Below are positions 1 through 64,000 of a stretch of 64,000 bases of DNA, piece after piece (within the stretch, counting starts at the first letter, position 1; the number at the start of each line of letters is the position of its first letter). The notes beneath the pieces were generated by a model. That model ran no database searches. It was not told the DNA's origin and was given only the letters and a program-made list of their open reading frames with translations. The translations under genes and the position numbers were made by a program. Origin of the DNA: Chloracidobacterium sp. (GTDB lineage: Bacteria; Acidobacteriota; Blastocatellia; Chloracidobacteriales; Chloracidobacteriaceae); NCBI GenBank assembly GCA_025057975.1, contig JANWUV010000001.1:124001-188000 (forward strand), read 5' to 3'.

Positions 1-1
1 A

Positions 2-1123
2 TTGCCGGTGGCGCTTGAAAACGGCGGCGGCCGCATCTTGTTCAACGCCAACCGCGCCCAAATTGAGGCGCTGACGGCCGACGCGGGCGGTGGAAAGATC
101 GAAGTCACAGGCGGTGCGATCTTTGAACGGCTGACCGATGTTCGGTGGCGCTTTGGCCTTCGCGCCGAAAACATTCGTGTGAAATACCCCCGTGATATTC
201 GGTCGCTGGCGGATGGTGATCTGGTGTTGCAGGGGAATCGGTCGTTGCAGGTGTTGAGCGGTGTGGTGCGCATCAAGCGCGCCGAGTACACGACCAACAC
301 CGATCTGGCGACGTTGGTGCAAACGCAGTTCATTGGGTTGGGCGGCATCGGCGCTTCGCTGCAGACGCGCGGCAAGCGCCGGACCTTTACGACGCTTGAC
401 GTGCGTGTTGAAGCGCCGGATACGCTGTTCATTCGGAACAACATTGCGGATGTTGTCGGGTCGGCGTCGTTGCGTCTGAGCGGCTCGCTGGACGACCCCG
501 ACGTTTCCGGGCGCATTCTCATCACGCGCGGGCAATTGGAGTTTCGCAACGACCGCTTTGAAGTAACACGCGGGGTGGTGTCCATTCCCGAAGGGCCGAC
601 CGGCGGGACGTTTTACGACATTCAGGCTGAAGCGACCATCCAGGGTTACCGCATCATCGTCGGGCTGACTGGCACGGCCGACAACTTCAACCCGGTTTTG
701 CGCTCCGAACCCAACCTGCCGCAGTCGAGCATCCTGTCCTTGTTGGCGACCGGGCGGTTGCCGCCGCCGAACATTGCCAATACGCCGACCGCCGCCCAGC
801 AGGCGAATGTGAGCGCCGCGACGACGCTACTTTCCGAGCTTTTGACGGAGCGTATTGAAGAGCAGACCGGACGACTGTTCGGCATCAATCGGTTTCAGAT
901 TGATCCCTTACTTGTTGGGCGCGGCGGCGACCCGACGGCGCGGTTGACTGTCGGGCGGCGCATTACCAAAGACCTGAGTGTGACCTTTTCAACTAATCTG
1001 GCGACGGCCGAGGAGCAAATCATTCTGATTGAGTATCGCCTGCGCAACAACCTCTCGATTATCGGTTTGCGCGACCAACGCGGAAACTTCGGCTTCGACG
1101 TGCGGATCACAAAGCGGTTTTAG
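2..1123 (+). CDS. TamB-like translocation/assembly protein, C-terminal part (5' truncated by window edge)
   Basis: The frame is open to the left edge, so only the last 373 residues are visible. They are rich in alternating hydrophobic/polar beta-strand sequence with repeated Gly-Ser-Leu-Asp-Asp-Pro-type turns. They end in Phe-Asp-Val-Arg-Ile-Thr-Lys-Arg-Phe, as in the C-terminal TamB (DUF490) domain of the AsmA/TamB family. TamB-like proteins span the periplasm of diderm bacteria and act in outer-membrane assembly or lipid transfer between membranes. A TTG at position 2 could be read as a start, but I treat the gene as partial. It converges on hrpB. The family call rests on the overall pattern, since no catalytic motif exists to check. 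Confidence 0.75.
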   Translation: MPVALENGGGRILFNANRAQIEALTADAGGGKIEVTGGAIFERLTDVRWRFGLRAENIRVKYPRDIRSLADGDLVLQGNRSLQVLSGVVRIKRAEYTTNTDLATLVQTQFIGLGGIGASLQTRGKRRTFTTLDVRVEAPDTLFIRNNIADVVGSASLRLSGSLDDPDVSGRILITRGQLEFRNDRFEVTRGVVSIPEGPTGGTFYDIQAEATIQGYRIIVGLTGTADNFNPVLRSEPNLPQSSILSLLATGRLPPPNIANTPTAAQQANVSAATTLLSELLTERIEEQTGRLFGINRFQIDPLLVGRGGDPTARLTVGRRITKDLSVTFSTNLATAEEQIILIEYRLRNNLSIIGLRDQRGNFGFDVRITKRF

Positions 1124-1195
1124 GGCGTTCGACGGCAAACATGGTGACGCAGATGCTCCAGCGACAGCGCCTTTCAAGCCTGTGCGTGGCGAAAG

Positions 1196-1226
1196 AGCAC
1201 TTTCCTCGTCCAAGCAGGAGGGTGCT
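1196..1226. terminator. Weak imperfect hairpin between convergent tamB-like gene and hrpB
   Basis: In the 175-bp convergent gap, AGCAC (1196-1200) and CCTC (1204-1207) can pair with GAGG (1218-1221) and GTGCT (1222-1226). This gives a hairpin with a 3-nt bulge and a 10-nt loop. No T-tract follows. It may serve as a bidirectional stop signal, but the support is weak. I see no gene in the gap. Confidence 0.25.
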
Positions 1227-1298
1227 GTGCCGTCGCTCAGCCACTGGTTGTCGCTGACCTAGCGCCAACGTGTGCTAACACCACCGCACTTTCCGCGT

Positions 1299-3785
1299 TC
1301 AGACTTGTTCTGGGAAGGCGTGCTTTGGGTAGCGACGAGCAAGCTGCGGACGTAGCTCACGGTACGTCCGCTTCCAAAAACTTTCCAAGTCGGTCGTCAC
1401 CTGCACCGGCCGCTGGTTCGGCGCAAGCAGATGCAGCGTCAGGGGTACGCGCCCGTCAGCAATGCGCGGCGTGGTCTTCAAGCCGAAAAAGTCCTGAATC
1501 GGCGCAGCGATATAGGGCGGGCTGCCGTCAGGCGGATACATAATGCGGACGCGCCGTCGTCCCAGTTGCAATGTCTCTGGCGCAAGCCGCTCCAGCGCCG
1601 CACGCTGCGGCGGCGTCAGTGTCGCCAACAACGCCGCTGTCACATCACTGGTGCGCGCCGCTCGGCGCACCTCGTCAAGCGTCGCGCACCCAACGCAGAG
1701 TCGTTCAACAGCGGCCCACACGGCAGCGTCGTCGCAAGTCGGCAACTCGACCTCCGGCGCGTATTTGGCGGCGAACGCCAGCCGCGCACGGAGCTGTTCA
1801 ACGGCTTCCACATCGGCGTACGCGCGCCAACCGTCGGCGCGTAGCCGGGCGACCAGCACTCGCGCAGCGGCTTCCGAGTCCACCGTCGGCAGGGCGCGCT
1901 CCTCCATCACTACCCCGTCGTAGAGCAACCGCCGCAGCCGGACGACGCGACCATCCGCGCGGAGTTCATGCGTATCCGTTTCCTCAATGTCGTCCAGAAA
2001 CAGCTCCAGCAACCAATCCGGCTCGATGCGTACGGCAAGGCGGACGAGCGTCGTCCCATCGGGCTGTGTTTCGGCGTCTAGTGCGACAACTAGCCCTTCC
2101 GTCGCCACCACGCTCGTCGGCGCGAGTTCCGCGCGGCCGCCGCTTCCCAGCACAACCTCCCACGTCCCCTGCGTGCGCCTTCGCAGACGACCAACACGGT
2201 CGGGAAACGCCGCCAGCAGCGCCTTCCCCAAAGCGGCGTCGCGGTCGTCCTCGTCGGCCGCCCGAATGTCGCCGGTCAATCGCCGCGCAATCCCAAACAG
2301 TTGCTGCTCAACGCGCTGAATCCGCCCAACTGTTGTCGCGTCGGCGGCGGACTCAAATGTCTCCAGCAGCGCTAGCACGTCGGAATGGCCGTAGTCGCTC
2401 TGTTGCAACGGCGCGGCGCGGACTTCACGTTCATCAAGCAGGGCGGCGACCCGGCAGGCTTCGCGCAACACGCCTCGCCGCCGACCCTCCACGATGAGCC
2501 GCGCCATGCGCGGCGATGTCGGTAAATCGAGCATTGCGCGTCCCAGCGGTGTGACGCCTCTGGCGTCCACCGCGCCCAACCGCCGCAGCAGCGTCTCGGC
2601 AGCGGCCAGCGCCTCCGGTGCAGGCGGCTCAAACCACGGAAAGGCGCGGACGTCGGCGTAACCTGCCGCCCGCAGTTCGAGGACAGTCTCGGCTAGATCG
2701 GCGCGGTGAATTTCCGGCGTCTCAAACGCCGGTCGCAGGTTGAAATCCGCCTCGGTGTACAGCCGCAGGCACTCGCCCGGACAAGTCCGCCCGGCGCGGC
2801 CGGCGCGCTGAATCGCCGCCGACTGCGCAATGCGTCCGACGGCTGTTTGCGGCAAACCGGTCCACGGTGAGTACTCAACGCGCCGGACAAGGCCGGAATC
2901 AATCACCACGGTGATATTGTCAATCGTAATGGATGACTCTGCGACGTTCGTCGCAAAGACGACTTTGCGGCGGTCACCCGGACGAACAGCGGCGTCCTGT
3001 TCGTCTGCTGGCAGACTCGCATGCAGGGCGTGCAGCGCCAGATTGTAGCGGGCGGCCGCTGGCGCGCAGGCGCGCAGACAGGCGCGAATGTCGGCCGCGC
3101 CAGGTAAGAAGACGAGTATATCACCGTTGGGGCCGGCCGCAGCGTACTGCTCGACGGCGGCGGCGACGCGCGAAGCCAACGGCGCAGTGGTGTCCGAGGC
3201 GGCGTAGCGTACCCTCACCGGAAACGTCCTCCCCGGAACGGTCACAACCGGCGCGGCGTCCAGAAAGGCGGACAGCCGTTCGGCGTCGAGTGTCGCCGAC
3301 ATCACCACCAGTTTCAGGTCGGGCCGCGCCCGGCGTTGGAGGTCGCGGACGCGCGCCAAAGCGATGTCCGTCGTCAGACGACGTTCATGAAACTCGTCAA
3401 TAACGACGACGCCCACGCCCTGCAACGTCGGATCGCCCAGCAGACGGCGCGTGAGAACGCCGTCAGTCACGAAACGCAGGCGCGTTGCGGCGCTTGTCCG
3501 GTCATCGAAGCGGACGGTGTAGCCGACCACTCCGCCAAGCCTCTCACCCATTTCCCGCGCCACGTAGCGCGCCGCCATACGAGCCGCCAGCCGACGTGGG
3601 ACGACCACAACAACCTCGCCTCCGGCTACGCCCGAAGCCAACAACGTCAGAGGGACACGGGTGGTTTTCCCTGCGCCGGGAGCCGCCTGAATGATCAAAC
3701 GTCCCGCTGTCCGCAGTGTCTCCGTAATGGTCGTTAGGTGTTCGTCAATCGGCAGCGGCGTCCGCCGCCCAACATTTATTTCCAC
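1299..3785 (-). CDS. hrpB: ATP-dependent helicase HrpB
   Basis: 828 residues, a normal HrpB length. Visible superfamily 2 DEAH/RHA motifs are: Walker A Ala-Pro-Gly-Ala-Gly-Lys-Thr near residues 35-41, the Walker B variant Asp-Glu-Phe-His at 130-133, Ser-Ala-Thr at 163-165, and motif VI Gln-Arg-Ala-Gly-Arg-Ala-Gly-Arg at 326-333. The HrpB-specific C-terminal domain follows. The DEFH box rather than DEAH is typical of HrpB. The protein is predicted to be a cytoplasmic RNA helicase; the physiological substrate in the family is poorly defined. The start is GTG at 3785 with GGGA a few bases upstream. It is divergent from the S46 peptidase gene with a gap of about 90 bp. Confidence 0.95.
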   Translation of the reverse strand: MEINVGRRTPLPIDEHLTTITETLRTAGRLIIQAAPGAGKTTRVPLTLLASGVAGGEVVVVVPRRLAARMAARYVAREMGERLGGVVGYTVRFDDRTSAATRLRFVTDGVLTRRLLGDPTLQGVGVVVIDEFHERRLTTDIALARVRDLQRRARPDLKLVVMSATLDAERLSAFLDAAPVVTVPGRTFPVRVRYAASDTTAPLASRVAAAVEQYAAAGPNGDILVFLPGAADIRACLRACAPAAARYNLALHALHASLPADEQDAAVRPGDRRKVVFATNVAESSITIDNITVVIDSGLVRRVEYSPWTGLPQTAVGRIAQSAAIQRAGRAGRTCPGECLRLYTEADFNLRPAFETPEIHRADLAETVLELRAAGYADVRAFPWFEPPAPEALAAAETLLRRLGAVDARGVTPLGRAMLDLPTSPRMARLIVEGRRRGVLREACRVAALLDEREVRAAPLQQSDYGHSDVLALLETFESAADATTVGRIQRVEQQLFGIARRLTGDIRAADEDDRDAALGKALLAAFPDRVGRLRRRTQGTWEVVLGSGGRAELAPTSVVATEGLVVALDAETQPDGTTLVRLAVRIEPDWLLELFLDDIEETDTHELRADGRVVRLRRLLYDGVVMEERALPTVDSEAAARVLVARLRADGWRAYADVEAVEQLRARLAFAAKYAPEVELPTCDDAAVWAAVERLCVGCATLDEVRRAARTSDVTAALLATLTPPQRAALERLAPETLQLGRRRVRIMYPPDGSPPYIAAPIQDFFGLKTTPRIADGRVPLTLHLLAPNQRPVQVTTDLESFWKRTYRELRPQLARRYPKHAFPEQV

Positions 3786-3877
3786 AACGTCCCTGCTTTT
3801 AGTCGGCGTCGTTTCCGGCTATCGTCTGCAGGATGCGATGACACCCAATCCCATGCAACGGAGAACATTTATCGTCC

Positions 3878-6082
3878 ATGTATAGGAAACTACTCGCCGG
3901 AAGTCTCGCCTTAGCGCTGTCCTCCGGCTGGCTTTTGACGCCTACGCGGGCGGAGGAAGGCATGTGGCTGCCGGACGCCATCAGCGCTCTGCCGCTCGCC
4001 AAGATGCGCGCCAAAGGGTTTGCACTTAAGCCCGAAGACATTTACAACCCGAACGGGCCAAGCCTTAAGGACGCAATTGTGATCATTGACGGCGGGACAG
4101 GGGAATTCGTCTCGCCGGAAGGTTTGTTGCTCACCAACCACCACGTCGCCTTCGACGGCATCGCCAGCCTGAGTACGCCGGAAAAGGACTACGTCGCCAA
4201 CGGCTTCGTCGCCAAAAGCCGCGCCGAGGAACTGCCGACGCCCGGCTACACGGTGCAGGTGCTTGATGTGATGAAGGATGTCACCAAGGAGATGCTCGAC
4301 GGCGTGACGCCGGACATGTCGGCGACCGACCGCGAAAAACGCCTGAGCGAAAACCGCAAAAAGCTGGTGGACGCCAACACCGCGCCGAATCGTCAGGCGC
4401 AGGTCGTCGAGATGAACAGCGGCTTGCAGTACTACCTGTACGTCTATGACGTGTTTCCCGACGTGCGGATGGTTTATGCACCGCCGAAAAACATCGGCTA
4501 CTACGGCGGCGACCCGGACAACTTCGAGTGGCCTCGTCACTGTGGCGATTTCACCTTCTTTCGCGTTTACGCCGACAAGAACAACCGCCCGGCGGCGTAC
4601 GCCAAAGACAACGTGCCGTATCGTCCGAAGAAATACCTGACGATTTCGCTGGCCGGCTACAAGGAAGGCGATTTCACGATGGTGATGGGCTATCCGGGCC
4701 GGACCAACCGCTACCGCGAAGCCGCGTCGGTTGAAACCAGTGAACGCATCCAGATTCCGCTGCTGATTGATTTCTTCACCGGCCAGATTGCGGCGCTCGA
4801 AGAAGCCGCCAAAGCCGACCGGAAGACAGCGCTGGCGCTCGCGTCGCAGATTTTCAGCCTTAGCAACTCGCTCAAAGCCTATCAGGGCGCGCAGCGGACG
4901 CTGCGTCGTGTCCAGTTTCTTGAACGACGGCGCAAGGAAGAAGCCGCGCTGGCGCAGTTCATCGCTGGTTCGCCGGCAAACCAGGCCAAGTACGGTGATG
5001 TCATTCCAAAACTCACCAAGCTCAATGAGGAGTACCGCCCGTTTGTCCCCACGGATTTTCTGTTGCCCCGCTTGCCGGGCTTCGCGAGTCAAGTCGCCGG
5101 CGCTGCGAATCTGGCTGTGACGCGCGCCCTCGAAGCCGAAAAACCGGCGGCGGAACGCAATCCACAAGTTGAGGCGCAGGTCAAGCGCGTCAAAGACACC
5201 CTGTCGAACCTTTTCCGCGACCGGAATCCGACGCTTGAACGGCGACGACTTGTCGCCATGTTTGAGCTGGCCGACAAGCAGCCCGCCGGCGCGCGCGTGG
5301 CGTTTCTAGACAGGCTGTTTGAAGGCAAAACAGGCGAGGCGCGCGCGGCGGCGCAGGAGGAACTCGCCCGCCGGATTGTGGAATCGCCCTACTATGACAC
5401 GCCGGGCCGCTTACAGCTGTTATTTGAGCTGTCGGCGTCCCAACTAAGGGCGCTTGATGATCCTGGCGTCAACTTCCTGCTAGCGCTGGCCCCGGAAGCG
5501 GAGGCGGCGCGCAAGCGGGTGGAGCGTTTCAACGCCGAGGTGAGCGCGCTTCGGGCGCGCTACATCGAGGCGCGGGCGGCTAGTCGCGGTACTCAACTCA
5601 TCTATCCGGACGCCAACCGGACGCTACGCTTCACCTACGGCGAGGTCAAAGGCTATACGCCCAAGGACGGCGCAATCTACCGCTACTACACGACGCTCTT
5701 TGGGGTTGTTGAAAAGGATCGCGGGGTGGAACCATTTGACGCGCCGCAGGCGGTGATTGACTTGCACCGGCGCAAGGATCACGGCCGCTATTTCGAGCCG
5801 CGTTTCGGCGACGTACCTGTGAATTTCCTCTCAACCAATGACATCATTGGTGGGAACTCCGGCAGTCCGATTCTCAATGGACGCGGGGAAATGATCGGCG
5901 TCGTCTTCGACGGGAACTTCGAGGGTCTTGGCAATGACTTCCTGTATGACGGCGACGCGCAGCGCACCATCAGCGTGGACATTCGCTACGTGCTGTTTCT
6001 GACCGAGAAGATGGCCGGCGCGGATTATCTGTTCAAGGAAATGACCTTCGCCCCGGCGAGCGGTGCCGCGCCGCGTAGGTAA
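3878..6082 (+). CDS. Secreted S46-family dipeptidyl-peptidase (DPP7-like)
   Basis: 734 residues with a signal peptide (Lys4, a hydrophobic stretch at about 6-20, then Thr-Arg-Ala). The S46 catalytic His lies in Leu-Thr-Asn-His-His-Val (His88/89), and the Ser is in Gly-Gly-Asn-Ser-Gly-Ser-Pro (Ser661). S46 enzymes remove dipeptides from peptide N-termini in the periplasm. In DPP11 an Arg 18 residues after the catalytic Ser gives Asp/Glu specificity. Here that position is Gly (Phe-Asp-Gly, residue 679), so hydrophobic P1 preference (DPP7-like) is inferred. The gene is followed 28 bp later by an exported S55-type protein, perhaps co-transcribed. Dipeptide scavenging would suit a photoheterotroph, but that is inference. 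Confidence 0.92.
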   Translation: MYRKLLAGSLALALSSGWLLTPTRAEEGMWLPDAISALPLAKMRAKGFALKPEDIYNPNGPSLKDAIVIIDGGTGEFVSPEGLLLTNHHVAFDGIASLSTPEKDYVANGFVAKSRAEELPTPGYTVQVLDVMKDVTKEMLDGVTPDMSATDREKRLSENRKKLVDANTAPNRQAQVVEMNSGLQYYLYVYDVFPDVRMVYAPPKNIGYYGGDPDNFEWPRHCGDFTFFRVYADKNNRPAAYAKDNVPYRPKKYLTISLAGYKEGDFTMVMGYPGRTNRYREAASVETSERIQIPLLIDFFTGQIAALEEAAKADRKTALALASQIFSLSNSLKAYQGAQRTLRRVQFLERRRKEEAALAQFIAGSPANQAKYGDVIPKLTKLNEEYRPFVPTDFLLPRLPGFASQVAGAANLAVTRALEAEKPAAERNPQVEAQVKRVKDTLSNLFRDRNPTLERRRLVAMFELADKQPAGARVAFLDRLFEGKTGEARAAAQEELARRIVESPYYDTPGRLQLLFELSASQLRALDDPGVNFLLALAPEAEAARKRVERFNAEVSALRARYIEARAASRGTQLIYPDANRTLRFTYGEVKGYTPKDGAIYRYYTTLFGVVEKDRGVEPFDAPQAVIDLHRRKDHGRYFEPRFGDVPVNFLSTNDIIGGNSGSPILNGRGEMIGVVFDGNFEGLGNDFLYDGDAQRTISVDIRYVLFLTEKMAGADYLFKEMTFAPASGAAPRR

Positions 6083-6110
6083 ATACAGCACGGAAGTACA
6101 GGAGGCTGGC

Positions 6111-7976
6111 ATGAGGAAGCGCATCGTACAGCGTGGCTTATGTTCGTTGGCTCTGCTCATCCTGACCGGCGGACTAGGGCTGGGGCGCGAGCCGGAGCCC
6201 CGGGCGGCAACGCGCGAGGCGGCGCGGTCGGCGTTGCGCATCACGGCTGACGACCCACGATTTTTCCCCTTGTCGGCGATTAAGCCGGGACTGGTCGGCG
6301 TCGGGCGGACGGTTTTTCAAGGCGACCGGGTTGAAGAGTTCGGCGTCGAAGTGCTTGGCGTTTTGCCTGGTGTGCCGAATCCCAAGCAGTCCTTTGTCGT
6401 CGCGCGTCTGACCGGGGCCAACGTCGAGCGGACGCTGGTGTTCGCTGGCATGAGCGGCAGCCCGGTTTTCATTGACGGTAAGCTGGTTGGCGCGGTGTCG
6501 GCAGCCTTTGCCTTCGCCAAAGAACCCATTGCGCTCATCATGCCAATTGCCCACATGATTGAAGTCTTCGCCGAAAGCGACCAGCCGCTCGCGGCGCGGC
6601 GCAGCGGTCGGTTTGCGCCGGTACTTGTTGACCCGGCGGCTGTGGCGACGATTCCAGCGCTGCGCGATGCGGCGCGCGCCGGCGCGGTCTTTACGCCGAT
6701 TGCGACGCCGCTGGCTGCAGCCGGCTTTCCGGTGGACGTGTTGACGCCGTTCGCGCCGACCTTTGAGGAGTTGGGCTTTCGCATTGTCAGCGGCGGCGGC
6801 GCACCGGCGCAGCCTGCCGCGCTGGGCGTCATTACGCCTGACACCTTGTCGCCCGGACGAACAGTGTCGGTGGATTTGATGCGCGGTGACTTCGGTCTCA
6901 GCGCGTCAGGGACGGTGACGTGGCGCGACGGCGACGACATTTTGGCCTTCGGGCATTCGTTTTTCAGTCCTGGAGGCATTGGCGGCGTCATGTTTCCAAT
7001 GTCGGAAGGTGAGGTCGTCACGGTCATCCCAAATATTGGCAACTCATTCAAGTTGACTGTTCCTAAAGCGCCGGTCGGCGCAATGACGCAGGATCGTTCG
7101 GCGGCGATTCGCGGACGGCTGGGGGTGACGGCGCCGATGATTCCGGTGACGGTTGAGGTCAAGAGCGCGTTGGGCGCGGCACGGCGCTATCACTTTGAAA
7201 TGGTTGAGGACGCTTTTCTGTCGCCGATTCTGGTCAACATCGGCGTGGCGGCAAGCCTGACGGCGACCGAACGCAGCATTGGCGAGACAACGCTGCGCAC
7301 GGAAGGCCGGATCGAACTTGAGGGAGCGCCGCCGGTACGATTTGCGCGCGCAATTGTCTCCAATTTTAGTCCGGCGACATGGGTTGGTTTCAGTGTCGCA
7401 CAGCCACTGGCGACGCTGCTCAACAGCGGTTTGGCCAACGGCAAAGTACGCGCCATCCATGTCACAGTGACGGCGCGCGACGCGCGGCTCAACGGCGTTC
7501 TAGAGGGTCTGTGGGCCGACCGGCTGCGTGTCCGGCGGGGTGAAAACCTCAACTTGACGTTGCTGGCGCGTGACGCTTCAGGGCGCGATCTTGTCGAGCG
7601 GGTGACGGTGACGATTCCCACCGACGCGCAGCCAGGGCCGGCGACGCTGCTGGTTGGCGACGGGCGGGTGATGGACACGATCGATCCCGTCGTGGTCGGT
7701 GCAGCGCATACCCTTGGGCAGTTGAGCGCCGCGCTAAACCGGATGCACCGCCCAGATCGGCTTTACGTTCGGCTCTACCGCAGTGAGGCTGGGGCGGTCA
7801 TTGGCGACGAGGCTATGCCGGCGTTGCCCCCGTCGTACTTGGCGACGGTCGGCAGCGCGCGGGTGAAAACCGACGGGCGGCCGCTGTCAACGCTAACGCT
7901 GTTCAAGCAGGAACTTCCGCCCGGTGAGTTTGACGTAACCGGTCGCCAACAACTCGACATTGAAATTCTCCCGTGA
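6111..7976 (+). CDS. Exported SpoIVB-type (S55) serine peptidase domain protein
   Basis: 621 residues from the ATG at 6111, chosen because AGGAGG lies just upstream and a signal peptide (Arg-Lys-Arg followed by a hydrophobic run) starts there. Residues about 45-330 match the SpoIVB S55 domain: the nucleophile motif Gly-Met-Ser-Gly-Ser-Pro (Ser115) and the later Phe-Gly-His-Ser-Phe motif are both present. The C-terminal half is beta-rich and unassigned. In Bacillus, SpoIVB signals to an intramembrane protease. Acidobacteria do not make such endospores, so the substrate here is unknown. The reading frame overlaps the upstream end of the mutS frame, but the likely mutS start lies beyond the stop. 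Confidence 0.82.
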   Translation: MRKRIVQRGLCSLALLILTGGLGLGREPEPRAATREAARSALRITADDPRFFPLSAIKPGLVGVGRTVFQGDRVEEFGVEVLGVLPGVPNPKQSFVVARLTGANVERTLVFAGMSGSPVFIDGKLVGAVSAAFAFAKEPIALIMPIAHMIEVFAESDQPLAARRSGRFAPVLVDPAAVATIPALRDAARAGAVFTPIATPLAAAGFPVDVLTPFAPTFEELGFRIVSGGGAPAQPAALGVITPDTLSPGRTVSVDLMRGDFGLSASGTVTWRDGDDILAFGHSFFSPGGIGGVMFPMSEGEVVTVIPNIGNSFKLTVPKAPVGAMTQDRSAAIRGRLGVTAPMIPVTVEVKSALGAARRYHFEMVEDAFLSPILVNIGVAASLTATERSIGETTLRTEGRIELEGAPPVRFARAIVSNFSPATWVGFSVAQPLATLLNSGLANGKVRAIHVTVTARDARLNGVLEGLWADRLRVRRGENLNLTLLARDASGRDLVERVTVTIPTDAQPGPATLLVGDGRVMDTIDPVVVGAAHTLGQLSAALNRMHRPDRLYVRLYRSEAGAVIGDEAMPALPPSYLATVGSARVKTDGRPLSTLTLFKQELPPGEFDVTGRQQLDIEILP

Positions 7977-8019
7977 CCAAGCTTACTTGGCGACTGATCG
8001 GCAAGGAGGCAGCGAGTCG

Positions 8020-10683
8020 GTGTCCACGGCGACAACCCCGATGATGCGCCAGTACTTAGCCATCAAGGCGCAGCATCCCGGTACGCTGTTGTTTTTTCGG
8101 CTGGGCGACTTCTACGAAATGTTCTTCGACGACGCCAAAGTGGCGGCGCGCGAACTGGATTTGACGCTCACCGCCCGCCACAAGGATACGGCGCAGCCCG
8201 TGCCGATGTGCGGCGTCCCGCACCATGCGGCCGCCGGTTACATTGCGAAACTTGTTGAACGTGGCTACCGCGTCGCCATTTGCGAGCAAACAGAAGAGCC
8301 GACCGGCAAGACGAAGTTGGTTGAACGCGCCGTCGTCCGCATTGTGACGCCCGGCACATCTATCGAAGAGCAGCTTCTTCAAGGCGCAGACAATCGCTTT
8401 CTGGCGGCGCTGGCGGGGAGCGCGCAGGCGACCGCCGTCGCCCTCCTGGACGCGACGACGGGGGAATTTCTGGTTACGGAAATCCGTTCTGACGGCCACC
8501 TCGAAGCAGCGCTCAACCTGTTGGAGCGTTTCGACCCGCGCGAAGTGCTCGCCCCGCAGTCGCTGGGGCCGTTGCTGGCATCGGCGTTTCCACCCGCGCC
8601 GTCGCCCGACACTTCCACCGATGACACGCGCGCCCAACCACCCCGCTTTTCCGCCGCACTGACCTTGGCCGAAGACTGGCGGTTTGCGCCGGACACCGGT
8701 GCAACGCTGCTCTGCGAGCATTTCGGCGTCCTGTCGTTGGACGGCTTTGGGCTTGAGGGCAAACCTCATGCCATCGGGACGGCGGCGGCCGTTTTGCGTT
8801 ATCTACGCGAAACGCAGATGACTGATGCGCGTCATGTAGCCGGCGTCAGTTGGTTTGAGACCTCAACGACGCTGGAGTTGGACACGCTGACGCTCAAGAA
8901 TCTGGAAGTCATCGCGGGCGCGGCCGGCGGCCGGCGCAACGCCCTGCTCGGCGTGCTGGACGACACCGTAACTGGCATGGGCGCGCGTCTGCTCAAGCAA
9001 TGGTTGCTGCGCCCGTCGCTGGAACTTCCCGTCGTCAACGCCCGCCTTGACGCCGTCGCGGAGCTGCACCAAAACCCAATGCAGCGCGATGGCTTGCGCC
9101 AACTGTTACGGCGCATTCAGGATATAGAACGTCTGGTCGGGCGGCTTTCACTCAACATGGCGACGCCGCGCGACGCGGCTGCGCTACGGGAAAGTTGCGC
9201 CCATCTGCCAGCGCTCAAGGAGCGGCTGCTCACCTGTACGTCGTCCCTCCTCGTGACGCTTGGCGAGACGTTGGACACCTGCGCCGACCTCCACCAGCGC
9301 ATCGCCGAAACGCTGGTGGATGCGCCGCCCACCAAACTTGACGACGGTCAGGTGGTGCGTCCGGGTTTCAGTCAAGAACTTGACGAGCTACGCGCAGTGC
9401 GTCATGACGCAAGCGGCGCTATCGCCGCCATCGAACAACGCGAACGCGAACGAACCGGCATCGCCTCGCTCAAGGTACGGTTCAACAACGTCTTTGGCTA
9501 CTACATCGAAGTCACCAAGGCGAATCTCAAATACGTCCCAAGCGACTACGAGCGCAAGCAGACCATCGCCAACGGCGAACGCTACACGACGCCGGAGTTG
9601 AAGCGGCTGGAAGCGCAGTTGCGCGACGCCGAAGCGCGGCTTGTCGCGCTTGAAACGCAAATCTTTCAGGAGTTGCGCGCGTTTTTGGTCGAACACGCGG
9701 CGCGCTTGCAGGCGGCGGCGCGCATTGTGGCGACGCTTGACGGCGTGGCCGCGCTGGCGGAAGTCGCGGCGCGGCGGCGCTATGTCCGGCCGGAGCTGCA
9801 CGCCGGTGACGAACTCCTTATTGAGGACGGCCGCCATCCGGTCGTCGAGGCGTACACAACACGCTTCGTCCCCAATGACGTGCGCATGAACAACTCAACC
9901 GACCGGCTGCTGATCATCACCGGGCCGAACATGGGCGGGAAGAGCGTCTTCCTGCGGCAGGTTGGTCTGATCGTCCTGATGGCGCATGCCGGGTCGTTCG
10001 TCCCTGCACGGCGGGCGCGCATTCCGTTGACGGATCGTATCTTCACGCGCATCGGCGCGTCGGACAACGTCGCGCACGGGCGCTCGACCTTCATGGTGGA
10101 GATGACCGAAACGGCGCGCATCCTGAACGCGACGACGCCGCGCAGCCTCGTCCTGCTGGATGAAATCGGACGCGGGACGGCGACCTTCGACGGGCTTTCA
10201 ATCGCATGGGCGGTGTGCGAGTACCTCCACGATGATGCGCGTCATGCGGCGAAAACGCTCTTTGCCACGCACTATCACGAACTTGTTGACCTGGCGCGAG
10301 TCCTGCCCGGCGTCCGCAACGTTCAGTTGGCGGTTTCCGAACAAAATGGCGACATCATTTTCCTGCACCGCGTCATAGAAGGCAGCGCCAACAAGTCGTA
10401 CGGCATTGAGGTTGGGCGACTCGCCGGGCTGCCGCCGGCGGTCGTGACGCGCGCGCGGGAGATTCTGGCCAACCTTGAAGCCAATGAGCTTGACGTACTG
10501 GGCAAGCCGAAGCTGGCCCGACATCTGCCGGCGCGACGCGGCAAGGCGCAGCGCGATCAGCCAACGTTGTTTGAGGCCGCCAATGAAGCCGTTCTTGAGG
10601 AACTGCGCGCGCTGGACATTGGCGCGTTGACGCCGGAGACGGCGCTGCTCGTGCTGCGCCGCTTGCAGGAACGGCTGGTGTAG
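8020..10683 (+). CDS. mutS: DNA mismatch repair protein MutS
   Basis: 887 residues from GTG 8020, preceded by AAGGAGG at about 8003-8009 with good spacing. An upstream in-frame TTG (7960) lies inside the S55 gene and is less likely. The N-terminal mismatch-binding Phe-Tyr-Glu motif is at residues 31-33. The connector, lever and clamp domains follow, then Walker A Gly-Pro-Asn-Met-Gly-Gly-Lys-Ser near residue 635 and the Asp-Glu-Ile-Gly-Arg-Gly-Thr Walker B region. This is a MutS1-type ATPase that binds mismatches and recruits MutL. It converges on mpl with about 40 bp between the stops. No mutL is in the window. Confidence 0.97.
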   Translation: MSTATTPMMRQYLAIKAQHPGTLLFFRLGDFYEMFFDDAKVAARELDLTLTARHKDTAQPVPMCGVPHHAAAGYIAKLVERGYRVAICEQTEEPTGKTKLVERAVVRIVTPGTSIEEQLLQGADNRFLAALAGSAQATAVALLDATTGEFLVTEIRSDGHLEAALNLLERFDPREVLAPQSLGPLLASAFPPAPSPDTSTDDTRAQPPRFSAALTLAEDWRFAPDTGATLLCEHFGVLSLDGFGLEGKPHAIGTAAAVLRYLRETQMTDARHVAGVSWFETSTTLELDTLTLKNLEVIAGAAGGRRNALLGVLDDTVTGMGARLLKQWLLRPSLELPVVNARLDAVAELHQNPMQRDGLRQLLRRIQDIERLVGRLSLNMATPRDAAALRESCAHLPALKERLLTCTSSLLVTLGETLDTCADLHQRIAETLVDAPPTKLDDGQVVRPGFSQELDELRAVRHDASGAIAAIEQRERERTGIASLKVRFNNVFGYYIEVTKANLKYVPSDYERKQTIANGERYTTPELKRLEAQLRDAEARLVALETQIFQELRAFLVEHAARLQAAARIVATLDGVAALAEVAARRRYVRPELHAGDELLIEDGRHPVVEAYTTRFVPNDVRMNNSTDRLLIITGPNMGGKSVFLRQVGLIVLMAHAGSFVPARRARIPLTDRIFTRIGASDNVAHGRSTFMVEMTETARILNATTPRSLVLLDEIGRGTATFDGLSIAWAVCEYLHDDARHAAKTLFATHYHELVDLARVLPGVRNVQLAVSEQNGDIIFLHRVIEGSANKSYGIEVGRLAGLPPAVVTRAREILANLEANELDVLGKPKLARHLPARRGKAQRDQPTLFEAANEAVLEELRALDIGALTPETALLVLRRLQERLV

Positions 10684-10723
10684 GCCAGCGCAGCGTCTTA
10701 CAGCCTGCCCAGCCGCCGCGCCA

Positions 10724-12130
10724 TCAACCGGCTTTGGCGCGGAGCGCCGCCAGTAGTTTGTCAGGTAAGCCGCCGAAGCCCCCGTTGGACAACACCGCCA
10801 CCACCTCGTTCGGCGCTAGGCGTGGCAACAGATACGCCACGATTGCATCCACGCTAGGAACGGCCGCCGCTTCGATGCCGCGCGCCGTCAAGTCGGCGAC
10901 CAGTTGTTCCGGTGAAAACCGGTCATCGTCGGCCACCTCTTCACGACCAAAAACCGGCGCGACGACCACGCGCCGGGCCGCGTCAAACGCCTCGGCATAG
11001 ACTGCCTGAAACACTCGCTTGCGCGACGACCACGAACGCGGCTCAAACACCGCCGTTAGCGGTCGCCCCCGAAAACGCCGCGCCAGCGCCGTAAGCGTTT
11101 CCCGTACCGCCGTGGGATGATGAGCGAAGTCGTCAATGACGGCGACGCCGCCAACCTCGCCCCGCAGTTGCATCCGGCGCTTAACGGCCCGAAACGTCGC
11201 CAGCCCTTTGACGATTCGCTCCGGCGCGACGCCCCAGAACGTCGCCGCCGCGATGACCGCCAGCGCGTTGCGGACGTTGAAATCGCCAAAAGTCGGCAGT
11301 TCAAACGTTCCAAATGGTTCGCCGCGCCGCGTCACGCTGAACCGCATGCCGGTCGCTGTGTAAGCCACATCATGCGCCCGCCAAACGGCGTCGGGCGCAT
11401 CAAGCGCAAAGCTCTCCAGCGGCGCAAATGAGCGGGAAACTACCTCGCGGGCATGCGGCGAATCAATTCCTACGACGCACGCGCCGGTACGTGGCAGCAG
11501 GTTGACAAAGCGCCGAAACGCCAGCTTGACCGCTTCCAGATTTGGATAAATGTCTGCGTGGTCGTACTCGACGTTGTTGACGACGCCAATTTCCGGCAGG
11601 TAGTGCATGAACTTCGGCCCCTTGTCGAAGTAGGCCGTGTCGTATTCATCGCCTTCCAGCACCACGTAGTCGCTGTCCGTCACGCGAAAGCTTGCTCCGA
11701 AGTTTTCGGCGACGCCGCCCACCAGAAATGTCGGCTCAAGACCGCCGATGGTCAGCACATGCGCCGCCAGCGCCGTCGTCGTCGTCTTGCCGTGCGTTCC
11801 GGTCACAACCAATACCCGCTTGCCCCACAAAAATTCCTGCTTGAGCACCTCCGGCAGCGAGGCATAACGCCAGCGCCGTTCCAGAACGTACTCAACTTCC
11901 GGATTGCCGCGTCGAATGGCGTTCCCGACGACGACCACATCCGGCTTGCGCACCAGATTCGCCGGGTCGTAGCCCAACGCCACTGGTATGCCCAACCGCG
12001 CCAGTTCGTCCGACATCGGTGGGTACACGTTGGCGTCCGAACCGGTCACTTCGTGGCCGCGCGCCAACAACATCCCAGCAAGCGAGGCCATCGCTGTTCC
12101 ACAGATACCAATGAGATGATAGTGGGCCAT
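10724..12130 (-). CDS. mpl: UDP-N-acetylmuramate:L-Ala-gamma-D-Glu-meso-DAP ligase (Mpl)
   Basis: 468 residues, typical of Mpl. The N-terminal His-Leu-Ile-Gly-Ile-Cys-Gly-Thr nucleotide fold with Gly-Ser-Asp-Ala-Asn-Val-Tyr-Pro-Pro-Met is the Mpl version of the MurC-like domain. The ATP loop Gly-Thr-His-Gly-Lys-Thr-Thr is at residues 111-117. Mpl attaches recycled murein tripeptide to UDP-MurNAc in the cytoplasm and implies DAP-type peptidoglycan. The ATG at 12130 is 2 bp from the end of the upstream small exported gene. With dacB before that, the three form a reverse-strand cell-wall group. MurC is the main alternative, but the Pro-Pro-Met region favours Mpl. Confidence 0.93.
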   Translation of the reverse strand: MAHYHLIGICGTAMASLAGMLLARGHEVTGSDANVYPPMSDELARLGIPVALGYDPANLVRKPDVVVVGNAIRRGNPEVEYVLERRWRYASLPEVLKQEFLWGKRVLVVTGTHGKTTTTALAAHVLTIGGLEPTFLVGGVAENFGASFRVTDSDYVVLEGDEYDTAYFDKGPKFMHYLPEIGVVNNVEYDHADIYPNLEAVKLAFRRFVNLLPRTGACVVGIDSPHAREVVSRSFAPLESFALDAPDAVWRAHDVAYTATGMRFSVTRRGEPFGTFELPTFGDFNVRNALAVIAAATFWGVAPERIVKGLATFRAVKRRMQLRGEVGGVAVIDDFAHHPTAVRETLTALARRFRGRPLTAVFEPRSWSSRKRVFQAVYAEAFDAARRVVVAPVFGREEVADDDRFSPEQLVADLTARGIEAAAVPSVDAIVAYLLPRLAPNEVVAVLSNGGFGGLPDKLLAALRAKAG

Positions 12131-12132
12131 AG

Positions 12133-12492
12133 TCAGGGTTGGTCGCCGCCGGGCGCGTCAGTTAGCGCGCGCGTCAGAGCGTCAAGTCTGCGCCAATCAC
12201 GGTCAGCCAGCCGTACCTCCGTCGCCTGCCAGCCTTGCGCTGTGCGGGTGAACTTGAACGTCGCCTCAATCTGGGCTTCAACAATGGCGTCGCTTGGCGA
12301 AAAGCCGGGCAAGATGCGCCGGATACGAATGTAACTGCGGTCATAACGGCCGCCGAGCGCCCGTTGCAGCGCCTGCTGCGCCGTCCGTGCCGAAAGCGAC
12401 TGCCCGGCCGCCAAACCCAGCGCAAAAGCAGTCGCGCCACAACCCAGACCAACAACGATCAGTAGCGCCGTTATCCTCGGCATAGCGATCAT
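12133..12492 (-). CDS. Small exported protein of unknown function between dacB and mpl
   Basis: 119 residues. A hydrophobic segment at about residues 7-28 looks like a signal peptide or membrane anchor. The remainder has a short helical stretch and a beta-like segment Glu-Ala-Gln-Ile-Glu-Ala-Thr-Phe-Lys-Phe. The ATG at 12492 has AAAAGGA 3-4 bases upstream; a second Met lies three codons later. It sits 2 bp before mpl and about 45 bp after dacB, so co-transcription is likely and a periplasmic cell-wall role is possible. I do not recognise a family. Confidence 0.6.
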   Translation of the reverse strand: MIAMPRITALLIVVGLGCGATAFALGLAAGQSLSARTAQQALQRALGGRYDRSYIRIRRILPGFSPSDAIVEAQIEATFKFTRTAQGWQATEVRLADRDWRRLDALTRALTDAPGGDQP

Positions 12493-12537
12493 TATTCCTT
12501 TTCTATGCTTTGCATCGACCGTGACGCTCTGGGCTTG

Positions 12538-14139
12538 TCATTGGTCGGCAGCGCTGGTGTATTCAGCCATCGCCCTGCCGAGGTCGTCGCCAGCGGTGAC
12601 GCCAGCCATCTGCGCCGTGTTGAGGTGATTTGACATAAAACTAAACACCAGTACCCGGCCGTCAGCAGCAACGACGTAGCCGGCCAGCGCGCTCACGTCA
12701 TCCAGCGTACCGGTCTTAGCGCGCAGGTTGTCGGCGGCGCGCGTGCCCTTCATCCGGTTGCGCAATGTGCCATCCTTGCCGGCAATCGGCAGCGAGTCGT
12801 AGAAAACATCCCACGTCGGATGCTTGCGCATGTAACGCAGGAGCGTCGTTAGCGCCGTCGGAGTGAGATTGTCGAGGCGCGACAGGCCTGAACCGTCGCG
12901 GATTTTCAGTTCGGCGACCGGCGCACCGATCCGCCGCATAAAGTCAGCGATGACTTCACAACCGGCCGCATCGGCATCTTGATTGGCCGAGCCGCGCGCC
13001 TTACCTAGATGCCGTAAGAGCAGCTCGGCGAAGAGATTCGAGCTGATTTTGTTGGTCGTCCGCACCCACACCGCCAGCGGCGGTGATTCAATGCAGGCGA
13101 TTTCCTTGAGCTTTTCCAGCTCAAGGGGCTGCCGCTGGCGCAGGTTGGCGTCGGCGCGCCGCACCCCACCCCGTACCACAATTCCGCGCCGCCTCAGCAT
13201 GTCCCGAAACAAATGTGCCGCAAACCGCGCCGGATCATGCACGGCGACGCCCAACTCGCGCCCGCCGTTGGCGGGAAGCCGCCCATAAAGCTCGATTTCG
13301 TTGTCCGCTAAGCCGCGATGCAGTCCGAAGGTGTCGGCATCCTTGCTGGCCGCCGTCGTCGCGCCGTTGCGCAGCGTCACATAGTCCGTCACTGGGGTGA
13401 ACGTCGCCTGAACGAGTTCGCCGGGGCGCGTCGGCTTGACGGTCAACGTTACATGGTTATCAGCGACGGAAAGGGCGCTCACTTCCGCGCCGTAGTACCA
13501 CTGGAGGTCGTCCCACCCCCAGCCGTCGCCCAGCGGCGCAGCGCGAAAGTAGCTTTCATCGCCGACAATATCGCCGGTAATTTCCTTGACGCCCGCCGCC
13601 GCCACCTGGTCAGCCAAGTTCTCTAACGGCGTCAGGCGTAGGTCATTCTTGTCGGGATTGAAGCGGGCGGAAATCGTCGGGTCGCCGCGCCCGAAGAGGA
13701 TCAAATCGCCGGCGACGACGCCATTGGCGTCCGGTGCGGGGACATACACCGAGGTGCGGACGCGAAAATCCGGCCCCAGCACGTCTAGCGCCGCCGCCGT
13801 CGTCAGCAGTTTCATATTTGACGCTGGCAGAAATCGCTTGTCGCCGCCGACATCAGCCAACACTGCGCCGGTTTCGGCGTCTTCAATCCGAATCCCAATG
13901 CGCGCGCCCTGCAGGGCTGGACGCGCCGCCAACTGTTCCGCAAAAGCTTGCAGCGCCGACTTCGGCGCCGGCGGCGCGTCTGGTCTTGACGCGGACGGCG
14001 ACGAGGCGGGAACAGCCGCCGGACGCTGTGCGCCGACTGAAGGAACAACGACGAAAAGGCTAGCGCCGAGCGTCGCCGCCGCCAGAAGCGCACAGGCCGT
14101 CCTGAGCCAAGCCGCCGCTGTCACCGTACGCTGTTGCAT
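12538..14139 (-). CDS. dacB: D-alanyl-D-alanine carboxypeptidase/endopeptidase (PBP4, S13 family)
   Basis: 533 residues from the ATG at 14139, where a signal peptide begins (hydrophobic residues about 14-35, then Ala-Gln). The frame continues upstream to 14343, but that extension is low-complexity and includes the repeat at 14175-14204. The penicillin-binding motifs are present: Ser-Asn-Met-Lys at 107-110, Ser-Ser-Asn in the middle, and Lys-Thr-Gly-Thr near the C-terminus. The S13 insert domain lies between motifs one and two. The protein is periplasmic and trims or cleaves peptidoglycan peptides. The downstream genes are a small exported protein and mpl, fitting wall turnover and recycling. 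Confidence 0.92.
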   Translation of the reverse strand: MQQRTVTAAAWLRTACALLAAATLGASLFVVVPSVGAQRPAAVPASSPSASRPDAPPAPKSALQAFAEQLAARPALQGARIGIRIEDAETGAVLADVGGDKRFLPASNMKLLTTAAALDVLGPDFRVRTSVYVPAPDANGVVAGDLILFGRGDPTISARFNPDKNDLRLTPLENLADQVAAAGVKEITGDIVGDESYFRAAPLGDGWGWDDLQWYYGAEVSALSVADNHVTLTVKPTRPGELVQATFTPVTDYVTLRNGATTAASKDADTFGLHRGLADNEIELYGRLPANGGRELGVAVHDPARFAAHLFRDMLRRRGIVVRGGVRRADANLRQRQPLELEKLKEIACIESPPLAVWVRTTNKISSNLFAELLLRHLGKARGSANQDADAAGCEVIADFMRRIGAPVAELKIRDGSGLSRLDNLTPTALTTLLRYMRKHPTWDVFYDSLPIAGKDGTLRNRMKGTRAADNLRAKTGTLDDVSALAGYVVAADGRVLVFSFMSNHLNTAQMAGVTAGDDLGRAMAEYTSAADQ

Positions 14140-14174
14140 GAGCTGCTGAAGGTCGTCACCGGGCTTTTCCCATC

Positions 14175-14204
14175 TTGTTATGCCCCGTGTTGTTATGCCC
14201 CGTG
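14175..14204. repeat. Perfect 15-bp tandem direct repeat in the dacB-bchG divergent region
   Basis: TTGTTATGCCCCGTG occurs twice head to tail, at 14175-14189 and 14190-14204, with no mismatch and no spacer. It lies between the divergent starts of dacB (14139) and the chlorophyll synthase gene (14368). It could be a pair of protein-binding sites or simple slippage. Confidence 0.85.
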
Positions 14205-14367
14205 CGGCAGCCAACGTTACCATGCCGGATGAAAGCCTTTCGACAGTAAAAGTTTCCATTGCGCCGAACCCTGCCATGAGCGAAGTTGGAAGGGAAACGT
14301 CCCGTTGACCCAACGATTCCCCGTGGAACCGGCCTTGTCTCACTCAACGAACCGGCCGCCGACGCCA

Positions 14368-15282
14368 ATGGCTAATCAGTACGCATCGCAGATTTGCCCC
14401 GCTCCATTGACCCTTTCACGGGCCGATTTCTGGCGCGCGGTTCTTGAACTTATGAAGCCGCTTACGTGGTTTGCGCCGATGTGGGCATTTCTGTGCGGAG
14501 CGGTGAGCAGCGGCGCAGCCCCAACTGGGGAGTTTCTTTGGAAGCTCTTTCTGGGCGCAATCTTGGCCGGGCCGCTGATGTGTTCGATGTCGCAGGTGAT
14601 GAACGATTACTGCGACCGCGAAGTGGATCGTTTGAACGAACCGCAGCGTCCGATTCCATCGGGACGCATCACGGAAACGCAGGGTTTGTGGCTGTGTACG
14701 CTGCTAACGGTCGCCTCCTTTGGCATGGCGTGGGTGGTCGGCGCATGGCCGGTGCTGGCGATTACTATCGCCGCCTTTGTGATGTCGCTGCTGTACAGCG
14801 CCCCGCCTGTCCGCGGTAAACGCAATGGGTGGTTCGGCAATGCGCTGGTGAGTTTCGCCTATGAGGGCGTGGCGTGGGCGACGGGTTGCCTAGCGGTCTC
14901 CGGGGCGTTCCCGCCCGCCAGCGTCGTCGGCGCAGTGCTCTACAGCATTGGCGCGCACGGAATTATGACGCTCAATGACTTCAAGAGCGTGCCCGGCGAT
15001 ACGGCGCTAGGCATCCGTTCGGTGCCGGTGCAGCTTGGCATTCCACGGGCGGCGCGGGTGGCTTGCCACATCATGAACCTGCCGCAACTGGCCTGCGTCG
15101 GCGTCTTGGTGTGGTACGGCGCATGGCTTTGGGCAGGCGTGCTGTTTGGGCTACTTGTCGCCCAACTGCCCTTGCAAGTGAAGCTCGTGCGCGACCCTGA
15201 AGCGCGCGCGCCGTGGTACAACGCAACCGGTACGACGCTCTACGTCTTGGGCATGATGGCTTACGCCATCGCCATTCGCTGA
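14368..15282 (+). CDS. bchG: Bacteriochlorophyll/chlorophyll synthase (BchG/ChlG/BchK family, UbiA superfamily)
   Basis: 304 residues from ATG 14368; an upstream TTG at 14305 would add a poorly conserved tail. The first prenyl-diphosphate motif is Asn79-Asp80-x2-Asp83-x3-Asp87, followed by Asn-Glu-Pro-x-Arg-Pro-Ile-Pro-Ser-Gly. The second region, Gly-Ala-His-Gly-Ile-Met-Thr-Leu-Asn-Asp-Phe-Lys near 196-206, is specific to (bacterio)chlorophyll synthases rather than UbiA or MenA. Seven to nine membrane segments are visible. The enzyme esterifies (bacterio)chlorophyllide with an isoprenoid diphosphate. The symbol is used for the family only: Chloracidobacterium-type organisms need synthases for BChl a, Chl a and BChl c, and proximity to csmA makes BChl c (bchK) possible. 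Confidence 0.88.
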   Translation: MANQYASQICPAPLTLSRADFWRAVLELMKPLTWFAPMWAFLCGAVSSGAAPTGEFLWKLFLGAILAGPLMCSMSQVMNDYCDREVDRLNEPQRPIPSGRITETQGLWLCTLLTVASFGMAWVVGAWPVLAITIAAFVMSLLYSAPPVRGKRNGWFGNALVSFAYEGVAWATGCLAVSGAFPPASVVGAVLYSIGAHGIMTLNDFKSVPGDTALGIRSVPVQLGIPRAARVACHIMNLPQLACVGVLVWYGAWLWAGVLFGLLVAQLPLQVKLVRDPEARAPWYNATGTTLYVLGMMAYAIAIR

Positions 15283-15338
15283 CCCCCTTCTGAGGGTTGA
15301 GGCTTGACGAGTTTGTACGCGACGAGAAGACGGAACGT

Positions 15339-16526
15339 ATGAGAATCATCATCTACACCGGCAAAGGCGGGGTTGGAAAAACCAGTGTTGCGGCGGCGAC
15401 GGCGTTGCTGGCCGCCGAGCGTGGTTTGCGGACGCTGGTGATGAGCACCGACCCAGCCCACAGTCTGTCAGACTCGCTGGACGTGCCGCTGGGGCCAGAG
15501 CCGGTGCGAGTCGCCGACCGGCTAGACGCCTTGGAAACAAATGTTTACCGAGACCTTGAAGAAAACTGGGGTCTCGTACGGGCGCACTTTGCTGAAATTC
15601 TCGCCAGTCAGGGCGTGGATGGCGTTCTAGCAGATGAATCTGCGATCCTGCCCGGCATGGAAGAACTGTTTAGTCTGACGCGGATTCGCAAGTACCGGGA
15701 AAGCGGCGAGTATGACCTCCTTGTGGTGGATGCCGCACCGACCGGCGAGACACTGCGGCTGCTTTCCATGCCTCAGACCATGAACTGGCTGATGCGCTTA
15801 GTGCGCGGGCTGGAGGCGTCGCTGGTGCGTCCAATCGTCCGCCCCTTAGCCAACGCCACGCCGGGGTTACGCAAGTACATGGCGTCGGAAGCGGTGTTTT
15901 TAGAAGTTGACCGAATGTTTCGCAATCTGGAGGTCATGCACGACATCCTGTGCGACGGATCGACGACCACCGTTCGCTTGGTGATGAACGCCGAGAAAAT
16001 GGCGATCAAAGAGTCCAAGCGGGCGCTGACGTACCTGAATCTTTACGGCTTGCTTTCGGACGCGATTGTAGTGAACCGCCTGTTGCCGGTGCATGAAAAC
16101 AGTGGGTTTTTGGAAGGGTGGAAGGCGGTGCAACAGCGGTATCTGGCGGAAATTGAGGACTCGTTCCAGCCGTTGCCAATTTTGCGCGCGCCGATGTACG
16201 CTTCGGAAGTTGTCGGAATGGACCGGCTGCGGGTGCTGGCGCGCGACCTGTTCGGTGACAGCGATCCGGCGGCGCGGCTCTACGGCGAGCGTCCCTTTGA
16301 AATGTGTAAATCGGAGCATGACTGCCGGATTCGTATTCGGCTGCCGTTTCTGGAGCCGGACCGGCTTGAAACGTGGATCGCCGGTGATGAACTAGTCATC
16401 CAGATCGGCAACCAGCGGCGTATGGTTGGGCTGCCAACCTCAATGATTGGTTTGGAGCCAACGCATGCCGAGTACCAGAACGAATGGTTGAGTATTTGTT
16501 TTGAAGCTCCGGTCGGCGTTGGCTGA
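15339..16526 (+). CDS. ArsA/Get3-like ATPase with C-terminal HSP20-like domain
   Basis: 395 residues from ATG 15339; an upstream in-frame TTG would add 14 residues before the beta-strand that leads into the P-loop. The deviant Walker A Gly-Lys-Gly-Gly-Val-Gly-Lys-Thr is at 8-15, Ser-Thr-Asp-Pro-Ala-His (switch I) near 38-43, and Asp-Ala-Ala-Pro-Thr-Gly-Glu-Thr-Leu-Arg-Leu-Leu near 135-146. A single ATPase domain is followed by a beta-rich tail (about 325-395) resembling the ArsA HSP20-like domain. No arsB, arsR or arsD is nearby, so arsenite export is unlikely. A Get3-like role in membrane or antenna protein handling is inferred from the position between the synthase gene and csmA. Confidence 0.85.
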   Translation: MRIIIYTGKGGVGKTSVAAATALLAAERGLRTLVMSTDPAHSLSDSLDVPLGPEPVRVADRLDALETNVYRDLEENWGLVRAHFAEILASQGVDGVLADESAILPGMEELFSLTRIRKYRESGEYDLLVVDAAPTGETLRLLSMPQTMNWLMRLVRGLEASLVRPIVRPLANATPGLRKYMASEAVFLEVDRMFRNLEVMHDILCDGSTTTVRLVMNAEKMAIKESKRALTYLNLYGLLSDAIVVNRLLPVHENSGFLEGWKAVQQRYLAEIEDSFQPLPILRAPMYASEVVGMDRLRVLARDLFGDSDPAARLYGERPFEMCKSEHDCRIRIRLPFLEPDRLETWIAGDELVIQIGNQRRMVGLPTSMIGLEPTHAEYQNEWLSICFEAPVGVG

Positions 16527-16716
16527 AGCGCCGCCCAAGAGGTTGTCGCGCCGGACATCGTTACGCAATAGGCGGGCAGGGTAAGCAAACGCGCCTGCCG
16601 TTGCGTTTTGTGCGCTGCTTGAGCGCCCTGCATGAAACGGTCGCCGGCGAACACCTAAGTTGGCGTCCCCAAAGTTCAGCTCACTTCCTCTCCATCACTG
16701 CGGAGGACTTGTCACT
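16527..16716 (+). promoter_or_regulatory. csmA leader region with a short hairpin and a strong ribosome binding site
   Basis: 190 bp separate the ATPase stop from the csmA ATG. GGCAGG (16575-16580) can pair with CCTGCC (16594-16599), and GTTTTG follows a few bases later, so partial termination or attenuation before csmA is possible. A GGAGG at 16702-16706 lies 10 bases before ATG 16717 and fixes the csmA start. I could not find a convincing -35/-10 pair, so whether csmA has its own promoter is open. Confidence 0.4.
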
Positions 16717-16944
16717 ATGGGTCAGTTCAAAAAAGTCGTGGACTCTATCGTCGAAATCGGCGAGATCAATCTTGAGGGCCACATCAACCTCGTCGGCGAC
16801 ATTTACCGCGCCATTGCCTACAACTTTGACCGCATTCAGGGACGCATGTTCGACAACCTGTATGACGGCGGCGGCGCACGGCGCAGCATGGGCGCTGTGC
16901 CGGCGGGGAAAACCACCGCTTCGCGCTTCACGGCGGAAGGCTAG
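16717..16944 (+). CDS. csmA: CsmA-like chlorosome baseplate protein
   Basis: 75 residues from ATG 16717, with GGAGG 10 bases upstream. CsmA of green sulfur bacteria binds BChl a through a His in Glu-Gly-His. Here Glu20-Gly21-His22 is followed by a Val-Gly and then a hydrophobic helix, Asp-Arg-Ile-Gln, and Tyr-Asp-Gly-Gly-Gly-x2-Arg-Ser near 49-57. This matches the order and spacing of known CsmA (His25, Arg-Ile-Asn-Arg, Tyr-Gly-x-Gly-Gly). The Trp that follows His in Chlorobi is Ile here. CsmA forms the paracrystalline baseplate linking BChl c aggregates to membrane antenna proteins. The last 20 or so residues may be cleaved as in Chlorobi, but that is inference. The short length makes the call depend on these motifs and the BchG-family neighbour. 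Confidence 0.88.
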   Translation: MGQFKKVVDSIVEIGEINLEGHINLVGDIYRAIAYNFDRIQGRMFDNLYDGGGARRSMGAVPAGKTTASRFTAEG

Positions 16945-16953
16945 CGGCGGATT

Positions 16954-17010
16954 GGGAAGTTCGGCGTCTGAAGCGCAGCGTTGGCTGTGTGCGCATCGGT
17001 CGGACTTCCC
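16954..17010 (+). ncRNA. Stable stem-loop just 3' of csmA
   Basis: Beginning 10 bp after the csmA stop, 16954-16965 can pair with 16999-17010. The stem is 12 bp, two of them G-U, starting GGGAAGT and closing with ACTTCCC. An inner GCGCA/TGCGC stem spans 16973-16977 and 16990-16994. No T-run follows, so this is better read as an mRNA-stabilising or processing structure than a Rho-independent terminator. Such a structure could raise csmA expression over its neighbours; this is inferred from pairing only. Confidence 0.5.
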
Positions 17011-17078
17011 ACCCTGTGCTTGGGCAAGAGCAAGGTTCATCCACGCCTCGTTTTGGGGCGGTGTGAGGAGGGACGACA

Positions 17079-18335
17079 ATGGTCAACGTCGCATGGGAGT
17101 TGCCTGTCCCTTACATCGGCAAAAACGTCGAACGCAAGCACGTCGAAGAGTTCTTCCGGTACCACCGTGAACCCGACGAGGTCGTGATTGCGGTCTTTGA
17201 TGGGATTATTTTCGACGGCGACGGCAAGCGGGTCGGCGGGCTTACCCTACACGATTACGTGATCTTGACCGACCGGCATTTCATCCTCTGGGCGCGCGGC
17301 CTGCAGTCTGATGTCCTTGACCGGCTGGATTACCGTGGCGTCCGCTTGGATGCCAAGCAGGCTGACACCTTACATGGCGAACTGGCGCTTGAATTCACGC
17401 CACCGGCGGTCTCAAAACCGTTGACGGCGCGGGTGGATTTGCTGCCGATTATGGATCTGCCAGCGCTGGACGAGCTGTTTTCACTGACCAAGGCGGTGGT
17501 TGTCTGGGACGCCGAACGTTCGGCCGGACAAGCCGCCGCTTCCGACGCCGCCCTGACAGACGGTGTGGTGCCAAGCGACGTATCCGCCAAAGTGGAGCGG
17601 ATTCGGACCATCGTGCAGGAATCGCTCGCCAAGCGCGGCGTCGCCTTCAAAGCGCCGGCTACTGTAGGGCGTCCACCGGCACCGCGTGAGCCAGCGTCTC
17701 GGGAGCCATCGCTGGAATCCCCCTTTGGTACGGGTCGGCCGGTTTCCAACGCCAGTTACGCTGTCTATCGGGTCGCGCAGGCGGCGAAGGACGCTGTGAG
17801 CAGCCTGCCGACCGACATCGGCAAAACTCTCGGCCTGGATGAAACCCTTTCAAAGCTGGTGGACCGGATTCCCAAAGTTGAGGACATCAGCCAGATTACC
17901 GCGCTGATTGAGGCGCTCAACAAGTTGTTGATTACGGTGAGCGAGAATCCGGCGGCGCGGGCGTTTCTGCTCCAGGCGATTGATCGCATGGTGGAGCAGG
18001 GAAGTCCACTCAAGCAGTTGTTAGCTTTCATTCAAAACACCGGAAAATCGGCGGCCCAGCCGACTCCGACTGCTCAAGCGTCGCCGCCGGCGGCTGCGCC
18101 GTCTGAAGCGCCAAGCGCCGCAACTGCGTCAAACGGTGCAGCAAAAACAGTCGCTGGCCCACGGCGCACCGCCGTCAAGGTGAGCTTCGCCAAAGAAGGC
18201 GTTGCTGCGCCGGTTGCAGAGCGACGTGCAGAGCCTGCGCCGCAACCGCCGTTGTCCATTGAGTATGGGCGGAAAACGCCGACAGAAGCTACGCCGGAGG
18301 AGTCGGTGAACGCCATAGCAAACGCCGCCCTGTAA
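17079..18335 (+). CDS. PH-like domain protein with helical and Pro/Ala-rich C-terminus, csmA-linked
   Basis: 418 residues from ATG 17079, preceded by GAGGAGG. Residues about 25-125 form a beta-rich bacterial PH-like (bPH) domain: Val-Ile-Ala-Val-Phe-Asp-Gly, then Tyr-Val-Ile-Leu-Thr-Asp-Arg-His-Phe-Ile-Leu-Trp-Ala-Arg-Gly. Residues about 165-200 are charged. About 225-320 is a hydrophobic/amphipathic helical block, and 330-418 is Pro/Ala-rich. There is no signal peptide or clear transmembrane segment. It is 134 bp downstream of csmA. Chloracidobacterium chlorosomes are reported to carry envelope proteins not found in Chlorobi, and this is a candidate for one. I cannot assign it to a named Csm protein from sequence alone. 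Confidence 0.7.
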   Translation: MVNVAWELPVPYIGKNVERKHVEEFFRYHREPDEVVIAVFDGIIFDGDGKRVGGLTLHDYVILTDRHFILWARGLQSDVLDRLDYRGVRLDAKQADTLHGELALEFTPPAVSKPLTARVDLLPIMDLPALDELFSLTKAVVVWDAERSAGQAAASDAALTDGVVPSDVSAKVERIRTIVQESLAKRGVAFKAPATVGRPPAPREPASREPSLESPFGTGRPVSNASYAVYRVAQAAKDAVSSLPTDIGKTLGLDETLSKLVDRIPKVEDISQITALIEALNKLLITVSENPAARAFLLQAIDRMVEQGSPLKQLLAFIQNTGKSAAQPTPTAQASPPAAAPSEAPSAATASNGAAKTVAGPRRTAVKVSFAKEGVAAPVAERRAEPAPQPPLSIEYGRKTPTEATPEESVNAIANAAL

Positions 18336-18525
18336 GGCTTGCAAAGCCCATCTCGCCGCTCAGCGCAAAGGCGGCTGACGGCCGCTTAGAGTGCGGACGC
18401 CGTCCGTCATTTCCGCTTGGCGGTTGGTGAGACAGACCGTTAGATTGCGTATGACGTCGTGACCGCTGGGTGCGATCGCGTCGGTCCTGCCCCCAAGCCA
18501 TCTTGCAGGGCGAGGATGTTCGGCA

Positions 18526-19761
18526 ATGGCAAGTCAAGTCGCGGTCACGCCGTCCGAAATCGTCCCGGCGCGGGCGCGCCTGCCCGTTCAAGCCGCGACG
18601 CGCGCTGCTGTAGCGCGGGACTTCGGCAGTCCCATCATCGAAGCCATTCGCCGGCAGGGCTACTGGTATCGGGTTGGACGGCTCACCTTCCGCTTAGCGC
18701 GTGAGTTTGGTTTCTGCTACGGCGTGGACGATGCGCTTGATCTGGCCTACGAAGCGCGTCGCCGGTTCAACCACCAGACGATTTACCTGACTGGGGAAAT
18801 CATTCACAACCCAGTGGTCAACAACCGGCTCACCGCCCTCGGTGTCCGCCCACTGGATGACTTGGCGCAGGTCACGCCGCGAGATGTGGTCATCATTCCG
18901 GCTTTTGGACTACCGGTCTCTGATTTGGCGCGCCTGCGTGAAACCGGCTGTACGGTAATTGACACAACCTGTGGTTCGGTTGTTCACGTCTGGAAGCGCG
19001 TTGAGCGCTATGCCCGCGATGGCTTCACGACCATCATTCACGGCAAGCACGATCACGAGGAAACAACGGCCACCCGTTCTCACATATTAGCTGTACCGGG
19101 CGGACGGTATGTTGTGGTGCGCAATCTTGAGGAGGCGGAACTCGTGGCGGAAGTCATCGCCGGCACGCAGCCAGCAGCGACTTTGCAGAACTTCTTCGTA
19201 CGAGCGGCCTCGCCGGGTTTTGATCCGGCGCGCGACCTTGAAAGAATTGGCCTTGCCAATCAGACCACCATGCTGGCGAGCGAGTCGCTAGCAATCGCTG
19301 AACGCCTGCGCGCCGCCATTGTCGCGCGGTATGGCGAAGACGAAGCCCCTTTCCGTTTTCGGTCGTTTGACACTATTTGCAGCGCTACGCAAGTCCGACA
19401 AGACGCGGTGGCCGAGTTGCTCGCTTTCCCGCCTGACCTGATGTTTGTCGTGGGCGGCTACAACAGCAGCAACACCGGCCACCTCTGCGAGATGGCTTCC
19501 GCCGTCTGTCCGACTTACCACATCGCTGCGCCCGACTGCATTATGTCAGCCGAGGTTATTCGCCACAAACCGGCCTTCTGCGGTAGGGAAATCCAATCCC
19601 GCAACTGGCTGCCGCCGGGCGAGCTGACGATTGGGCTGACATCCGGGGCATCTACGCCGGATCGGTCGTTGGGCGAGGTCGTTTTGCGACTGGTTGAAGT
19701 CGCCGGTGAGACCCCGCCCAGCGATTGGGCGGCGCGTGGAGCGTTCGAGACGGGTGGTTGA
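18526..19761 (+). CDS. ispH: 4-hydroxy-3-methylbut-2-enyl diphosphate reductase (IspH/LytB), long plant/cyanobacterial type
   Basis: 411 residues. The three [4Fe-4S] ligands are Cys64 (Phe-Gly-Phe-Cys-Tyr-Gly-Val), Cys149 (Asp-Thr-Thr-Cys-Gly) and Cys285 (Thr-Ile-Cys-Ser-Ala-Thr-Gln). The Glu-Ile-Ile-His-Asn-Pro-Val-Val-Asn segment and the length match the plastid/cyanobacterial class rather than the roughly 316-residue E. coli form. IspH makes IPP and DMAPP in the last MEP-pathway step, feeding carotenoid, quinone and chlorophyll-tail synthesis. It sits 190 bp after the PH-like gene on the same strand and meets the convergent Fe-S oxidoreductase gene with only 3 bp between them. Identification is firm; the start could be a little downstream. 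Confidence 0.95.
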   Translation: MASQVAVTPSEIVPARARLPVQAATRAAVARDFGSPIIEAIRRQGYWYRVGRLTFRLAREFGFCYGVDDALDLAYEARRRFNHQTIYLTGEIIHNPVVNNRLTALGVRPLDDLAQVTPRDVVIIPAFGLPVSDLARLRETGCTVIDTTCGSVVHVWKRVERYARDGFTTIIHGKHDHEETTATRSHILAVPGGRYVVVRNLEEAELVAEVIAGTQPAATLQNFFVRAASPGFDPARDLERIGLANQTTMLASESLAIAERLRAAIVARYGEDEAPFRFRSFDTICSATQVRQDAVAELLAFPPDLMFVVGGYNSSNTGHLCEMASAVCPTYHIAAPDCIMSAEVIRHKPAFCGREIQSRNWLPPGELTIGLTSGASTPDRSLGEVVLRLVEVAGETPPSDWAARGAFETGG

Positions 19762-19764
19762 CGC

Positions 19765-21828
19765 TCAGACCCGCTTGTCGCCGCCCGTCGCCTGATCAAG
19801 CAGTTCGGCGATGTCAAACACCTTCACCCGCTCTTCGTTGTGCGCCTTGAGGCCGTCGGTCAGCATCGTCATGCAGAACGGGCATGCCGCCGCGACGACA
19901 TCCGGCTTGGTTTCCAGCGCCTGACGCGCGCGTTCGACATTGACCCGCTCACCGGCTTCCTCCATCCACATCCGCGCCCCGCCTGCGCCGCAGCACATGC
20001 CCCTGTCGCGGGAGCGCTCCATTTCGGTCAACTTCGCCCCGATTTGCACCAGAACCTGCCGCGGTTCTTCATAGACGTTGTTTGAACGCCCCAGATAACA
20101 CGAATCGTGATAGACCGCCGTCGCCTCAATCTTCTGTGTCGGCGTAATGCGGCCTTCGGCGACCAGCTTCGACAAATACTGGCTGTGGTGCATGACCTCG
20201 AACGTCCCGCCGAACTGCGACCACTCGTTTTTGATGGCGTTGAAGCAGTGCGGGCAGGAGGTCAGAACCGTCTTGAAACGCGACTTGTAGCTGTTGAGCG
20301 TTTCAACATTTTCCTGAATGAGCATTTGCGCCAAGTATTCATTGCCGGCGCGCCGCGCTGGATCACCAGTGCATTTTTCCTGCTTGCCGAGAATCGCAAA
20401 TGAAACGCCGGCTTTTTTGAGCAACCGCGCGACGGACTGCACCACCTTGCGGTAGCGGTCGTCATATGAGCCAGCGCAGCCGACCCAGAACAACACTTCG
20501 ACGTTTTTCTGGTCGGCCTCGATCATAGACATGAGCGGAATATCCAGCCCGTCGGCCCAGTCGGCGCGGCCGTCGTGACTGAACGCCCACGGCGAGTATT
20601 TGTTCTCAAGATTCGTAAACAGCGTGTTCAGTTCACTGGGGAAATCCGCTTCCTGCAAAACGAGGTAGCGCCGCATGTCCACAATCGTCGGAACGTGCTC
20701 AATGCTGACCGGACACTCCTGCATACAGGCCTGACAGGTTGTGCAGGCCCAGAGTTCTTCCGGGGTGATGAAGCCCTCGCCGACGATTTTGCGCGTCAGA
20801 ACCTCTTTGACATTTTCCGGCAGTTCGCTCTGACCGTTGCCGTTCGCCGCCACGCCTTTCGTAAAAGCACCAAGTTTGCCGACGGTGAGTTCGCCTTTTT
20901 CCTCAATACGGCGGCGCAAGTCCATCATGATCTTGCGCGGCGACAGCGGTTTGCCGGTGTTGTTGGCCGGGCAGACCGCCGTACAGCGTCCGCACTCAGT
21001 GCAGGTGTAACTGTCAAACAACTGTTTCCAAGTGAAATGCTCCACATCAGAAGCGCCAAAGGTTTCTACGTCCTCCGCTTCAAGGTCCATTTTGGGCAGG
21101 ACGCCGGACGACTGATGCGAGGCAAAGAACACATTCGGCAACGAGGCGATGACGTGCAGGTGTTTCGAGAACGGCAGGTAGTTCAGGAAGACAAGCAATA
21201 CAACGGCGTGCGTCCACCACGCCGCCTCGAAAAGCAACTCGTTTTGGTTGCCGCCCAAATAGAAACCGACAACATCTGAGATGGGACGATTCCCGAAAAT
21301 GACACTGTTTGTCGCCGGGTGTGTACCGTTGGCGACAAACATCGTGACCATTAGCGCGATGATCATCAACAGGATGATGGTGGCGTCCAGGCGGCTGGCG
21401 GGTTTCATTTCCGCGCCGGAGAAGCGTTTGGGTTTGGTGACGTAGCGGCGGAAAAGAAACGTCAGAGAAGCCGCCAGCACGAGCACGCCGAAGATGTCCT
21501 GTAGGAACGTCAACACCCCATAGCCCGGCAGAAAGTACAGTGATGCGCGTGGGTGAAAGCCTTCAAGAACGACTTCCAGTGAAGCAAGCGTCAGGATGCA
21601 GAACCCCCAAAACACGGTGACATGGAGCGCGCCGGCCCACCACTGACGCATGATCTTCGTCTGAGCGAATCCAACCACGAGTAGGTTCCAGAACCGGCGC
21701 GGCAGGTTGTCGAAGCGGTTTTCCGGCTTCCCAACGCGGATGTACTCAATCAGCCGCCAGGCGTTGAATAGGAAATAGGCGACGGAGGCGAAAAAGAACA
21801 CAATGAAGATGATGTTTTTGGCGGTCAT
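19765..21828 (-). CDS. Membrane Fe-S oxidoreductase, NarI-like + ferredoxin + CCG domains (EtfD/HdrD-like)
   Basis: 687 residues. About five or six membrane helices lie in residues 1-225, with candidate haem ligands His69 and His207, as in NarI-type cytochrome b subunits. Two [4Fe-4S] motifs follow: Cys276-x2-Cys-x2-Cys-x3-Cys and Cys362-x2-Cys-x2-Cys-x3-Cys. Two CCG-type regions are at the C-terminus (Thr-Ser-Cys-Pro-His-Cys, Cys-Cys-Gly-Ala-Gly-Gly, Ala-Cys-Pro-Phe-Cys). This layout matches membrane EtfD proteins that pass electrons from electron-transfer flavoprotein to menaquinone, and also HdrDE-like fusions. No etfAB is in the window, so ETF:menaquinone reductase is the favoured but unproven role. 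Confidence 0.85.
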   Translation of the reverse strand: MTAKNIIFIVFFFASVAYFLFNAWRLIEYIRVGKPENRFDNLPRRFWNLLVVGFAQTKIMRQWWAGALHVTVFWGFCILTLASLEVVLEGFHPRASLYFLPGYGVLTFLQDIFGVLVLAASLTFLFRRYVTKPKRFSGAEMKPASRLDATIILLMIIALMVTMFVANGTHPATNSVIFGNRPISDVVGFYLGGNQNELLFEAAWWTHAVVLLVFLNYLPFSKHLHVIASLPNVFFASHQSSGVLPKMDLEAEDVETFGASDVEHFTWKQLFDSYTCTECGRCTAVCPANNTGKPLSPRKIMMDLRRRIEEKGELTVGKLGAFTKGVAANGNGQSELPENVKEVLTRKIVGEGFITPEELWACTTCQACMQECPVSIEHVPTIVDMRRYLVLQEADFPSELNTLFTNLENKYSPWAFSHDGRADWADGLDIPLMSMIEADQKNVEVLFWVGCAGSYDDRYRKVVQSVARLLKKAGVSFAILGKQEKCTGDPARRAGNEYLAQMLIQENVETLNSYKSRFKTVLTSCPHCFNAIKNEWSQFGGTFEVMHHSQYLSKLVAEGRITPTQKIEATAVYHDSCYLGRSNNVYEEPRQVLVQIGAKLTEMERSRDRGMCCGAGGARMWMEEAGERVNVERARQALETKPDVVAAACPFCMTMLTDGLKAHNEERVKVFDIAELLDQATGGDKRV

Positions 21829-22067
21829 AGGGCGAACACGCGACTCCCCGCAATGAATGACGGCTCATTCAGTCCGACCGTCGTACCCAAGACGACAAAG
21901 CGCATGGTGCGTACAAAACGGCGTGGGCGGGGGTGGAAAGTGGAGTACGGCTGTGTCGTTTGTCGCTTCAGCCGATGGAGCGTACTCAGCCTAACACTTC
22001 ACGATAACGTTTGTCTTGTCGAACTTCTGGAAACCTTCCGAAAACCCTCGTCGCGCCGCCGGGCGTA

Positions 22068-24452
22068 TCAGGTTTTCGCCGACAGTAGAAGGTAAAGTCC
22101 GCCGCTTCCAAAGAGGAGATTCGGCCCCCACGCCGCCCAAAACGCCGGCAACAGACGATAATGGCCGAGTTGCTCAAACAAGCCCACCGTTCCCCAAAAC
22201 AGCACCGCCAAGCCGACGCCGACGGCGACACCTACCATCGCCCCGCGTTTGCCGACTGTCAGCGCGAACGGGATGCCTACCAACACCATCACAAAGCACG
22301 CCAGCGGTGCGGCGATTTTGGTTTGAACGGCGCGCTCAAGGTTTTCGACATCCAACCCCTGCGCTGTCAGTTCAGCGATCTGCTGTCGGAGTTGGACAAC
22401 GCTCATTTTGGTAATGTCGGTCGTACTTTGTTTGAAGTAATCCGGCGTTTCGCTCAGTTTGAGGCGCATTTCCTGAATCGGCCGGCGGCTGGTCGCCAAG
22501 CCATCGGCGGAGAAGGTACGCCGCCAGCCGTTGGTTAGCACCCATTCCTCCGTCATAGGGTCCCAGCGGGCCTTGGCAGCATAGGTGCGCGACAGCAGCA
22601 TCGCCGTTGTCGGATGCAGTTCATAAATGCTGAAGCTTGCGAACTCGTTCCGGTCGGTGTCGAAGATGGCAAAGTTGAAGATACGATGGTCGCGGCCGCG
22701 AAACCACTTCCGGTTTTTTTGGTGAAACGTCTGCGGCGGCAGCGTCCCGCCGCGAATCTGGTAGCGCAGGTAGTCCTGCCGCTGAATGGAGGCCGGTAAG
22801 ACAAGTTCCTGCGTGGTCGCCATGGTCGCAGCCGCCAAAGCCGCCCCAAGCGCCAGCGGAACGGACAGGCGATAGAGGCTCTGTCCGCTGGCGTACAGCA
22901 CCACAAGCTGCGAAGTGCGCGCCAGCAACCCAAATGTCACCAGCGTCGCCACCAACACTGCAAAGGGCGTCATGTAGTTCACAACCTGCGGCGTTAGAAA
23001 CAGCAGGTAGCCAACGACAACCCCAAGGCCAATGCGGTTTTGTACAATCGAGTTGATCAACTCAAACAGTGTGAAGACATGAAAAACGCCGACCAACCCA
23101 AACAACACGAGTAAGAAGTAATGAACGGCGTCGCGGAAAATCAGGCCGTCAAGGATGCGTGGAAACCCAAGGCGTCGGCGAGGCGACGCCACCGAGACGG
23201 TAGCCGGCCGAGTCAGCGAGGTCGGCTCGCTGCCCGCCGCCAAACGGCGTAGATGTTGGGCCAGACGCCGTAGCCGGTTCCAGCCGCACCAAAACCAACC
23301 CCGGTTGAGGCGCTGTGCCGCCCACGCGCCAAACCCACTGAGCAGCCCGACCGCCAGCCCCAGAAACAGAAGGTTCGGAAGCCAGACGGCAAGCATAACC
23401 GGCGCGGCCCCGCTCCGGGCGGAGCGTTCCCCGCCCAGCAGCAGCAGATAAAAGACCATCGCCAAGATCATCCCGACAAACAGGCCGCCTGACCGCCCAC
23501 TACGTAGTTTCCTAACGCCCAAGACGACGCCGAACAGGGCGAAAATCAAGCAGGCCGCAGGCAGGGCAATGCGCTTGTGAATTTCCGTAGCGGCGGCGCG
23601 CGCTTGCGCCGCATCCGCCGGCTTGAAGGCCCACAGCGCCGGAAAGGTCAACAGTTCCGGTCCTGGCGGCCGCGCTTGCAGGTCCGAACCCGCCTCGTCG
23701 CCCCTGCCAAGCGAAAAGCTCGCCGTCAGTTGACCGGAAGCGTTCATAAAGTAGCTTGCATCATCATCCGGTTGCCGCGCTTCTTGGCTGTACACACGGG
23801 CCTTCTCCAAGCGCAGCTCACTGTCCTGCAACGTCTTCCCGACGACCAACCGGCCGGATTCCGCCGAGTAGATTTTAGGCTCTTGGTTCGGCCGATCCGC
23901 CGCCTCAGCAATAAAAATCCGTCGCCAACCGCCTTCGCCGTCGCTGCGGTCAACGTAGAGAATCTTGCCGGGCAAATCTTCCGTAAAAGCGCCGGGCTTG
24001 ATGTAGGTTTCAATACTGCGCAGCAGCAGCTCTGAGCGGGTCTTCTTGAGTTGGTTGAGTGAATTGACGGCGACCGGTAGTAGATAAAACGTGTTGTAGC
24101 CAGTGACGACCGTCACGACGGCGCCGACCAACAGCGCGGGGCGCAGCAGAGCCCAAGGGCCAGCCCCACCGGCTTGCAGCGCCACAATTTCGCTGTCTCC
24201 CGAAAGTCGCCCCATCGCCATCATGACGCCAATCAAAAAGGCGATGGGCAAGGTAAAGATCACGATGCCGGGCAGAAGCGAGAAAACCAAGACAATTAGC
24301 GGCGCACTCGATAGACCACGCCGGCCAAACACCACAAAGAGTTCTGAAAAACGCCCGGCCTCGTGGACGAAAATCACCGCCGTCAGGAGAAAGAAGACGG
24401 TGGCGGTGTACGGGATGATTTCGCGGATAAGGTAACGATCAAACAGTCGCAT
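22068..24452 (-). CDS. LptF-LptG fused lipopolysaccharide export permease
   Basis: 794 residues, about twice the size of a single LptF or LptG. Residues 1 to about 370 look like LptF: Phe-Asp-Arg-Tyr-Leu-Ile-Arg-Glu near the start, three N-terminal helices, a periplasmic beta-jellyroll and three more helices. After a linker at about 370-425, a second permease starts with Arg-Ile-Leu-Asp-Gly-Leu-Ile-Phe-Arg-Asp and repeats the 3-helix/jellyroll/3-helix plan to the C-terminus. LptF and LptG form the inner-membrane part of the LptB2FG transporter that extracts LPS. There is no stop or frameshift between the halves, so this appears to be a genuine single-chain pair. lptB is not in the window. Confidence 0.88.
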   Translation of the reverse strand: MRLFDRYLIREIIPYTATVFFLLTAVIFVHEAGRFSELFVVFGRRGLSSAPLIVLVFSLLPGIVIFTLPIAFLIGVMMAMGRLSGDSEIVALQAGGAGPWALLRPALLVGAVVTVVTGYNTFYLLPVAVNSLNQLKKTRSELLLRSIETYIKPGAFTEDLPGKILYVDRSDGEGGWRRIFIAEAADRPNQEPKIYSAESGRLVVGKTLQDSELRLEKARVYSQEARQPDDDASYFMNASGQLTASFSLGRGDEAGSDLQARPPGPELLTFPALWAFKPADAAQARAAATEIHKRIALPAACLIFALFGVVLGVRKLRSGRSGGLFVGMILAMVFYLLLLGGERSARSGAAPVMLAVWLPNLLFLGLAVGLLSGFGAWAAQRLNRGWFWCGWNRLRRLAQHLRRLAAGSEPTSLTRPATVSVASPRRRLGFPRILDGLIFRDAVHYFLLVLFGLVGVFHVFTLFELINSIVQNRIGLGVVVGYLLFLTPQVVNYMTPFAVLVATLVTFGLLARTSQLVVLYASGQSLYRLSVPLALGAALAAATMATTQELVLPASIQRQDYLRYQIRGGTLPPQTFHQKNRKWFRGRDHRIFNFAIFDTDRNEFASFSIYELHPTTAMLLSRTYAAKARWDPMTEEWVLTNGWRRTFSADGLATSRRPIQEMRLKLSETPDYFKQSTTDITKMSVVQLRQQIAELTAQGLDVENLERAVQTKIAAPLACFVMVLVGIPFALTVGKRGAMVGVAVGVGLAVLFWGTVGLFEQLGHYRLLPAFWAAWGPNLLFGSGGLYLLLSAKT

Positions 24453-24586
24453 CAGGCTAGCCCGTCAAACACTAGCGGTACTAGGGCGCGTCTCGGCGCG
24501 CCTCTCAAGGCTACGGGCGTGCGGCGGAAGCTCACTCACGGCTCTCGCTCGTTTGAGGGAGCGCGCGGCGCTTCCGAACGTAAGAC

Positions 24587-25129
24587 TCAGTTTTGTGGGG
24601 CTGGCAGACCCGACGAGGACAGCGCGTGGCTTGCGCCGTCCAGCAACATCCGGGCTGTTTGCAGAGCAGCACGGTACACCGCCAGTTCGTCGTCTGTAAC
24701 GGCAAGCCGTTCAAGACGGACAATATGCGATTCCATTTCGTGGCGCAGCCGTGCCAACGCCTTGCGAAGCTTGGGATCTTTTTCCCCCTTGGTTTCCGCA
24801 GCAGCGTCGAGTTTGTCGGCTAGTTCGTCAAGAATCCGGGTGTAGGCGTCCAGCAGTTGACGCGGTGTGCCGCTTGGCGGCTCGCCCCACTCCTCGCGTT
24901 TGTGAAGCTGATCAGGCCGTCCCTCAAGGGCGTTGAGACGGCGCGTCGCCAGTTTGAGAAAAACCTCCGTGCGGCGGTCAATTTCCTGCGCCTCGCGAAT
25001 GCGTTCGATTTCCTGTTCGTTGAATGCATCGTTGCGTCGTTGGCCGGCGACAACATCGCCGACCGCCGCCGCTAGCAAAGACAGGACAGCCGCCAAGTAA
25101 AGCCCGGAACGATGCAAAAGGTCCGCCAT
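24587..25129 (-). CDS. Small exported helical protein, tandem paralogue A
   Basis: 180 residues. The N-terminal hydrophobic stretch (about 9-29, ending Ala-Gly-Gln) is a likely signal peptide. The rest is charged and almost wholly helical. Two segments match the neighbouring 183-residue protein at the same relative places: Thr-Glu-Val-Phe-Leu-Lys-Leu-Ala-Thr-Arg-Arg-Leu here against Leu-Glu-Ala-Cys-Leu-Lys-Ile-Ser-Ala-Ala-Arg-Leu there, and a later Lys-Ala-Leu-Ala-Arg-Leu block. It is the last gene of a reverse-strand set (methyltransferase, TPR, paralogue B, paralogue A), 17 bp after B. Function unknown; a periplasmic location is inferred. Confidence 0.72.
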   Translation of the reverse strand: MADLLHRSGLYLAAVLSLLAAAVGDVVAGQRRNDAFNEQEIERIREAQEIDRRTEVFLKLATRRLNALEGRPDQLHKREEWGEPPSGTPRQLLDAYTRILDELADKLDAAAETKGEKDPKLRKALARLRHEMESHIVRLERLAVTDDELAVYRAALQTARMLLDGASHALSSSGLPAPQN

Positions 25130-25146
25130 TGTTCAAGATCAGTTGG

Positions 25147-25698
25147 TCACTCTGTGGTCATTTCAATACTGGCTTTGAGAAATTCGTCGCCGAAGAACGC
25201 ATTGAGGGATTCGCGGCGAATGGTTTTGGCGCGGTTCAACGCTTGGCGGGCGCAGCCCTCCTGATAGTCAGGCAGGCTATTCACCAGCCATTCGAGCAAC
25301 GGCAACTGCTGCCGCAGCGTCGTCTCAAGCTTGCGAAGCATCTGCCGCCGCGTTTTTTCCTTAGCGGTTTGCTGCGTGTAGCTATGTGTGTAGTTAATGA
25401 GGCCGGTGTAAACCCGCAGCGATTGGGCGGCAGCGTCAAAGTTGGCGCGCTTGACCGCCTCGGCGGCAGTCGTCAGCCGCGCGGCACTGATTTTCAAACA
25501 GGCCTCAAGGTGGCTTTTGGGATCGGTTGCTTTCTGAAGCGCTTGCTGCTCGGCTTCGGAGAGCCCGGCAGGAAGCGCCGCCAGGGTTTGCCCGGCCTCA
25601 TCTGCCCAGACGCTCAGCCCAAGCGCCACAATCCAGAGCCAGAAACTTAGGATTCGGCGTACCAAACGACCATCGAACCACAATCTCGCACGCTGCAT
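25147..25698 (-). CDS. Small exported helical protein, tandem paralogue B
   Basis: 183 residues from the ATG at 25698, chosen because GGAGGTC lies about 6 bases upstream; the frame extends 10 codons further. The signal peptide runs through about residue 32 (Val-Trp-Ala-Asp). The mature part is helical, with Asp-Pro-Lys-Ser-His-Leu-Glu-Ala-Cys-Leu-Lys-Ile near 58-69 and a Tyr-rich middle. It shares two helical blocks with the adjacent 180-residue protein and is very probably its paralogue. There is no known domain. It lies about 45 bp after the TPR gene, so the four genes look co-transcribed. Confidence 0.72.
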   Translation of the reverse strand: MQRARLWFDGRLVRRILSFWLWIVALGLSVWADEAGQTLAALPAGLSEAEQQALQKATDPKSHLEACLKISAARLTTAAEAVKRANFDAAAQSLRVYTGLINYTHSYTQQTAKEKTRRQMLRKLETTLRQQLPLLEWLVNSLPDYQEGCARQALNRAKTIRRESLNAFFGDEFLKASIEMTTE

Positions 25699-25743
25699 CG
25701 TCGTGACCTCCATGCTGAGAAAAGCCACGGCGACGCCGTCCGC

Positions 25744-27027
25744 CTATGGCTCCCGTGGTTTCGATTGTTCAGCTTGCCGCTTCAAACTGGGCAACCGAAG
25801 TTGGATTTTTTCAATTTCGAGTCGGTGGTGAACACCGTTGGCGCGCGCTAAGAACGCCTCGTAGGCGGCCAGCGCCGTTCGGTAGTCGCCCATTTTGTCA
25901 TAACAGACGCCCAGAAAAAAGTAGGTCGCCGCCACTTCAGGTTGTTTCCGGCGCAGGATGTCAAAGTGCCGAACCGCTTCGTCAAAGCGACCGAGTTTGA
26001 ACAGAGCCGTCGCTAGTCCAGCGCGGGGCGCAACGGCTTCTGGGGCGCGCTCGACAAGCAGGACATAGGCGGCGACGGCTTCGGAAAACCGGCCGGCGCG
26101 CAGGAGATGGGTTGCTTCGGTCAACGCCGCGTCCCCAGCGATTTCGGCTTCAAGGGCGACGAGACGGGCGTCTGTGGGAAAGGTGGCGCGCGCCGTCTTC
26201 AGGAAGTCGCGTGCGGCGTCGGTACGGTTCAGTTGCAGCAGTGCGCTGACAATGTCACCGGCTAGTTCACTTTCTGGAGCGGCGGCGTACGCCGTCCGCC
26301 AATCCGCCAACGCCCTCTCTAAGTCGCCCTGCGCTGCGTAGGCGTCGCCGCGTCGTCGCCGCGCTTCTATGTGGCTTGGCTCGCGGGTGAGCGTCCGTGA
26401 GAACGCTGCCACAGCGTCGGCGAACCGCCCCATCTGAAACAGCGCCGTCCCACGGAGCAGGTTGGCCTCCGGGTCGGCAGCGTCCAGCGGCCCTAGCCGG
26501 TCAAGGGCAGCGGCGGGGGCGTCGCGTAGAAGCGCCAGCCGCGCCAGTTGCCGGCGGGTCTGCGCATCCTCTGGATTCTGTTCGAGGGCCTTGGTCAGCG
26601 CCTGTTCCGCTTTTGCAGCGTCACCAGCAGCGACGGCTGCTGCGCCCAACCGCGCCCAGCCATGGGGAAAATCCGGCTGGAGTGTCACGCACCGCTCAAA
26701 GGCGGCGACGGCTTCGGTTGGACGTTGCAGTGCCAGCAGCGCCATGCCGCGCTGGAAGTGGACAGGCGCAAGAGCATCGTCCAGCGCGAGCGCCTGCTCA
26801 TAAAGCGCCAGCGCTTCGGTGAGTTTGCCAGCTTGATGGGCGTCTTGTCCGGCTTCAAACAGGGTGATGACACGCACCGCTGGATCAGCCGGGGACTGAA
26901 CTGCCGCTTCAGCTAAACAACCGTCAGCCCAGAGCCACCCAACCACCAGCACCAGCCACCACCATTCTGAGCGCCAGAGCGTCGGGTTTTTCTCCGGGAG
27001 CTTCTGAAAACTAAAAGTCCATCTCAT
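25744..27027 (-). CDS. Exported or anchored TPR-repeat protein
   Basis: 427 residues. A hydrophobic segment at about 23-40 (Trp-rich, ending Cys-Leu-Ala-Glu-Ala) is a signal peptide or anchor, followed by about eight to ten tetratricopeptide repeats. The TPR pattern Ala-x3-Tyr-x2-Ala-Leu-x-Leu-Asp and Ala-x3-Phe-x-Arg is clear near residues 65-125 and again at about 325-395. TPR proteins act as scaffolds. The start ATG at 27027 lies inside the 3' end of the methyltransferase gene (17-bp overlap), indicating one transcript. The partner is unknown; the two exported helical proteins encoded next are the obvious candidates. Confidence 0.85.
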   Translation of the reverse strand: MRWTFSFQKLPEKNPTLWRSEWWWLVLVVGWLWADGCLAEAAVQSPADPAVRVITLFEAGQDAHQAGKLTEALALYEQALALDDALAPVHFQRGMALLALQRPTEAVAAFERCVTLQPDFPHGWARLGAAAVAAGDAAKAEQALTKALEQNPEDAQTRRQLARLALLRDAPAAALDRLGPLDAADPEANLLRGTALFQMGRFADAVAAFSRTLTREPSHIEARRRRGDAYAAQGDLERALADWRTAYAAAPESELAGDIVSALLQLNRTDAARDFLKTARATFPTDARLVALEAEIAGDAALTEATHLLRAGRFSEAVAAYVLLVERAPEAVAPRAGLATALFKLGRFDEAVRHFDILRRKQPEVAATYFFLGVCYDKMGDYRTALAAYEAFLARANGVHHRLEIEKIQLRLPSLKRQAEQSKPREP

Positions 27028-27922
27028 CTTCTGCCGCCTCTAGGGTGTCGTCATCCTCCTCATCGTCTTCCGCGCCAGCACTGTCTTCTTCGTCAGCGCT
27101 CAACGGTTCTGCTTGTCCTATCAGCAGCGCCGCCTTGACACTGATCTCAAATGGATAAGTTCCGTAATCACGGTCAATGATGTTGCACACCGCCGTCTTG
27201 ACTGCCTCAAGGCGTTCCGGTGGTACAATGGCTAACCACCGATCAAGCCAGTAACCGGCAATCAGCGGCGATTCAAGAAAGTCTTGACCGCTGTCAAACT
27301 TGAGGGTTTCTTTCTCAACAACGACATTGACGCCATGCAGCCCAGCGGCAGTAGCCTGGGTACGCAAGTCGGCCTTAGTTGGGTAAGCGCGCAGGAGCGC
27401 CTCAAGCGGCGCGGCAAGCGTCTCCGCCAGGTCGCATTCGTAGAGCGCCTCCCAGAGGATTGAGAAAAACTCATCAAAGCTACCGCGCGACACGGCGTAT
27501 GCGACAACCTGCCCACCTTCCCCAACGCGGTCGCGCAGCAGCGTCAGCATCGGCTCTAACGCCTCGACAGGCAGCAGCGAGGCGTCGCCTACAACCAGAT
27601 CGTAGCCGTCCTTTACTGGATCATCCGCCAGTTCCTGAGGATTGAGCAGGCGTAGGTTGTCGAGTTTGGCGACCTGACATTTGTCGCGGGCGAGCTGAAG
27701 GCGCGCCGGATTGCTGTCAGTCGCTGTGACCGTGCCAGTTTCACGCAACCGATGCGCTAACTCAATCGCTAAACCGCCCGTACCGCATTCGACGAGCAGC
27801 ACACGCCCACTGTCCGGCAAAGTAATGGTTTCCATTAGCAGCCGGTTAAAACACTCGCCCCACAGCGGGGCCACTGTCAGATCGTGAAGGAAGGCGCGGG
27901 TTCGGTCGTCCGAATCGGGCAT
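27011..27922 (-). CDS. Class I SAM-dependent methyltransferase with acidic C-terminal tail
   Basis: 303 residues. The SAM-binding motif I is Leu-Leu-Val-Glu-Cys-Gly-Thr-Gly-Gly-Leu-Ala at about 42-52, followed by motif II Ala-Thr-Asp-Ser-Asn-Pro (about 68-73) and a Val-Val-Gly-Asp-Ala-Ser motif. The last 28 residues are almost all Asp/Glu. The substrate cannot be told; the fold is closest to generic Methyltransf_25/31 types. It is first of a four-gene reverse-strand set and overlaps the TPR gene. It is divergent from carD, with 265 bp between the starts holding the carD promoter. Confidence 0.75.
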   Translation of the reverse strand: MPDSDDRTRAFLHDLTVAPLWGECFNRLLMETITLPDSGRVLLVECGTGGLAIELAHRLRETGTVTATDSNPARLQLARDKCQVAKLDNLRLLNPQELADDPVKDGYDLVVGDASLLPVEALEPMLTLLRDRVGEGGQVVAYAVSRGSFDEFFSILWEALYECDLAETLAAPLEALLRAYPTKADLRTQATAAGLHGVNVVVEKETLKFDSGQDFLESPLIAGYWLDRWLAIVPPERLEAVKTAVCNIIDRDYGTYPFEISVKAALLIGQAEPLSADEEDSAGAEDDEEDDDTLEAAEDEMDF

Positions 27923-28034
27923 ACGCAGAGTCCTCTACCGAGCTGAACTTATTCGGAGGCTTGTCGGAAGGTTCAGCGACGGCAGGGCGAGACAGGCGCG
28001 AAGCCGCCGCTGTTTTGATCGTATCGCAATTCAT

Positions 28035-28063
28035 TTGACCATTCACCCTCTCCGGCGTAAAAT
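28035..28063 (+). promoter_or_regulatory. Sigma70-type promoter of carD
   Basis: TTGACC (28035-28040), a 17-bp spacer, and TAAAAT (28058-28063) match the housekeeping consensus at 5 of 6 bases in each box. Transcription would start near 28070 and give a leader of about 115 nt before the carD GTG. This is the best promoter I found in the window. Confidence 0.7.
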
Positions 28064-28186
28064 GTTAGCCGGTCTTGTTTTATGTTTTTCGGGACAGCGC
28101 TTTTGCCATAAGGATGCCATCGTGGCTTCCCAAGCCGTGTGGTTGAGGCCCGCGGCCTTTCTTTCATCACTTAGGAGGTCATTACT

Positions 28187-28726
28187 GTGGGATTCAAAGT
28201 AGGCGACAAAGTGATTTATCCCAACCACGGCATCGGCGTCATCGAAGTCATCAAACGCATGGAGTTCGACGGCGTCGAAATGGAGTTTTACCAATTGCGC
28301 CTCAGTGCAAATAACACGACGGTCAATGTTCCCGTTGACAAAGTACAGTCCATTGGCATTCGGACGCCGATCAAAACGGTGGATGGCGAGAAGTTACTCA
28401 AGTTGCTGGCGACTAACTTTGTTGCGCCGCCGTCCGACTGGAAGGATCGCTTCAAAGAGTTTTCGGAAAAGATGCGCACTGGCGATATCTTCAGCGTCGC
28501 CGAGATCCTCAAGCACCTAACATACTTGAGCAGCCTCAAGCCGCTGTCGTTTCGTGAGAAGCGATTGCTGGAACGCGCTCGCTACCTAGTCATCAGTGAA
28601 CTGACGATGGCTTCCGGGAAACCACAGGCTAAGGTGGAGGAGGCCGTCGAGCAGGCGCTTCAAAAAGCCTTCGCCAAATTTGAGAAGAAAAACAACAAAG
28701 CGGCCGCCGCTTCGGCCGCCGTTTAG
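28187..28726 (+). CDS. carD: CarD-family transcriptional regulator (CdnL-like)
   Basis: 179 residues from GTG 28187; AGGAGGT at 28173-28179 sits 7 bases upstream and decides the start. The N-terminal Tudor-like RNA-polymerase-interacting domain begins Lys-Val-Gly-Asp-Lys-Val-Ile-Tyr-Pro-Asn-His-Gly-Ile-Gly, the usual CarD opening. A helical DNA-binding domain follows at about 70-165, then an Ala-rich tail. CarD/CdnL binds the RNA polymerase beta subunit and stabilises open complexes, especially at rRNA promoters. It has its own promoter upstream and a strong hairpin directly downstream, so it is probably monocistronic. Confidence 0.93.
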   Translation: MGFKVGDKVIYPNHGIGVIEVIKRMEFDGVEMEFYQLRLSANNTTVNVPVDKVQSIGIRTPIKTVDGEKLLKLLATNFVAPPSDWKDRFKEFSEKMRTGDIFSVAEILKHLTYLSSLKPLSFREKRLLERARYLVISELTMASGKPQAKVEEAVEQALQKAFAKFEKKNNKAAAASAAV

Positions 28727-28740
28727 ATTTTGTAGGCGAT

Positions 28741-28768
28741 GGCGGCGACGCTGACCAGCGTCGCCGCT
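28741..28768 (+). terminator. Very stable hairpin after carD
   Basis: GCGGCGACGCT (28742-28752) and AGCGTCGCCGC (28757-28767) form a perfect 11-bp GC-rich stem with a 4-base loop, extended by one G-U pair. It begins 15 bp after the carD stop. There is no T-run, so it is either an atypical terminator or a 3' stabiliser separating carD from the next gene. Confidence 0.6.
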
Positions 28769-28805
28769 GGCCCAGGTGGGTTCTCTAAGGTAGGCCTCTT
28801 CAAGG

Positions 28806-30179
28806 ATGGACGAATCGGCTCTCATCGTCGTCCTCAAAGTTGTTGGTGTCGGGCTGCTGGTGGCCGCCAACGCTTTCTTCGTCGCAGCGGAATTTGCCTT
28901 AGTCGCCGTACGGCGGACGCGACTTCTGCCCTTGGCGGCTAACGGCAGCCGCCGCGCGGCGACGGCGCTGCGGTTGATGGATGACCTTGACGAGACGATT
29001 TCCGCGACCCAGTTCGGTATCACGTTGGCTAGTCTGGCGTTGGGCTGGATCGGTGAGTTGACCTTCGCCCGGCTTTTTGAGCATTGGCTGATGGCGTCTC
29101 TCCCCGGCGGCTTGTGGGTGTGGCTCTCAGCACATGCAGCGGCGGCGGCGGTCGCCTTTGCCCTCATCACTGCCCTGCACATTGTTTTCGGAGAACTGGC
29201 CCCGAAGTCGCTGGCGCTGGCGCGTGCCGAGCGGGTAGCGTTGGCTGTGGCGTTGCCGCTGGACGTTTTCTGTCGTGTTTTCCGCCCCTTCATTTGGCTG
29301 CTTGATCGCGCTGGCGCGCGCGCCGTACGTTTGCTCGGCGTCACTCCTGCCTCTAGCGGGCATCATACAGCCGCTTACACGCAGGAGGAAATCCAGCAGC
29401 TTGTGGCGTTGTCGCACCAGAGTGGGCATCTCAAGGCCGACGAACGCGACCTTATCCACAACGTCTTCCACTTCAGCGATACGGTAGTCCGCGAAGTGAT
29501 GGTGCCGCGCCCAGAAGTGATCAGCCTGCCGTTGACGGCGACTTCAGATGTCATCCTGCATACGTTGTGCGAGTCGGGGTATTCCCGGCTTCCGGTTCAC
29601 GAGGCGCATCCTGACAACATTGTTGGGTTCATCCACGTCAAGGACGTGCTGCTGCGCCTTGCTCGCCGAGAGTCGCTGTCGGTACCGGCGCTGCTGCGGC
29701 GTCCGGTGTTTATTCCCGATACGGCTCACCTTGAGGAAGCGCTGCGACAGCTGCGCGCCGCTCAGTCACCGCTTGGCGTCGTCGTGGACGAACACGGCAC
29801 GGTGGAGGGCATTGTTACGCTGGAAGACATCCTCGAACAGCTCGTCGGTGACATCCGCGACGAGCACGATGTCACTGACGAAGAAACTAAGGTTTGGCAA
29901 GAGCCGGACGGCGCGCTCATCTTCGACGGCGGTATCACTATCCGTGAGATCAACCGCAAGTATAATCTGCGGCTACCGGAATCGGACGACTACGCCACCC
30001 TGGCCGGCTTTTTGATGACCCAAGCTGGACGGCTACTCACTTTGGGTGACGTGGTGCGGTACGAGGATTATGAGTTTCGCGTCGAGCAAGTCGAGCGCCG
30101 GCGGGTAGCGCGGGTTCGCGTCAGCAGGCGGTCACCGGCGCCGCAGGTTGCGCCGGTGTTGATTCGCCAACCTCTGTAG
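28806..30179 (+). CDS. CNNM/CorC (HlyC) family membrane protein
   Basis: 457 residues in the standard three-part order. A DUF21/CNNM membrane domain at about 1-190 has three to four helices and Asn-Ala-Phe-Phe-Val-Ala-Ala-Glu-Phe-Ala near residue 22. A pair of CBS domains lies at about 225-350 (Val-Pro-Arg-Pro-Glu-Val, then Glu-His-Gly-Thr-Val-Glu-Gly-Ile-Val-Thr-Leu-Glu-Asp). The CorC_HlyC transporter-associated domain is at about 360-445. Family members are linked to Mg2+/Co2+ efflux or Na+/Mg2+ exchange; older databases call them hemolysins without good reason. ATG 28806 lies 80 bp after carD, past the hairpin. Confidence 0.92.
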   Translation: MDESALIVVLKVVGVGLLVAANAFFVAAEFALVAVRRTRLLPLAANGSRRAATALRLMDDLDETISATQFGITLASLALGWIGELTFARLFEHWLMASLPGGLWVWLSAHAAAAAVAFALITALHIVFGELAPKSLALARAERVALAVALPLDVFCRVFRPFIWLLDRAGARAVRLLGVTPASSGHHTAAYTQEEIQQLVALSHQSGHLKADERDLIHNVFHFSDTVVREVMVPRPEVISLPLTATSDVILHTLCESGYSRLPVHEAHPDNIVGFIHVKDVLLRLARRESLSVPALLRRPVFIPDTAHLEEALRQLRAAQSPLGVVVDEHGTVEGIVTLEDILEQLVGDIRDEHDVTDEETKVWQEPDGALIFDGGITIREINRKYNLRLPESDDYATLAGFLMTQAGRLLTLGDVVRYEDYEFRVEQVERRRVARVRVSRRSPAPQVAPVLIRQPL

Positions 30180-30198
30180 GTCGAGTGCCGCACCTTGT

Positions 30199-30227
30199 TT
30201 GACAGCCCGCCGGAGTTCAGCTACGAA
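30199..30227 (+). promoter_or_regulatory. Candidate promoter of the glutaminase gene
   Basis: A perfect TTGACA (30199-30204) is followed after 17 bp by TACGAA (30222-30227). The -35 is strong and the -10 weak. It lies 87 bp upstream of the glutaminase ATG in the only gap before it. Confidence 0.4.
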
Positions 30228-30313
30228 CAGTCGTCAAACCAACAATGATTGTGTTGTGCCTGAAGCTGTTGGGGTGTGTTCGTCGGGGAGAAGTTTGTTG
30301 ATGGGGTGCGCCT

Positions 30314-31423
30314 ATGAGCCTGCAAGTCAATGTTTCGGCGGCGGCCGTCTCCGTTCGTCAGAGCGCTGAGCGGCTGCGCATCCTCTCAGTTCTGAATGAT
30401 TTACACCTGAAGTACCGGTCGCTGAACGAGGGGCGGGTCGCCGACTACATTCCTCAACTCGCCAAAATGTCGCCCGACCTCTTTGGGATTTGCATTGCGA
30501 CGGTAGACGGACAAATCTTTGAGGTCGGCGATTACGACCACCTGTTTACAATACAGTCCATTTCCAAGCCGTTTGTTTATGGGTTGGCGTTGGAAGACCA
30601 CGGACGCGAGTATGTTCTAACACGGGTTGGCGTTGAGCCGACAGGCGACACTTTCAACTCAATCATCAAACTCGATGAACGGTCGAAGCGTCCCCATAAC
30701 CCGCTCGTCAATGCAGGCGCTATCGCTATGACGAGCATCATCAAGGGAACGGATCCGACCGATAAGTTCAACCGCATTCTTGAGTTGTTTCAAAGGTACA
30801 CCGGCCACAGTATCTTCGCTGACATGTCGGTGTTTATGTCCGAGCGGACGACGGGCCACCGCAATCGCGCTATTGCCTACCTAATGCTCAACTTTGGCAT
30901 GATTGATGGCAATGTGGATGAGGCTTTGGATCTGTACTTCCAGCAGTGCTCGTTAATGGTGTCCTGTCGCGACTTGGCAGTCATGGGCGCGACGCTGGCC
31001 AATCGGGGCGTCAATCCCCTGACGGGTGAACGAGCAATTGCGCCCGAATACGTGCGCGACATTCTCAGCGTGATGTTTACCTGCGGGTTGTATGACTACG
31101 CCGGCGAGTGGGCGTACCGCATCGGGCTACCGGCAAAGAGCGGCGTCGGCGGCGGCTTGCTGGCGGTCGTACCGGGCCGCTTTGGCATCGGGGTGTTCTC
31201 GCCCCCGCTCGATGAGCGCGGCAACAGCGTTCGCGGGATCAAAGTCTGCGAAGGGATTACGGAAGCCTTCGGCGCACACATCTTTGATGTGGCCTTTTCC
31301 CTGTCCTCATTTGGGACAGAACCAGCTGGTGGGTTGCAACCGGAGCGCTCTGCCTTGGCGGCGGACATGACCGCCGATGCCTGTAACGGAAACCGTATGC
31401 CTACCCAACCGCTGTCTTCTTAG
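30314..31423 (+). CDS. glsA: Glutaminase (serine-dependent beta-lactamase fold)
   Basis: 369 residues; the core of about 310 matches GlsA/GlsB. The nucleophile motif is Gln-Ser-Ile-Ser-Lys-Pro-Phe (Ser-x2-Lys), followed by Asn-Pro-Leu-Val-Asn-Ala-Gly-Ala-Ile and [11 protein letters not shown]. The enzyme hydrolyses glutamine to glutamate and ammonia. An extra 45-60 residues at the C-terminus carry no recognisable STAS or ankyrin domain. It lies about 135 bp upstream of glnA on the same strand, which puts the two opposing reactions of glutamine metabolism next to each other. Confidence 0.95.
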
Positions 31424-31560
31424 ACCATTTGATTGTGCGCGTGGTTTTTTGGAGGCCGGCGTGCAAAAGCTTGCTCAAATACGCCACTGCGCTGCCCTGC
31501 TCCCCCAAGGCGGCGCGCGCCGTACATCGTCCCAAGTCTCTTACGTCGAAAGGTATCGAC

Positions 31561-32970
31561 ATGGATCCCAAATCCGTCCTGAACTTCGCCAATGAAGAAG
31601 GGGTGAAGTTTGTTGACCTGCGTTTCACCGACCTGCCCGGCTCCTGGCAGCACATCTCTTTTCCTATTTCGCAGCTCACTGAAGAAAGCTTCACCGAAGG
31701 CTTTGGCTTTGACGCTTCTAGTATTCGCGGTTGGGCCAGCATCAGCGAAAGCGACATGCTGGTGATCCCTGACCCGTCACGGTTCTGGATTGATCCCTTC
31801 TTTGAGGAGCCGACGTTGTGTCTGTTCGCCGATGTGGTGGATCCTATCACCCGCACCGGCTATATCTACGACCCACGCTCGGTCGCCGAGCGCGCTGAGG
31901 CGTATTTGCGCTCCACCGGCATTGCGGATGTGGCGTATTTCGGCCCGGAAGCGGAGTTTTTTGTCTTCGACCACGTCAGCTTTTGTAACGAGCCGCACCA
32001 CGCCTTCTTCCGCTTTGAAAGTGAAGAAGGCAACTGGACAAGCGGCAACCCGAACGAAAATCTGGGCTTCCGCATTCGCACCAAAGAAGGCTACGCGCCG
32101 GTTCCGCCCTTTGACTCGCTGCAGGACCTTCGGTCGGAAATTGCGCTCAATCTTGAAGCTGTGGGGATTTCGCCCGAATGCCACCACCACGAAGTCGCGT
32201 CCGGCGGGCAGTGCGAAATCAACTTCCGCTTCGCCTCAATGCTGACTACGGCCGACAACTTGATGTTGTTCAAGTACATTGTGCGCAACACGGCGCTTCA
32301 GTACGGCAAGTCGGCGACGTTTATGCCTAAGCCGCTGTACGGCGACAATGGCTCTGGCATGCACTGCCACCAATCCCTGTGGAAAGACGGGCAGCCGCTG
32401 TTTGGCGGCGACGATTACGCCGATCTGTCCGAGGTGGCGCTTTACTACATCGGTGGCTTACTCAAGCACGCGCCAGCGGTTGTGGCGTTCGCTGCGCCGA
32501 CGACCAACAGCTACAAGCGTCTTGTGCCGGGGTATGAAGCGCCCGTCAACTTGGCGTATTCGGCGCGCAACCGCTCAGCGGCAATTCGGATTCCAATGTT
32601 CTCAAAGGATCCAAAGACGAAGCGCATCGAGTTTCGCCCGCCTGATCCGAGCTGCAATCCATACCTAGCCCTGTCAGCGATGGTTATGGCCGGGATTGAC
32701 GGCATTTTGAACAAAATTCATCCCGGCGAACCGCTTGAAAAAGACATCTACGAAATGAACGAGGAGGAGAAACGACACATTCCGCACTTACCGGCGTCAC
32801 TTGAGCAGGCGCTGGACGCTTTGGAAGCCGACCATGAGTTTTTGCTTCAGGGCGGCGTCTTCACTAAGGAACTCATCATGCGCCACATTGAGTACAAGCG
32901 TAAACGCGAAGTTAACGCGCTCCGCCTGCGCCCCCATCCGATTGAGTTTCAACTGTACTTTGACGTGTAG
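31561..32970 (+). CDS. glnA: Glutamine synthetase, type I
   Basis: 469 residues from ATG 31561, preceded by GAAAGG; the frame stays open 44 codons upstream but conserved sequence begins here. Motifs include [12 protein letters not shown], Asn-Gly-Ser-Gly-Met-His-Cys-His and Asn-Arg-Ser-Ala-Ala-Ile-Arg-Ile-Pro. Lys-Asp-Ile-Tyr-Glu-Met corresponds to the adenylylation Tyr of the GSI-beta class, so covalent control by GlnE is possible. It assimilates ammonium in the cytoplasm. A clear terminator follows at 32993-33028. Confidence 0.97.
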
Positions 32971-32992
32971 CGTTAGCTGTCTCAGATAAGCG

Positions 32993-33028
32993 CCGGCGCG
33001 TAGAACGCCCCCAGCGCGCCGGGCTTTT
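32993..33028 (+). terminator. Rho-independent terminator of glnA
   Basis: CCGGCGCG (32993-33000) pairs with CGCGCCGG (33015-33022) around a 14-nt loop and is followed by GCTTTTCC. It begins 22 bp after the glnA stop. Confidence 0.65.
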
Positions 33029-33063
33029 CCTGGGCGCTATGGCGGCCAGCGACCCGCCGGCAA

Positions 33064-33387
33064 TCACTGCGGATTGGCCGGCGCGGGCCTTTCTCGGTCC
33101 GCCTCAATGATGGTGCAGTTCAACGTCGGCGACAGGTCACCAGTGATTCGGTAACCATGTTCCTGAAGCTGGGCAATCAGGGAGAGACCGCGCTGGTTGA
33201 AGTGGTGAATTTTCATCGTCAGCCGACGCGGGTAGTCGCCCCGCGCCAGCAACGCTGGGACAACCTCATACTCACCACCCTCAACATCAAGTTTCAACCA
33301 GCAGTCGGGACCGATTTCCGGCAGGACGCAGGGGATGGGGACACCGGGTGGGGAAAGGTTTAGCGGTGGCATAGCTTTGCTCTTCAC
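33064..33387 (-). CDS. FkbM-type methyltransferase C-terminal fragment, coupled to cobQ
   Basis: 107 residues. Trp-Leu-Lys-Leu-Asp-Val-Glu-Gly-Gly-Glu-Tyr-Glu is the FkbM-family signature (Ile-Asp-Val-Glu-Gly-x-Glu). The N-terminal half with the SAM-binding glycine motif is missing. The GTG start at 33387 overlaps the cobQ stop as GTGA, so it can be translated by coupling to cobQ. A full FkbM protein is about 200-280 residues, so this is either a decayed remnant that gained a start or a short protein with a new role. It is unlikely to methylate on its own. Confidence 0.55.
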   Translation of the reverse strand: MKSKAMPPLNLSPPGVPIPCVLPEIGPDCWLKLDVEGGEYEVVPALLARGDYPRRLTMKIHHFNQRGLSLIAQLQEHGYRITGDLSPTLNCTIIEADRERPAPANPQ

Positions 33388-34922
33388 AAGCCTAGCCAGC
33401 CTCGGAGCGCGGCGACATCCAGTGTTTGTCGGCAGGTATCCGCCAAACGGTCAAGGCGGCGGCGGCGCTCCGCCCGATAGGGCCGAAAACTCGTCGCCGG
33501 AGACAGCCGACACACCGCGCGCGCCGCTGTGATGAACGATCGGCGAAAATCATCGTCGTCGAACAGGCCGTGCAGGTACGTACCGATGACCAACCCGTTC
33601 ACCGACGCCGCACCGTCAAGCAGCGACCCGCCGGCGGCGCGTTCAAGCCTAAACAGCGCCGTCGCGCCGGGCGCATAGATTGTTTCTCCCAAGTGAATTT
33701 CATAGCCTTCGGCGCGCGTTGCCTCAACCGGAACGCCAAACAGGGTCGGCGTTTGCAAATGCCCAACGGCTGGCGTCGTCGTCTTCTCACGCCGGAGCGT
33801 CGTGACGATGGGTAACAGTCCAAGGCCGTCTTCCGCACCGCCGCCCTCCACCCCGTAGGGGTCTTCTACTCGCTGGCCAAGGATTTGCATCCCACCGCAA
33901 ACGCCGACAAGCGGCTTGCACTGTGCATGACGCAAAAGCGCATCAACAAAGCCGCGTTCGCGCAAGAAGCGCAGGTCGTGGATTGTTTGCTTCGTCCCCG
34001 GTAGGATCACCACGTCGGCGGCGGCGATGTCTTCCGGTCGGTCAAGAAAGGCCAACGCTACCGACGGCTCGGCGGCCGGCGCATCAAAGTCGGTGAAGTT
34101 CGACATAAACGGCAGCGCCACAACACCGATTCGCAGCGGGCGGTTACCGCCATCGCCGGTTATTCGCCAGAGACGCGCTGCTGTCCGGCGGTCTTCAAGC
34201 GCCACACCGTCTTCTTCGTCGAGGCCAAGGTTTGGCAGGTATGGCACAACGCCGACGCATGGCCGCCCAGTATGCACTTCTAGCCTTGTTAGACCCGGTT
34301 CAAGCAAGGCGCGGTCACCGCGAAACTTGTTGATGACCGTCCCGCGAATGCGCATCCGGTCGGCGTCGTCCAGCAAGACGAGCGTGCCAACCAGCGCCGC
34401 AAAGACGCCGCCCCGGTCAATGTCGCCGACCAGCAGGCAGGCGGCATCGGCCGCATGCGCCATCCGCATATTCACAATGTCGCGGTCGCGCAGGTTGATT
34501 TCGGCCGGAGAGCCAGCTCCTTCCAGAATCACCACCTCGTACTGGGCGGCCAAACGTTGGTAGCTTTCCAAAACGCGGGGAAACAGTTCGCGGACGCGAA
34601 AATCAAAGTAATCGCGCGCCGTCAGGTTGCGCCACACTTTGCCCTGCACAACGTACTGCGCCGTTTGATCAGACGACGGCTTGATGAGAACCGGGTTCAT
34701 GTCGGTTGTCGGCGCAAGACCGCAGGCTTCCGCCTGCAGAGCCTGCGCGCGCCCAATTTCACCGCCGTCGGGCGTGGCCGCCGAGTTGAGCGCCATATTC
34801 TGCGCCTTGAAGGGCGCAACGCGATAGCCATCCTGGGCAAAGATGCGGCACAATCCGGTTGTCAGCAGCGACTTGCCGACATGGGACGCTGTGCCAAGCA
34901 CCATTAACGCGCGCGCCGACAT
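33384..34922 (-). CDS. cobQ: Cobyric acid synthase CobQ/CbiP
   Basis: 512 residues. The N-terminal dethiobiotin-synthetase-like ATPase has Gly-Thr-Ala-Ser-His-Val-Gly-Lys-Ser (about 9-17) and Lys-Ala-Gln-Asn-Met-Ala-Leu-Asn-Ser, diagnostic for CobQ. The C-terminal class I glutamine amidotransferase has Gly-Val-Cys-Gly-Gly-Met-Gln around the catalytic Cys, and a His near the end (Tyr-Leu-His-Gly-Leu-Phe-Asp). It amidates four carboxylates of the corrin ring. No other cobalamin gene is in the window, and no cobalamin riboswitch fits in the 33-bp gap to the divergent ftsH start. Confidence 0.95.
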   Translation of the reverse strand: MSARALMVLGTASHVGKSLLTTGLCRIFAQDGYRVAPFKAQNMALNSAATPDGGEIGRAQALQAEACGLAPTTDMNPVLIKPSSDQTAQYVVQGKVWRNLTARDYFDFRVRELFPRVLESYQRLAAQYEVVILEGAGSPAEINLRDRDIVNMRMAHAADAACLLVGDIDRGGVFAALVGTLVLLDDADRMRIRGTVINKFRGDRALLEPGLTRLEVHTGRPCVGVVPYLPNLGLDEEDGVALEDRRTAARLWRITGDGGNRPLRIGVVALPFMSNFTDFDAPAAEPSVALAFLDRPEDIAAADVVILPGTKQTIHDLRFLRERGFVDALLRHAQCKPLVGVCGGMQILGQRVEDPYGVEGGGAEDGLGLLPIVTTLRREKTTTPAVGHLQTPTLFGVPVEATRAEGYEIHLGETIYAPGATALFRLERAAGGSLLDGAASVNGLVIGTYLHGLFDDDDFRRSFITAARAVCRLSPATSFRPYRAERRRRLDRLADTCRQTLDVAALRGWLGL

Positions 34923-34955
34923 CGCCGATACCTTGCTCTGAGCTGAGACGTTCTT

Positions 34956-36794
34956 ATGGAAAAGCGAACGCAGTGGAATCTGTCATACTGGATTCTCGCC
35001 ATCCTGCTCTTCCTACTGCTGCAAACTTGGTGGCAAACACGCAGTGTCGAGTCCGTCCCCTACAGTGAGTTCGAGCAGGCGCTCCGGGACGGGCGCATCG
35101 CCGAAGTCATCATTGGGGATAAAACCATTACTGGACGGCTCAAACAACCCGAAGGCGCTAAGCGGTCGCTGGTGGCGACGCGGGTCGAGCCGGATGTAGC
35201 CCAGCGGCTGTCCCAGTTCAACGTGCCTTACAGCCGCGTCATTGAAAACACATTTTTGAGCGACGCCCTTTCGTGGATTATTCCACCGCTTGTTTTCTTT
35301 GGGGTCTGGTTCTTTTTGTTTCGGCGATTCGCCGAACGGCAGGGTATGAGCGGCTTTATGACAGTCGGCAAAAGCCGCGCCAAGGTCTATGTTGAGCGCA
35401 ACACAGGCGTGACGTTTGAGGATGTCGCAGGGGTAGATGAGGCCAAAGATGAACTCCGCGAGATCGTAGATTTTCTCAAGAACCCGAAGGAATATGGCCG
35501 GCTTGGTGCGCGCATTCCCAAGGGCGTCCTACTGGTCGGGCCGCCCGGTACAGGTAAAACCCTGTTGGCGAAGGCCGTGGCCGGCGAGGCCGGCGTTCCG
35601 TTTTTCTCCATTTCCGGCTCGGACTTTATTGAAATGTTCGTCGGCGTCGGCGCAGCGCGTGTCCGCGACCTGTTCGAGCAGGCGCGTGAACGCGCGCCAG
35701 CGATTATTTTCATTGACGAATTGGACGCGCTGGGACGCGCGCGCGGAGCGCCGGGGCCGGTCGGCGGCCATGACGAACGCGAACAAACACTCAATCAGTT
35801 GCTCGTCGAAATGGACGGTTTTGACAGCTCGGCGGGGATTATCATTCTCGCCGCCACCAACCGCCCAGAGATTCTTGATCCGGCGCTCCTGCGCGCCGGC
35901 CGCTTTGACCGGCAAGTGCTGGTGGATCGTCCCGACAAGGCGGGGCGGGTCGCCATCCTGCGCGTGCATGCCAAGAAAATCAAACTCGCCCCAGAGGTTG
36001 ATTTGGAAAAGGTTGCGGCGCTGACGACTGGCTTTTCCGGCGCCGACTTGGCCAACTTGGTCAATGAGGCGGCGCTGTCTGCGACGCGGCGCAAAGGCGA
36101 AGCGGTTACGTTAGCTGATTTTACGGCCGCCATTGAGCGCATCATCGCCGGACTGGAAAAGCGCAACCGCGTCCTCAACGAACGTGAGCGCGAAACCGTC
36201 GCCTACCACGAAATGGGCCACGCGCTGGTGGCGCTGGCGTTGCCCGGAACCGACCCCGTTCACAAGGTTTCGATTATTCCGCGGGGTATCGGGGCGCTAG
36301 GCTACACCATTCAGCGCCCGACAGAAGACCGCTACCTGATGACGCGCGCGGAACTCGAGAACAAAATTTGCGTCCTGCTGGGCGGACGAGCGGCAGAAAA
36401 GCTTGTCTTCGGTGAACTTTCAACCGGAGCCGCCGATGATTTGGCAAAGGCGACCGACATTGCCCGCGATATGGTGACGCGCTACGGGATGGACGAAGAA
36501 CTGGGCTATATTGCGTATGAGGCCCAGCGTCCGCGTTTCCTTGACGTAGCTTTGCCGCTTTCTGGTGGGTGTCAGATGAGCGAAGCCACCCAGCGGCGGA
36601 TTGACGAGGCCATCCGTACAATTGTGATGACCTGCTTTGAACGGGCGATGACCATTCTTGAGACGAACCGTGCCATCTTAGAAGCGGCCACTCGTGAACT
36701 GTTGACCAAAGAAACCTTGGACGAAGCAGCGATTGTGGCGCTGACGCACAACTTGACCCGCTGGGCCGAGCCACGGTTGTCGTCTGTAGGGTGA
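34956..36794 (+). CDS. ftsH: ATP-dependent zinc metalloprotease FtsH
   Basis: 612 residues. Membrane segments at about 10-27 and 106-124 flank a short periplasmic domain. The AAA+ Walker A Gly-Pro-Pro-Gly-Thr-Gly-Lys-Thr is at 195-202, with a second region of homology near 310. The zinc site His418-Glu-x2-His422 reads HEMGH instead of the usual HEAGH; Met at that place is uncommon but does not touch the ligands. FtsH degrades membrane and regulatory proteins. The C-terminus is short, ending soon after the protease domain. It is divergent from cobQ with 33 bp between the starts, so its promoter must overlap cobQ. Confidence 0.96.
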
Positions 36795-36880
36795 GTTTGT
36801 TCAAGAAACTGAATCTAGAGTGAACCTTCCGGCAAAACGACAGGCGTTTGTTCCAAACCCCATGCTAACGTCACCGTCCA

Positions 36881-38202
36881 ATGGTGACAGCGACTCTCTT
36901 TCCTTCAACTTCACCGCCGACTCGGACGACTGGCTTTGCCGCGCCCTCGGCGCTATGGCTAGTGTGCCTGGCGCACTTCGTCAATGACGCCTACTCAAGC
37001 TTCATTTTCCCCCTACTGCCGCTCATGACGGCGCACTTGCACTTGTCAGCGGCGCAAGCGTTCTGGCTGATTCCGGTTTACGCGCTCTTTTCAAACTTTC
37101 TTCAGCCGGTTTATGGGATGCTTTCCGACCGCTGGTCACGGCGCGGCTTCGTGCTGGCCGGGCCACTGCTTGCCGCTGTTTTCCTCTCGGCAATTGGACT
37201 GTCTGGGAGCTACAGCTGGCTGATGGTTGCGCTAGTGGCGGGCGGCCTAGGCGTCGGGATGTTTCACCCGCAGGGCGCAGCGATGGCGGCCGTCGCTGGC
37301 GGCCGGCGACGACGGCCGGCAATGGCGCTTTTTTCAGCAGCTGGGACGGTCGGCGTCGCCTGCGGCCCAGTGCTGGTCACGCAGGCCGTTGCCCACCACG
37401 GGCTGCGTAGTACGATCTTTTTGGCGATTGGCGGCGTCATCGCTGTAACCGCCTTGTTTTTCTGGTTGCCGCCGTTGCCGGCCGCCCCCCACGTCCCGCC
37501 GAAGCCCACGCCAAAGCCGGCCCAAGCCTCGCACAGGCGCTGCAACTAGCGAGCGCACCGTTGCTAGCGCTCTACGTTATTACGGTCGTGCGCGCCGCAA
37601 ACCAACTGCTCATCAACGCCTACTATCCCTTCATCTTGCAAGCGCAGGGCGCGTCGCTGGTCCAAATCGGCAACGCACTGACGATATTCCTACTGGCAGG
37701 CGGCGTTGGTGGATTGGCCGGCGGTTTTATGGCTGAGCGCCTTGGCGGGCGGGCCGTCACCATCCTGTCCGGCGTGACTTCCGGCCCACTGCTGGCGGCG
37801 GCGTTCCTTGCGCCCGCTCACTGGACGCCGGTCCTGCTGGCTGTTGGCGGCTTTGCGCTGGGGGCGACGATTCCAGTCAACGTCGCTATGGCGCAGGAGC
37901 TTGTTCCGCAGCGGACGGCGACAGTCTCGGCGTTGATGATGGGCTTCGCTTGGGGCGTCGGGTCACTGGCGCCACGGGCTTGCGAGCCGCTGACGGCGAT
38001 AGTCGGCGGCTACCACGGCGTCATTGTCGGCGCGGCGGCGCTGACTACGGTCAGTACGGCGTTGGTTGTTTGGCTGCCAAACGAAGGACAGCGACGGGTT
38101 GCGCCGCGCTGCGCCGCTACGCCCAGTTGGAACCCACTGCGCCGATTGCGCAACCGCTTCAGCTTCAGTCTTGTGCGGACGGATTCATCACTCGCCCCAT
38201 AA
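36881..38202 (+). pseudogene. Fsr-like MFS transporter interrupted by a frameshift
   Basis: The first frame (36881-37549) gives six helices with the family motif Phe-His-Pro-Gln-Gly-Ala-Ala and Asp-Arg-Trp-Ser-Arg-Arg, as in fosmidomycin-resistance (Fsr) type MFS proteins. It then ends in a low-complexity tail. The second half continues in another frame: reading upstream of 37561 gives Gly-Pro-Ser-Leu-Ala-Gln-Ala-Leu-Gln-Leu, a natural inter-domain linker, and the last five to six helices. The frames join at the C6 run 37485-37490; one extra C there would restore a single protein of about 440 residues. It is either a recent pseudogene or a homopolymer sequencing error. The 3' end overlaps the convergent serpin gene. 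Confidence 0.8.
37485..37490 (+). other. C6 homopolymer at the MFS frameshift point
   Basis: Six C bases where the coding frame of the Fsr-like transporter moves by one. Upstream codons are in the frame of 36881 and downstream codons in the frame of 37561. Adding one C joins them without loss of conserved residues. Confidence 0.75.
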
Positions 38203-39463
38203 ACAACACCACACCGCTGCGATTGTCTCGAATGAGAAACAGGAAGGGGTGATCAGCGCGGAATACTACTGGACGCGCCGGGTCAGGGCCGATTGAGGTT
38301 GTCCGCATGCCAACACCAGTGGCGGCGGCGGCCTCCGTACCCTGCTCGTTGACCTCTACAAACGCCTTGTGTACAACGGCGTCAATGCAAAGCTGCGTCT
38401 GGCTGGTCATCGCCGAAAAATCGGCGCTTTCGGTAAAGGCCAGCTTCATGCCAAGCGCCTGCAAATCGGTTGACAGACTGTCAAGCCGCCGCGTGAGCTT
38501 GAAGCGCGGAAAACTGACCTGAACTTCGCGGGCAACTGCTTTGTTGACCCATTCCCGAAGCTTCTCACCCGTCAGCGACTGCTCGAGAGCCGGTAGACCG
38601 TCAACGGTGTTCGGGAGCAGTACGACCATCGAGAGGTCGTCGCCCCGGTAGGGCATTACCAACGCCTGAAACGTTCCGCCGTCAAAGTGGCTGTAACGAC
38701 CCACGCGGTTCATCATCGCCACGGACGTCGTTCCACCGCGCGGCAGCCGGAACTGGTCGTTTTCATTCGTGCCGTCCCGGTTGAAGGCTGCCGCCCAGTC
38801 GCCCTTGAAGTAAATGGCGTTGGTCAGCACGAGCCGCGTCATTGGGGTGATGAAACCGGGTGGAATCAAATCGGGAATGCGGCCGTTGGTTTTGCCGGAA
38901 ACCCAGTTATTGATCCGCGTGCGCGATGCCTCTGGGTTGCCTCGGAAGTCAACCTCTTCAAGCCCTGCCCCATAGCTTGTTTTTGTCGCCGCCAGAAATT
39001 CGGCTTCGAATCCTAGTCCACGCTGCCCCCAGAGCGCGTTGGCGACAGCAAGTTGGTAGGGTGCGTTCGGCGCGTTCAAGAGGCGATCCTGCGCGGCGAA
39101 GGCGGCGTGCGGCACGCCTCTTGGGAACTGGAGCGCCGTGTTCATTTCCGCGAGCGTCGCACCGCGCGCGCCTAACGAAGTCATCGCCAGCGCTGAAACG
39201 ATGCTGTAGGGCGAGAAAAACAGGTTGTCGTCGGTTTGACGGGCAAGCCGTTGGTGCAGTGCAACAGCGAAGCGATTGACGCCGGCGGCGGCGTCCTGCG
39301 GCATGGCGGCGGTATTCATAGGCGGTTTCTTGGATACGGCAGGTATGGCGGGCGGCGTTTTGCCAGTCGGATGGCGCTTGCGTTTCTGCGCCGACGAATC
39401 ATGGCTGAGAAGCAGAAAGAGCGCCAAGAGCGTGAAGAGCAGCAAGCGCGTAGGCGACAGCAT
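38165..39463 (-). CDS. Secreted serpin (inhibitory type)
   Basis: 432 residues from the ATG at 39463, where a signal peptide begins; an ATG nine codons upstream is also possible. Core serpin motifs are visible: Asn-Leu-Phe-Phe-Ser-Pro-Tyr-Ser-Ile, Thr-Asn-Ala-Ile-Tyr-Phe-Lys-Gly-Asp-Trp, and the C-terminal Asp-His-Pro-Phe-Leu-Phe-Leu-Ile-Arg-Asp. The reactive loop hinge Glu-Gln-Gly-Thr-Glu-Ala-Ala-Ala-Ala-Thr-Gly fits the inhibitory consensus (small residues at P12-P9). The scissile bond is probably in Gly-Met-Arg-Thr-Thr-Ser, with Arg or Thr at P1. It likely traps serine or cysteine proteases outside the cytoplasm. A linker rich in Lys/Pro follows the signal. Confidence 0.93.
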   Translation of the reverse strand: MLSPTRLLLFTLLALFLLLSHDSSAQKRKRHPTGKTPPAIPAVSKKPPMNTAAMPQDAAAGVNRFAVALHQRLARQTDDNLFFSPYSIVSALAMTSLGARGATLAEMNTALQFPRGVPHAAFAAQDRLLNAPNAPYQLAVANALWGQRGLGFEAEFLAATKTSYGAGLEEVDFRGNPEASRTRINNWVSGKTNGRIPDLIPPGFITPMTRLVLTNAIYFKGDWAAAFNRDGTNENDQFRLPRGGTTSVAMMNRVGRYSHFDGGTFQALVMPYRGDDLSMVVLLPNTVDGLPALEQSLTGEKLREWVNKAVAREVQVSFPRFKLTRRLDSLSTDLQALGMKLAFTESADFSAMTSQTQLCIDAVVHKAFVEVNEQGTEAAAATGVGMRTTSIGPDPARPVVFRADHPFLFLIRDNRSGVVLFMGRVMNPSAQD

Positions 39464-39510
39464 GGTAGGGTCAATCTCCGAAAGAAGCATCTTGCGTCAC
39501 CGTGGACGCA

Positions 39511-40791
39511 TCAGACGGCGTCAGGTTCCCCAACGGGCTTTCCCGGCGACACATCTCCGGCGAGTTTGGTCAGCGATGATACGCCCATTAGCGCTAACCA
39601 CCCGCCGGCGACCAAAAACGCCGACGCTCCTGTCGCCACAACGGTGAAGGCCGGCGTCCACCCCCAGACATCGAGCGCCCGCCCGATAAGCCAGAGAAAC
39701 CCCGCCATAGCAAAGGTCAGCGCGCCGAACTCAAGCGCGAAGACGCGCCCACGCAGTTCGTCGGGCGTCAGCCGCTGAAGCAGCGTCGTGCTCATCACCC
39801 ACAACAGACTGCCGCAGATCGTGATGAGAATGGTCGCCGCCGCAACCATCCATAGGCGTGGTGCGCCGGCCCAAAGCAGGAAAAACACACCGCGCAGAGT
39901 AAACAGCCAGAAGATGCTCCACGCAATGTTGACCTGCCGCCGCATAAACCACCCGGCAACAAGCGCCCCGACCAACGCGCCTAAACCATGCGCCCCGTTG
40001 AGAATGCCGACAGCAAGGGCGCCGTCCCGACCCAGCGGAAAGACGGTTTGCCCATAAACAACTGCTAGCAGCCAAACGCCGCTGCCAGCAATTGAAATCC
40101 CGGTTTTGATAAGCGCCACGGCGAGCGTCACCGGATGAGCAATGAGATATTTCACGGCTACCCAGAAACCGGCATCGGCTGTGGCGGCGCTTGTTGGCTG
40201 TGGACGCGGCGTGTCCGACATCCCAAACAAAATAGCGAAGGACGCTAGAAATGACGCGGCGTCAATGAGGAACGCAGCCGTCAGCCCAAGGGCGTCAGCG
40301 ACGACGCCCCCCAGAAAGCCGCCCAGCCCTAGGGTGAACGACCACGTGATACTGGTCAGTTGGTTGGCCGTAATGAGTTCTTCCGGGCGCGCGACGGACG
40401 GAATCAACGCTTGGCGGGCCGGCTCAAAAAACGCCGCCAACGAAAATTGCAGCGCCGAAAGGACATAAATCAGCCAGAGCCGCTCCGGGCGGTCTATTAG
40501 GAGGAAGCCCAAGACGATAATGGCGCGCAGGAGGTCAGCGGCCATCATGACGTGTCGCCGGTTGAAGCGGTCAGCGACCATGCCGGCGACTGGACTCCAG
40601 AGCGGAAAAGGCAGCAGCTCAATGGCAATGATGACGGCGGCAACCTCTGCGCCCCCACCATACTGCCGCGCCAACTGCATCAACGCGGCGTAGTTGAGCC
40701 AATCGCCTAGTTCACTAACGATCTGCGCCGACCAGATGCGCCGAAATCGGGAATTTCGGCGCAGAAGCTCGATGTAACCAACGGTCGCCAT
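39511..40791 (-). CDS. MFS transporter (MFS_3/EntS-like)
   Basis: 426 residues from ATG 40791 (Ala-Thr-Val-Gly-Tyr-Ile-Glu-Leu-Leu follow). Twelve hydrophobic segments are visible, with Arg-Phe-Arg-Arg-Ile-Trp-Ser-Ala-Gln at the start, as in MFS_3, and Asp-Arg-Phe-Asn-Arg-Arg in the loop between helices 2 and 3. Relatives of this type export siderophores or drugs, but the substrate cannot be read from sequence. It is on the reverse strand, 48 bp upstream of the serpin start. Confidence 0.85.
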   Translation of the reverse strand: MATVGYIELLRRNSRFRRIWSAQIVSELGDWLNYAALMQLARQYGGGAEVAAVIIAIELLPFPLWSPVAGMVADRFNRRHVMMAADLLRAIIVLGFLLIDRPERLWLIYVLSALQFSLAAFFEPARQALIPSVARPEELITANQLTSITWSFTLGLGGFLGGVVADALGLTAAFLIDAASFLASFAILFGMSDTPRPQPTSAATADAGFWVAVKYLIAHPVTLAVALIKTGISIAGSGVWLLAVVYGQTVFPLGRDGALAVGILNGAHGLGALVGALVAGWFMRRQVNIAWSIFWLFTLRGVFFLLWAGAPRLWMVAAATILITICGSLLWVMSTTLLQRLTPDELRGRVFALEFGALTFAMAGFLWLIGRALDVWGWTPAFTVVATGASAFLVAGGWLALMGVSSLTKLAGDVSPGKPVGEPDAV

Positions 40792-41303
40792 GCCTTGCAA
40801 AGCTTCCTATGAGTTCTAGCCGCCGGATGCAAGGCCGGGCCTCCGGCAAGCGGACCAGTCGCGCTTGAGGAGACGCCGCTCCGCCGTTGAGTCCCCACGA
40901 TGCTCCACCCGCTTGCCGCAAATGTGGAGTGACGTTCCGAAGTTGCAGGCGGCTCAGCTAGTCGTGCAGCGGTGTCCCGCCGTTTTCCAGCGTGCGGTTT
41001 CAACGCACGCGCCACGCCGGGGGCATGACGACGCCCCACAGTTGACCGGCTCAATACGGTGCTGCTGGGAAGGTACACTCTCCGAACAAATCGAGCGAGT
41101 CAACCCGCCAGTCGGCGGTGGTGGAAGCCATCACAGCGCGTTCGGCAAGCCGGACTGCGTAGTGGGCACAGCCGGACGTTCTCTGTTACGAGCGGATGTG
41201 TAGATAACAACCGTCCTGGAACAACGGCGCTCAAAGCCCACCTAGCTGTGGTTGGTGTGGTGCGGGACACACTGTCCTAGCGGACTTTTTAGGCTACAGA
41301 GCG
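40792..41303. other. 512-bp region without a gene, several strong inverted repeats
   Basis: Short frames here lack ribosome sites and family motifs. The sequence holds a perfect 10-bp inverted repeat (CGGCAAGCGG 40844-40853 with CCGCTTGCCG 40909-40918). A tight hairpin GCGTGCG/CGCACGC (40990-40996, 41004-41010) has a 7-nt loop. A smaller stem CTCCAC/GTGGAG lies at 40903-40908 and 40924-40929 and competes with the first. No T-runs follow. I found none of the conserved cores of RNase P RNA or tmRNA. An unannotated structured RNA or decayed gene is possible. Confidence 0.5.
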
Positions 41304-42410
41304 TTACTCATAACGCAGCGCCTCCACCGGATCGAGCCGCATCGCCCGCCACGCCGGATACAATGCGCCGCCGCCGCCCCCGATCAAAGCCACGAGCGCC
41401 GCCGTCGCCAACCAACCCGGCTCAAATTCAACGGCGCGAAACGCAGTGAAGTTGATAATCCACCAACGCCCAAGGTATGCCAACCCGACGCCCAACAAAA
41501 AACCAACACTGCTAAGGATGAGCGCTTCCTGCTCAATGCCCGACAGGATAAAGGCGTCGCTTGCGCCGAGCGACTTGAGGATGCCGATTTCACGAGTGCG
41601 CTCCACCACGGAGGTGTACATCGCCAGCGACACAATCAATCCGCTAATCACCAACGCCAACCCGACGACCACCCGCAGAAAGATGTCCAGCGCTGGCAAG
41701 CCACCGGCGTAGAGGTTAGGCAGATCACGTACAAAAATCAGCTGATCAGTCGGAAAAGCGTCGCGTAGACGTTGGTGGACAGCCTCCTGCTCATCCGCCG
41801 TCCAGCACTGGACGAACACCATAGAGCACCGACCAGGCGCCGCCAGCAGCTGCGCCAGCGTCTCAAACGGCGCTTTGATGCGCGCGCCACTAGGCGGGTC
41901 GTATACACCTACCACCGTAAAAGTATGCTTCGCCAACGTCACCCGCTCGCCGAGGGCAAACCCCTTTTGCCGCACTTGCTCGCGGTCAATCACAATCTCA
42001 TCCGAAGCCTGCGGTGCGCGCCCGGCAATGATCCGTACCCCGCTCATAGCGGCGTAGTCTGCCCACGGCACGCCTTCAAGCAAACGAAAGCCAACGCCAC
42101 TATCGGAAGGCAGCGCATACTGGATTACTGGCACGGCGGCGCGGACGCCGGGCAGCGCCGCGATGCGCGGGACGTTTTCCAATGGGTACGCCGGTTGATT
42201 CGACACGACGCCGCTGCCGAACGACCCCGCCGGACGGATGATGAGATGCGCCCCGACTCGCGACTCGCGTTCAGCACGTTCGGCCAGGACGCCCCGCGCC
42301 AAACCGGTTGTAAGCAGAATCAGTACAGTACCGACAGCGACGCCAAACGCTGTCGCCAGTGAACGCGCTGGGCGGTGCGTCAGATTCGACCAGGCCAGAG
42401 AAGGCGCCAA
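41304..42410 (-). CDS. ABC transporter permease, FtsX/MacB type
   Basis: 368 residues from TTG 42410, supported by GAAAGGA nine bases upstream. One N-terminal helix (about 18-38), a large extracytoplasmic domain (about 45-240), then three C-terminal helices with Glu-Ile-Gly-Ile-Leu-Lys-Ser-Leu-Gly-Ala between the first two: this is the FtsX/MacB permease layout and signature. The ATPase partner is not adjacent; the downstream gap (40792-41303) holds none. Such permeases work in lipoprotein release, efflux or peptide export. Here the role is open. Confidence 0.88.
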   Translation of the reverse strand: MAPSLAWSNLTHRPARSLATAFGVAVGTVLILLTTGLARGVLAERAERESRVGAHLIIRPAGSFGSGVVSNQPAYPLENVPRIAALPGVRAAVPVIQYALPSDSGVGFRLLEGVPWADYAAMSGVRIIAGRAPQASDEIVIDREQVRQKGFALGERVTLAKHTFTVVGVYDPPSGARIKAPFETLAQLLAAPGRCSMVFVQCWTADEQEAVHQRLRDAFPTDQLIFVRDLPNLYAGGLPALDIFLRVVVGLALVISGLIVSLAMYTSVVERTREIGILKSLGASDAFILSGIEQEALILSSVGFLLGVGLAYLGRWWIINFTAFRAVEFEPGWLATAALVALIGGGGGALYPAWRAMRLDPVEALRYE

Positions 42411-42569
42411 GATTCGTTGTCCTTTCTTCGGAAGATGCGCCGCCCAACAGGCTGCTTTGAAAACCCCACCTGCGCCGTCACGCCGTCTTGCGGCGCATCG
42501 GCGAATCGGTCACATTTCATCAGCACTGTGAACCACGCTGCGTTGGACGTTTAACCCCAACGAGCCAAC

Positions 42570-42590
42570 CGCGCTTAGTTCGCGCTTAGT
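42570..42590 (+). repeat. Short direct repeat directly upstream of the PIN-TRAM gene
   Basis: CGCGCTTAGT occurs at 42570-42579 and 42581-42590, an 11-bp period of about one helical turn, ending nine bases before ATG 42599. It may be an operator or an accidental duplication. Confidence 0.6.
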
Positions 42591-42598
42591 AAGGTTAC

Positions 42599-43744
42599 AT
42601 GAGCCGCGACAACATCATTGTACGCCTTGGATTTATCCTACTTTCGCTGGGGGCGGCGCGGTTGGCGCAGCCTATACCATCACCGCTTTGGTCGGCGGCG
42701 CTCGGACTCATCATTGGCGTGGGCGTTGTTCTTTTGGAACTTTACCTGCGCACGCGCCCAATCACCACAGTCATCGGCGGACTGGTCGGCCTGCTCGCCG
42801 GACTAACGGCGGCGGCCTTGATTGGTTTACTGATTAGTTTCCAGCCGGGACTACCGGCGGCAGTCAGGGCCTACCTTGTCTTGGCGCTGGCGCTGACGCT
42901 TGGGTATCTCGGTATGACGCGCGGCGCCACTGGCGACCGCTGGTGGGAACTGCTCACTAAGCCCGCGAAAGGGGTCGCTGGCGGCGACAGCCGTCCGATG
43001 AATCTTGTTCTCGATACAAGCGTCATCATTGACGGCCGGATCGCCGACATTGCTGAAACCGGTTTTTTGAGTGAACGCCTCATCATTCCACAGTTCATTT
43101 TGCGTGAACTCCAGCATGTCGCCGACAGCCCGGAGGCGACCAAGCGCAATCGCGGCCGCCGTGGACTCGACATCCTTCAGCGGCTTCAGAAAAACAAAAA
43201 GCTTGATACCATCATCACTGACATGGACTTCCCGAATATTCGGGAAGTGGACCTCAAACTGATTGAGCTTGCCAAGCAACTCGACGCCAAAATCGTCACC
43301 AACGACTTCAACCTCAACAAAGTGGCGCAGCTGCGCGGCGTACTAGTGCTGAACATCAACGAACTGGCGAACGCCCTGCGTCCGGTTTTCTTGCCGGGTG
43401 AAACCATGCAGGTCTTTATCCTCAAGGAGGGTAAGGAATACAACCAAGGCGTTGCCTACTTGGACGACGGAACTATGGTGGTCGTAGACAACGCGCGGCG
43501 CTTCATTGGGCGTGCGGTGGACATTAGTGTGACCAGTGTCCTGCAGACAACCGCCGGGAAAATGATTTTTGGCAAGCTGGTGGAGGAAGTTCGCCCAGTT
43601 GGGGAGCGTACGCTTGGCGATCGCTCGGAACGTCCGGAGCGTCTGCGAACGACGCCACCGACCTCCGTTGCTCCGTTACCGACAACAACGCCCACAGCTG
43701 GAACCCCGGCTGTGCCAGCGTCGTCCGAGTTGCCGCAAACATAG
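42599..43744 (+). CDS. PIN-TRAM domain membrane protein (YacL-like)
   Basis: 381 residues. Four membrane helices span about 8-112, followed by a PIN nuclease domain at about 138-265 with the acidic residues in Leu-Val-Leu-Asp-Thr-Ser-Val-Ile-Ile-Asp, Phe-Ile-Leu-Arg-Glu-Leu and Thr-Asn-Asp-Phe-Asn. A TRAM RNA-binding domain follows at about 265-330 and a Pro/Thr-rich tail at about 345-381. The order matches Bacillus YacL-type proteins, thought to be membrane-tethered RNases. The PIN acidic set looks intact, so nuclease activity is plausible. It is divergent from the FtsX-type permease gene. Confidence 0.93.
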   Translation: MSRDNIIVRLGFILLSLGAARLAQPIPSPLWSAALGLIIGVGVVLLELYLRTRPITTVIGGLVGLLAGLTAAALIGLLISFQPGLPAAVRAYLVLALALTLGYLGMTRGATGDRWWELLTKPAKGVAGGDSRPMNLVLDTSVIIDGRIADIAETGFLSERLIIPQFILRELQHVADSPEATKRNRGRRGLDILQRLQKNKKLDTIITDMDFPNIREVDLKLIELAKQLDAKIVTNDFNLNKVAQLRGVLVLNINELANALRPVFLPGETMQVFILKEGKEYNQGVAYLDDGTMVVVDNARRFIGRAVDISVTSVLQTTAGKMIFGKLVEEVRPVGERTLGDRSERPERLRTTPPTSVAPLPTTTPTAGTPAVPASSELPQT

Positions 43745-43806
43745 CTGCGTGTGAGGTTGGACAGGTCCGCCTCACCAACCGCGCTGCCCTTGGGTTTGTC
43801 CGGCGT

Positions 43807-44538
43807 TTACTTCTTTTCCGCCCGCACAAGGTAGCCGGTCGTCAGCGCCGACGTGAAGGTGAACGCGAAATCCGGCGGCACAACGCGCGTTCGCAGCATC
43901 CGCCAGAAAGCGCGTGTGAAGCGCGGACGGATCCCGCGAAATGACACGTTGCCAAGACCCGCCGCCATACAGTACCGCTTCATCTCCGCCGGCGTAATGA
44001 ACAGTCGCAGGAGGTGCATACGCGGCGGCGTGTTGCGTACGAACCACTCGACCCCTTTGACGACCATCAACCAGCTCAACCAGTTACGGTTGAAGGTTGA
44101 GGCGAAAAACAGCCCGCCGGGACGCAGGACGCGCGCCGCTTCTCGAATGACCGCCGCTGGGTCTTCAACGTGCTCAAGAAAATCCATTGCGCATACAGCT
44201 GAAAACGCCCGGTCGGGATACGGCAAAGCTCGTGCGTCCCCTACTTCGTAACGAACGCTGCCAGTTTCGTCATGGTCCCGCGCCACCGCCAGACTTGCGG
44301 CCGACTGATCCAGCCCCGTAACGACAAAGCCGGCGCGGGCTAATTCATTGGAGAGAAACCCCCCGCCGCAGCCAATGTCGAGGACGGCGACGCCCTCTCC
44401 GCAGTGCGCTGCAATCTCGGCGGCAATCCACGGATTGCGCAGCTGGCCTTCAGCGCGCAGGAGAGCTACGGGATCGTCCTGCGCGGTGTACCACCGCTCG
44501 CCTAAAGCGTCGTAAAGCGCGTTGTTGACGCTTGTCAT
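43807..44538 (-). CDS. SAM-dependent methyltransferase, UbiG-like, in type III PKS operon
   Basis: 243 residues from ATG 44538, with GGAGGTC about nine bases upstream; the longer frame is rejected. Val-Leu-Asp-Ile-Gly-Cys-Gly-Gly-Gly-Phe-Leu is SAM motif I. Asp-Phe-Leu-Glu-His-Val and Phe-Phe-Ala-Ser-Thr-Phe-Asn-Arg-Asn follow the UbiG/Coq3 pattern, an O-methyltransferase acting on polyprenyl phenols. The start overlaps the preceding gene as ATGA. Organisms of this type use menaquinone, so ubiquinone synthesis is unlikely. O-methylation of a resorcinol- or pyrone-type polyketide made by the PKS two genes upstream fits better, and is inferred. Confidence 0.85.
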   Translation of the reverse strand: MTSVNNALYDALGERWYTAQDDPVALLRAEGQLRNPWIAAEIAAHCGEGVAVLDIGCGGGFLSNELARAGFVVTGLDQSAASLAVARDHDETGSVRYEVGDARALPYPDRAFSAVCAMDFLEHVEDPAAVIREAARVLRPGGLFFASTFNRNWLSWLMVVKGVEWFVRNTPPRMHLLRLFITPAEMKRYCMAAGLGNVSFRGIRPRFTRAFWRMLRTRVVPPDFAFTFTSALTTGYLVRAEKK

Positions 44539-45002
44539 GCTGGGCGTGACCTCCAAATGTTCCAGTATAGCAGTTGGTGAAGGCCGAATACGGCGACGAC
44601 GCCAAACATTCCAGCAAGGAAGCGCGTCCATGCGCCGGCTCCGGTCGGCGCGTCCATCCAAATGAGAGCGGCCGTCGCCAGCGTGATCGGGTGGAGCAAA
44701 AACAGCACAGCGTGGAGCCAGTGTTCACCAGGTGAACAAACCTGTGCATGCACGAACTCGTCTTTAGTGACGCAAAGCATTGAGAAGACGGCGCAGCCCG
44801 TATACCAAACCAGCGCCGTCGGCGAGTACGGCACAAACAAGACAATCCCATAGCAGACGAGGACGGTCAGCGTATCCACCGGATGCCCAATCCGCTCCCA
44901 CCGGCCCAGCCCGCGCCGCCGGTGAAACCAGAACTCGTCCACCATCATCGCCGCGCCCTGCAGCAGAAACGGCAGCGCCGGCAGCCAAAGGTTCTTCATC
45001 AT
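44535..45002 (-). CDS. Four-helix membrane protein in type III PKS operon
   Basis: 155 residues with about four hydrophobic segments (7-20, 46-62, 66-80, 98-150 in two parts). Conserved-looking polar residues lie between them: Asp-Glu-Phe-Trp-Phe-His-Arg-Arg near 22-29, Lys-Asp-Glu-Phe-Val-His near 79-84 and Glu-His-Trp-Leu-His. Repeated His/Asp/Glu at helix ends could form a metal or quinone site. It is bounded by ATGA overlaps with the PKS gene upstream and the methyltransferase gene downstream. I do not recognise the family; a tailoring enzyme or transporter for the polyketide is possible. Confidence 0.75.
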   Translation of the reverse strand: MMKNLWLPALPFLLQGAAMMVDEFWFHRRRGLGRWERIGHPVDTLTVLVCYGIVLFVPYSPTALVWYTGCAVFSMLCVTKDEFVHAQVCSPGEHWLHAVLFLLHPITLATAALIWMDAPTGAGAWTRFLAGMFGVVAVFGLHQLLYWNIWRSRPA

Positions 45003-46108
45003 GTTCGCTTGACCAACAGATTACCGCACAGGGTGAGGCCTGGGCCGAAGGCTAAGCTGACGATCAGTGCGCCGTCGGGAACGCTCACATCGTCAAGGAT
45101 GTCCGCCCACACATAGGGCAGCGTCGCCGAAGACATGTTGCCGCAAGCGCGTAAAATCCGCCGGCTGGCCGCCGTTTGCGCGTCGGTCAACTCCAGCGCC
45201 GCCTGTACCTGCTCGATGATTTTCGGCCCGCCGGGGTGAATGGCGTACACCGCTTGTCGCACCTCCGCCTCCGACCGTCCGGCGCGTCGCGCCAGTCCCG
45301 CAACAAACTTCGGCAGCGCCTGCGCAATTCGCGCCGGTACGTCCCGCGCCAGCGTCATATGAAATCCCCACTCGGCACACTGCCACGTCATCGCGTCGGA
45401 CGAGTCCGGCAGCACTTCCTCCGCCGTCGCCGCCAACTCAAAGCGCGGCCCGCGTATCGGCTCACCCGTCAGCGAGTAGCGCACAAACCCATCCGCAAAC
45501 AGGCTCTGAATGACAAGTTGCTCCGGGTCGTGAAGCGTCGGGTTGAGATGCAGCGTGCAGAGTTCCGTATGCACAACATCCACCCGCGTCGTCGGACCTT
45601 CGGAGGCGATAAAGCCCGCCGCCTGACGGATCGCCGGAAACGCCGCGTAGCAGCCCATGTGGTAAGCATGCGTGACGACGGTCGCCGTCCAACCTTTCGT
45701 CGCCGCCAAACGTTGCGCCGGGCTTGGCGCAACATAGCCCGTACAGGTCACATGAATCAGATGCGCTGGCGCGACGGTCTCCACGGCGTAAAAGGCGTCG
45801 AAAACCTCCTGCACGACCTCAGCGAAGAACGCCATTCGCGCAGCGAGCGGTCGTCCGGCCGGAAAACTCGCCACATTGAAAATCCGCATGCGCGTCCAAT
45901 CGTGGTGTGTGAAGTCTGCAAGGGCGTGAGACCGCTGAGCGATGCAGTCGGAGGCGCAGCCGAAACGTTCTAATGCCCGCCGTAAGCGGGCCGGGTCGGC
46001 GGCGGCGTCCGCCGCCGCATGAGCGCGCGCCAACCAGTCGTGAACGGCATCCTGCGCCGTAACATACGCCGGTTCACGCCGCTGGAAATCAAAAAGCGAA
46101 ATCGGCAT
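44999..46108 (-). CDS. Type III polyketide synthase (chalcone/stilbene synthase family)
   Basis: 369 residues. The catalytic triad of the family is visible in order and spacing: Cys153 (Gly-Cys-Tyr-Ala-Ala-Phe-Pro), His291 (Ile-His-Pro-Gly-Gly-Pro-Lys) and Asn324 (Gly-Asn-Met-Ser-Ser-Ala-Thr). The C-terminal Ala-Phe-Gly-Pro-Gly-Leu-Thr loop is also present. Such enzymes extend an acyl-CoA starter with malonyl-CoA and cyclise it to resorcinols, pyrones or similar. Bacterial forms often use fatty acyl starters, giving membrane phenolic lipids. First gene of a three-gene operon with a membrane protein and a methyltransferase, each coupled by ATGA. Product unknown. Confidence 0.94.
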   Translation of the reverse strand: MPISLFDFQRREPAYVTAQDAVHDWLARAHAAADAAADPARLRRALERFGCASDCIAQRSHALADFTHHDWTRMRIFNVASFPAGRPLAARMAFFAEVVQEVFDAFYAVETVAPAHLIHVTCTGYVAPSPAQRLAATKGWTATVVTHAYHMGCYAAFPAIRQAAGFIASEGPTTRVDVVHTELCTLHLNPTLHDPEQLVIQSLFADGFVRYSLTGEPIRGPRFELAATAEEVLPDSSDAMTWQCAEWGFHMTLARDVPARIAQALPKFVAGLARRAGRSEAEVRQAVYAIHPGGPKIIEQVQAALELTDAQTAASRRILRACGNMSSATLPYVWADILDDVSVPDGALIVSLAFGPGLTLCGNLLVKRT

Positions 46109-46165
46109 GCGATGGAACTTTACCTACTGGGCAGGAATACCACCTTTGTGCTGGTCGGCAGGTTT

Positions 46166-46459
46166 TCACTGCATCCCGCCCTCAGCGGTCGGTGACGGCG
46201 CGGCGGCTTCATCCGCCTTATCGTCGCCGGCGACGCGTTCCCGCATACGCTTGGCCAGTTCCCGGACGCCGCCTTGCTTGCGGACGATTAGCGCCGCCGC
46301 CGCCGTCGCTGCCTCCTGCGCCGCTTTCTCGGCGGTTTCCAGATCGCCCTGCTCCATCACGAGGCGCATCAGTTCGTCGGATTGTTCAAGCATCCGCCGC
46401 AGGTTGGTGGTGTCCTTTTCCATGGCAAGCTTTTTGGCTTCAAGTGGGTTGACCGGCAT
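46166..46459 (-). CDS. Small coiled-coil-like protein of unknown function
   Basis: 97 residues from the ATG at 46459, chosen because GGAAGG sits seven bases upstream; the frame can be extended to 46504. The sequence is almost entirely helical and charged, with Leu/Met at heptad-like spacing (Leu-Arg-Arg-Met-Leu-Glu-Gln-Ser-Asp-Glu-Leu-Met). An Ala-rich helix and a Lys/Asp/Ala tail follow. There is no signal peptide and no known domain. It sits alone between the hydrolase gene and the PKS operon. Moderately confident it is coding because of the ribosome site and codon pattern. Confidence 0.55.
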   Translation of the reverse strand: MPVNPLEAKKLAMEKDTTNLRRMLEQSDELMRLVMEQGDLETAEKAAQEAATAAAALIVRKQGGVRELAKRMRERVAGDDKADEAAAPSPTAEGGMQ

Positions 46460-46545
46460 CAGCGCACCTTCCGCAGTGAAAGTCGGGCAAACCTTGGCGT
46501 TCATGTCCGTGGGGTGGCACGCGCATCATAGCGTAACGTCACCCA

Positions 46546-47670
46546 TCACGCACTGGACGGTGACACCAACCGCGCAGCGCAGGCGTGAAACGCCCGCCGA
46601 ACCTCCTGCAAACTCGCGCGAATGGGGAATGTCCGGTTGGTGAGCAGGACATAAACACCCTCCGTTTGGGGGTCGCACCAGAGGCTCGTACCAGTGAAAC
46701 CGGTGTGACCGAAAGCCGACGGCGACAACCCAACACCCGTTGCATCGGGCGTTGTAGCCAGCATCCAGCCAAAGGAGCGACTTTCTTTCGAGGTGCAGGT
46801 GAAGTTGTGCGTGAAATACCGGAGGCTGGCGTACTTCAGCAGTCGGCCATGGGGAAGAAACTCGCGGGCCAGCCGCCAGACTTCTTCCGCCGTTGAAAAC
46901 AACCCGGCGTGGCCGGCGACGCCGCCTAAGAAGTAGGCGTTTCCGTCATGGACTTCACCCTGAATCAGCCCCTGCCGGTAGCCGTCGTAACCCAGCAGCC
47001 GTGACTTTTCCTGCGGATCAAAATACCGGCTGCCGTCGGCGGCGAGGCGGCGCGTCATTTCGCGCTCGTGCGCGTTGCCATGCTCGGTGGGTGCAATGCG
47101 GTCGCGCCATTCAACCGGCGGGCGAAAGCGCGTCACCTTCAGGCCAAGCGGTCGCGCGACAATCTCATCGAAGAGCACGTCCAGCGGTCGGCCGCCGACA
47201 CGTTCGAGAATATACCCCAGCACGATGTAGCCCAGATCACTGTAAACCACGTCGTACAACCCTGACCAATCCCGAAACCTGTCCGGCCGCGCACGTCCGA
47301 TGACGGCCGGTGCTTCGTCGGGATGGTCGCAGAGCGCGTAGAGCGGCAACCACGCGGGAAAGCCCGCCGTGTGAACCAACGCCTCCCGCACCTTCGCCGT
47401 ACCGTAGTAACTGTCCCTTCCCAAGGCCGGCAGTAACTCGCCTAGGTAGTTGAAGTCGTTCAGCCGGTCACGCTCGATGAAATAGACGCACAGCAGAGCC
47501 GTCACTAGCGGCTTTGTCAGCGAGGCCAAATCGTAAATGGTGTCCGGTTGCGCCGCCCCGACGGCGCCCTGCGAAAGGATAGTGTTGCGGCGGGCGACCA
47601 ACCACACGGCGCTTTGCACTTCGCCGGCGGCGACGGCCTCGGCCAGCAACTCGTGCAAAGCGTCACCCAT
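46546..47670 (-). CDS. Serine hydrolase, class C beta-lactamase fold
   Basis: 374 residues. Ser50-Leu-Thr-Lys53 is the nucleophile motif. Tyr-Ser-Asp-Leu-Gly-Tyr near 145 stands at the Tyr-x-Asn place, with Asp for Asn. A Gly-His-Thr-Gly-Phe-Thr-Gly segment near 335 takes the Lys-Thr-Gly position as His-Thr-Gly, as often in esterase-like members. There is no signal peptide, so it is probably not a secreted beta-lactamase. A cytoplasmic esterase or peptidase of the AmpC-like family is more likely. It lies 12 bp downstream of mltG on the same strand, which may indicate co-transcription. Confidence 0.85.
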   Translation of the reverse strand: MGDALHELLAEAVAAGEVQSAVWLVARRNTILSQGAVGAAQPDTIYDLASLTKPLVTALLCVYFIERDRLNDFNYLGELLPALGRDSYYGTAKVREALVHTAGFPAWLPLYALCDHPDEAPAVIGRARPDRFRDWSGLYDVVYSDLGYIVLGYILERVGGRPLDVLFDEIVARPLGLKVTRFRPPVEWRDRIAPTEHGNAHEREMTRRLAADGSRYFDPQEKSRLLGYDGYRQGLIQGEVHDGNAYFLGGVAGHAGLFSTAEEVWRLAREFLPHGRLLKYASLRYFTHNFTCTSKESRSFGWMLATTPDATGVGLSPSAFGHTGFTGTSLWCDPQTEGVYVLLTNRTFPIRASLQEVRRAFHACAARLVSPSSA

Positions 47671-47682
47671 GACGCAATATCC

Positions 47683-48750
47683 TCACTTTTTGTTGATGTA
47701 CTGGGTGTGAAGTGTTTGACGTTGCGCCTGCTGGAGCCTACGGTAGTCGGCGACGGCAATTTGGTGCTCTGCTTCGGTGCGGGAAAAGCGGTGGCGACCG
47801 CCCATGCCCAGCACAAAGTACAGATAGTCGGTCTGCGCTGGTTGCAAGGCCGCCCGCAGGGATTTTTCACTGGGCGAGGCGATAGGTCCCGGCGGCAAAC
47901 CTGGAGAAACATACGTGTTGTAAGGCGAGAGAAGCCGGCGGTGCGCCGGATTGTTCACGTTGCCGTCCCAAGTGCGGTTGAGCTTCGCCGCGTAGATGAA
48001 GGTCGGATCGCATTCCAGCCGCATGCCCTTACGCAGCCGGTTGTGGAAGACGCTGGACACCAGCGGGCGTTCGGCGTCGTCGGCGGCTTCTTTCTCAATG
48101 AGCGAAGCAAGCGTCACCACTTCACGCAGCGTCATGCGCCGCGCTTCCGCTTGCCGCCGGAGTTCAGGCGTCCATGCGCGGCGGAAACGCGCGATGGCTT
48201 CGGCTAGAATTTCGGCGTTCGTCGCCCGTTTGGGAAAGGTGTAGGTATCTGGGAAAATATACCCTTCAAGACTCGTGGCCTGCGGGTCAAGATCAGCGAT
48301 GAGGCGCACATCAAGCAGCGCCGGGTCAAGTCGCCCGTCCGGCGGGCGGTTAGGCAAAAGGTCGTTGACTTCGTAGATCGTTAGGCCGGGCCGGAACATG
48401 AGCTTGCGTGTCGCCACGGCGCCCCGGCGGATTTTTTCCAGCGCCGCCAGCGGTGAAATCGGCGACTCAAATTCGTAGTCGCCAGCCTGCAAACGGCGTC
48501 CAGTAGGGTTTAGCATCAGATAGACCAACACCGGGTAGCGATTGCTGATAACGCCGTGTTCGTAGAGCCGCTCCACTACCGCGCGCGCGCCCATGCCCGG
48601 CTCAATTGTGATGAGTTCCTCAGATGCGCTATGGCTAACCGGCGTGTTGAGATTCTGGTACACCGCTAGCCCAGCGAGGGCACCGCTGAACAGCAGCACC
48701 ACAAGAGACAAACCCAACCAAGCCAACCAACGGCGGCGCGAACGTGCCAT
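47683..48750 (-). CDS. mltG: Endolytic murein transglycosylase MltG
   Basis: 355 residues from ATG 48750; the frame is open to an ATG at 48789. One N-terminal helix (about 9-30) is followed by a LysM-like segment (Ile-Glu-Pro-Gly-Met-Gly-Ala) and the YceG domain. The latter contains Leu-Ala-Ser-Leu-Ile-Glu-Lys-Glu-Ala with the catalytic Glu, and ends in Tyr-Phe-Val-Leu-Gly-Met-Gly-Gly-Arg-His. MltG cuts nascent glycan strands at the inner membrane and is thought to end their elongation. It is the second gene on the reverse strand after the VWFA gene. Confidence 0.94.
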   Translation of the reverse strand: MARSRRRWLAWLGLSLVVLLFSGALAGLAVYQNLNTPVSHSASEELITIEPGMGARAVVERLYEHGVISNRYPVLVYLMLNPTGRRLQAGDYEFESPISPLAALEKIRRGAVATRKLMFRPGLTIYEVNDLLPNRPPDGRLDPALLDVRLIADLDPQATSLEGYIFPDTYTFPKRATNAEILAEAIARFRRAWTPELRRQAEARRMTLREVVTLASLIEKEAADDAERPLVSSVFHNRLRKGMRLECDPTFIYAAKLNRTWDGNVNNPAHRRLLSPYNTYVSPGLPPGPIASPSEKSLRAALQPAQTDYLYFVLGMGGRHRFSRTEAEHQIAVADYRRLQQAQRQTLHTQYINKK

Positions 48751-48888
48751 ATCAGTCTTGCTCAAGTAAGGTTCGGGGAGTCGCGGCAAGCCGTCCGCGG
48801 ACGGTCAGGCGAAGTCCTCGCCACCATGACACGAAAGCCAACTGGAAACAAGCCCTCGGTGAGGGCAACCGTGCGCCAAATGGCTGCC

Positions 48889-50511
48889 TTACTTCGGCAT
48901 CACGTAGCCTCGGCGCGTCCGCACCACCGCTCCCTCACGCCGTACCTTGACCTGAATCCGCCGAAACCGGCCGTCCCGACGGGCGTCCTTCGGGTAGTAG
49001 CCAAAGCTGTAAACCGCGCGCAATTCAGCGGCCACAGCGGTGTAGCAACTCTCTAAGTCCTCTACCGTTGCCGCATAAAACATGCGCCCGCCGGTCAAGG
49101 TCGCCAACTCGCGCAACTGATTGCGCGCTATGGCGTAGCCGATGCGCGCACGTGGGCCGTACCGTTCGACGACCTCAGCTTCCGTATCAAGGTAAATCGG
49201 CAACAGCATTGCGTCGCACTCCTGCGCTAACGCCCGCAGCTCTTCGTAGGTCGTCACCGAACCGTATTCGGGGCCGCCCGGCGGCAGCACATTGTCCATC
49301 CCGTCCGTCACGATGACCACCGCGTTGCGCTCGCCGCGTACGTCGCGCAGGACGGATTTGATCGTTCCCGCCAGCGCGTCGTAGAAGTTCGTTCCGCCTT
49401 CGGGACGGCGGATATCATCAATCCGCTCCCGCAGCTTGCGCCGGTCGTTCGTCAGCGGGCAGATCAAACGCGCTGTGTCGGAAAACGTCACCACCGCCAT
49501 CCGGTCTTCCGGGCGCAGCGCCCCTAAAAACCCCAGTGCGGCCCGACGAATTACCGCCAGCTTTTCCCGCGTACTGCCGCTTAGGTCAAGCAACAGAACG
49601 AGGTTGAACGGTGTTTCCAGGGCGCCAAAGTAACTCACGTCCTGTGGCTCACCGTCTTCCAACACCACAAAATCCGTCGGTTGAAGGCCGCGAATGGGTA
49701 CGCCGTTTGGCGTCGTAATCACCGCGTTGAGCATGACCAACGTAGCTTCCAGCACGACATCGCCGCCGTCGCTCGCGCTGAACGGTTCCTCTGCACCTGC
49801 GGCTGCGCTCACAACCGCCGGACGCTGCAATGCCGGGCGTTCCCGACGGTCGGCGTTGGGCGGAAGCGGCTTCGCCACAATGTCGCCCCGATCCGCCTGC
49901 GCAACCAGAATCGCCCCACCACGCCCCATTTGCCCATGGAGCATTCGGTTGTCCGGCGTACCAAACTGCTTCAGCGGCAATTCCGTGCGGACGGCACCGT
50001 GGACGCTTGTCCAAGTCACATCGGCGTCGCCATCTAGCGGCAGATACAACTCAATGTCGCTCCGGTACGCCGTGGCGATGAGTCCCGCCGGCAGCCCTTC
50101 CACGCGCACCTTGCCGACTTCGCTGAACAACCGCAGGTAGGTGTTTTCCGGTACGAGTACGTCCAAATCCACGCCCGTCACGGTCTCCGGCGGGTCGGTC
50201 GTGATGTTGAGCTGATTGGGCAGTTCTTCGAGGATGACTTCCTCAGCGCGGACCGGCGGCCCTGGCGCAGCGTGGCGTGCCGCCGTGATGGTGACATCGG
50301 GGCGGGCGACGATGCGCACGCGGATGTCACCGCGCGGATTCCAGATGCGAATGGTGCTTTTCGGCGGTAGTAGCGTTCGGGTGTCATCGAAGTACCGCTT
50401 CACCGGCATGCGCGGCTCAAACGACGGCGACGGCTGCTGTGCGTGGCCGCCGATGCCGCCAAGCCACCACCAAGCAGTCAAGCAGACAAGGAGATGCAGC
50501 GTGTCTCTCAT
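48889..50511 (-). CDS. Exported VWFA-related protein of Acidobacteria type (TIGR03436-like)
   Basis: 540 residues with a signal peptide (hydrophobic 6-22, then Gly-His-Ala-Gln). The N-terminal part (about 35-215) is a beta-rich domain resembling adhesin-like repeats. The C-terminal part (about 255-535) carries a von Willebrand A domain with the metal-binding Asp309-Leu-Ser-Gly-Ser motif and Gly-Gly-Thr-Asn-Phe further on. It is preceded by Pro-x-Asp-Phe-x-Val-x-Glu-Asp-Gly, the hallmark of the VWFA-related family described from Acidobacteria. Likely cell-envelope location and protein binding. The start overlaps the ykgJ stop as ATGA. Confidence 0.88.
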   Translation of the reverse strand: MRDTLHLLVCLTAWWWLGGIGGHAQQPSPSFEPRMPVKRYFDDTRTLLPPKSTIRIWNPRGDIRVRIVARPDVTITAARHAAPGPPVRAEEVILEELPNQLNITTDPPETVTGVDLDVLVPENTYLRLFSEVGKVRVEGLPAGLIATAYRSDIELYLPLDGDADVTWTSVHGAVRTELPLKQFGTPDNRMLHGQMGRGGAILVAQADRGDIVAKPLPPNADRRERPALQRPAVVSAAAGAEEPFSASDGGDVVLEATLVMLNAVITTPNGVPIRGLQPTDFVVLEDGEPQDVSYFGALETPFNLVLLLDLSGSTREKLAVIRRAALGFLGALRPEDRMAVVTFSDTARLICPLTNDRRKLRERIDDIRRPEGGTNFYDALAGTIKSVLRDVRGERNAVVIVTDGMDNVLPPGGPEYGSVTTYEELRALAQECDAMLLPIYLDTEAEVVERYGPRARIGYAIARNQLRELATLTGGRMFYAATVEDLESCYTAVAAELRAVYSFGYYPKDARRDGRFRRIQVKVRREGAVVRTRRGYVMPK

Positions 50512-51137
50512 GCCCGGTAAGAATCGTCCGTCGCAACCAAGATAACCTCTGCGATAGAGCGTCGGCGGCCTTCAGCGTCGAAGGCGAGGTTCGCAGCGGC
50601 TAGCCGCATGTTGACAAGCGTCATGTCAAACACGTCTCGGTGGGTGATGGCCGCCTCATCTTTTTCGTCGGCAAAGTTGAGCGGACAGACCTCGACGAAG
50701 CCGTTCTCGTCGTCATCGTTGAGATACAGCAGTGGGAAGCCGTGCGTGCGGCACAGCACCGGCCGCGCCGCATAAACGGCGCAGGCGCCGTCCAACAGCG
50801 CCGGACAGGGAACGCTCTGCTCTGGCTCCGGCGGAAAGGTCGTCGGCCGAGGCGGCGCGTCCCGAAACAGGGCGGCCTCACGCTGTTGCGTCGCCTGCGC
50901 CTGTCGCCGCAAACGGGCTTTGGTCGGAGCGTCAAGCGCGGCGACAGCCTCTCGCAGACGTTCGGCTTCAATCGGCGACACCGTCAAGTGCTGTTGGCAG
51001 CAGCCCGTACAGCCCAGCCGACAGGTAATCGCCGTCGGGAATCGCGCCCGTAGCACAGCGGCAAAACGCTCAATATCAGCAATCAGTTGGTCGTATGCAG
51101 CGCGGGCGGCTTCTGGTGTGGGCGATGGGACGGACAT
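50508..51137 (-). CDS. YkgJ-family cysteine cluster protein
   Basis: 209 residues. Cys39-x3-Cys43-x2-Cys46-Cys47 near the N-terminus, and Cys111, Cys119, Cys129 and a later Cys-Pro-Leu-Asn-Phe, give the eight-Cys pattern of the YkgJ (CxxxCxxCC) family, probably binding zinc or an Fe-S cluster. The function of the family is not known; it may modify or handle metals. The stop overlaps the VWFA start, and the gene follows purC by 33 bp. Confidence 0.88.
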   Translation of the reverse strand: MSVPSPTPEAARAAYDQLIADIERFAAVLRARFPTAITCRLGCTGCCQQHLTVSPIEAERLREAVAALDAPTKARLRRQAQATQQREAALFRDAPPRPTTFPPEPEQSVPCPALLDGACAVYAARPVLCRTHGFPLLYLNDDDENGFVEVCPLNFADEKDEAAITHRDVFDMTLVNMRLAAANLAFDAEGRRRSIAEVILVATDDSYRA

Positions 51138-51170
51138 AGCGTGGCGACCTTTTCCAGCTATAGCTCTTGC

Positions 51171-52067
51171 CTATAGGCCCGTTAGTCGGCGATAGGCTTC
51201 CCAGTAGCGCCTGCGCGTCGCCTCGACAATCCCCTCCGGAAGCGCCGGTGCCGGTGGGCGCTTGTCCCAATCGAGCGTTTCCAAGTAATCACGGACAAAC
51301 TGTTTGTCAAATGACGCCGGACTTCGTCCCGGCGCATACTGGGCGGCGTCCCAGTACCGGGATGAATCAGGCGTGAGCGCTTCGTCAATCCACAGCAGCC
51401 GTCCGTCGGCGTCCAGCCCAAACTCGAATTTTGTGTCGCAGAGGATCAGCCCCCGGCTCAGGGCGTACTCCGCCGCCTCTGTATAAAGCGTCAGCGTCAA
51501 ATCCCGCAGCCGTTCGGCGAGGTCGCGCCCAATTTGGTCGGCCATCTGGTCGAGCGAAATGTTCTCATCATGGCCGGTTTCCGCCTTCGTGGCGGGCGTA
51601 AACAGCGGTTCGGGCAGCCGGTCGGCCTCGCGCAAGCCCGACGGCAAGGTCAGGCCGCAGACTTGACCCGTTTGTTGGTAGTCCCTCCACCCGGAGCCGG
51701 CCAGATAGCCCCGCGCTACACACTCAATTGGCAACGGTGTGGTCTTGCGCACCAGCATGGTTCGTCCTTCTAGTCGGTCGGCATAAGGCCGTACGGCGGC
51801 CGGGAAATCGGCTGGGTCGCAGGAGAGCACATGGTGCGGCGTAAGGTGTCCCAGCCGGTTGAACCAAAAGGCGGAAAGCGCCGTCAGAAGGCGTCCCTTG
51901 TCGGGAATTGGCGTCGGCAAAACGCAATCGAAGGCGGAAATCCTGTCGGTAGCGACCATCAGCAGCGCGTCGCCGAGGTCGTACATTTCGCGCACCTTGC
52001 CCGACCGAAAACGCGGCAGCGGCAGGAAGTCGGTGTGGGCGAGCGGCGGCGCGGCGGGCGGCGTCAT
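51171..52067 (-). CDS. purC: SAICAR synthase PurC
   Basis: 298 residues, like the yeast/monofunctional long form. Arg-Ser-Gly-Lys-Val-Arg-Glu-Met-Tyr is the ATP-binding start. Thr-Asp-Arg-Ile-Ser-Ala-Phe-Asp and Glu-Cys-Val-Ala-Arg-Gly-Tyr-Leu-Ala-Gly-Ser-Gly are PurC signatures. It joins aspartate to CAIR in purine synthesis. ATG 52067 overlaps the pgsA stop as ATGA. No other pur gene is present. Confidence 0.97.
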   Translation of the reverse strand: MTPPAAPPLAHTDFLPLPRFRSGKVREMYDLGDALLMVATDRISAFDCVLPTPIPDKGRLLTALSAFWFNRLGHLTPHHVLSCDPADFPAAVRPYADRLEGRTMLVRKTTPLPIECVARGYLAGSGWRDYQQTGQVCGLTLPSGLREADRLPEPLFTPATKAETGHDENISLDQMADQIGRDLAERLRDLTLTLYTEAAEYALSRGLILCDTKFEFGLDADGRLLWIDEALTPDSSRYWDAAQYAPGRSPASFDKQFVRDYLETLDWDKRPPAPALPEGIVEATRRRYWEAYRRLTGL

Positions 52068-52840
52068 GGCGCCTCCGGCAAGTTTGGGGTTGTTTTGCGC
52101 GCCCGAACCTTGGTGAACAGCGGCCGCCGCCAGCGAAGGCGGGGGCGGACGCGCCAGCGTTCACGTAGCAGTGTGCGCGGCGGCGCTTCGATCCGATCAC
52201 GGACTGCGACGTAGAAATCCTTGAAGTAGTTCCACATAGACCACAGGGCGGAAACCACCACCATCCACATCACGAAGCGTCCGGTCCCGTAAGCGATGAT
52301 GCGCAACGCCTCGATGCTGAACGTTCCCTGCCAGAGCGCCGCCAGCGCCTGCTGAACGGCCGCCATGGAAGAGGTACCGACCGGGAGCGGCGGCCGGCCT
52401 TCGTGACTGCCGAGCATTAGGCAGGTGATGGCGACGACCTGCGACAACATCTTGAACTTGGCCATTTTGGAGGCGGCGATAGCGACGCCCTGCTGGGCGG
52501 CGATGCTCCGTAGGCCAGAGACAGCGAACTCGCGTCCAATGATGATGACCACAGCCCAACCGGGGGCTAGCTTGTTTTCGACCAATGAAATCAACGCCGC
52601 CGAAATCAGCAGTTTGTCGGCAATCGGGTCAAGCAGCGTCCCCAGCGTCGTCACCTGTCCGCGTCGCCGGGCAAGGTAGCCGTCAAGCAAATCGGTTACC
52701 GATGCGCCCAGAAACAGCGCTACAGCCAGCAACTGACGCGGTAGGCCGAAAACGGATTCCGAGACGCTCGTCATCAACACGACAACCATGACAGGGACAA
52801 CGAAAATCCGGGAAACCGTCAGTGTGTTCGGCAAGTTCAC
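52064..52840 (-). CDS. pgsA: CDP-diacylglycerol-glycerol-3-phosphate 3-phosphatidyltransferase
   Basis: 258 residues, GTG start. The CDP-alcohol phosphatidyltransferase motif is complete: Asp50-x2-Asp53-Gly-x2-Ala-Arg-x8-Gly-x3-Asp71-x3-Asp75. Several membrane helices are present. It makes phosphatidylglycerophosphate, the precursor of phosphatidylglycerol. The C-terminal 40 residues, rich in Arg/Pro, exceed the usual roughly 180-200-residue core and are of unknown use. It comes after mlaD on the reverse strand and is coupled to purC. Confidence 0.93.
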   Translation of the reverse strand: MNLPNTLTVSRIFVVPVMVVVLMTSVSESVFGLPRQLLAVALFLGASVTDLLDGYLARRRGQVTTLGTLLDPIADKLLISAALISLVENKLAPGWAVVIIIGREFAVSGLRSIAAQQGVAIAASKMAKFKMLSQVVAITCLMLGSHEGRPPLPVGTSSMAAVQQALAALWQGTFSIEALRIIAYGTGRFVMWMVVVSALWSMWNYFKDFYVAVRDRIEAPPRTLLRERWRVRPRLRWRRPLFTKVRARKTTPNLPEAP

Positions 52841-52918
52841 GGCGGCGGCAAGGGCTAAAGCGACGTTGTGGACAGGCGGCGCAGAGTGACGCGCACCAGG
52901 GGGCGCATCACCAAGACG

Positions 52919-54037
52919 TTAGAAGAGTTTCAGGCGAATGGTCAGGTACTTTTTCGGGTCCTGCCGGAAGTCCATCAGCAACTGGTTGGCCTGAGCAGAA
53001 GTCGCAGTCAGGTTATCGTAAAGTTGCGGATCACGTAAGAGCTTTCCGGCTGAGCCTTCCCCGCGTTCTAGCCCGGCCAGCAGGTGGTTGAGACTGGTTA
53101 GGGTTTGCTCCACCTCGCGGTACAGCTTGTCGTCGCGCAGCAGGCGACCAACGGTGCCTTCGCCGCGTTCAAGGCGCGTCATTGCCTCTTCCAGCTTTGC
53201 CGAAGTGCGGTCAAGCCGTTCGAGGACGGCGACGATTTCTGTATAGGCGCGGTCATCCGTCGCCAGCTTGCCGAGTGTGCCACGCCCATCGCCGATGTCA
53301 GCGACGAGCTTTTCCACCCGGCGCACGGCAGCGTCCAAGTCATCGTACAACTGTGGGTCGTTGATGAGCTTGGAAGCGGTGCCCTGTCCGCTGCGGATGT
53401 CCTGCACCAATCGGGCGGCTTCAGCCGTAGTGCGCTCAAGGTTGTTGTATAGGTCGGCGTCCGATACCAACCGGCCGACCGTCCCCTCGCCGCGATTGAT
53501 TTTGTCGGCGATTTGCTTGAGCGAATCGGACAGCGTTGTGAAGTTGGCCAGAATGTCATCCGCGCCGGAAATAATCTGACGAATAGTCGTTTCCGATGCG
53601 CCGCCGATGAGGTCCCCGTCCTTGACCGGCGCAGCGTTCAACGTTCCGGGCGTAATGTCCACCACCTTGTCGCCCAGCAGCCCGACCGATCCCAGAATGA
53701 CCTTAGAATCTTGGCGAACACGCTCACCGGCGGGACGCCCATCAATGATGGGATCCAGAGCTAGTTCCAACTCGACGTTTTGCGTCGTGTCTTTGCTCTC
53801 CGGTACAGACAGCAAGAGCACGCGCTGCACCTTACCGACCTTGACGCCGGCCAGCCGCACTTCAGCTCCCGGACGCAGGCCGTCCACATTCGCTAGACGG
53901 GTGCGGACAATGAGTTCGCGCCGGAAGGGATTGAGATCGCCGCTGATGGTCAAAATTGTGGCGATAAGGATGATAATCGCCATCAGCGTCATCAATCCAA
54001 CGCGCAAATCAAGGATGGAGGGCTTTTTCTTCGCCAT
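52919..54037 (-). CDS. MlaD-type MCE lipid-transport protein
   Basis: 372 residues. One membrane helix (about 14-33) is followed by an MCE domain at about 40-130 (Leu-Arg-Pro-Gly-Ala-Glu-Val-Arg-Leu-Ala-Gly-Val-Lys-Val-Gly). The rest is a helical needle-like region with five copies of a Gly-x-Gly-Thr-x2-Lys/Arg-Leu-x2-Asp-x3-Tyr motif starting near 182, 217, 251, 291 and 325, a period of about 34-40. It ends Arg-Gln-Asp-Pro-Lys-Lys-Tyr-Leu, common in MCE proteins. It probably forms the periplasmic channel for phospholipids with MlaE and MlaF. Confidence 0.92.
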   Translation of the reverse strand: MAKKKPSILDLRVGLMTLMAIIILIATILTISGDLNPFRRELIVRTRLANVDGLRPGAEVRLAGVKVGKVQRVLLLSVPESKDTTQNVELELALDPIIDGRPAGERVRQDSKVILGSVGLLGDKVVDITPGTLNAAPVKDGDLIGGASETTIRQIISGADDILANFTTLSDSLKQIADKINRGEGTVGRLVSDADLYNNLERTTAEAARLVQDIRSGQGTASKLINDPQLYDDLDAAVRRVEKLVADIGDGRGTLGKLATDDRAYTEIVAVLERLDRTSAKLEEAMTRLERGEGTVGRLLRDDKLYREVEQTLTSLNHLLAGLERGEGSAGKLLRDPQLYDNLTATSAQANQLLMDFRQDPKKYLTIRLKLF

Positions 54038-54053
54038 GGCCGTTTTTCTGCGC

Positions 54054-54860
54054 TCAATCCAGTTCGAGAAACGTCCGAATGTATGGGTCGGTTGAGTTCC
54101 AGAAGGTTTCTGCGTCGCCTTCTAGAATGATTTTTCCCTGACGCAGCATCATAAACGTCGTCGCCGATTCCGTGTGACCGCGCGGGTTTTTCACAATGAC
54201 GACCTCGCCGTTGTCGCCGATGGTGGCGTGGTGGTCGGCCAGCACGATGGCGTCCTGAATTCGGTGCGTGACAAACAACGAACTGACGCCTTCCAAGTCA
54301 CGCAGTTTGATGGCTAGTTCACAGATGGTACGCGCCGTCGGCGGATCGAGTCCGGCGGTCGGTTCATCGTAGAGGATGATTTTCGGGTTTCCCACCAGCG
54401 CCCGCGCGATACCGACGCGACGGCGCATGCCACCCGATAGCTCGGCCGGCATTTTGTTGATGGCGTCCTCCAGATTGACGAACCGCAGCATGCGGCGCAC
54501 GGTTTCTTCAATTTCCGCTTCATCCGCCCCGCGTTCAAAGAGACGGTAGCCAACGTTCTCATAGACGGAAAGGCTGTCAAACAGTGCGCCTTCCTGAAAC
54601 ACCATGCCGATTTTTTGCCGCATGGCGGTAAGCTGCAATTCATTGAAGTCGGTAATATCTTCGTTGTCCACGAAAATGCGACCGCTGTCCGGCTTGAGCA
54701 AGCCCAACACGAGCTTGAGGACGGTGGATTTCCCCGTTCCCGAACCGCCCATCAGGATTTTGGTTTCGCCCGGATACACGCCGAAGCTCACGCCGTCGAG
54801 GACTTTTTGTGTCCCGAACGCCAGATGGACATCCCGAAACTCAATGGCGTATCCGCCCAT
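54054..54860 (-). CDS. MlaF-type ABC transporter ATP-binding protein
   Basis: 268 residues from ATG 54860, preceded by GAGGTG; a GTG two codons earlier is possible. Walker A is Gly-Gly-Ser-Gly-Thr-Gly-Lys-Ser-Thr, the signature is [10 protein letters not shown], and Walker B is Ile-Ile-Leu-Tyr-Asp-Glu-Pro. The Met-Arg-Arg-Arg-Val form is typical of MlaF/Ttg2A. It drives phospholipid transport together with the adjacent permease and MCE protein. It lies 34 bp after mlaE and 16 bp before mlaD. Confidence 0.93.
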
Positions 54861-54894
54861 CGTCACCTCGGGAAAGCGGAGGCCGAGCCGCCGC

Positions 54895-55659
54895 TTACGC
54901 CGTGCCGCTCAACGTCAAAATCAGTCGGGTAAGAAAGAAATCCGACACTAGGATCAACACGATAGATACGACGACCGAGGTGGTGGTGGATTGTCCGACG
55001 CCGACCGTCCCGCCACTGGTGCGCAGCCCGCAGCGGCAGCCCACTACTGCCACAATCAAACCGAATACGCCCGTTTTGAGGAATGTTCCCCAAAGGTCGT
55101 CATAGTTGAGGGCTTCGCGCGCCGACGCGAGATACACCGACGATGGAATCTGCAAAAATGTGATCGCCACCACTAAGCCACCGATAACGCCAATGACGTT
55201 GGCGAAGATCGTCAGCACCGGCGCCATGGTCAGCAACGCGATCAGGCGCGGACGCACCAACTTCCGAAACGGGTCGGTGCCCAACGCACGCATGGCGTCA
55301 ATTTGCTCGCTGACGCACATCGCCCCCAGTTCGGCGGCGATGCCGGAGCCGGAACGGCCGGCTAAGAGGATACAGGTCAAAACGGGACCAAGTTCACGGA
55401 GCAGGGAGGTCGCCACGAGCCGTCCAGTGTAGTTTTGCGCGCCGAACGACCGGAGTGTGCCGGCGGTTTGAAGCGCCAGCACCGCGCCGATGAAGAAGCC
55501 AGCTAGCAAGACGATGGGGAGCGTCCCAAAGCCGATAGTGTCCATCTGAGCGACGGTTTCCCGCCAGTACAACGGACGCCGAAACGGATGGCGGACAGCT
55601 CGCCAGACAAGCAGGGTGCTTTCCTGAAGCTCGTCCAGTAGAAGATAGAAAAGGTTCAC
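54895..55659 (-). CDS. MlaE-type ABC transporter permease
   Basis: 254 residues, GTG start. Five to six helices carry the MlaE-family signature around Arg-Glu-Leu-Gly-Pro-Val-Leu-Thr and [11 protein letters not shown]. Glu-Gln-Ile-Asp-Ala-Met follows, as usual. It is first of the three-gene Mla operon. MlaB and MlaC homologues are missing, as in many non-proteobacterial Mla systems. Confidence 0.93.
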
Positions 55660-55823
55660 ACGCGGCGGAACAGCCTTGAAAAATCGTCAGCCGGCGACGG
55701 GCTTCGCATGGAGACACCACCGACGGCGGCACTTTTACGGAGTATGACCAAGAGGTGTCAAGCCTTGAGGCCCTTGGGCGGCTTGGCATGGCTGCGGCCG
55801 ATGCTAATGCAGTTTCTCAGGGC

Positions 55824-55844
55824 GGCGGTCGCCAAAGGACCGCC
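55824..55844 (-). promoter_or_regulatory. Perfect 7-bp hairpin in the mla leader
   Basis: GGCGGTC (55824-55830) and GACCGCC (55838-55844) pair around a 7-nt loop. It would be about 20 nt into the transcript from the candidate promoter. No T-run, so more likely a leader structure than a terminator. Confidence 0.4.
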
Positions 55845-55845
55845 G

Positions 55846-55877
55846 ATAATGCGCGCTTTTGGAATAATGCGCGCTTT
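55846..55877. repeat. Two 14-bp direct repeats overlapping the candidate mla promoter
   Basis: ATAATGCGCGCTTT occurs at 55846-55859 and 55864-55877, an 18-bp period. The second copy covers the candidate -10 box of the reverse-strand promoter. Confidence 0.65.
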
Positions 55878-55892
55878 GGTAAGACCGGACAA
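55864..55892 (-). promoter_or_regulatory. Candidate promoter of the mlaE-mlaF-mlaD operon
   Basis: On the reverse strand, TTGTCC (55892-55887), 17 bp, and CATTAT (55869-55864) resemble sigma70 boxes at 4 of 6 bases each. The leader to the GTG at 55659 would be about 200 nt. Confidence 0.35.
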
Positions 55893-56002
55893 CGTCGCTT
55901 ACATAACGGCGTATGCGCAAGCCGGGCTACCAAAAGGCGTTGAAACTGGCTTAGCAAACGTCCCCGCCCACGCGCCGCTTCGCCTTTACCGGGCGGCGAT
56001 AC

Positions 56003-56431
56003 TCAGCGCACGTCCTGTATGCGGCCGAAGAGCCAAGCGTCCAGTGAAAGCGCACCGCCTCCCGAAGCAAGGAGTGATAGCGCCCCCACCATCAAAACTA
56101 GCGGATACTCCTGCTTGTTGAAGCCGTCGTTGGCATGCGCGACAAACGCTGCAACGCCCATTGTAAACGCAACGAAGACGGCCGCCCACCGCGTCATCAG
56201 GCCCAACAGCAGCGCAATGCCCCCTAAGAATTCCGCCGCAATCGCCGCCCACCCAAAGACCGTCGGCAGCGGAAAACCAATCTTTTCAACGAAACCGATG
56301 AAGCGCCCCGGATCGCCAAAAAGCTTTTGTGAACCGTGAATGACCATCGCGCCACCGACGGCCAACCGAATCAACAGCGGGCCGCCCGCCGCGAGACGAT
56401 CCAGCCAGCCTAGTAAAAGCAGCTTTTTCAT
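56003..56431 (-). CDS. DoxX-family membrane protein
   Basis: 142 residues from the ATG at 56431; the frame extends 29 codons upstream without conserved sequence. Four helices are visible, with Ile-Arg-Leu-Ala-Val-Gly-Gly-Ala-Met-Val-Ile-His-Gly-Ser-Gln-Lys-Leu-Phe at the start of the DoxX domain. Family members are small membrane oxidoreductase partners, some linked to thiosulfate oxidation or redox stress; the role here is not clear. It is 86 bp after the SMP-30-like gene on the same strand. Confidence 0.85.
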   Translation of the reverse strand: MKKLLLLGWLDRLAAGGPLLIRLAVGGAMVIHGSQKLFGDPGRFIGFVEKIGFPLPTVFGWAAIAAEFLGGIALLLGLMTRWAAVFVAFTMGVAAFVAHANDGFNKQEYPLVLMVGALSLLASGGGALSLDAWLFGRIQDVR

Positions 56432-56517
56432 CGTGTTTTCAATGATGCTCCAGCAAGGTCGGCGGCTTGTACTACTCAACGGCCGCCGGAGTGTGGACGC
56501 CAAAAGAAGCCCTGTCA

Positions 56518-57609
56518 CTAATCGAGCGGCAGGACGCCAATTCCCCTGTCTTCAAGGCTGCCAAGGTAGAGTTTGCCGTTGTGCTCGACGACGTTGGTGA
56601 CAGGCGCGAAGGCCGTTGGAGATGGATCCTGAAAGTTCTTGACGACTTCGCCCCGCTCATTGATCCCAATCACAAATCCGTAGTGATCTGGCTTCGGTTG
56701 GAAAATGCGCGGCAAACGCAGAACCACCTTCCGCCAGAAAGGTTGCGGAAGCAGCTTGTCCAGCGTGGCGTTTCGGCGCGCAAAAAGCGCCACCCAAAAC
56801 ACGCCGTTGCTTCCAGCGGAAACCCCGTCGGGAAATCCGGGAAGGTTGTCAATCAACGTCTCGACCTGTCCACGTCGCTCACCAGCCAGCCAGTACCGCA
56901 GGATGCGATACTTCGCCGTCTCAGCCAGCACCAGTGATTGCTGATCAGGGCTGAGCGCGACGCCGTTGGGAAAGTACAGGTTCTCCAGCACGACGCGCGT
57001 GGTCTTTGTCGCTGGATCGTAGGCCAGCAAACGACCATTCGGCCGATGTTCGAGGAAATCCAGCCGATACTCCGGCTGGGCGAACTTCCACGAAGCGTCG
57101 GTGAAATAAATCGTTCCGTCGGCGGCGATGTCGAGATCGTCAGTAAACTTGAAGGGCTTGCCGCCAGCTTCCGTGCTGAGCACCGTCACCGTCCCATCCG
57201 GCGCAACTTCCAACAAACCGCGCATGCAATCGGCGACAAGCAAATAGCCGCGCCGATCAAACTTGAGACCGAGCGGCCGCCCGCCCGTAGCGGCAAAACG
57301 CTCCGGCGCACCACCACCAGCTGGAAGCCGGTAAATGTTCCCATCCTTCGCCCCAGCGTAGATGCGCCCATCGGCGGCGACCGCCACATCTTCGGAACCT
57401 ACAATCGTTTCCGCGCCCAACCGTGCAACTTGAGCCAATGCCCTGTTGACGGCGTAAATGCCTTCCAGCGTCGGCGCTGGCGGCGGCGTCCAAGCGGCGG
57501 CGTCAATTTTGACCGGATAAAACAACAAGTAGAGGACGCCGAGCGTCACGATGACGACAAAAGCGATAACAAGATGCCAGAGCTTCACGGCGAATTTTTT
57601 CCTTATCAT
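56518..57609 (-). CDS. SMP-30/gluconolactonase/strictosidine-synthase-like beta-propeller protein, membrane anchored
   Basis: 363 residues from the ATG at 57609. A single hydrophobic helix (about 12-30) anchors or exports it. The remainder is a six-bladed propeller with Gly-Leu-Lys-Phe-Asp-Arg, Tyr-Phe-Thr-Asp-Ala-Ser near 180, and Phe-Pro-Asn-Gly-Val-Ala-Leu-Ser, the pattern of strictosidine-synthase-like and gluconolactonase-type lactonases. Metal-binding Glu, Asn and Asp residues of SMP-30 enzymes seem in place, but I cannot confirm them without alignment. The substrate is unknown; periplasmic lactone or ester hydrolysis is possible. Confidence 0.82.
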   Translation of the reverse strand: MIRKKFAVKLWHLVIAFVVIVTLGVLYLLFYPVKIDAAAWTPPPAPTLEGIYAVNRALAQVARLGAETIVGSEDVAVAADGRIYAGAKDGNIYRLPAGGGAPERFAATGGRPLGLKFDRRGYLLVADCMRGLLEVAPDGTVTVLSTEAGGKPFKFTDDLDIAADGTIYFTDASWKFAQPEYRLDFLEHRPNGRLLAYDPATKTTRVVLENLYFPNGVALSPDQQSLVLAETAKYRILRYWLAGERRGQVETLIDNLPGFPDGVSAGSNGVFWVALFARRNATLDKLLPQPFWRKVVLRLPRIFQPKPDHYGFVIGINERGEVVKNFQDPSPTAFAPVTNVVEHNGKLYLGSLEDRGIGVLPLD

Positions 57610-57975
57610 ACGCCGGCGGGTGAGATTCGGCGACGCGCTGACTAACACCGACCGGCGCTGTTTGGTAAGGTGCGGCGCATTCCCGGACAGGGCAAGGGGA
57701 GACTTCAGCAAGCAGCGGCGCGTCCATCGGACGCCGCACCGACGACGTACTTGTTCTCAAAATGGAAGAATTTTTCAAGCTTTCTGGCATCAATGCCACC
57801 ATCCGACCACACAGCCGTCCCCTCCCGCCGTTGCGTCTTCACGCCAACGCCGTTACGCCTCTTACAGGCGACGCGCCAGTCCGGTTCATCACAAGTAGTG
57901 ACGCCGCCGTGACCATTTGGGATGAACCGGCCGGTCGGCTCAACGGAAATGGCCGGCCAAGAGGGCAGCAAGCAA
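57610..57975. other. 366-bp gap without a supported gene
   Basis: Several short frames occur on both strands but none has a ribosome site, conserved motif or neighbour coupling. A short hairpin GCGTCC-ATC-GGACGC is present near 57720. I see no clear promoter for the SMP-30-like gene. Confidence 0.5.
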
Positions 57976-58212
57976 TTACGTCTTAGGTACATCCGCACAG
58001 GGCTTTCTGAAACCACTCGCAACCATCTGTGCGGCTACGGGTTGATCGGAAGCGAACGCCACGCTGACCAGTTGTTCAGACGGGGCCCGAAAACGGTACG
58101 GGCAGTGCCGACAGCCATGGCCGCAGCAATAGCCGCGCTGCAGCAGATACTCGGCCGTAAACACGTAACGCCCCGCTTCAATGTAGTAGTCCCGACCTTC
58201 GACCAGCGCCAT
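57976..58212 (-). CDS. DUF5522-like small Cys-rich protein
   Basis: 78 residues from the ATG at 58212. Tyr-Tyr-Ile-Glu-Ala-Gly-Arg-Tyr-Val-Phe-Thr-Ala-Glu-Tyr-Leu runs directly into Gly-Tyr-Cys-Cys-Gly-His-Gly-Cys-Arg-His-Cys-Pro-Tyr, the compact Cys signature of DUF5522, probably a metal site. The function of the family is unknown. It lies 34 bp downstream of the glycosyltransferase gene; the longer frame that overlaps that gene is not needed. Confidence 0.8.
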   Translation of the reverse strand: MALVEGRDYYIEAGRYVFTAEYLLQRGYCCGHGCRHCPYRFRAPSEQLVSVAFASDQPVAAQMVASGFRKPCADVPKT

Positions 58213-58246
58213 CCCCAACCAACCAAAACGGCTGTGCCAAGGCCTG

Positions 58247-59488
58247 TCACTTGTGGTTTGTGGGGACGCCCGACGATGTTCGCCCAAGGATTTCCGTACG
58301 CTGCGCCGAAACCAGCCGATACGCCACGCCGCGCCAGACGACGACGCGGCGAAAAAGCGACGCCGCCGTATTGGCAGCATACAGCATGGCTGTCGGAAGA
58401 TGGAGCAAACAAAACAGTAGTCGCCGTCGCCGGTCGCCGATGTGGTGTGCGCCTAAGACGGCCTTGACGGCCGTCAGGGCGTAGGCGTCATCCAGCGCGC
58501 CCAGTAGCACAAGCAGCGCACAACCCAGATGAGCGGTGGAAAGCCGTCCGGCAAGTCCGTCGCCGAGGCTCTCAAGGAAGACGCCGGCGACGACGACCGT
58601 GAGAAAGCCGTACCACAGGAGGGCGATGCGCCACATCGTCGGGTGATAAACGCGCGTGATGATAATCTGGCGCATGGTGAACTCCCACAAGTCGCGCCAG
58701 CCGACCCGATCTGGGGAAGCGACAAGGCACGTTGGGACAAACACCATCCGCCGCCGTTGCTCACGCAAAACGGCGCTCAGCGTGTAGTCGTCACTGAGCG
58801 TCCCACGCCACCGTTCGGCTAGGCGCAGTTGCTCAAACGTCGTCCGCCGCAGCGCCATCGAACCGCCCCAGACGAAGCTTGCGCCGGCGGGATTGAGATT
58901 GGTTAGAATGACCGTATTCCAGTTCGCCCGCCACAGACTCGGCAAGTCAGCGTCGGCGAGTGAGTACCACCGCATGCCGCTCGTCGCGCCAACCTGTTCG
59001 TCGCCCAACGGCGCCACCAACTCCCGCAGCCAATCCCGCGCCACCTCAATATCGGAGTCCAGAAAGGCGAACACTTCACTCTCCGGCCGCGCGGCGCGGA
59101 CGCCCGCCAGCAGGTTGTGAACTTTTTGACCGCTGTCGGTCGCCAGGCCGGCGACAACGACACGCAACCGGTCGGGGTGGCGCTGCGCAAAGGAGGTCAG
59201 GCGCGGCCACGCGGCGTCGGCTTCACTTTCAACCACAAAGACAATCTCATAGCGCGGAAAATCCAATGTCGCCAGCGTCGGCAGGCTGCGCCGAAGCCCC
59301 TCGTCGTCCCCTTTGCAGGGCAGAATGACCGTCACAAACGGGGCGTACGGTTTAGGATGAGCGCGCGCCGCGACAAAACGCCGGACGTAGTGGAGCAGCC
59401 GTCGCCCCTCCCACAGACGCAACAGCGCGCGTCCCAACAATGGCAGAAGTAGGAGATCAAACCAGTGGACAGCCGCCACATCGGTCAT
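58247..59488 (-). CDS. Glycosyltransferase family 2/21, ceramide-glucosyltransferase- or HpnI-like
   Basis: 413 residues. An N-terminal helix is followed by a GT-A domain with Val-Thr-Val-Ile-Leu-Pro-Cys-Lys-Gly, Phe-Leu-Asp-Ser-Asp-Ile-Glu near 141-147, and Leu-Ser-Asp-Asp-Tyr-Thr near 232-237. Met-Arg-Gln-Ile-Ile-Ile-Thr-Arg-Val-Tyr stands at the place of Gln-x2-Arg-Trp, with Val-Tyr for Trp. Three C-terminal helices follow. This is the layout of GT21 ceramide glucosyltransferases and the hopanoid enzyme HpnI. A glycolipid product at the membrane is likely; the acceptor is not determined. ATG 59488 overlaps the glycerate kinase stop as ATGA. Confidence 0.85.
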   Translation of the reverse strand: MTDVAAVHWFDLLLLPLLGRALLRLWEGRRLLHYVRRFVAARAHPKPYAPFVTVILPCKGDDEGLRRSLPTLATLDFPRYEIVFVVESEADAAWPRLTSFAQRHPDRLRVVVAGLATDSGQKVHNLLAGVRAARPESEVFAFLDSDIEVARDWLRELVAPLGDEQVGATSGMRWYSLADADLPSLWRANWNTVILTNLNPAGASFVWGGSMALRRTTFEQLRLAERWRGTLSDDYTLSAVLREQRRRMVFVPTCLVASPDRVGWRDLWEFTMRQIIITRVYHPTMWRIALLWYGFLTVVVAGVFLESLGDGLAGRLSTAHLGCALLVLLGALDDAYALTAVKAVLGAHHIGDRRRRLLFCLLHLPTAMLYAANTAASLFRRVVVWRGVAYRLVSAQRTEILGRTSSGVPTNHK

Positions 59489-60618
59489 ATCGCGCCAAAA
59501 CCGTTGTGCGCCAAGGCGTCGGCCACACAGGCCGCCAAAACGCGCCTGACTTGTTGCGGCGAGTGCGGCGGCAGTTCATAGACGGCGGCAAAACCGGCCG
59601 TCCGCCAGTCGGTTTCGGCCAGCAGGATGCGCCCAGCAAAGGCCAACACCGGCACGTTGCGCGCGCGTCCCAGCGCCGCCAGATGGCTGGTGGTTTTTCC
59701 GGCGAGCGATTGGCGGTCAAGTTGACCTTCCCCGGTCAGGATGACCGTCGCCTGCGCCAGCGCCGCCTGAAAAAGCGGTAGGCCGGTCAACAGTTGCGCG
59801 CCTGAAACCAACTCGGCCCCAAGCCAAGCCGCAAGCGCGAACCCAGCGCCGCCCGCCGCTCCAGCGCCGGGTAGGTCACGCGCCGGACGGCCGAAGGTTG
59901 CTTCAAGCAGGTCGGCCCAGTGACGCAGGTTGGCTTCAAGCTGCGGCAGTTCGTCGGGCGTCGCCCCTTTCTGGAGACCGAACGTGTACGCCGCGCCGTC
60001 CGGCCCAAGCAGCGGATTGCGCACGTCGCACGCGCAAATGACTCGTCCCCCGCGCGCCTGAAAAGCTTCCAGCGCCGGATGTAACGCCGACCAGTCCAGA
60101 CGCGCCGCCTGGCCTAGCCCAAGGTTGCCGGATGCGACCGGTTCACCCTGCCGATTCAAAAGCCGGACGCCAAATGCTTCTAGGATGCCGGCCCCGCCGT
60201 CCAGCGTCGCTGTATCCCCAAGCCCAATGACGATCTTGTGAATGTGTGGCCGCGTCATGACGGCGCGCAGAAGTTCGCCAGTTCCGTAACTGGAAAGATG
60301 CGCCGGTCGGCGCGCGGCTTCGGGAACAAGATGAACCCCTGAAGCCATCGCCATTTCCGCGTACGCTACGCCGTCCGGCGTTTCACCAAAGACGCCTGCC
60401 CTGGGCGGTCCGACCGGCGGCCGCACCTTGACTTGCCGCCGCCGAAGTCCGGGGTGAAGCGCTTTGAGGGCGTCCAGAAAGCCACGGCCGCCATCGCTCA
60501 TCGGGAAGCTCAGCAGGTCAGCCGCTGGGTGGGCGCGTCGGACGCCAAGCGTCATCGCCTGCGCGGTGCGGACGGACGACAACGTTCCCTTGAAGCCATT
60601 CGGCGCGACCAGCCACAT
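59485..60618 (-). CDS. Glycerate kinase (GarK/GlxK family)
   Basis: 377 residues. It opens with Val-Ala-Pro-Asn-Gly-Phe-Lys-Gly-Thr-Leu-Ser, then Pro-Met-Ser-Asp-Gly-Gly-Arg-Gly and Ile-Gly-Leu-Gly-Asp-Thr-Ala-Thr-Leu-Asp-Gly-Gly-Ala-Gly, all family signatures. The usual second motif Asp-Gly-Gly-Glu-Gly reads Asp-Gly-Gly-Arg-Gly here, a change at a normally acidic position. It phosphorylates D-glycerate, typically at O-2 in this family. It is coupled to the downstream glycosyltransferase by ATGA. Confidence 0.92.
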   Translation of the reverse strand: MWLVAPNGFKGTLSSVRTAQAMTLGVRRAHPAADLLSFPMSDGGRGFLDALKALHPGLRRRQVKVRPPVGPPRAGVFGETPDGVAYAEMAMASGVHLVPEAARRPAHLSSYGTGELLRAVMTRPHIHKIVIGLGDTATLDGGAGILEAFGVRLLNRQGEPVASGNLGLGQAARLDWSALHPALEAFQARGGRVICACDVRNPLLGPDGAAYTFGLQKGATPDELPQLEANLRHWADLLEATFGRPARDLPGAGAAGGAGFALAAWLGAELVSGAQLLTGLPLFQAALAQATVILTGEGQLDRQSLAGKTTSHLAALGRARNVPVLAFAGRILLAETDWRTAGFAAVYELPPHSPQQVRRVLAACVADALAHNGFGAI

Positions 60619-60637
60619 CGAACCAGCCCGGGCTCCT

Positions 60638-62470
60638 TCAAGCGCTCTGTTCTGTCATGGCTTGCTTGACGGCGTGGAGCAGCTCGTTTTCGCTGAACGG
60701 CTTGGCAAGAAATACACACTGCTTGGGCAGGCCCAGCATCCGCTCACGAGCGCCAAAGGAGCCGCTTATGACAATACAACGGCAGCCCGGATATTCCTTG
60801 AGTGCATCCTCCACGACCCGCTGTCCGCCGCCTTCCGGCAGAATGTCATCGGTGACAAGTAAGTGAATCGGCTTGCCCTGTTGCGCGACGATATACCGAA
60901 GCGCCTCCTCCGCTGTTTGCGCCGCGAGGACGATAAAACCGGCGTCGGTCAGCCATTCGCAGATCAGCTCCAGCAAATCCTCTTCGTCTTCCACCACCAA
61001 CGCCGTCAGTCCGCTGTAATGTCCACTCGGTCGCCAAGCATGGCGCGGTCTGGGTGACAGGCTTGGGTCGGCTTCGGCCATCGGCAAAAACAGAAAGAAT
61101 GTCGTCCCAACGCCCAGCGCCGATTCCACCTCAATAAAACCGCCGCACTCCGTGATGCAGCCGTAGGTCATGGAAAGTCCCAGTCCCGTTCCTTTGCCGC
61201 TCGGCTTCGTCGTAAAGAAAGGCTCAAAGAGGCGCTGGCGCGTCTCCTGACTCATGCCGATGCCTGTGTCGGCGACCGTAATCAGCGCGTAGTCGCCTGG
61301 TTCAGGTGGGAGCGCACAGGCGCGGATGCGCCCGGACGGCGATTGTATTTGTTCCGCCGTCAGATTGACCCGGCTGGTTGCTACAGTCAACGTCCCGCCT
61401 TCCGGCATGGCATCACGCGCATTGACCACCAAGTTGAGCAGCGCCTGTGAAAGTTGTCCGGCGTCCACCGAAGCGTAGAGCGGTTCAGGATGCAGATGCT
61501 TCGTGAACTTCACCCGCGCCGACAGAATGCGTTCGGCGAGCAGCGCCGTCTCCATGACAATCGGGTTGATGTCTTGCACCAGTGCAACGGCGTCACTTTT
61601 CCGGCTGAAGATCATCAACTGCCGCACGAGTTCAGCTCCGCGCTTGGCGGCAGTCAGGATCGCCGCCCGTTGTTTGGCCAGCCGCGCATCGAGTTGACTG
61701 GACCGCGCGCCGATCATTTCGGCGTAGCCTTGAATGACCGACAGGATGTTGTTGAAGTTGTGGGCGACGCCCGAAGTGAGTTGCCCAATGGCTTCGAGGC
61801 GCTGCATACGGCGAAATTGCTCTTCCCGTTGCTGCCGACCGAGCGTTTCTTCGGCCACCGCCAAACAGAACACATCAGCCCCAAGCCGAAAGCGGGCGAT
61901 GGCAAGGTGAATGGCGATGGGCGCGGCGTTTTTGGTTTGATGTCGCCAAAGGGTGGGCTGCGTGAACTGGTGCGGCGATGTTTGCTCGCAGGGTTTTTCG
62001 GTCAGGTAGTCGCGCCACGCTTCCCGCATATCGGCGGTCGCAAGTTGGACGACATCCAATCCGGGCCATTCATCGGCGGCGTAGCCGTACAGTTGCAGCG
62101 CCGCTTCGTTGGCGTACCTTGTCTTGAGGGTGTACGGGTCGAAGAGCCAGACAGGCAGCGGGAATTGGTCAACAATCGCGCGCCACGTATCGGCCACGAC
62201 GGCTTCTTCGGCCGACCGAAACCACTCGCTCAACAGCGCCGCCGGAAGGTCGCCGGCGCGCGCTAACGTCTCCGGCGTGAGGTTGCCCGCCTCCAGCAAC
62301 GCCGCCAGAGCTTGATGGTGCAGAGCGATCAGTTGGGTCGCGCTCTGAAGCTTGGCGTCAGTGAGCAGCTTTTTTAGGGTAGCGACAGCCGCCGGGAGGT
62401 CAATCCGCCTGCTCACGTAGCTTTTGAGCGCGTCGGTATAAGTTGAACGCGACTGTTCTGGGAAGGGCAT
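60638..62470 (-). CDS. Hybrid sensor histidine kinase with N-terminal helical, PAS, HisKA, HATPase and receiver domains
   Basis: 610 residues, no membrane segment, so cytoplasmic. Residues 1-90 form a helical domain with Ile-Ala-Leu-His-His-Gln-Ala-Leu-Ala-Ala-Leu-Leu near 48-59, reminiscent of the RsbU-N/KaiA-like domain. A PAS domain follows at about 95-215. HisKA has His237 (Val-Ala-His-Asn-Phe-Asn-Asn). HATPase shows the N box Asn-Ala-Arg-Asp-Ala-Met-Pro-Glu-Gly-Gly and Gly-Lys-Gly-Thr-Gly-Leu-Gly-Leu. The C-terminal receiver has Val-Val-Glu-Asp-Glu-Glu, Val-Thr-Asp-Asp (phospho-acceptor) and Lys-Pro-Phe. No output regulator is adjacent, so it acts on a distant partner. Confidence 0.92.
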   Translation of the reverse strand: MPFPEQSRSTYTDALKSYVSRRIDLPAAVATLKKLLTDAKLQSATQLIALHHQALAALLEAGNLTPETLARAGDLPAALLSEWFRSAEEAVVADTWRAIVDQFPLPVWLFDPYTLKTRYANEAALQLYGYAADEWPGLDVVQLATADMREAWRDYLTEKPCEQTSPHQFTQPTLWRHQTKNAAPIAIHLAIARFRLGADVFCLAVAEETLGRQQREEQFRRMQRLEAIGQLTSGVAHNFNNILSVIQGYAEMIGARSSQLDARLAKQRAAILTAAKRGAELVRQLMIFSRKSDAVALVQDINPIVMETALLAERILSARVKFTKHLHPEPLYASVDAGQLSQALLNLVVNARDAMPEGGTLTVATSRVNLTAEQIQSPSGRIRACALPPEPGDYALITVADTGIGMSQETRQRLFEPFFTTKPSGKGTGLGLSMTYGCITECGGFIEVESALGVGTTFFLFLPMAEADPSLSPRPRHAWRPSGHYSGLTALVVEDEEDLLELICEWLTDAGFIVLAAQTAEEALRYIVAQQGKPIHLLVTDDILPEGGGQRVVEDALKEYPGCRCIVISGSFGARERMLGLPKQCVFLAKPFSENELLHAVKQAMTEQSA

Positions 62471-62500
62471 GAGTCAAAATAACAACACTCAGCAACAAAG

Positions 62501-62521
62501 GTGGTAAGGAATTCGTACCAC
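62501..62521. promoter_or_regulatory. Imperfect 21-bp palindrome upstream of the histidine kinase gene
   Basis: GTGGTA (62501-62506) and TACCAC (62516-62521) are perfect half-sites around a partly symmetric centre containing GAATTC-like sequence. The dyad is 31-51 bp before the ATG at 62470, a place suited to a repressor or autoregulatory site. Confidence 0.45.
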
Positions 62522-62603
62522 GTGTGATGTTCTCTGAATAGTTGGGCTTGAAGGCCTTCCGTGCCTCTTTCTGTGCCTTTGTCAGCGGTGGCCGCACGAA
62601 ACA

Positions 62604-63776
62604 TCACCAACGAGCGGCGGCGGCGCCCCGACGCGAGAAGCCGTCCAGCACGGCGGCGACGGCCTCCGCCACAACGTCTTCCGCCTCAATCGTTTGTTCT
62701 TCGGCGAAGCCGATGCGCGACGGCAGAATGAAGCGCAACCGACCACGCGCCACCTTCTTATCCAGCCGCATCGCCGCCATGAGGTCTGCAACGGCGATTC
62801 CGTCCGTGCCGGGCATGTGGCCGATCCGTCGCACCAATCGTTCCACACGCGCCGCTTCCGCTGCGGAGAGCCGCCCCAACCGGACGGCGATGCGGCAGGC
62901 GGCGACCATGCCGACGCCGACCGCCTCACCGTGGCGAAAACGCCGATACCCCGTGACGGCTTCCAGCGCATGCCCAACCGTATGCCCAAAGTTTAGGACC
63001 TTGCGTTCACCGGCCTCGCGCTCATCGCGGGCGACAATCTCCGCCTTGATCCGACAGCAATCGGCGACGACTTCCGCCAGCCAGTCCCACGGCAACCGGC
63101 GGCGCGGCGACAGCGGCAAACGCGCCTCAAGACGCGCAAACAGGTCGGCGTCACGGATGACGCCGTATTTGACGGCTTCGTGCCAACCGGCGTTCCACTC
63201 GCGGCGCGGCAGCGTCGTCAGCGTCTCCAGCTCGGCGACGACCAACGCCGGCTGGTGAAACGCGCCGATGAGGTTTTTGCCGGCGCGATGATTGACGCCG
63301 GTTTTGCCGCCGACCGAGCTGTCAATCATCGCCAGCAGCGTGGTGGGCAACTGGATGTAAGCCAGTCCGCGCAGATAGGTCGCGGCGGCAAAACCGGTCA
63401 GGTCGCCGACGACGCCGCCTCCCAGCGCCGCCAGCAGGTCGCGCCGCTCCAGTCGGTGCGCCACACAGGCGTCCCAAATGCGCGCCGCCGTCCGCAGCGT
63501 TTTGTAGCGTTCCCCAGCAGGAACGACGCACAAGTGGCCGCGCCAGCCGGCCGCTGCAACGCCGGAGAGGACGGCGGCGGCGTAGCGTTCGGCCACCTGC
63601 GGATTGGTCACAATGAGAACCGAGCGCGGGTCGTCGCCAAAGGCGCGCCGGAGCAGGTCGCCCAACGCGCGATACAAACCTGCGCCGATATGTACATCGT
63701 AGCGCCCGCCGGCGTATGTCACCGGCACGGTGCGGGAGGTGTCCGCCGGGGCGCAGTGGGGTTCGCCGTCCATCAT
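62604..63776 (-). CDS. aroB: 3-dehydroquinate synthase
   Basis: 390 residues. Gly-Gly-Gly-Val-Val-Gly-Asp-Leu-Thr-Gly-Phe-Ala-Ala is the NAD-binding motif, and Gln-Leu-Pro-Thr-Thr-Leu-Leu-Ala with Asp-Ser-Ser-Val-Gly-Gly-Lys-Thr-Gly-Val-Asn is the catalytic region. Zinc ligands include Glu in Trp-His-Glu-Ala-Val-Lys-Tyr-Gly and His in Asn-Phe-Gly-His-Thr-Val-Gly-His. It catalyses the second step of the shikimate pathway. ATG 63776 overlaps the upstream gene stop as ATGA. Confidence 0.97.
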   Translation of the reverse strand: MMDGEPHCAPADTSRTVPVTYAGGRYDVHIGAGLYRALGDLLRRAFGDDPRSVLIVTNPQVAERYAAAVLSGVAAAGWRGHLCVVPAGERYKTLRTAARIWDACVAHRLERRDLLAALGGGVVGDLTGFAAATYLRGLAYIQLPTTLLAMIDSSVGGKTGVNHRAGKNLIGAFHQPALVVAELETLTTLPRREWNAGWHEAVKYGVIRDADLFARLEARLPLSPRRRLPWDWLAEVVADCCRIKAEIVARDEREAGERKVLNFGHTVGHALEAVTGYRRFRHGEAVGVGMVAACRIAVRLGRLSAAEAARVERLVRRIGHMPGTDGIAVADLMAAMRLDKKVARGRLRFILPSRIGFAEEQTIEAEDVVAEAVAAVLDGFSRRGAAAARW

Positions 63777-64000
63777 GGGGCGCCGCTAGGTTTTTTCTTC
63801 ATTTGCTGGATGACCAGATTACGTACTTGGACGGGAACGGCCGGGTCGTTGCTGAGTTCCTTGAGCTGCGCCGGCGTTAGCGTGCCGACCAGCGTTACAG
63901 CGCGGCCTAGCGGCAGCATGCGATTGCGCAGAAGCGCCATCTTGACATAGTTGCGGTTGGCCCACCGGGCAGTGTCGGCGATGAGGATAACAACGTGCTG
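63773..64000 (-). CDS. 3' end of an unidentified gene coupled to aroB (5' truncated by window edge)
   Basis: The last 75 codons of a reading frame that enters from the right edge and stops with TGA at 63773-63775, overlapping the aroB ATG. The visible part has a hydrophobic strand (Val-Val-Ile-Leu-Ile-Ala-Asp-Thr-Ala), several Arg/Asn-rich turns (Arg-Asn-Tyr-Val-Lys, Leu-Arg-Asn-Arg-Met) and a basic tail (Met-Lys-Lys-Lys). It does not resemble the end of shikimate kinase, the usual partner of aroB. I cannot name it. Confidence 0.6.
   Translation of the reverse strand, partial: QHVVILIADTARWANRNYVKMALLRNRMLPLGRAVTLVGTLTPAQLKELSNDPAVPVQVRNLVIQQMKKKPSGAP

Follow-up and report, generated by a model that had tools for sequence, protein, structure and literature searches.

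Four adjacent genes of a Chloracidobacterium genome, encoding a chlorophyll synthase (bchG), a Get3d-type ATPase (get3-1), the chlorosome baseplate protein CsmA and a PH-like protein, keep their linkage in two genera of phototrophic acidobacteria, and we give about even odds (a probability of roughly 0.5) to the reading that they form a chlorosome-baseplate biogenesis unit of these organisms, with Get3d as a chaperone and the PH-like protein as an envelope or assembly factor. The cohesion of the four genes and the restriction of the PH-like gene to phototrophs make its product, along with the ATPase, a good candidate for a role in antenna building. Chlorosome assembly and the route of CsmA to the baseplate are unsettled, with 'budding' and 'aggregation' models in play (PMC9316378), and Get3d, although conserved among photosynthetic organisms, has no known partners (PMC10248533). 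The four-gene unit, together with a second Get3d gene among reaction-centre genes (see below), puts forward particular genes and clients for each of these problems, and the phototrophic acidobacteria that carry these genes grow axenically.

The window, a 64,000-nt stretch of the Chloracidobacterium genome, holds the locus at positions 14368–19761. Its five open reading frames, all on the forward strand, are real and correctly placed; ORF calls and family searches (the latter matching four of the genes) bear out the five same-strand genes described by an earlier, sequence-only reading of this DNA:

14368..15282, + strand: bchG, (bacterio)chlorophyll synthase, most likely bacteriochlorophyll a synthase (TIGR01476 and PRK07566 over cut-off)
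15339..16526, + strand: get3-1, Get3d-type ATPase with a Get3/ArsA core and a C-terminal alpha-crystallin/HSP20-like domain (PF02374, PF17886)
16663..16716, + strand: csmA 5′ leader with its Shine-Dalgarno region, nearly invariant in the seven Chloracidobacterium genomes and recognisable in G008
16717..16944, + strand: csmA, chlorosome baseplate protein, 75 aa (PF02043)
17079..18335, + strand: PH-like protein, 418 aa, with a predicted PH fold and without a Pfam or NCBIfam family
18526..19761, + strand: ispH-2, second copy of IspH (HMBPP reductase), a neighbour outside the conserved unit (PRK13371)

The order bchG–get3–csmA–PH-like–ispH was identical in all seven Chloracidobacterium genomes compared, and in G008, which represents another phototrophic genus within the family, the first four genes lie together between a serpin gene and a VWA gene; the conservation among phototrophic acidobacteria on which the earlier reading had made its proposal depend thus extends, for four genes, beyond the genus. 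As these four hold their order among unrelated flanks, the linkage exceeds chance, and as only they remain linked in G008, we take them to be the conserved unit. Among the genomes tested, csmA, BchG over cut-off, fmoA and pscA were confined to the same eight phototrophs. The fifth gene, ispH-2, is a passenger: its product matched LytB (223.6 bits) and PRK13371 (462.7 bits; cut-off 440) and carries the GFCYG, DTTCGS and DTICSAT motifs with the Fe–S site cysteines, but it is a genus-specific, faster-evolving second copy, the canonical IspH elsewhere in the genome scoring 513 bits against PRK13371. Being a second copy and missing from the G008 cluster, IspH was rejected as a member of the unit.

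Spacers along the five genes measured 56, 190, 134 and 190 nt; a search for terminator-like sites on the forward strand between the genes found none, nor was a sigma-70-type promoter-like site found. On our reading the four genes of the unit would be co-transcribed; against it count the spacers of 134–190 nt (230 and 636 nt in the G008 cluster) and the conservation of the csmA leader, both of which hint at a separate promoter for csmA. This leader, which is predicted to pair GGAGGA, was nearly invariant in the seven Chloracidobacterium genomes and recognisable in G008, whereas the remaining spacer was not. Around pscA/fmoA, ChlG, BchK and the third get3, its motif gave only chance matches with two mismatches, and we therefore claim no shared regulon element.

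The description 'chlorophyll synthase' stands at the family level and can be narrowed: the bchG product, also assigned to the UbiA family, belongs to the chlorophyll synthase subfamily (TIGR01476, 333.5 bits, cut-off 212.3; PRK07566, 366.9 bits, cut-off 313) and scores as the BchG type among three such synthases in the genome, the other two leaning by relative score towards ChlG (on C7) and BchK (on C9). BchG would make bacteriochlorophyll a for the baseplate. CsmA matched Bac_chlorC (PF02043) at 29.9 bits against a gathering cut-off of 25, with matches over cut-off also in the other seven phototroph genomes, and is 89–100% identical across the eight, its His22, part of an EGH motif, being invariant. 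His22 may be equivalent to the bacteriochlorophyll ligand, and bacteriochlorophyll a binding by this CsmA is a prediction from sequence. A weak PDB sequence match between CsmA and a peroxiredoxin (E 0.06) was rejected as chance, and a scan of viral contigs found no relative of CsmA.

CsmA of the Chlorobi and Chloroflexi shares with the present one a PF02043 match over cut-off and pigment-synthesis genes as neighbours, but the acidobacterial protein scores weakly (29.9 bits) and has bchG, get3d and the PH-like gene beside it. A Chlorobi ArsA entry presumably stems from the csmCA locus, and a Get3/ArsA gene beside csmA may already be known there; text searches on CT1945/Q46366 found no statement that ArsA adjoins csmA in Chlorobi. 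In Chloroflexus, csmA (Caur_0126) lies far from bchG (Caur_2088) (PMC3150298).

The PH-like gene was present in all eight phototroph genomes and absent from all other Acidobacteriota searched, as the proposal of a chlorosome role had needed, and a scan of contigs with the protein returned three Chloracidobacterium-type contigs only. In genome G001 the gene lies on contig 1 at 2110113–2111421. An alignment of the eight members shows an N-terminal PH-fold region (about residues 10–147), a variable Pro/Ala-rich linker, a conserved helical domain (about 215–325) and a variable tail. Pfam and NCBIfam offered no family for the protein, and none of the eight members matched curated PH families at E values up to 10. 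Residues 1–148 are predicted to adopt the PH superfold, a seven-strand barrel with a C-terminal helix: the best AlphaFold2 model of this region reached a pLDDT of 74.6 (the other four 38–62; full-length protein 43), and Foldseek placed PH/PTB-type folds among its top matches, led by the Lam6 PH-like domain (E 6.5e-4). The best structural Z score, 8.9, was to a bacterial PH domain; domains of the DUF1696/PF08000 type (PDB 3dcx and 3hsa; Z 8.9 and 8.3) resemble predicted residues 14–140 in fold, but show no detectable sequence match and lack the fusion to a linker and helical domain. No stretch of 19 residues in the protein is strongly hydrophobic (maximum 1.24), it has no transmembrane segment, and its helical segments have a high hydrophobic moment. 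A weak PDB sequence match to sigma-70 (E 0.2) was rejected as chance.

From these features we infer a peripheral protein whose PH-fold domain would attach it either to a membrane protein or to the head group of a lipid, while the amphipathic helical domain might contact the envelope monolayer or CsmA and so scaffold assembly or attachment. A competing account, which we regard as possible but distinctly below even odds, is that the protein is a structural component of the chlorosome envelope, perhaps one of CsmR/S/T/U/V of C. thermophilum, rather than an assembly factor, its adjacency to Get3d being incidental. Chlorosomes of C. thermophilum do contain the envelope proteins CsmV, CsmR, CsmS, CsmT and CsmU, unrelated to those of other phyla (PMC9316378), and the PH-like protein is phototroph-restricted, encoded beside csmA and, like them, without homologues in other phyla; literature searches on CsmR–V returned only unrelated papers.

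The 'Get3-like ATPase' of the sequence-only reading is indeed of the Get3/ArsA family, and more exactly of the Get3d type. It matched ArsA_ATPase (PF02374) at 307.6 bits and, over residues 330–388, ArsA_HSP20 (PF17886) at 60.1 bits (cut-off 22.5), which marks a C-terminal alpha-crystallin domain; the intradimeric Walker A motif GKGGVGKT is present, and P-loop, switch I and switch II are intact in the alignment. A hydrophobic chamber and the binding of tail-anchored segments are described for Get3d proteins elsewhere (PMC10248533). With AtGet3d and NosGet3d/All4481 (PDB 3igf/8egk), get3-1 shares the ATPase core, the C-terminal alpha-crystallin domain and the lack of a CXXC zinc motif; it differs from them in retaining a full switch I, as do green sulfur and nonsulfur Get3d (PMC10248533), in adjoining csmA, in having non-phototrophic orthologues and in falling below the curated cut-off of the NosAFP equivalog NF050088 (143.5 versus 325 bits). 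Get3d-1, with its alpha-crystallin domain, would act as a chaperone for hydrophobic clients: it would keep an amphipathic client (CsmA, the PH-like protein's helical half, or both) soluble and, on ATP hydrolysis, set it free at the chlorosome face or the cytoplasmic membrane. Short, amphipathic and not tail-anchored, CsmA would be an unusual Get3 client. A literature search on the chlorosome together with Get3 found nothing.

The ATPase is not phototroph-specific. Occurrence beside other neighbours in non-phototrophic relatives, which the earlier reading had named as telling against its proposal, was found for get3-1 and not for the PH-like gene; because non-phototrophic order-mates keep the parent gene in these other settings, chlorosome assembly was not its ancestral job. 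Get3-1 might then be a general cytoplasmic Get3d for membrane-protein targeting or proteostasis, inherited vertically, with csmA and bchG inserted alongside and no functional link. In a tree of acidobacterial sequences only, it is indeed sister to the single Get3d of these order-mates (support 100/100), and Get3d-type genes occur in about 40 of 396 Acidobacteriota genomes. We nevertheless consider this account unlikely, since the four-gene linkage survives in two genera although all flanking genes changed, since the gene, present in phototrophs of the family, is absent from its two large non-phototrophic genomes (G007 and G009), and since a second Get3d is linked to pscAB–fmoA in both genera. 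Least probable by far is that the conserved order merely reflects close kinship: the PBP4-type and Fe–S genes flanking the locus are also syntenic in all seven Chloracidobacterium genomes, so that order within the genus proves little, but G008 keeps the four genes together despite its serpin and VWA flanks and identities to Chloracidobacterium of only 54% for the PH-like protein and 78% for Get3d.

The phototrophs carry two further Get3d paralogues (p2 and p3), unexpected and essentially restricted to them; neither these, nor get3-1, nor the relatives examined contain the CXXC motif. Like the csmA locus, the conserved pscA–pscB–fmoA–get3–cytochrome c cluster holds a Get3d-type ATPase kept in both genera, so that the link of Get3d to photosystem genes is no one-off; its ATPase, p2, falls in a separate, long-branched clade. 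We tentatively suggest, as a possibility short of likely, that separate pigment–protein complexes are served by dedicated Get3d proteins, Get3d-1 (with the PH-like partner) for the CsmA baseplate and Get3d-2 for PscAB–FMO. Were this so, genetic evidence would for the first time point to clients of Get3d, with the PH-like family as a new receptor, in membrane or envelope, for one of them. In a 2010 survey (PMC2963123), cluster 11 united proteins of Chlorobi and Chloroflexus with an ArsA homologue of 420 aa from C. thermophilum; this homologue is probably p2.

In the 3.52-Mb Chloracidobacterium genome that contains the window, the five open reading frames read from sequence alone as a compact phototrophy locus were all recovered in place on the + strand, with spacers of 56, 190, 134 and 190 nt in gene order:

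Gene 1, + strand: (bacterio)chlorophyll synthase (bchG)
Gene 2, + strand: Get3/ArsA ATPase carrying an HSP20-like domain at its C terminus (get3-1)
Gene 3, + strand: CsmA
Gene 4, + strand: 418-aa protein matching no family (PH-like)
Gene 5, 18526-19761, + strand: IspH

Neither a sigma-70-like promoter at the locus nor a terminator-like site on the + strand between the genes was found, such that co-transcription is possible. The five-gene order was identical in six further Chloracidobacterium genomes, but so were the flanking PBP4-type and Fe–S genes, and within-genus order therefore says little by itself. More telling is G008, from another genus of the same family, in which bchG, get3, csmA and the PH-like gene occur in unchanged order, with serpin and VWA genes on the two sides and ispH outside the cluster. 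Because four genes are retained there amid new neighbours, the conserved unit is bchG–get3–csmA–PH-like. The observation is confirmed and its proposed interpretation partly supported: it stands for the PH-like gene as a phototroph-specific candidate, within the family only for the ATPase, and not for IspH. G008 also carries csmA, fmoA, pscA and three chlorophyll synthases, all over the cut-off (L061, L072), making it a second phototrophic genus of the Chloracidobacteriaceae, in contrast to a 2026 paper in which Chloracidobacterium is the sole such genus (PMC12816986).

The IspH gene of the locus proved to be a second copy. Each of the three Chloracidobacterium genomes examined encodes two PRK13371-type IspH proteins (about 55% identical within a genome): a canonical one on a separate contig or chromosome (513–519 bits) and that of the locus (458–462 bits), whereas G008 and the two non-phototrophs of the family (G007 and G009) show one only. 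The locus copy is the faster evolving (within-genus identity mostly 72–81%, versus 88–90% for the canonical copy).

The PH-like gene, by comparison, tracks phototrophy, as the sequence-only reading required of a candidate chlorosome assembly factor. Its product was found in all eight phototrophic genomes, the only ones among 162 of the class with a chlorophyll synthase over the cut-off, and in 4 of 396 genomes sampled across the phylum, all four Chloracidobacterium; a genome_contigs pattern scan, which detects close relatives only, returned three loci, every one of the Chloracidobacterium type. Across the eight aligned sequences, the N-terminal domain is strongly conserved and a helical domain is conserved too, whereas the Pro/Ala-rich linker between them and the tail vary. 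Modelled alone, the N-terminal domain reached a fair pLDDT of 74.6 (confidence differs among the five models) and matched PH and PTB-type folds, best a bacterial PH domain (Z 8.9); a sequence-family search gave no PH match, and the PH-like label is thus supported only at the level of predicted fold. Hydropathy suggested no transmembrane segment, and the hydrophobic moment is high over several helical segments. From gene linkage, we infer an assembly function for the four genes, most likely one in which the unit would supply BChl a, chaperone an amphipathic client and dock that client at a membrane or envelope face. The strongest rival explanation is that the PH-like protein is one of the already named structural envelope proteins, CsmR–V (PMC9316378).

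Get3-1 has a Get3 core, an alpha-crystallin domain and no CXXC motif, sharing these defining features of Get3d (PMC10248533), with P-loop, switch I and switch II intact. It is not phototroph-specific: within the family it occurs in phototrophs and is missing from G007 and G009, but non-phototrophic order-mates carry a single-copy relative (53–56% identical) with different neighbours, and the two groups are sisters in the tree (100/100 support). Get3-1 is therefore apparently a Get3d native to Acidobacteriota whose gene came into linkage with csmA. Get3d-type ATPases also occur in many non-phototrophic Acidobacteriota genomes (L062-L069, L116-L136), against a strict Get3d–photosynthesis link.

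Unexpectedly, phototrophs carry two additional Get3d paralogues, both of which branch off on very long stems:

p2, L070:6248-12963 (contig C3 of the window genome), L072 and L113: directly after fmoA and before a cytochrome c gene
p3, L071:9027-10779 (contig C6 of the window genome): before a cation-efflux gene; degenerate switch I

The p2 cluster, pscA–pscB–fmoA–get3–cytochrome c, has the same order in three genomes examined from both genera, placing two of the three Get3d genes (p2, and Get3-1 beside csmA) in conserved photosynthesis clusters. Among the Acidobacteriota searched, p2 had no close relative outside phototrophs at E up to 1e-70, and p3, at E up to 1e-60, had one distant match only (38% identical). 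The C. thermophilum ArsA homologue that clustered with Chlorobi and Chloroflexus proteins in a 2010 survey (PMC2963123) presumably corresponds to p2. A literature search found no paper joining chlorosomes with Get3. The C. tepidum ArsA entry in UniProt reportedly stems from the paper that sequenced csmCA, in which case part of the linkage could already be known. The CsmC accession, Q46367 (PMC12285230), fits a neighbouring accession for that entry. In Chloroflexus, csmA (Caur_0126) and bchG (Caur_2088) are unlinked (PMC3150298).

By relative score, the genome's three chlorophyll synthases are of BchG type (this locus), ChlG-leaning and BchK-leaning. A BChl a synthase would be a fitting neighbour for CsmA, which binds BChl a in the baseplate (PMC3175400). 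The csmA 5′ leader (window 16663-16716, ~55 nt) is nearly invariant in seven genomes and recognisable in the second genus, and its Shine–Dalgarno sequence is predicted to be paired; CsmA may be under RNA-level control.
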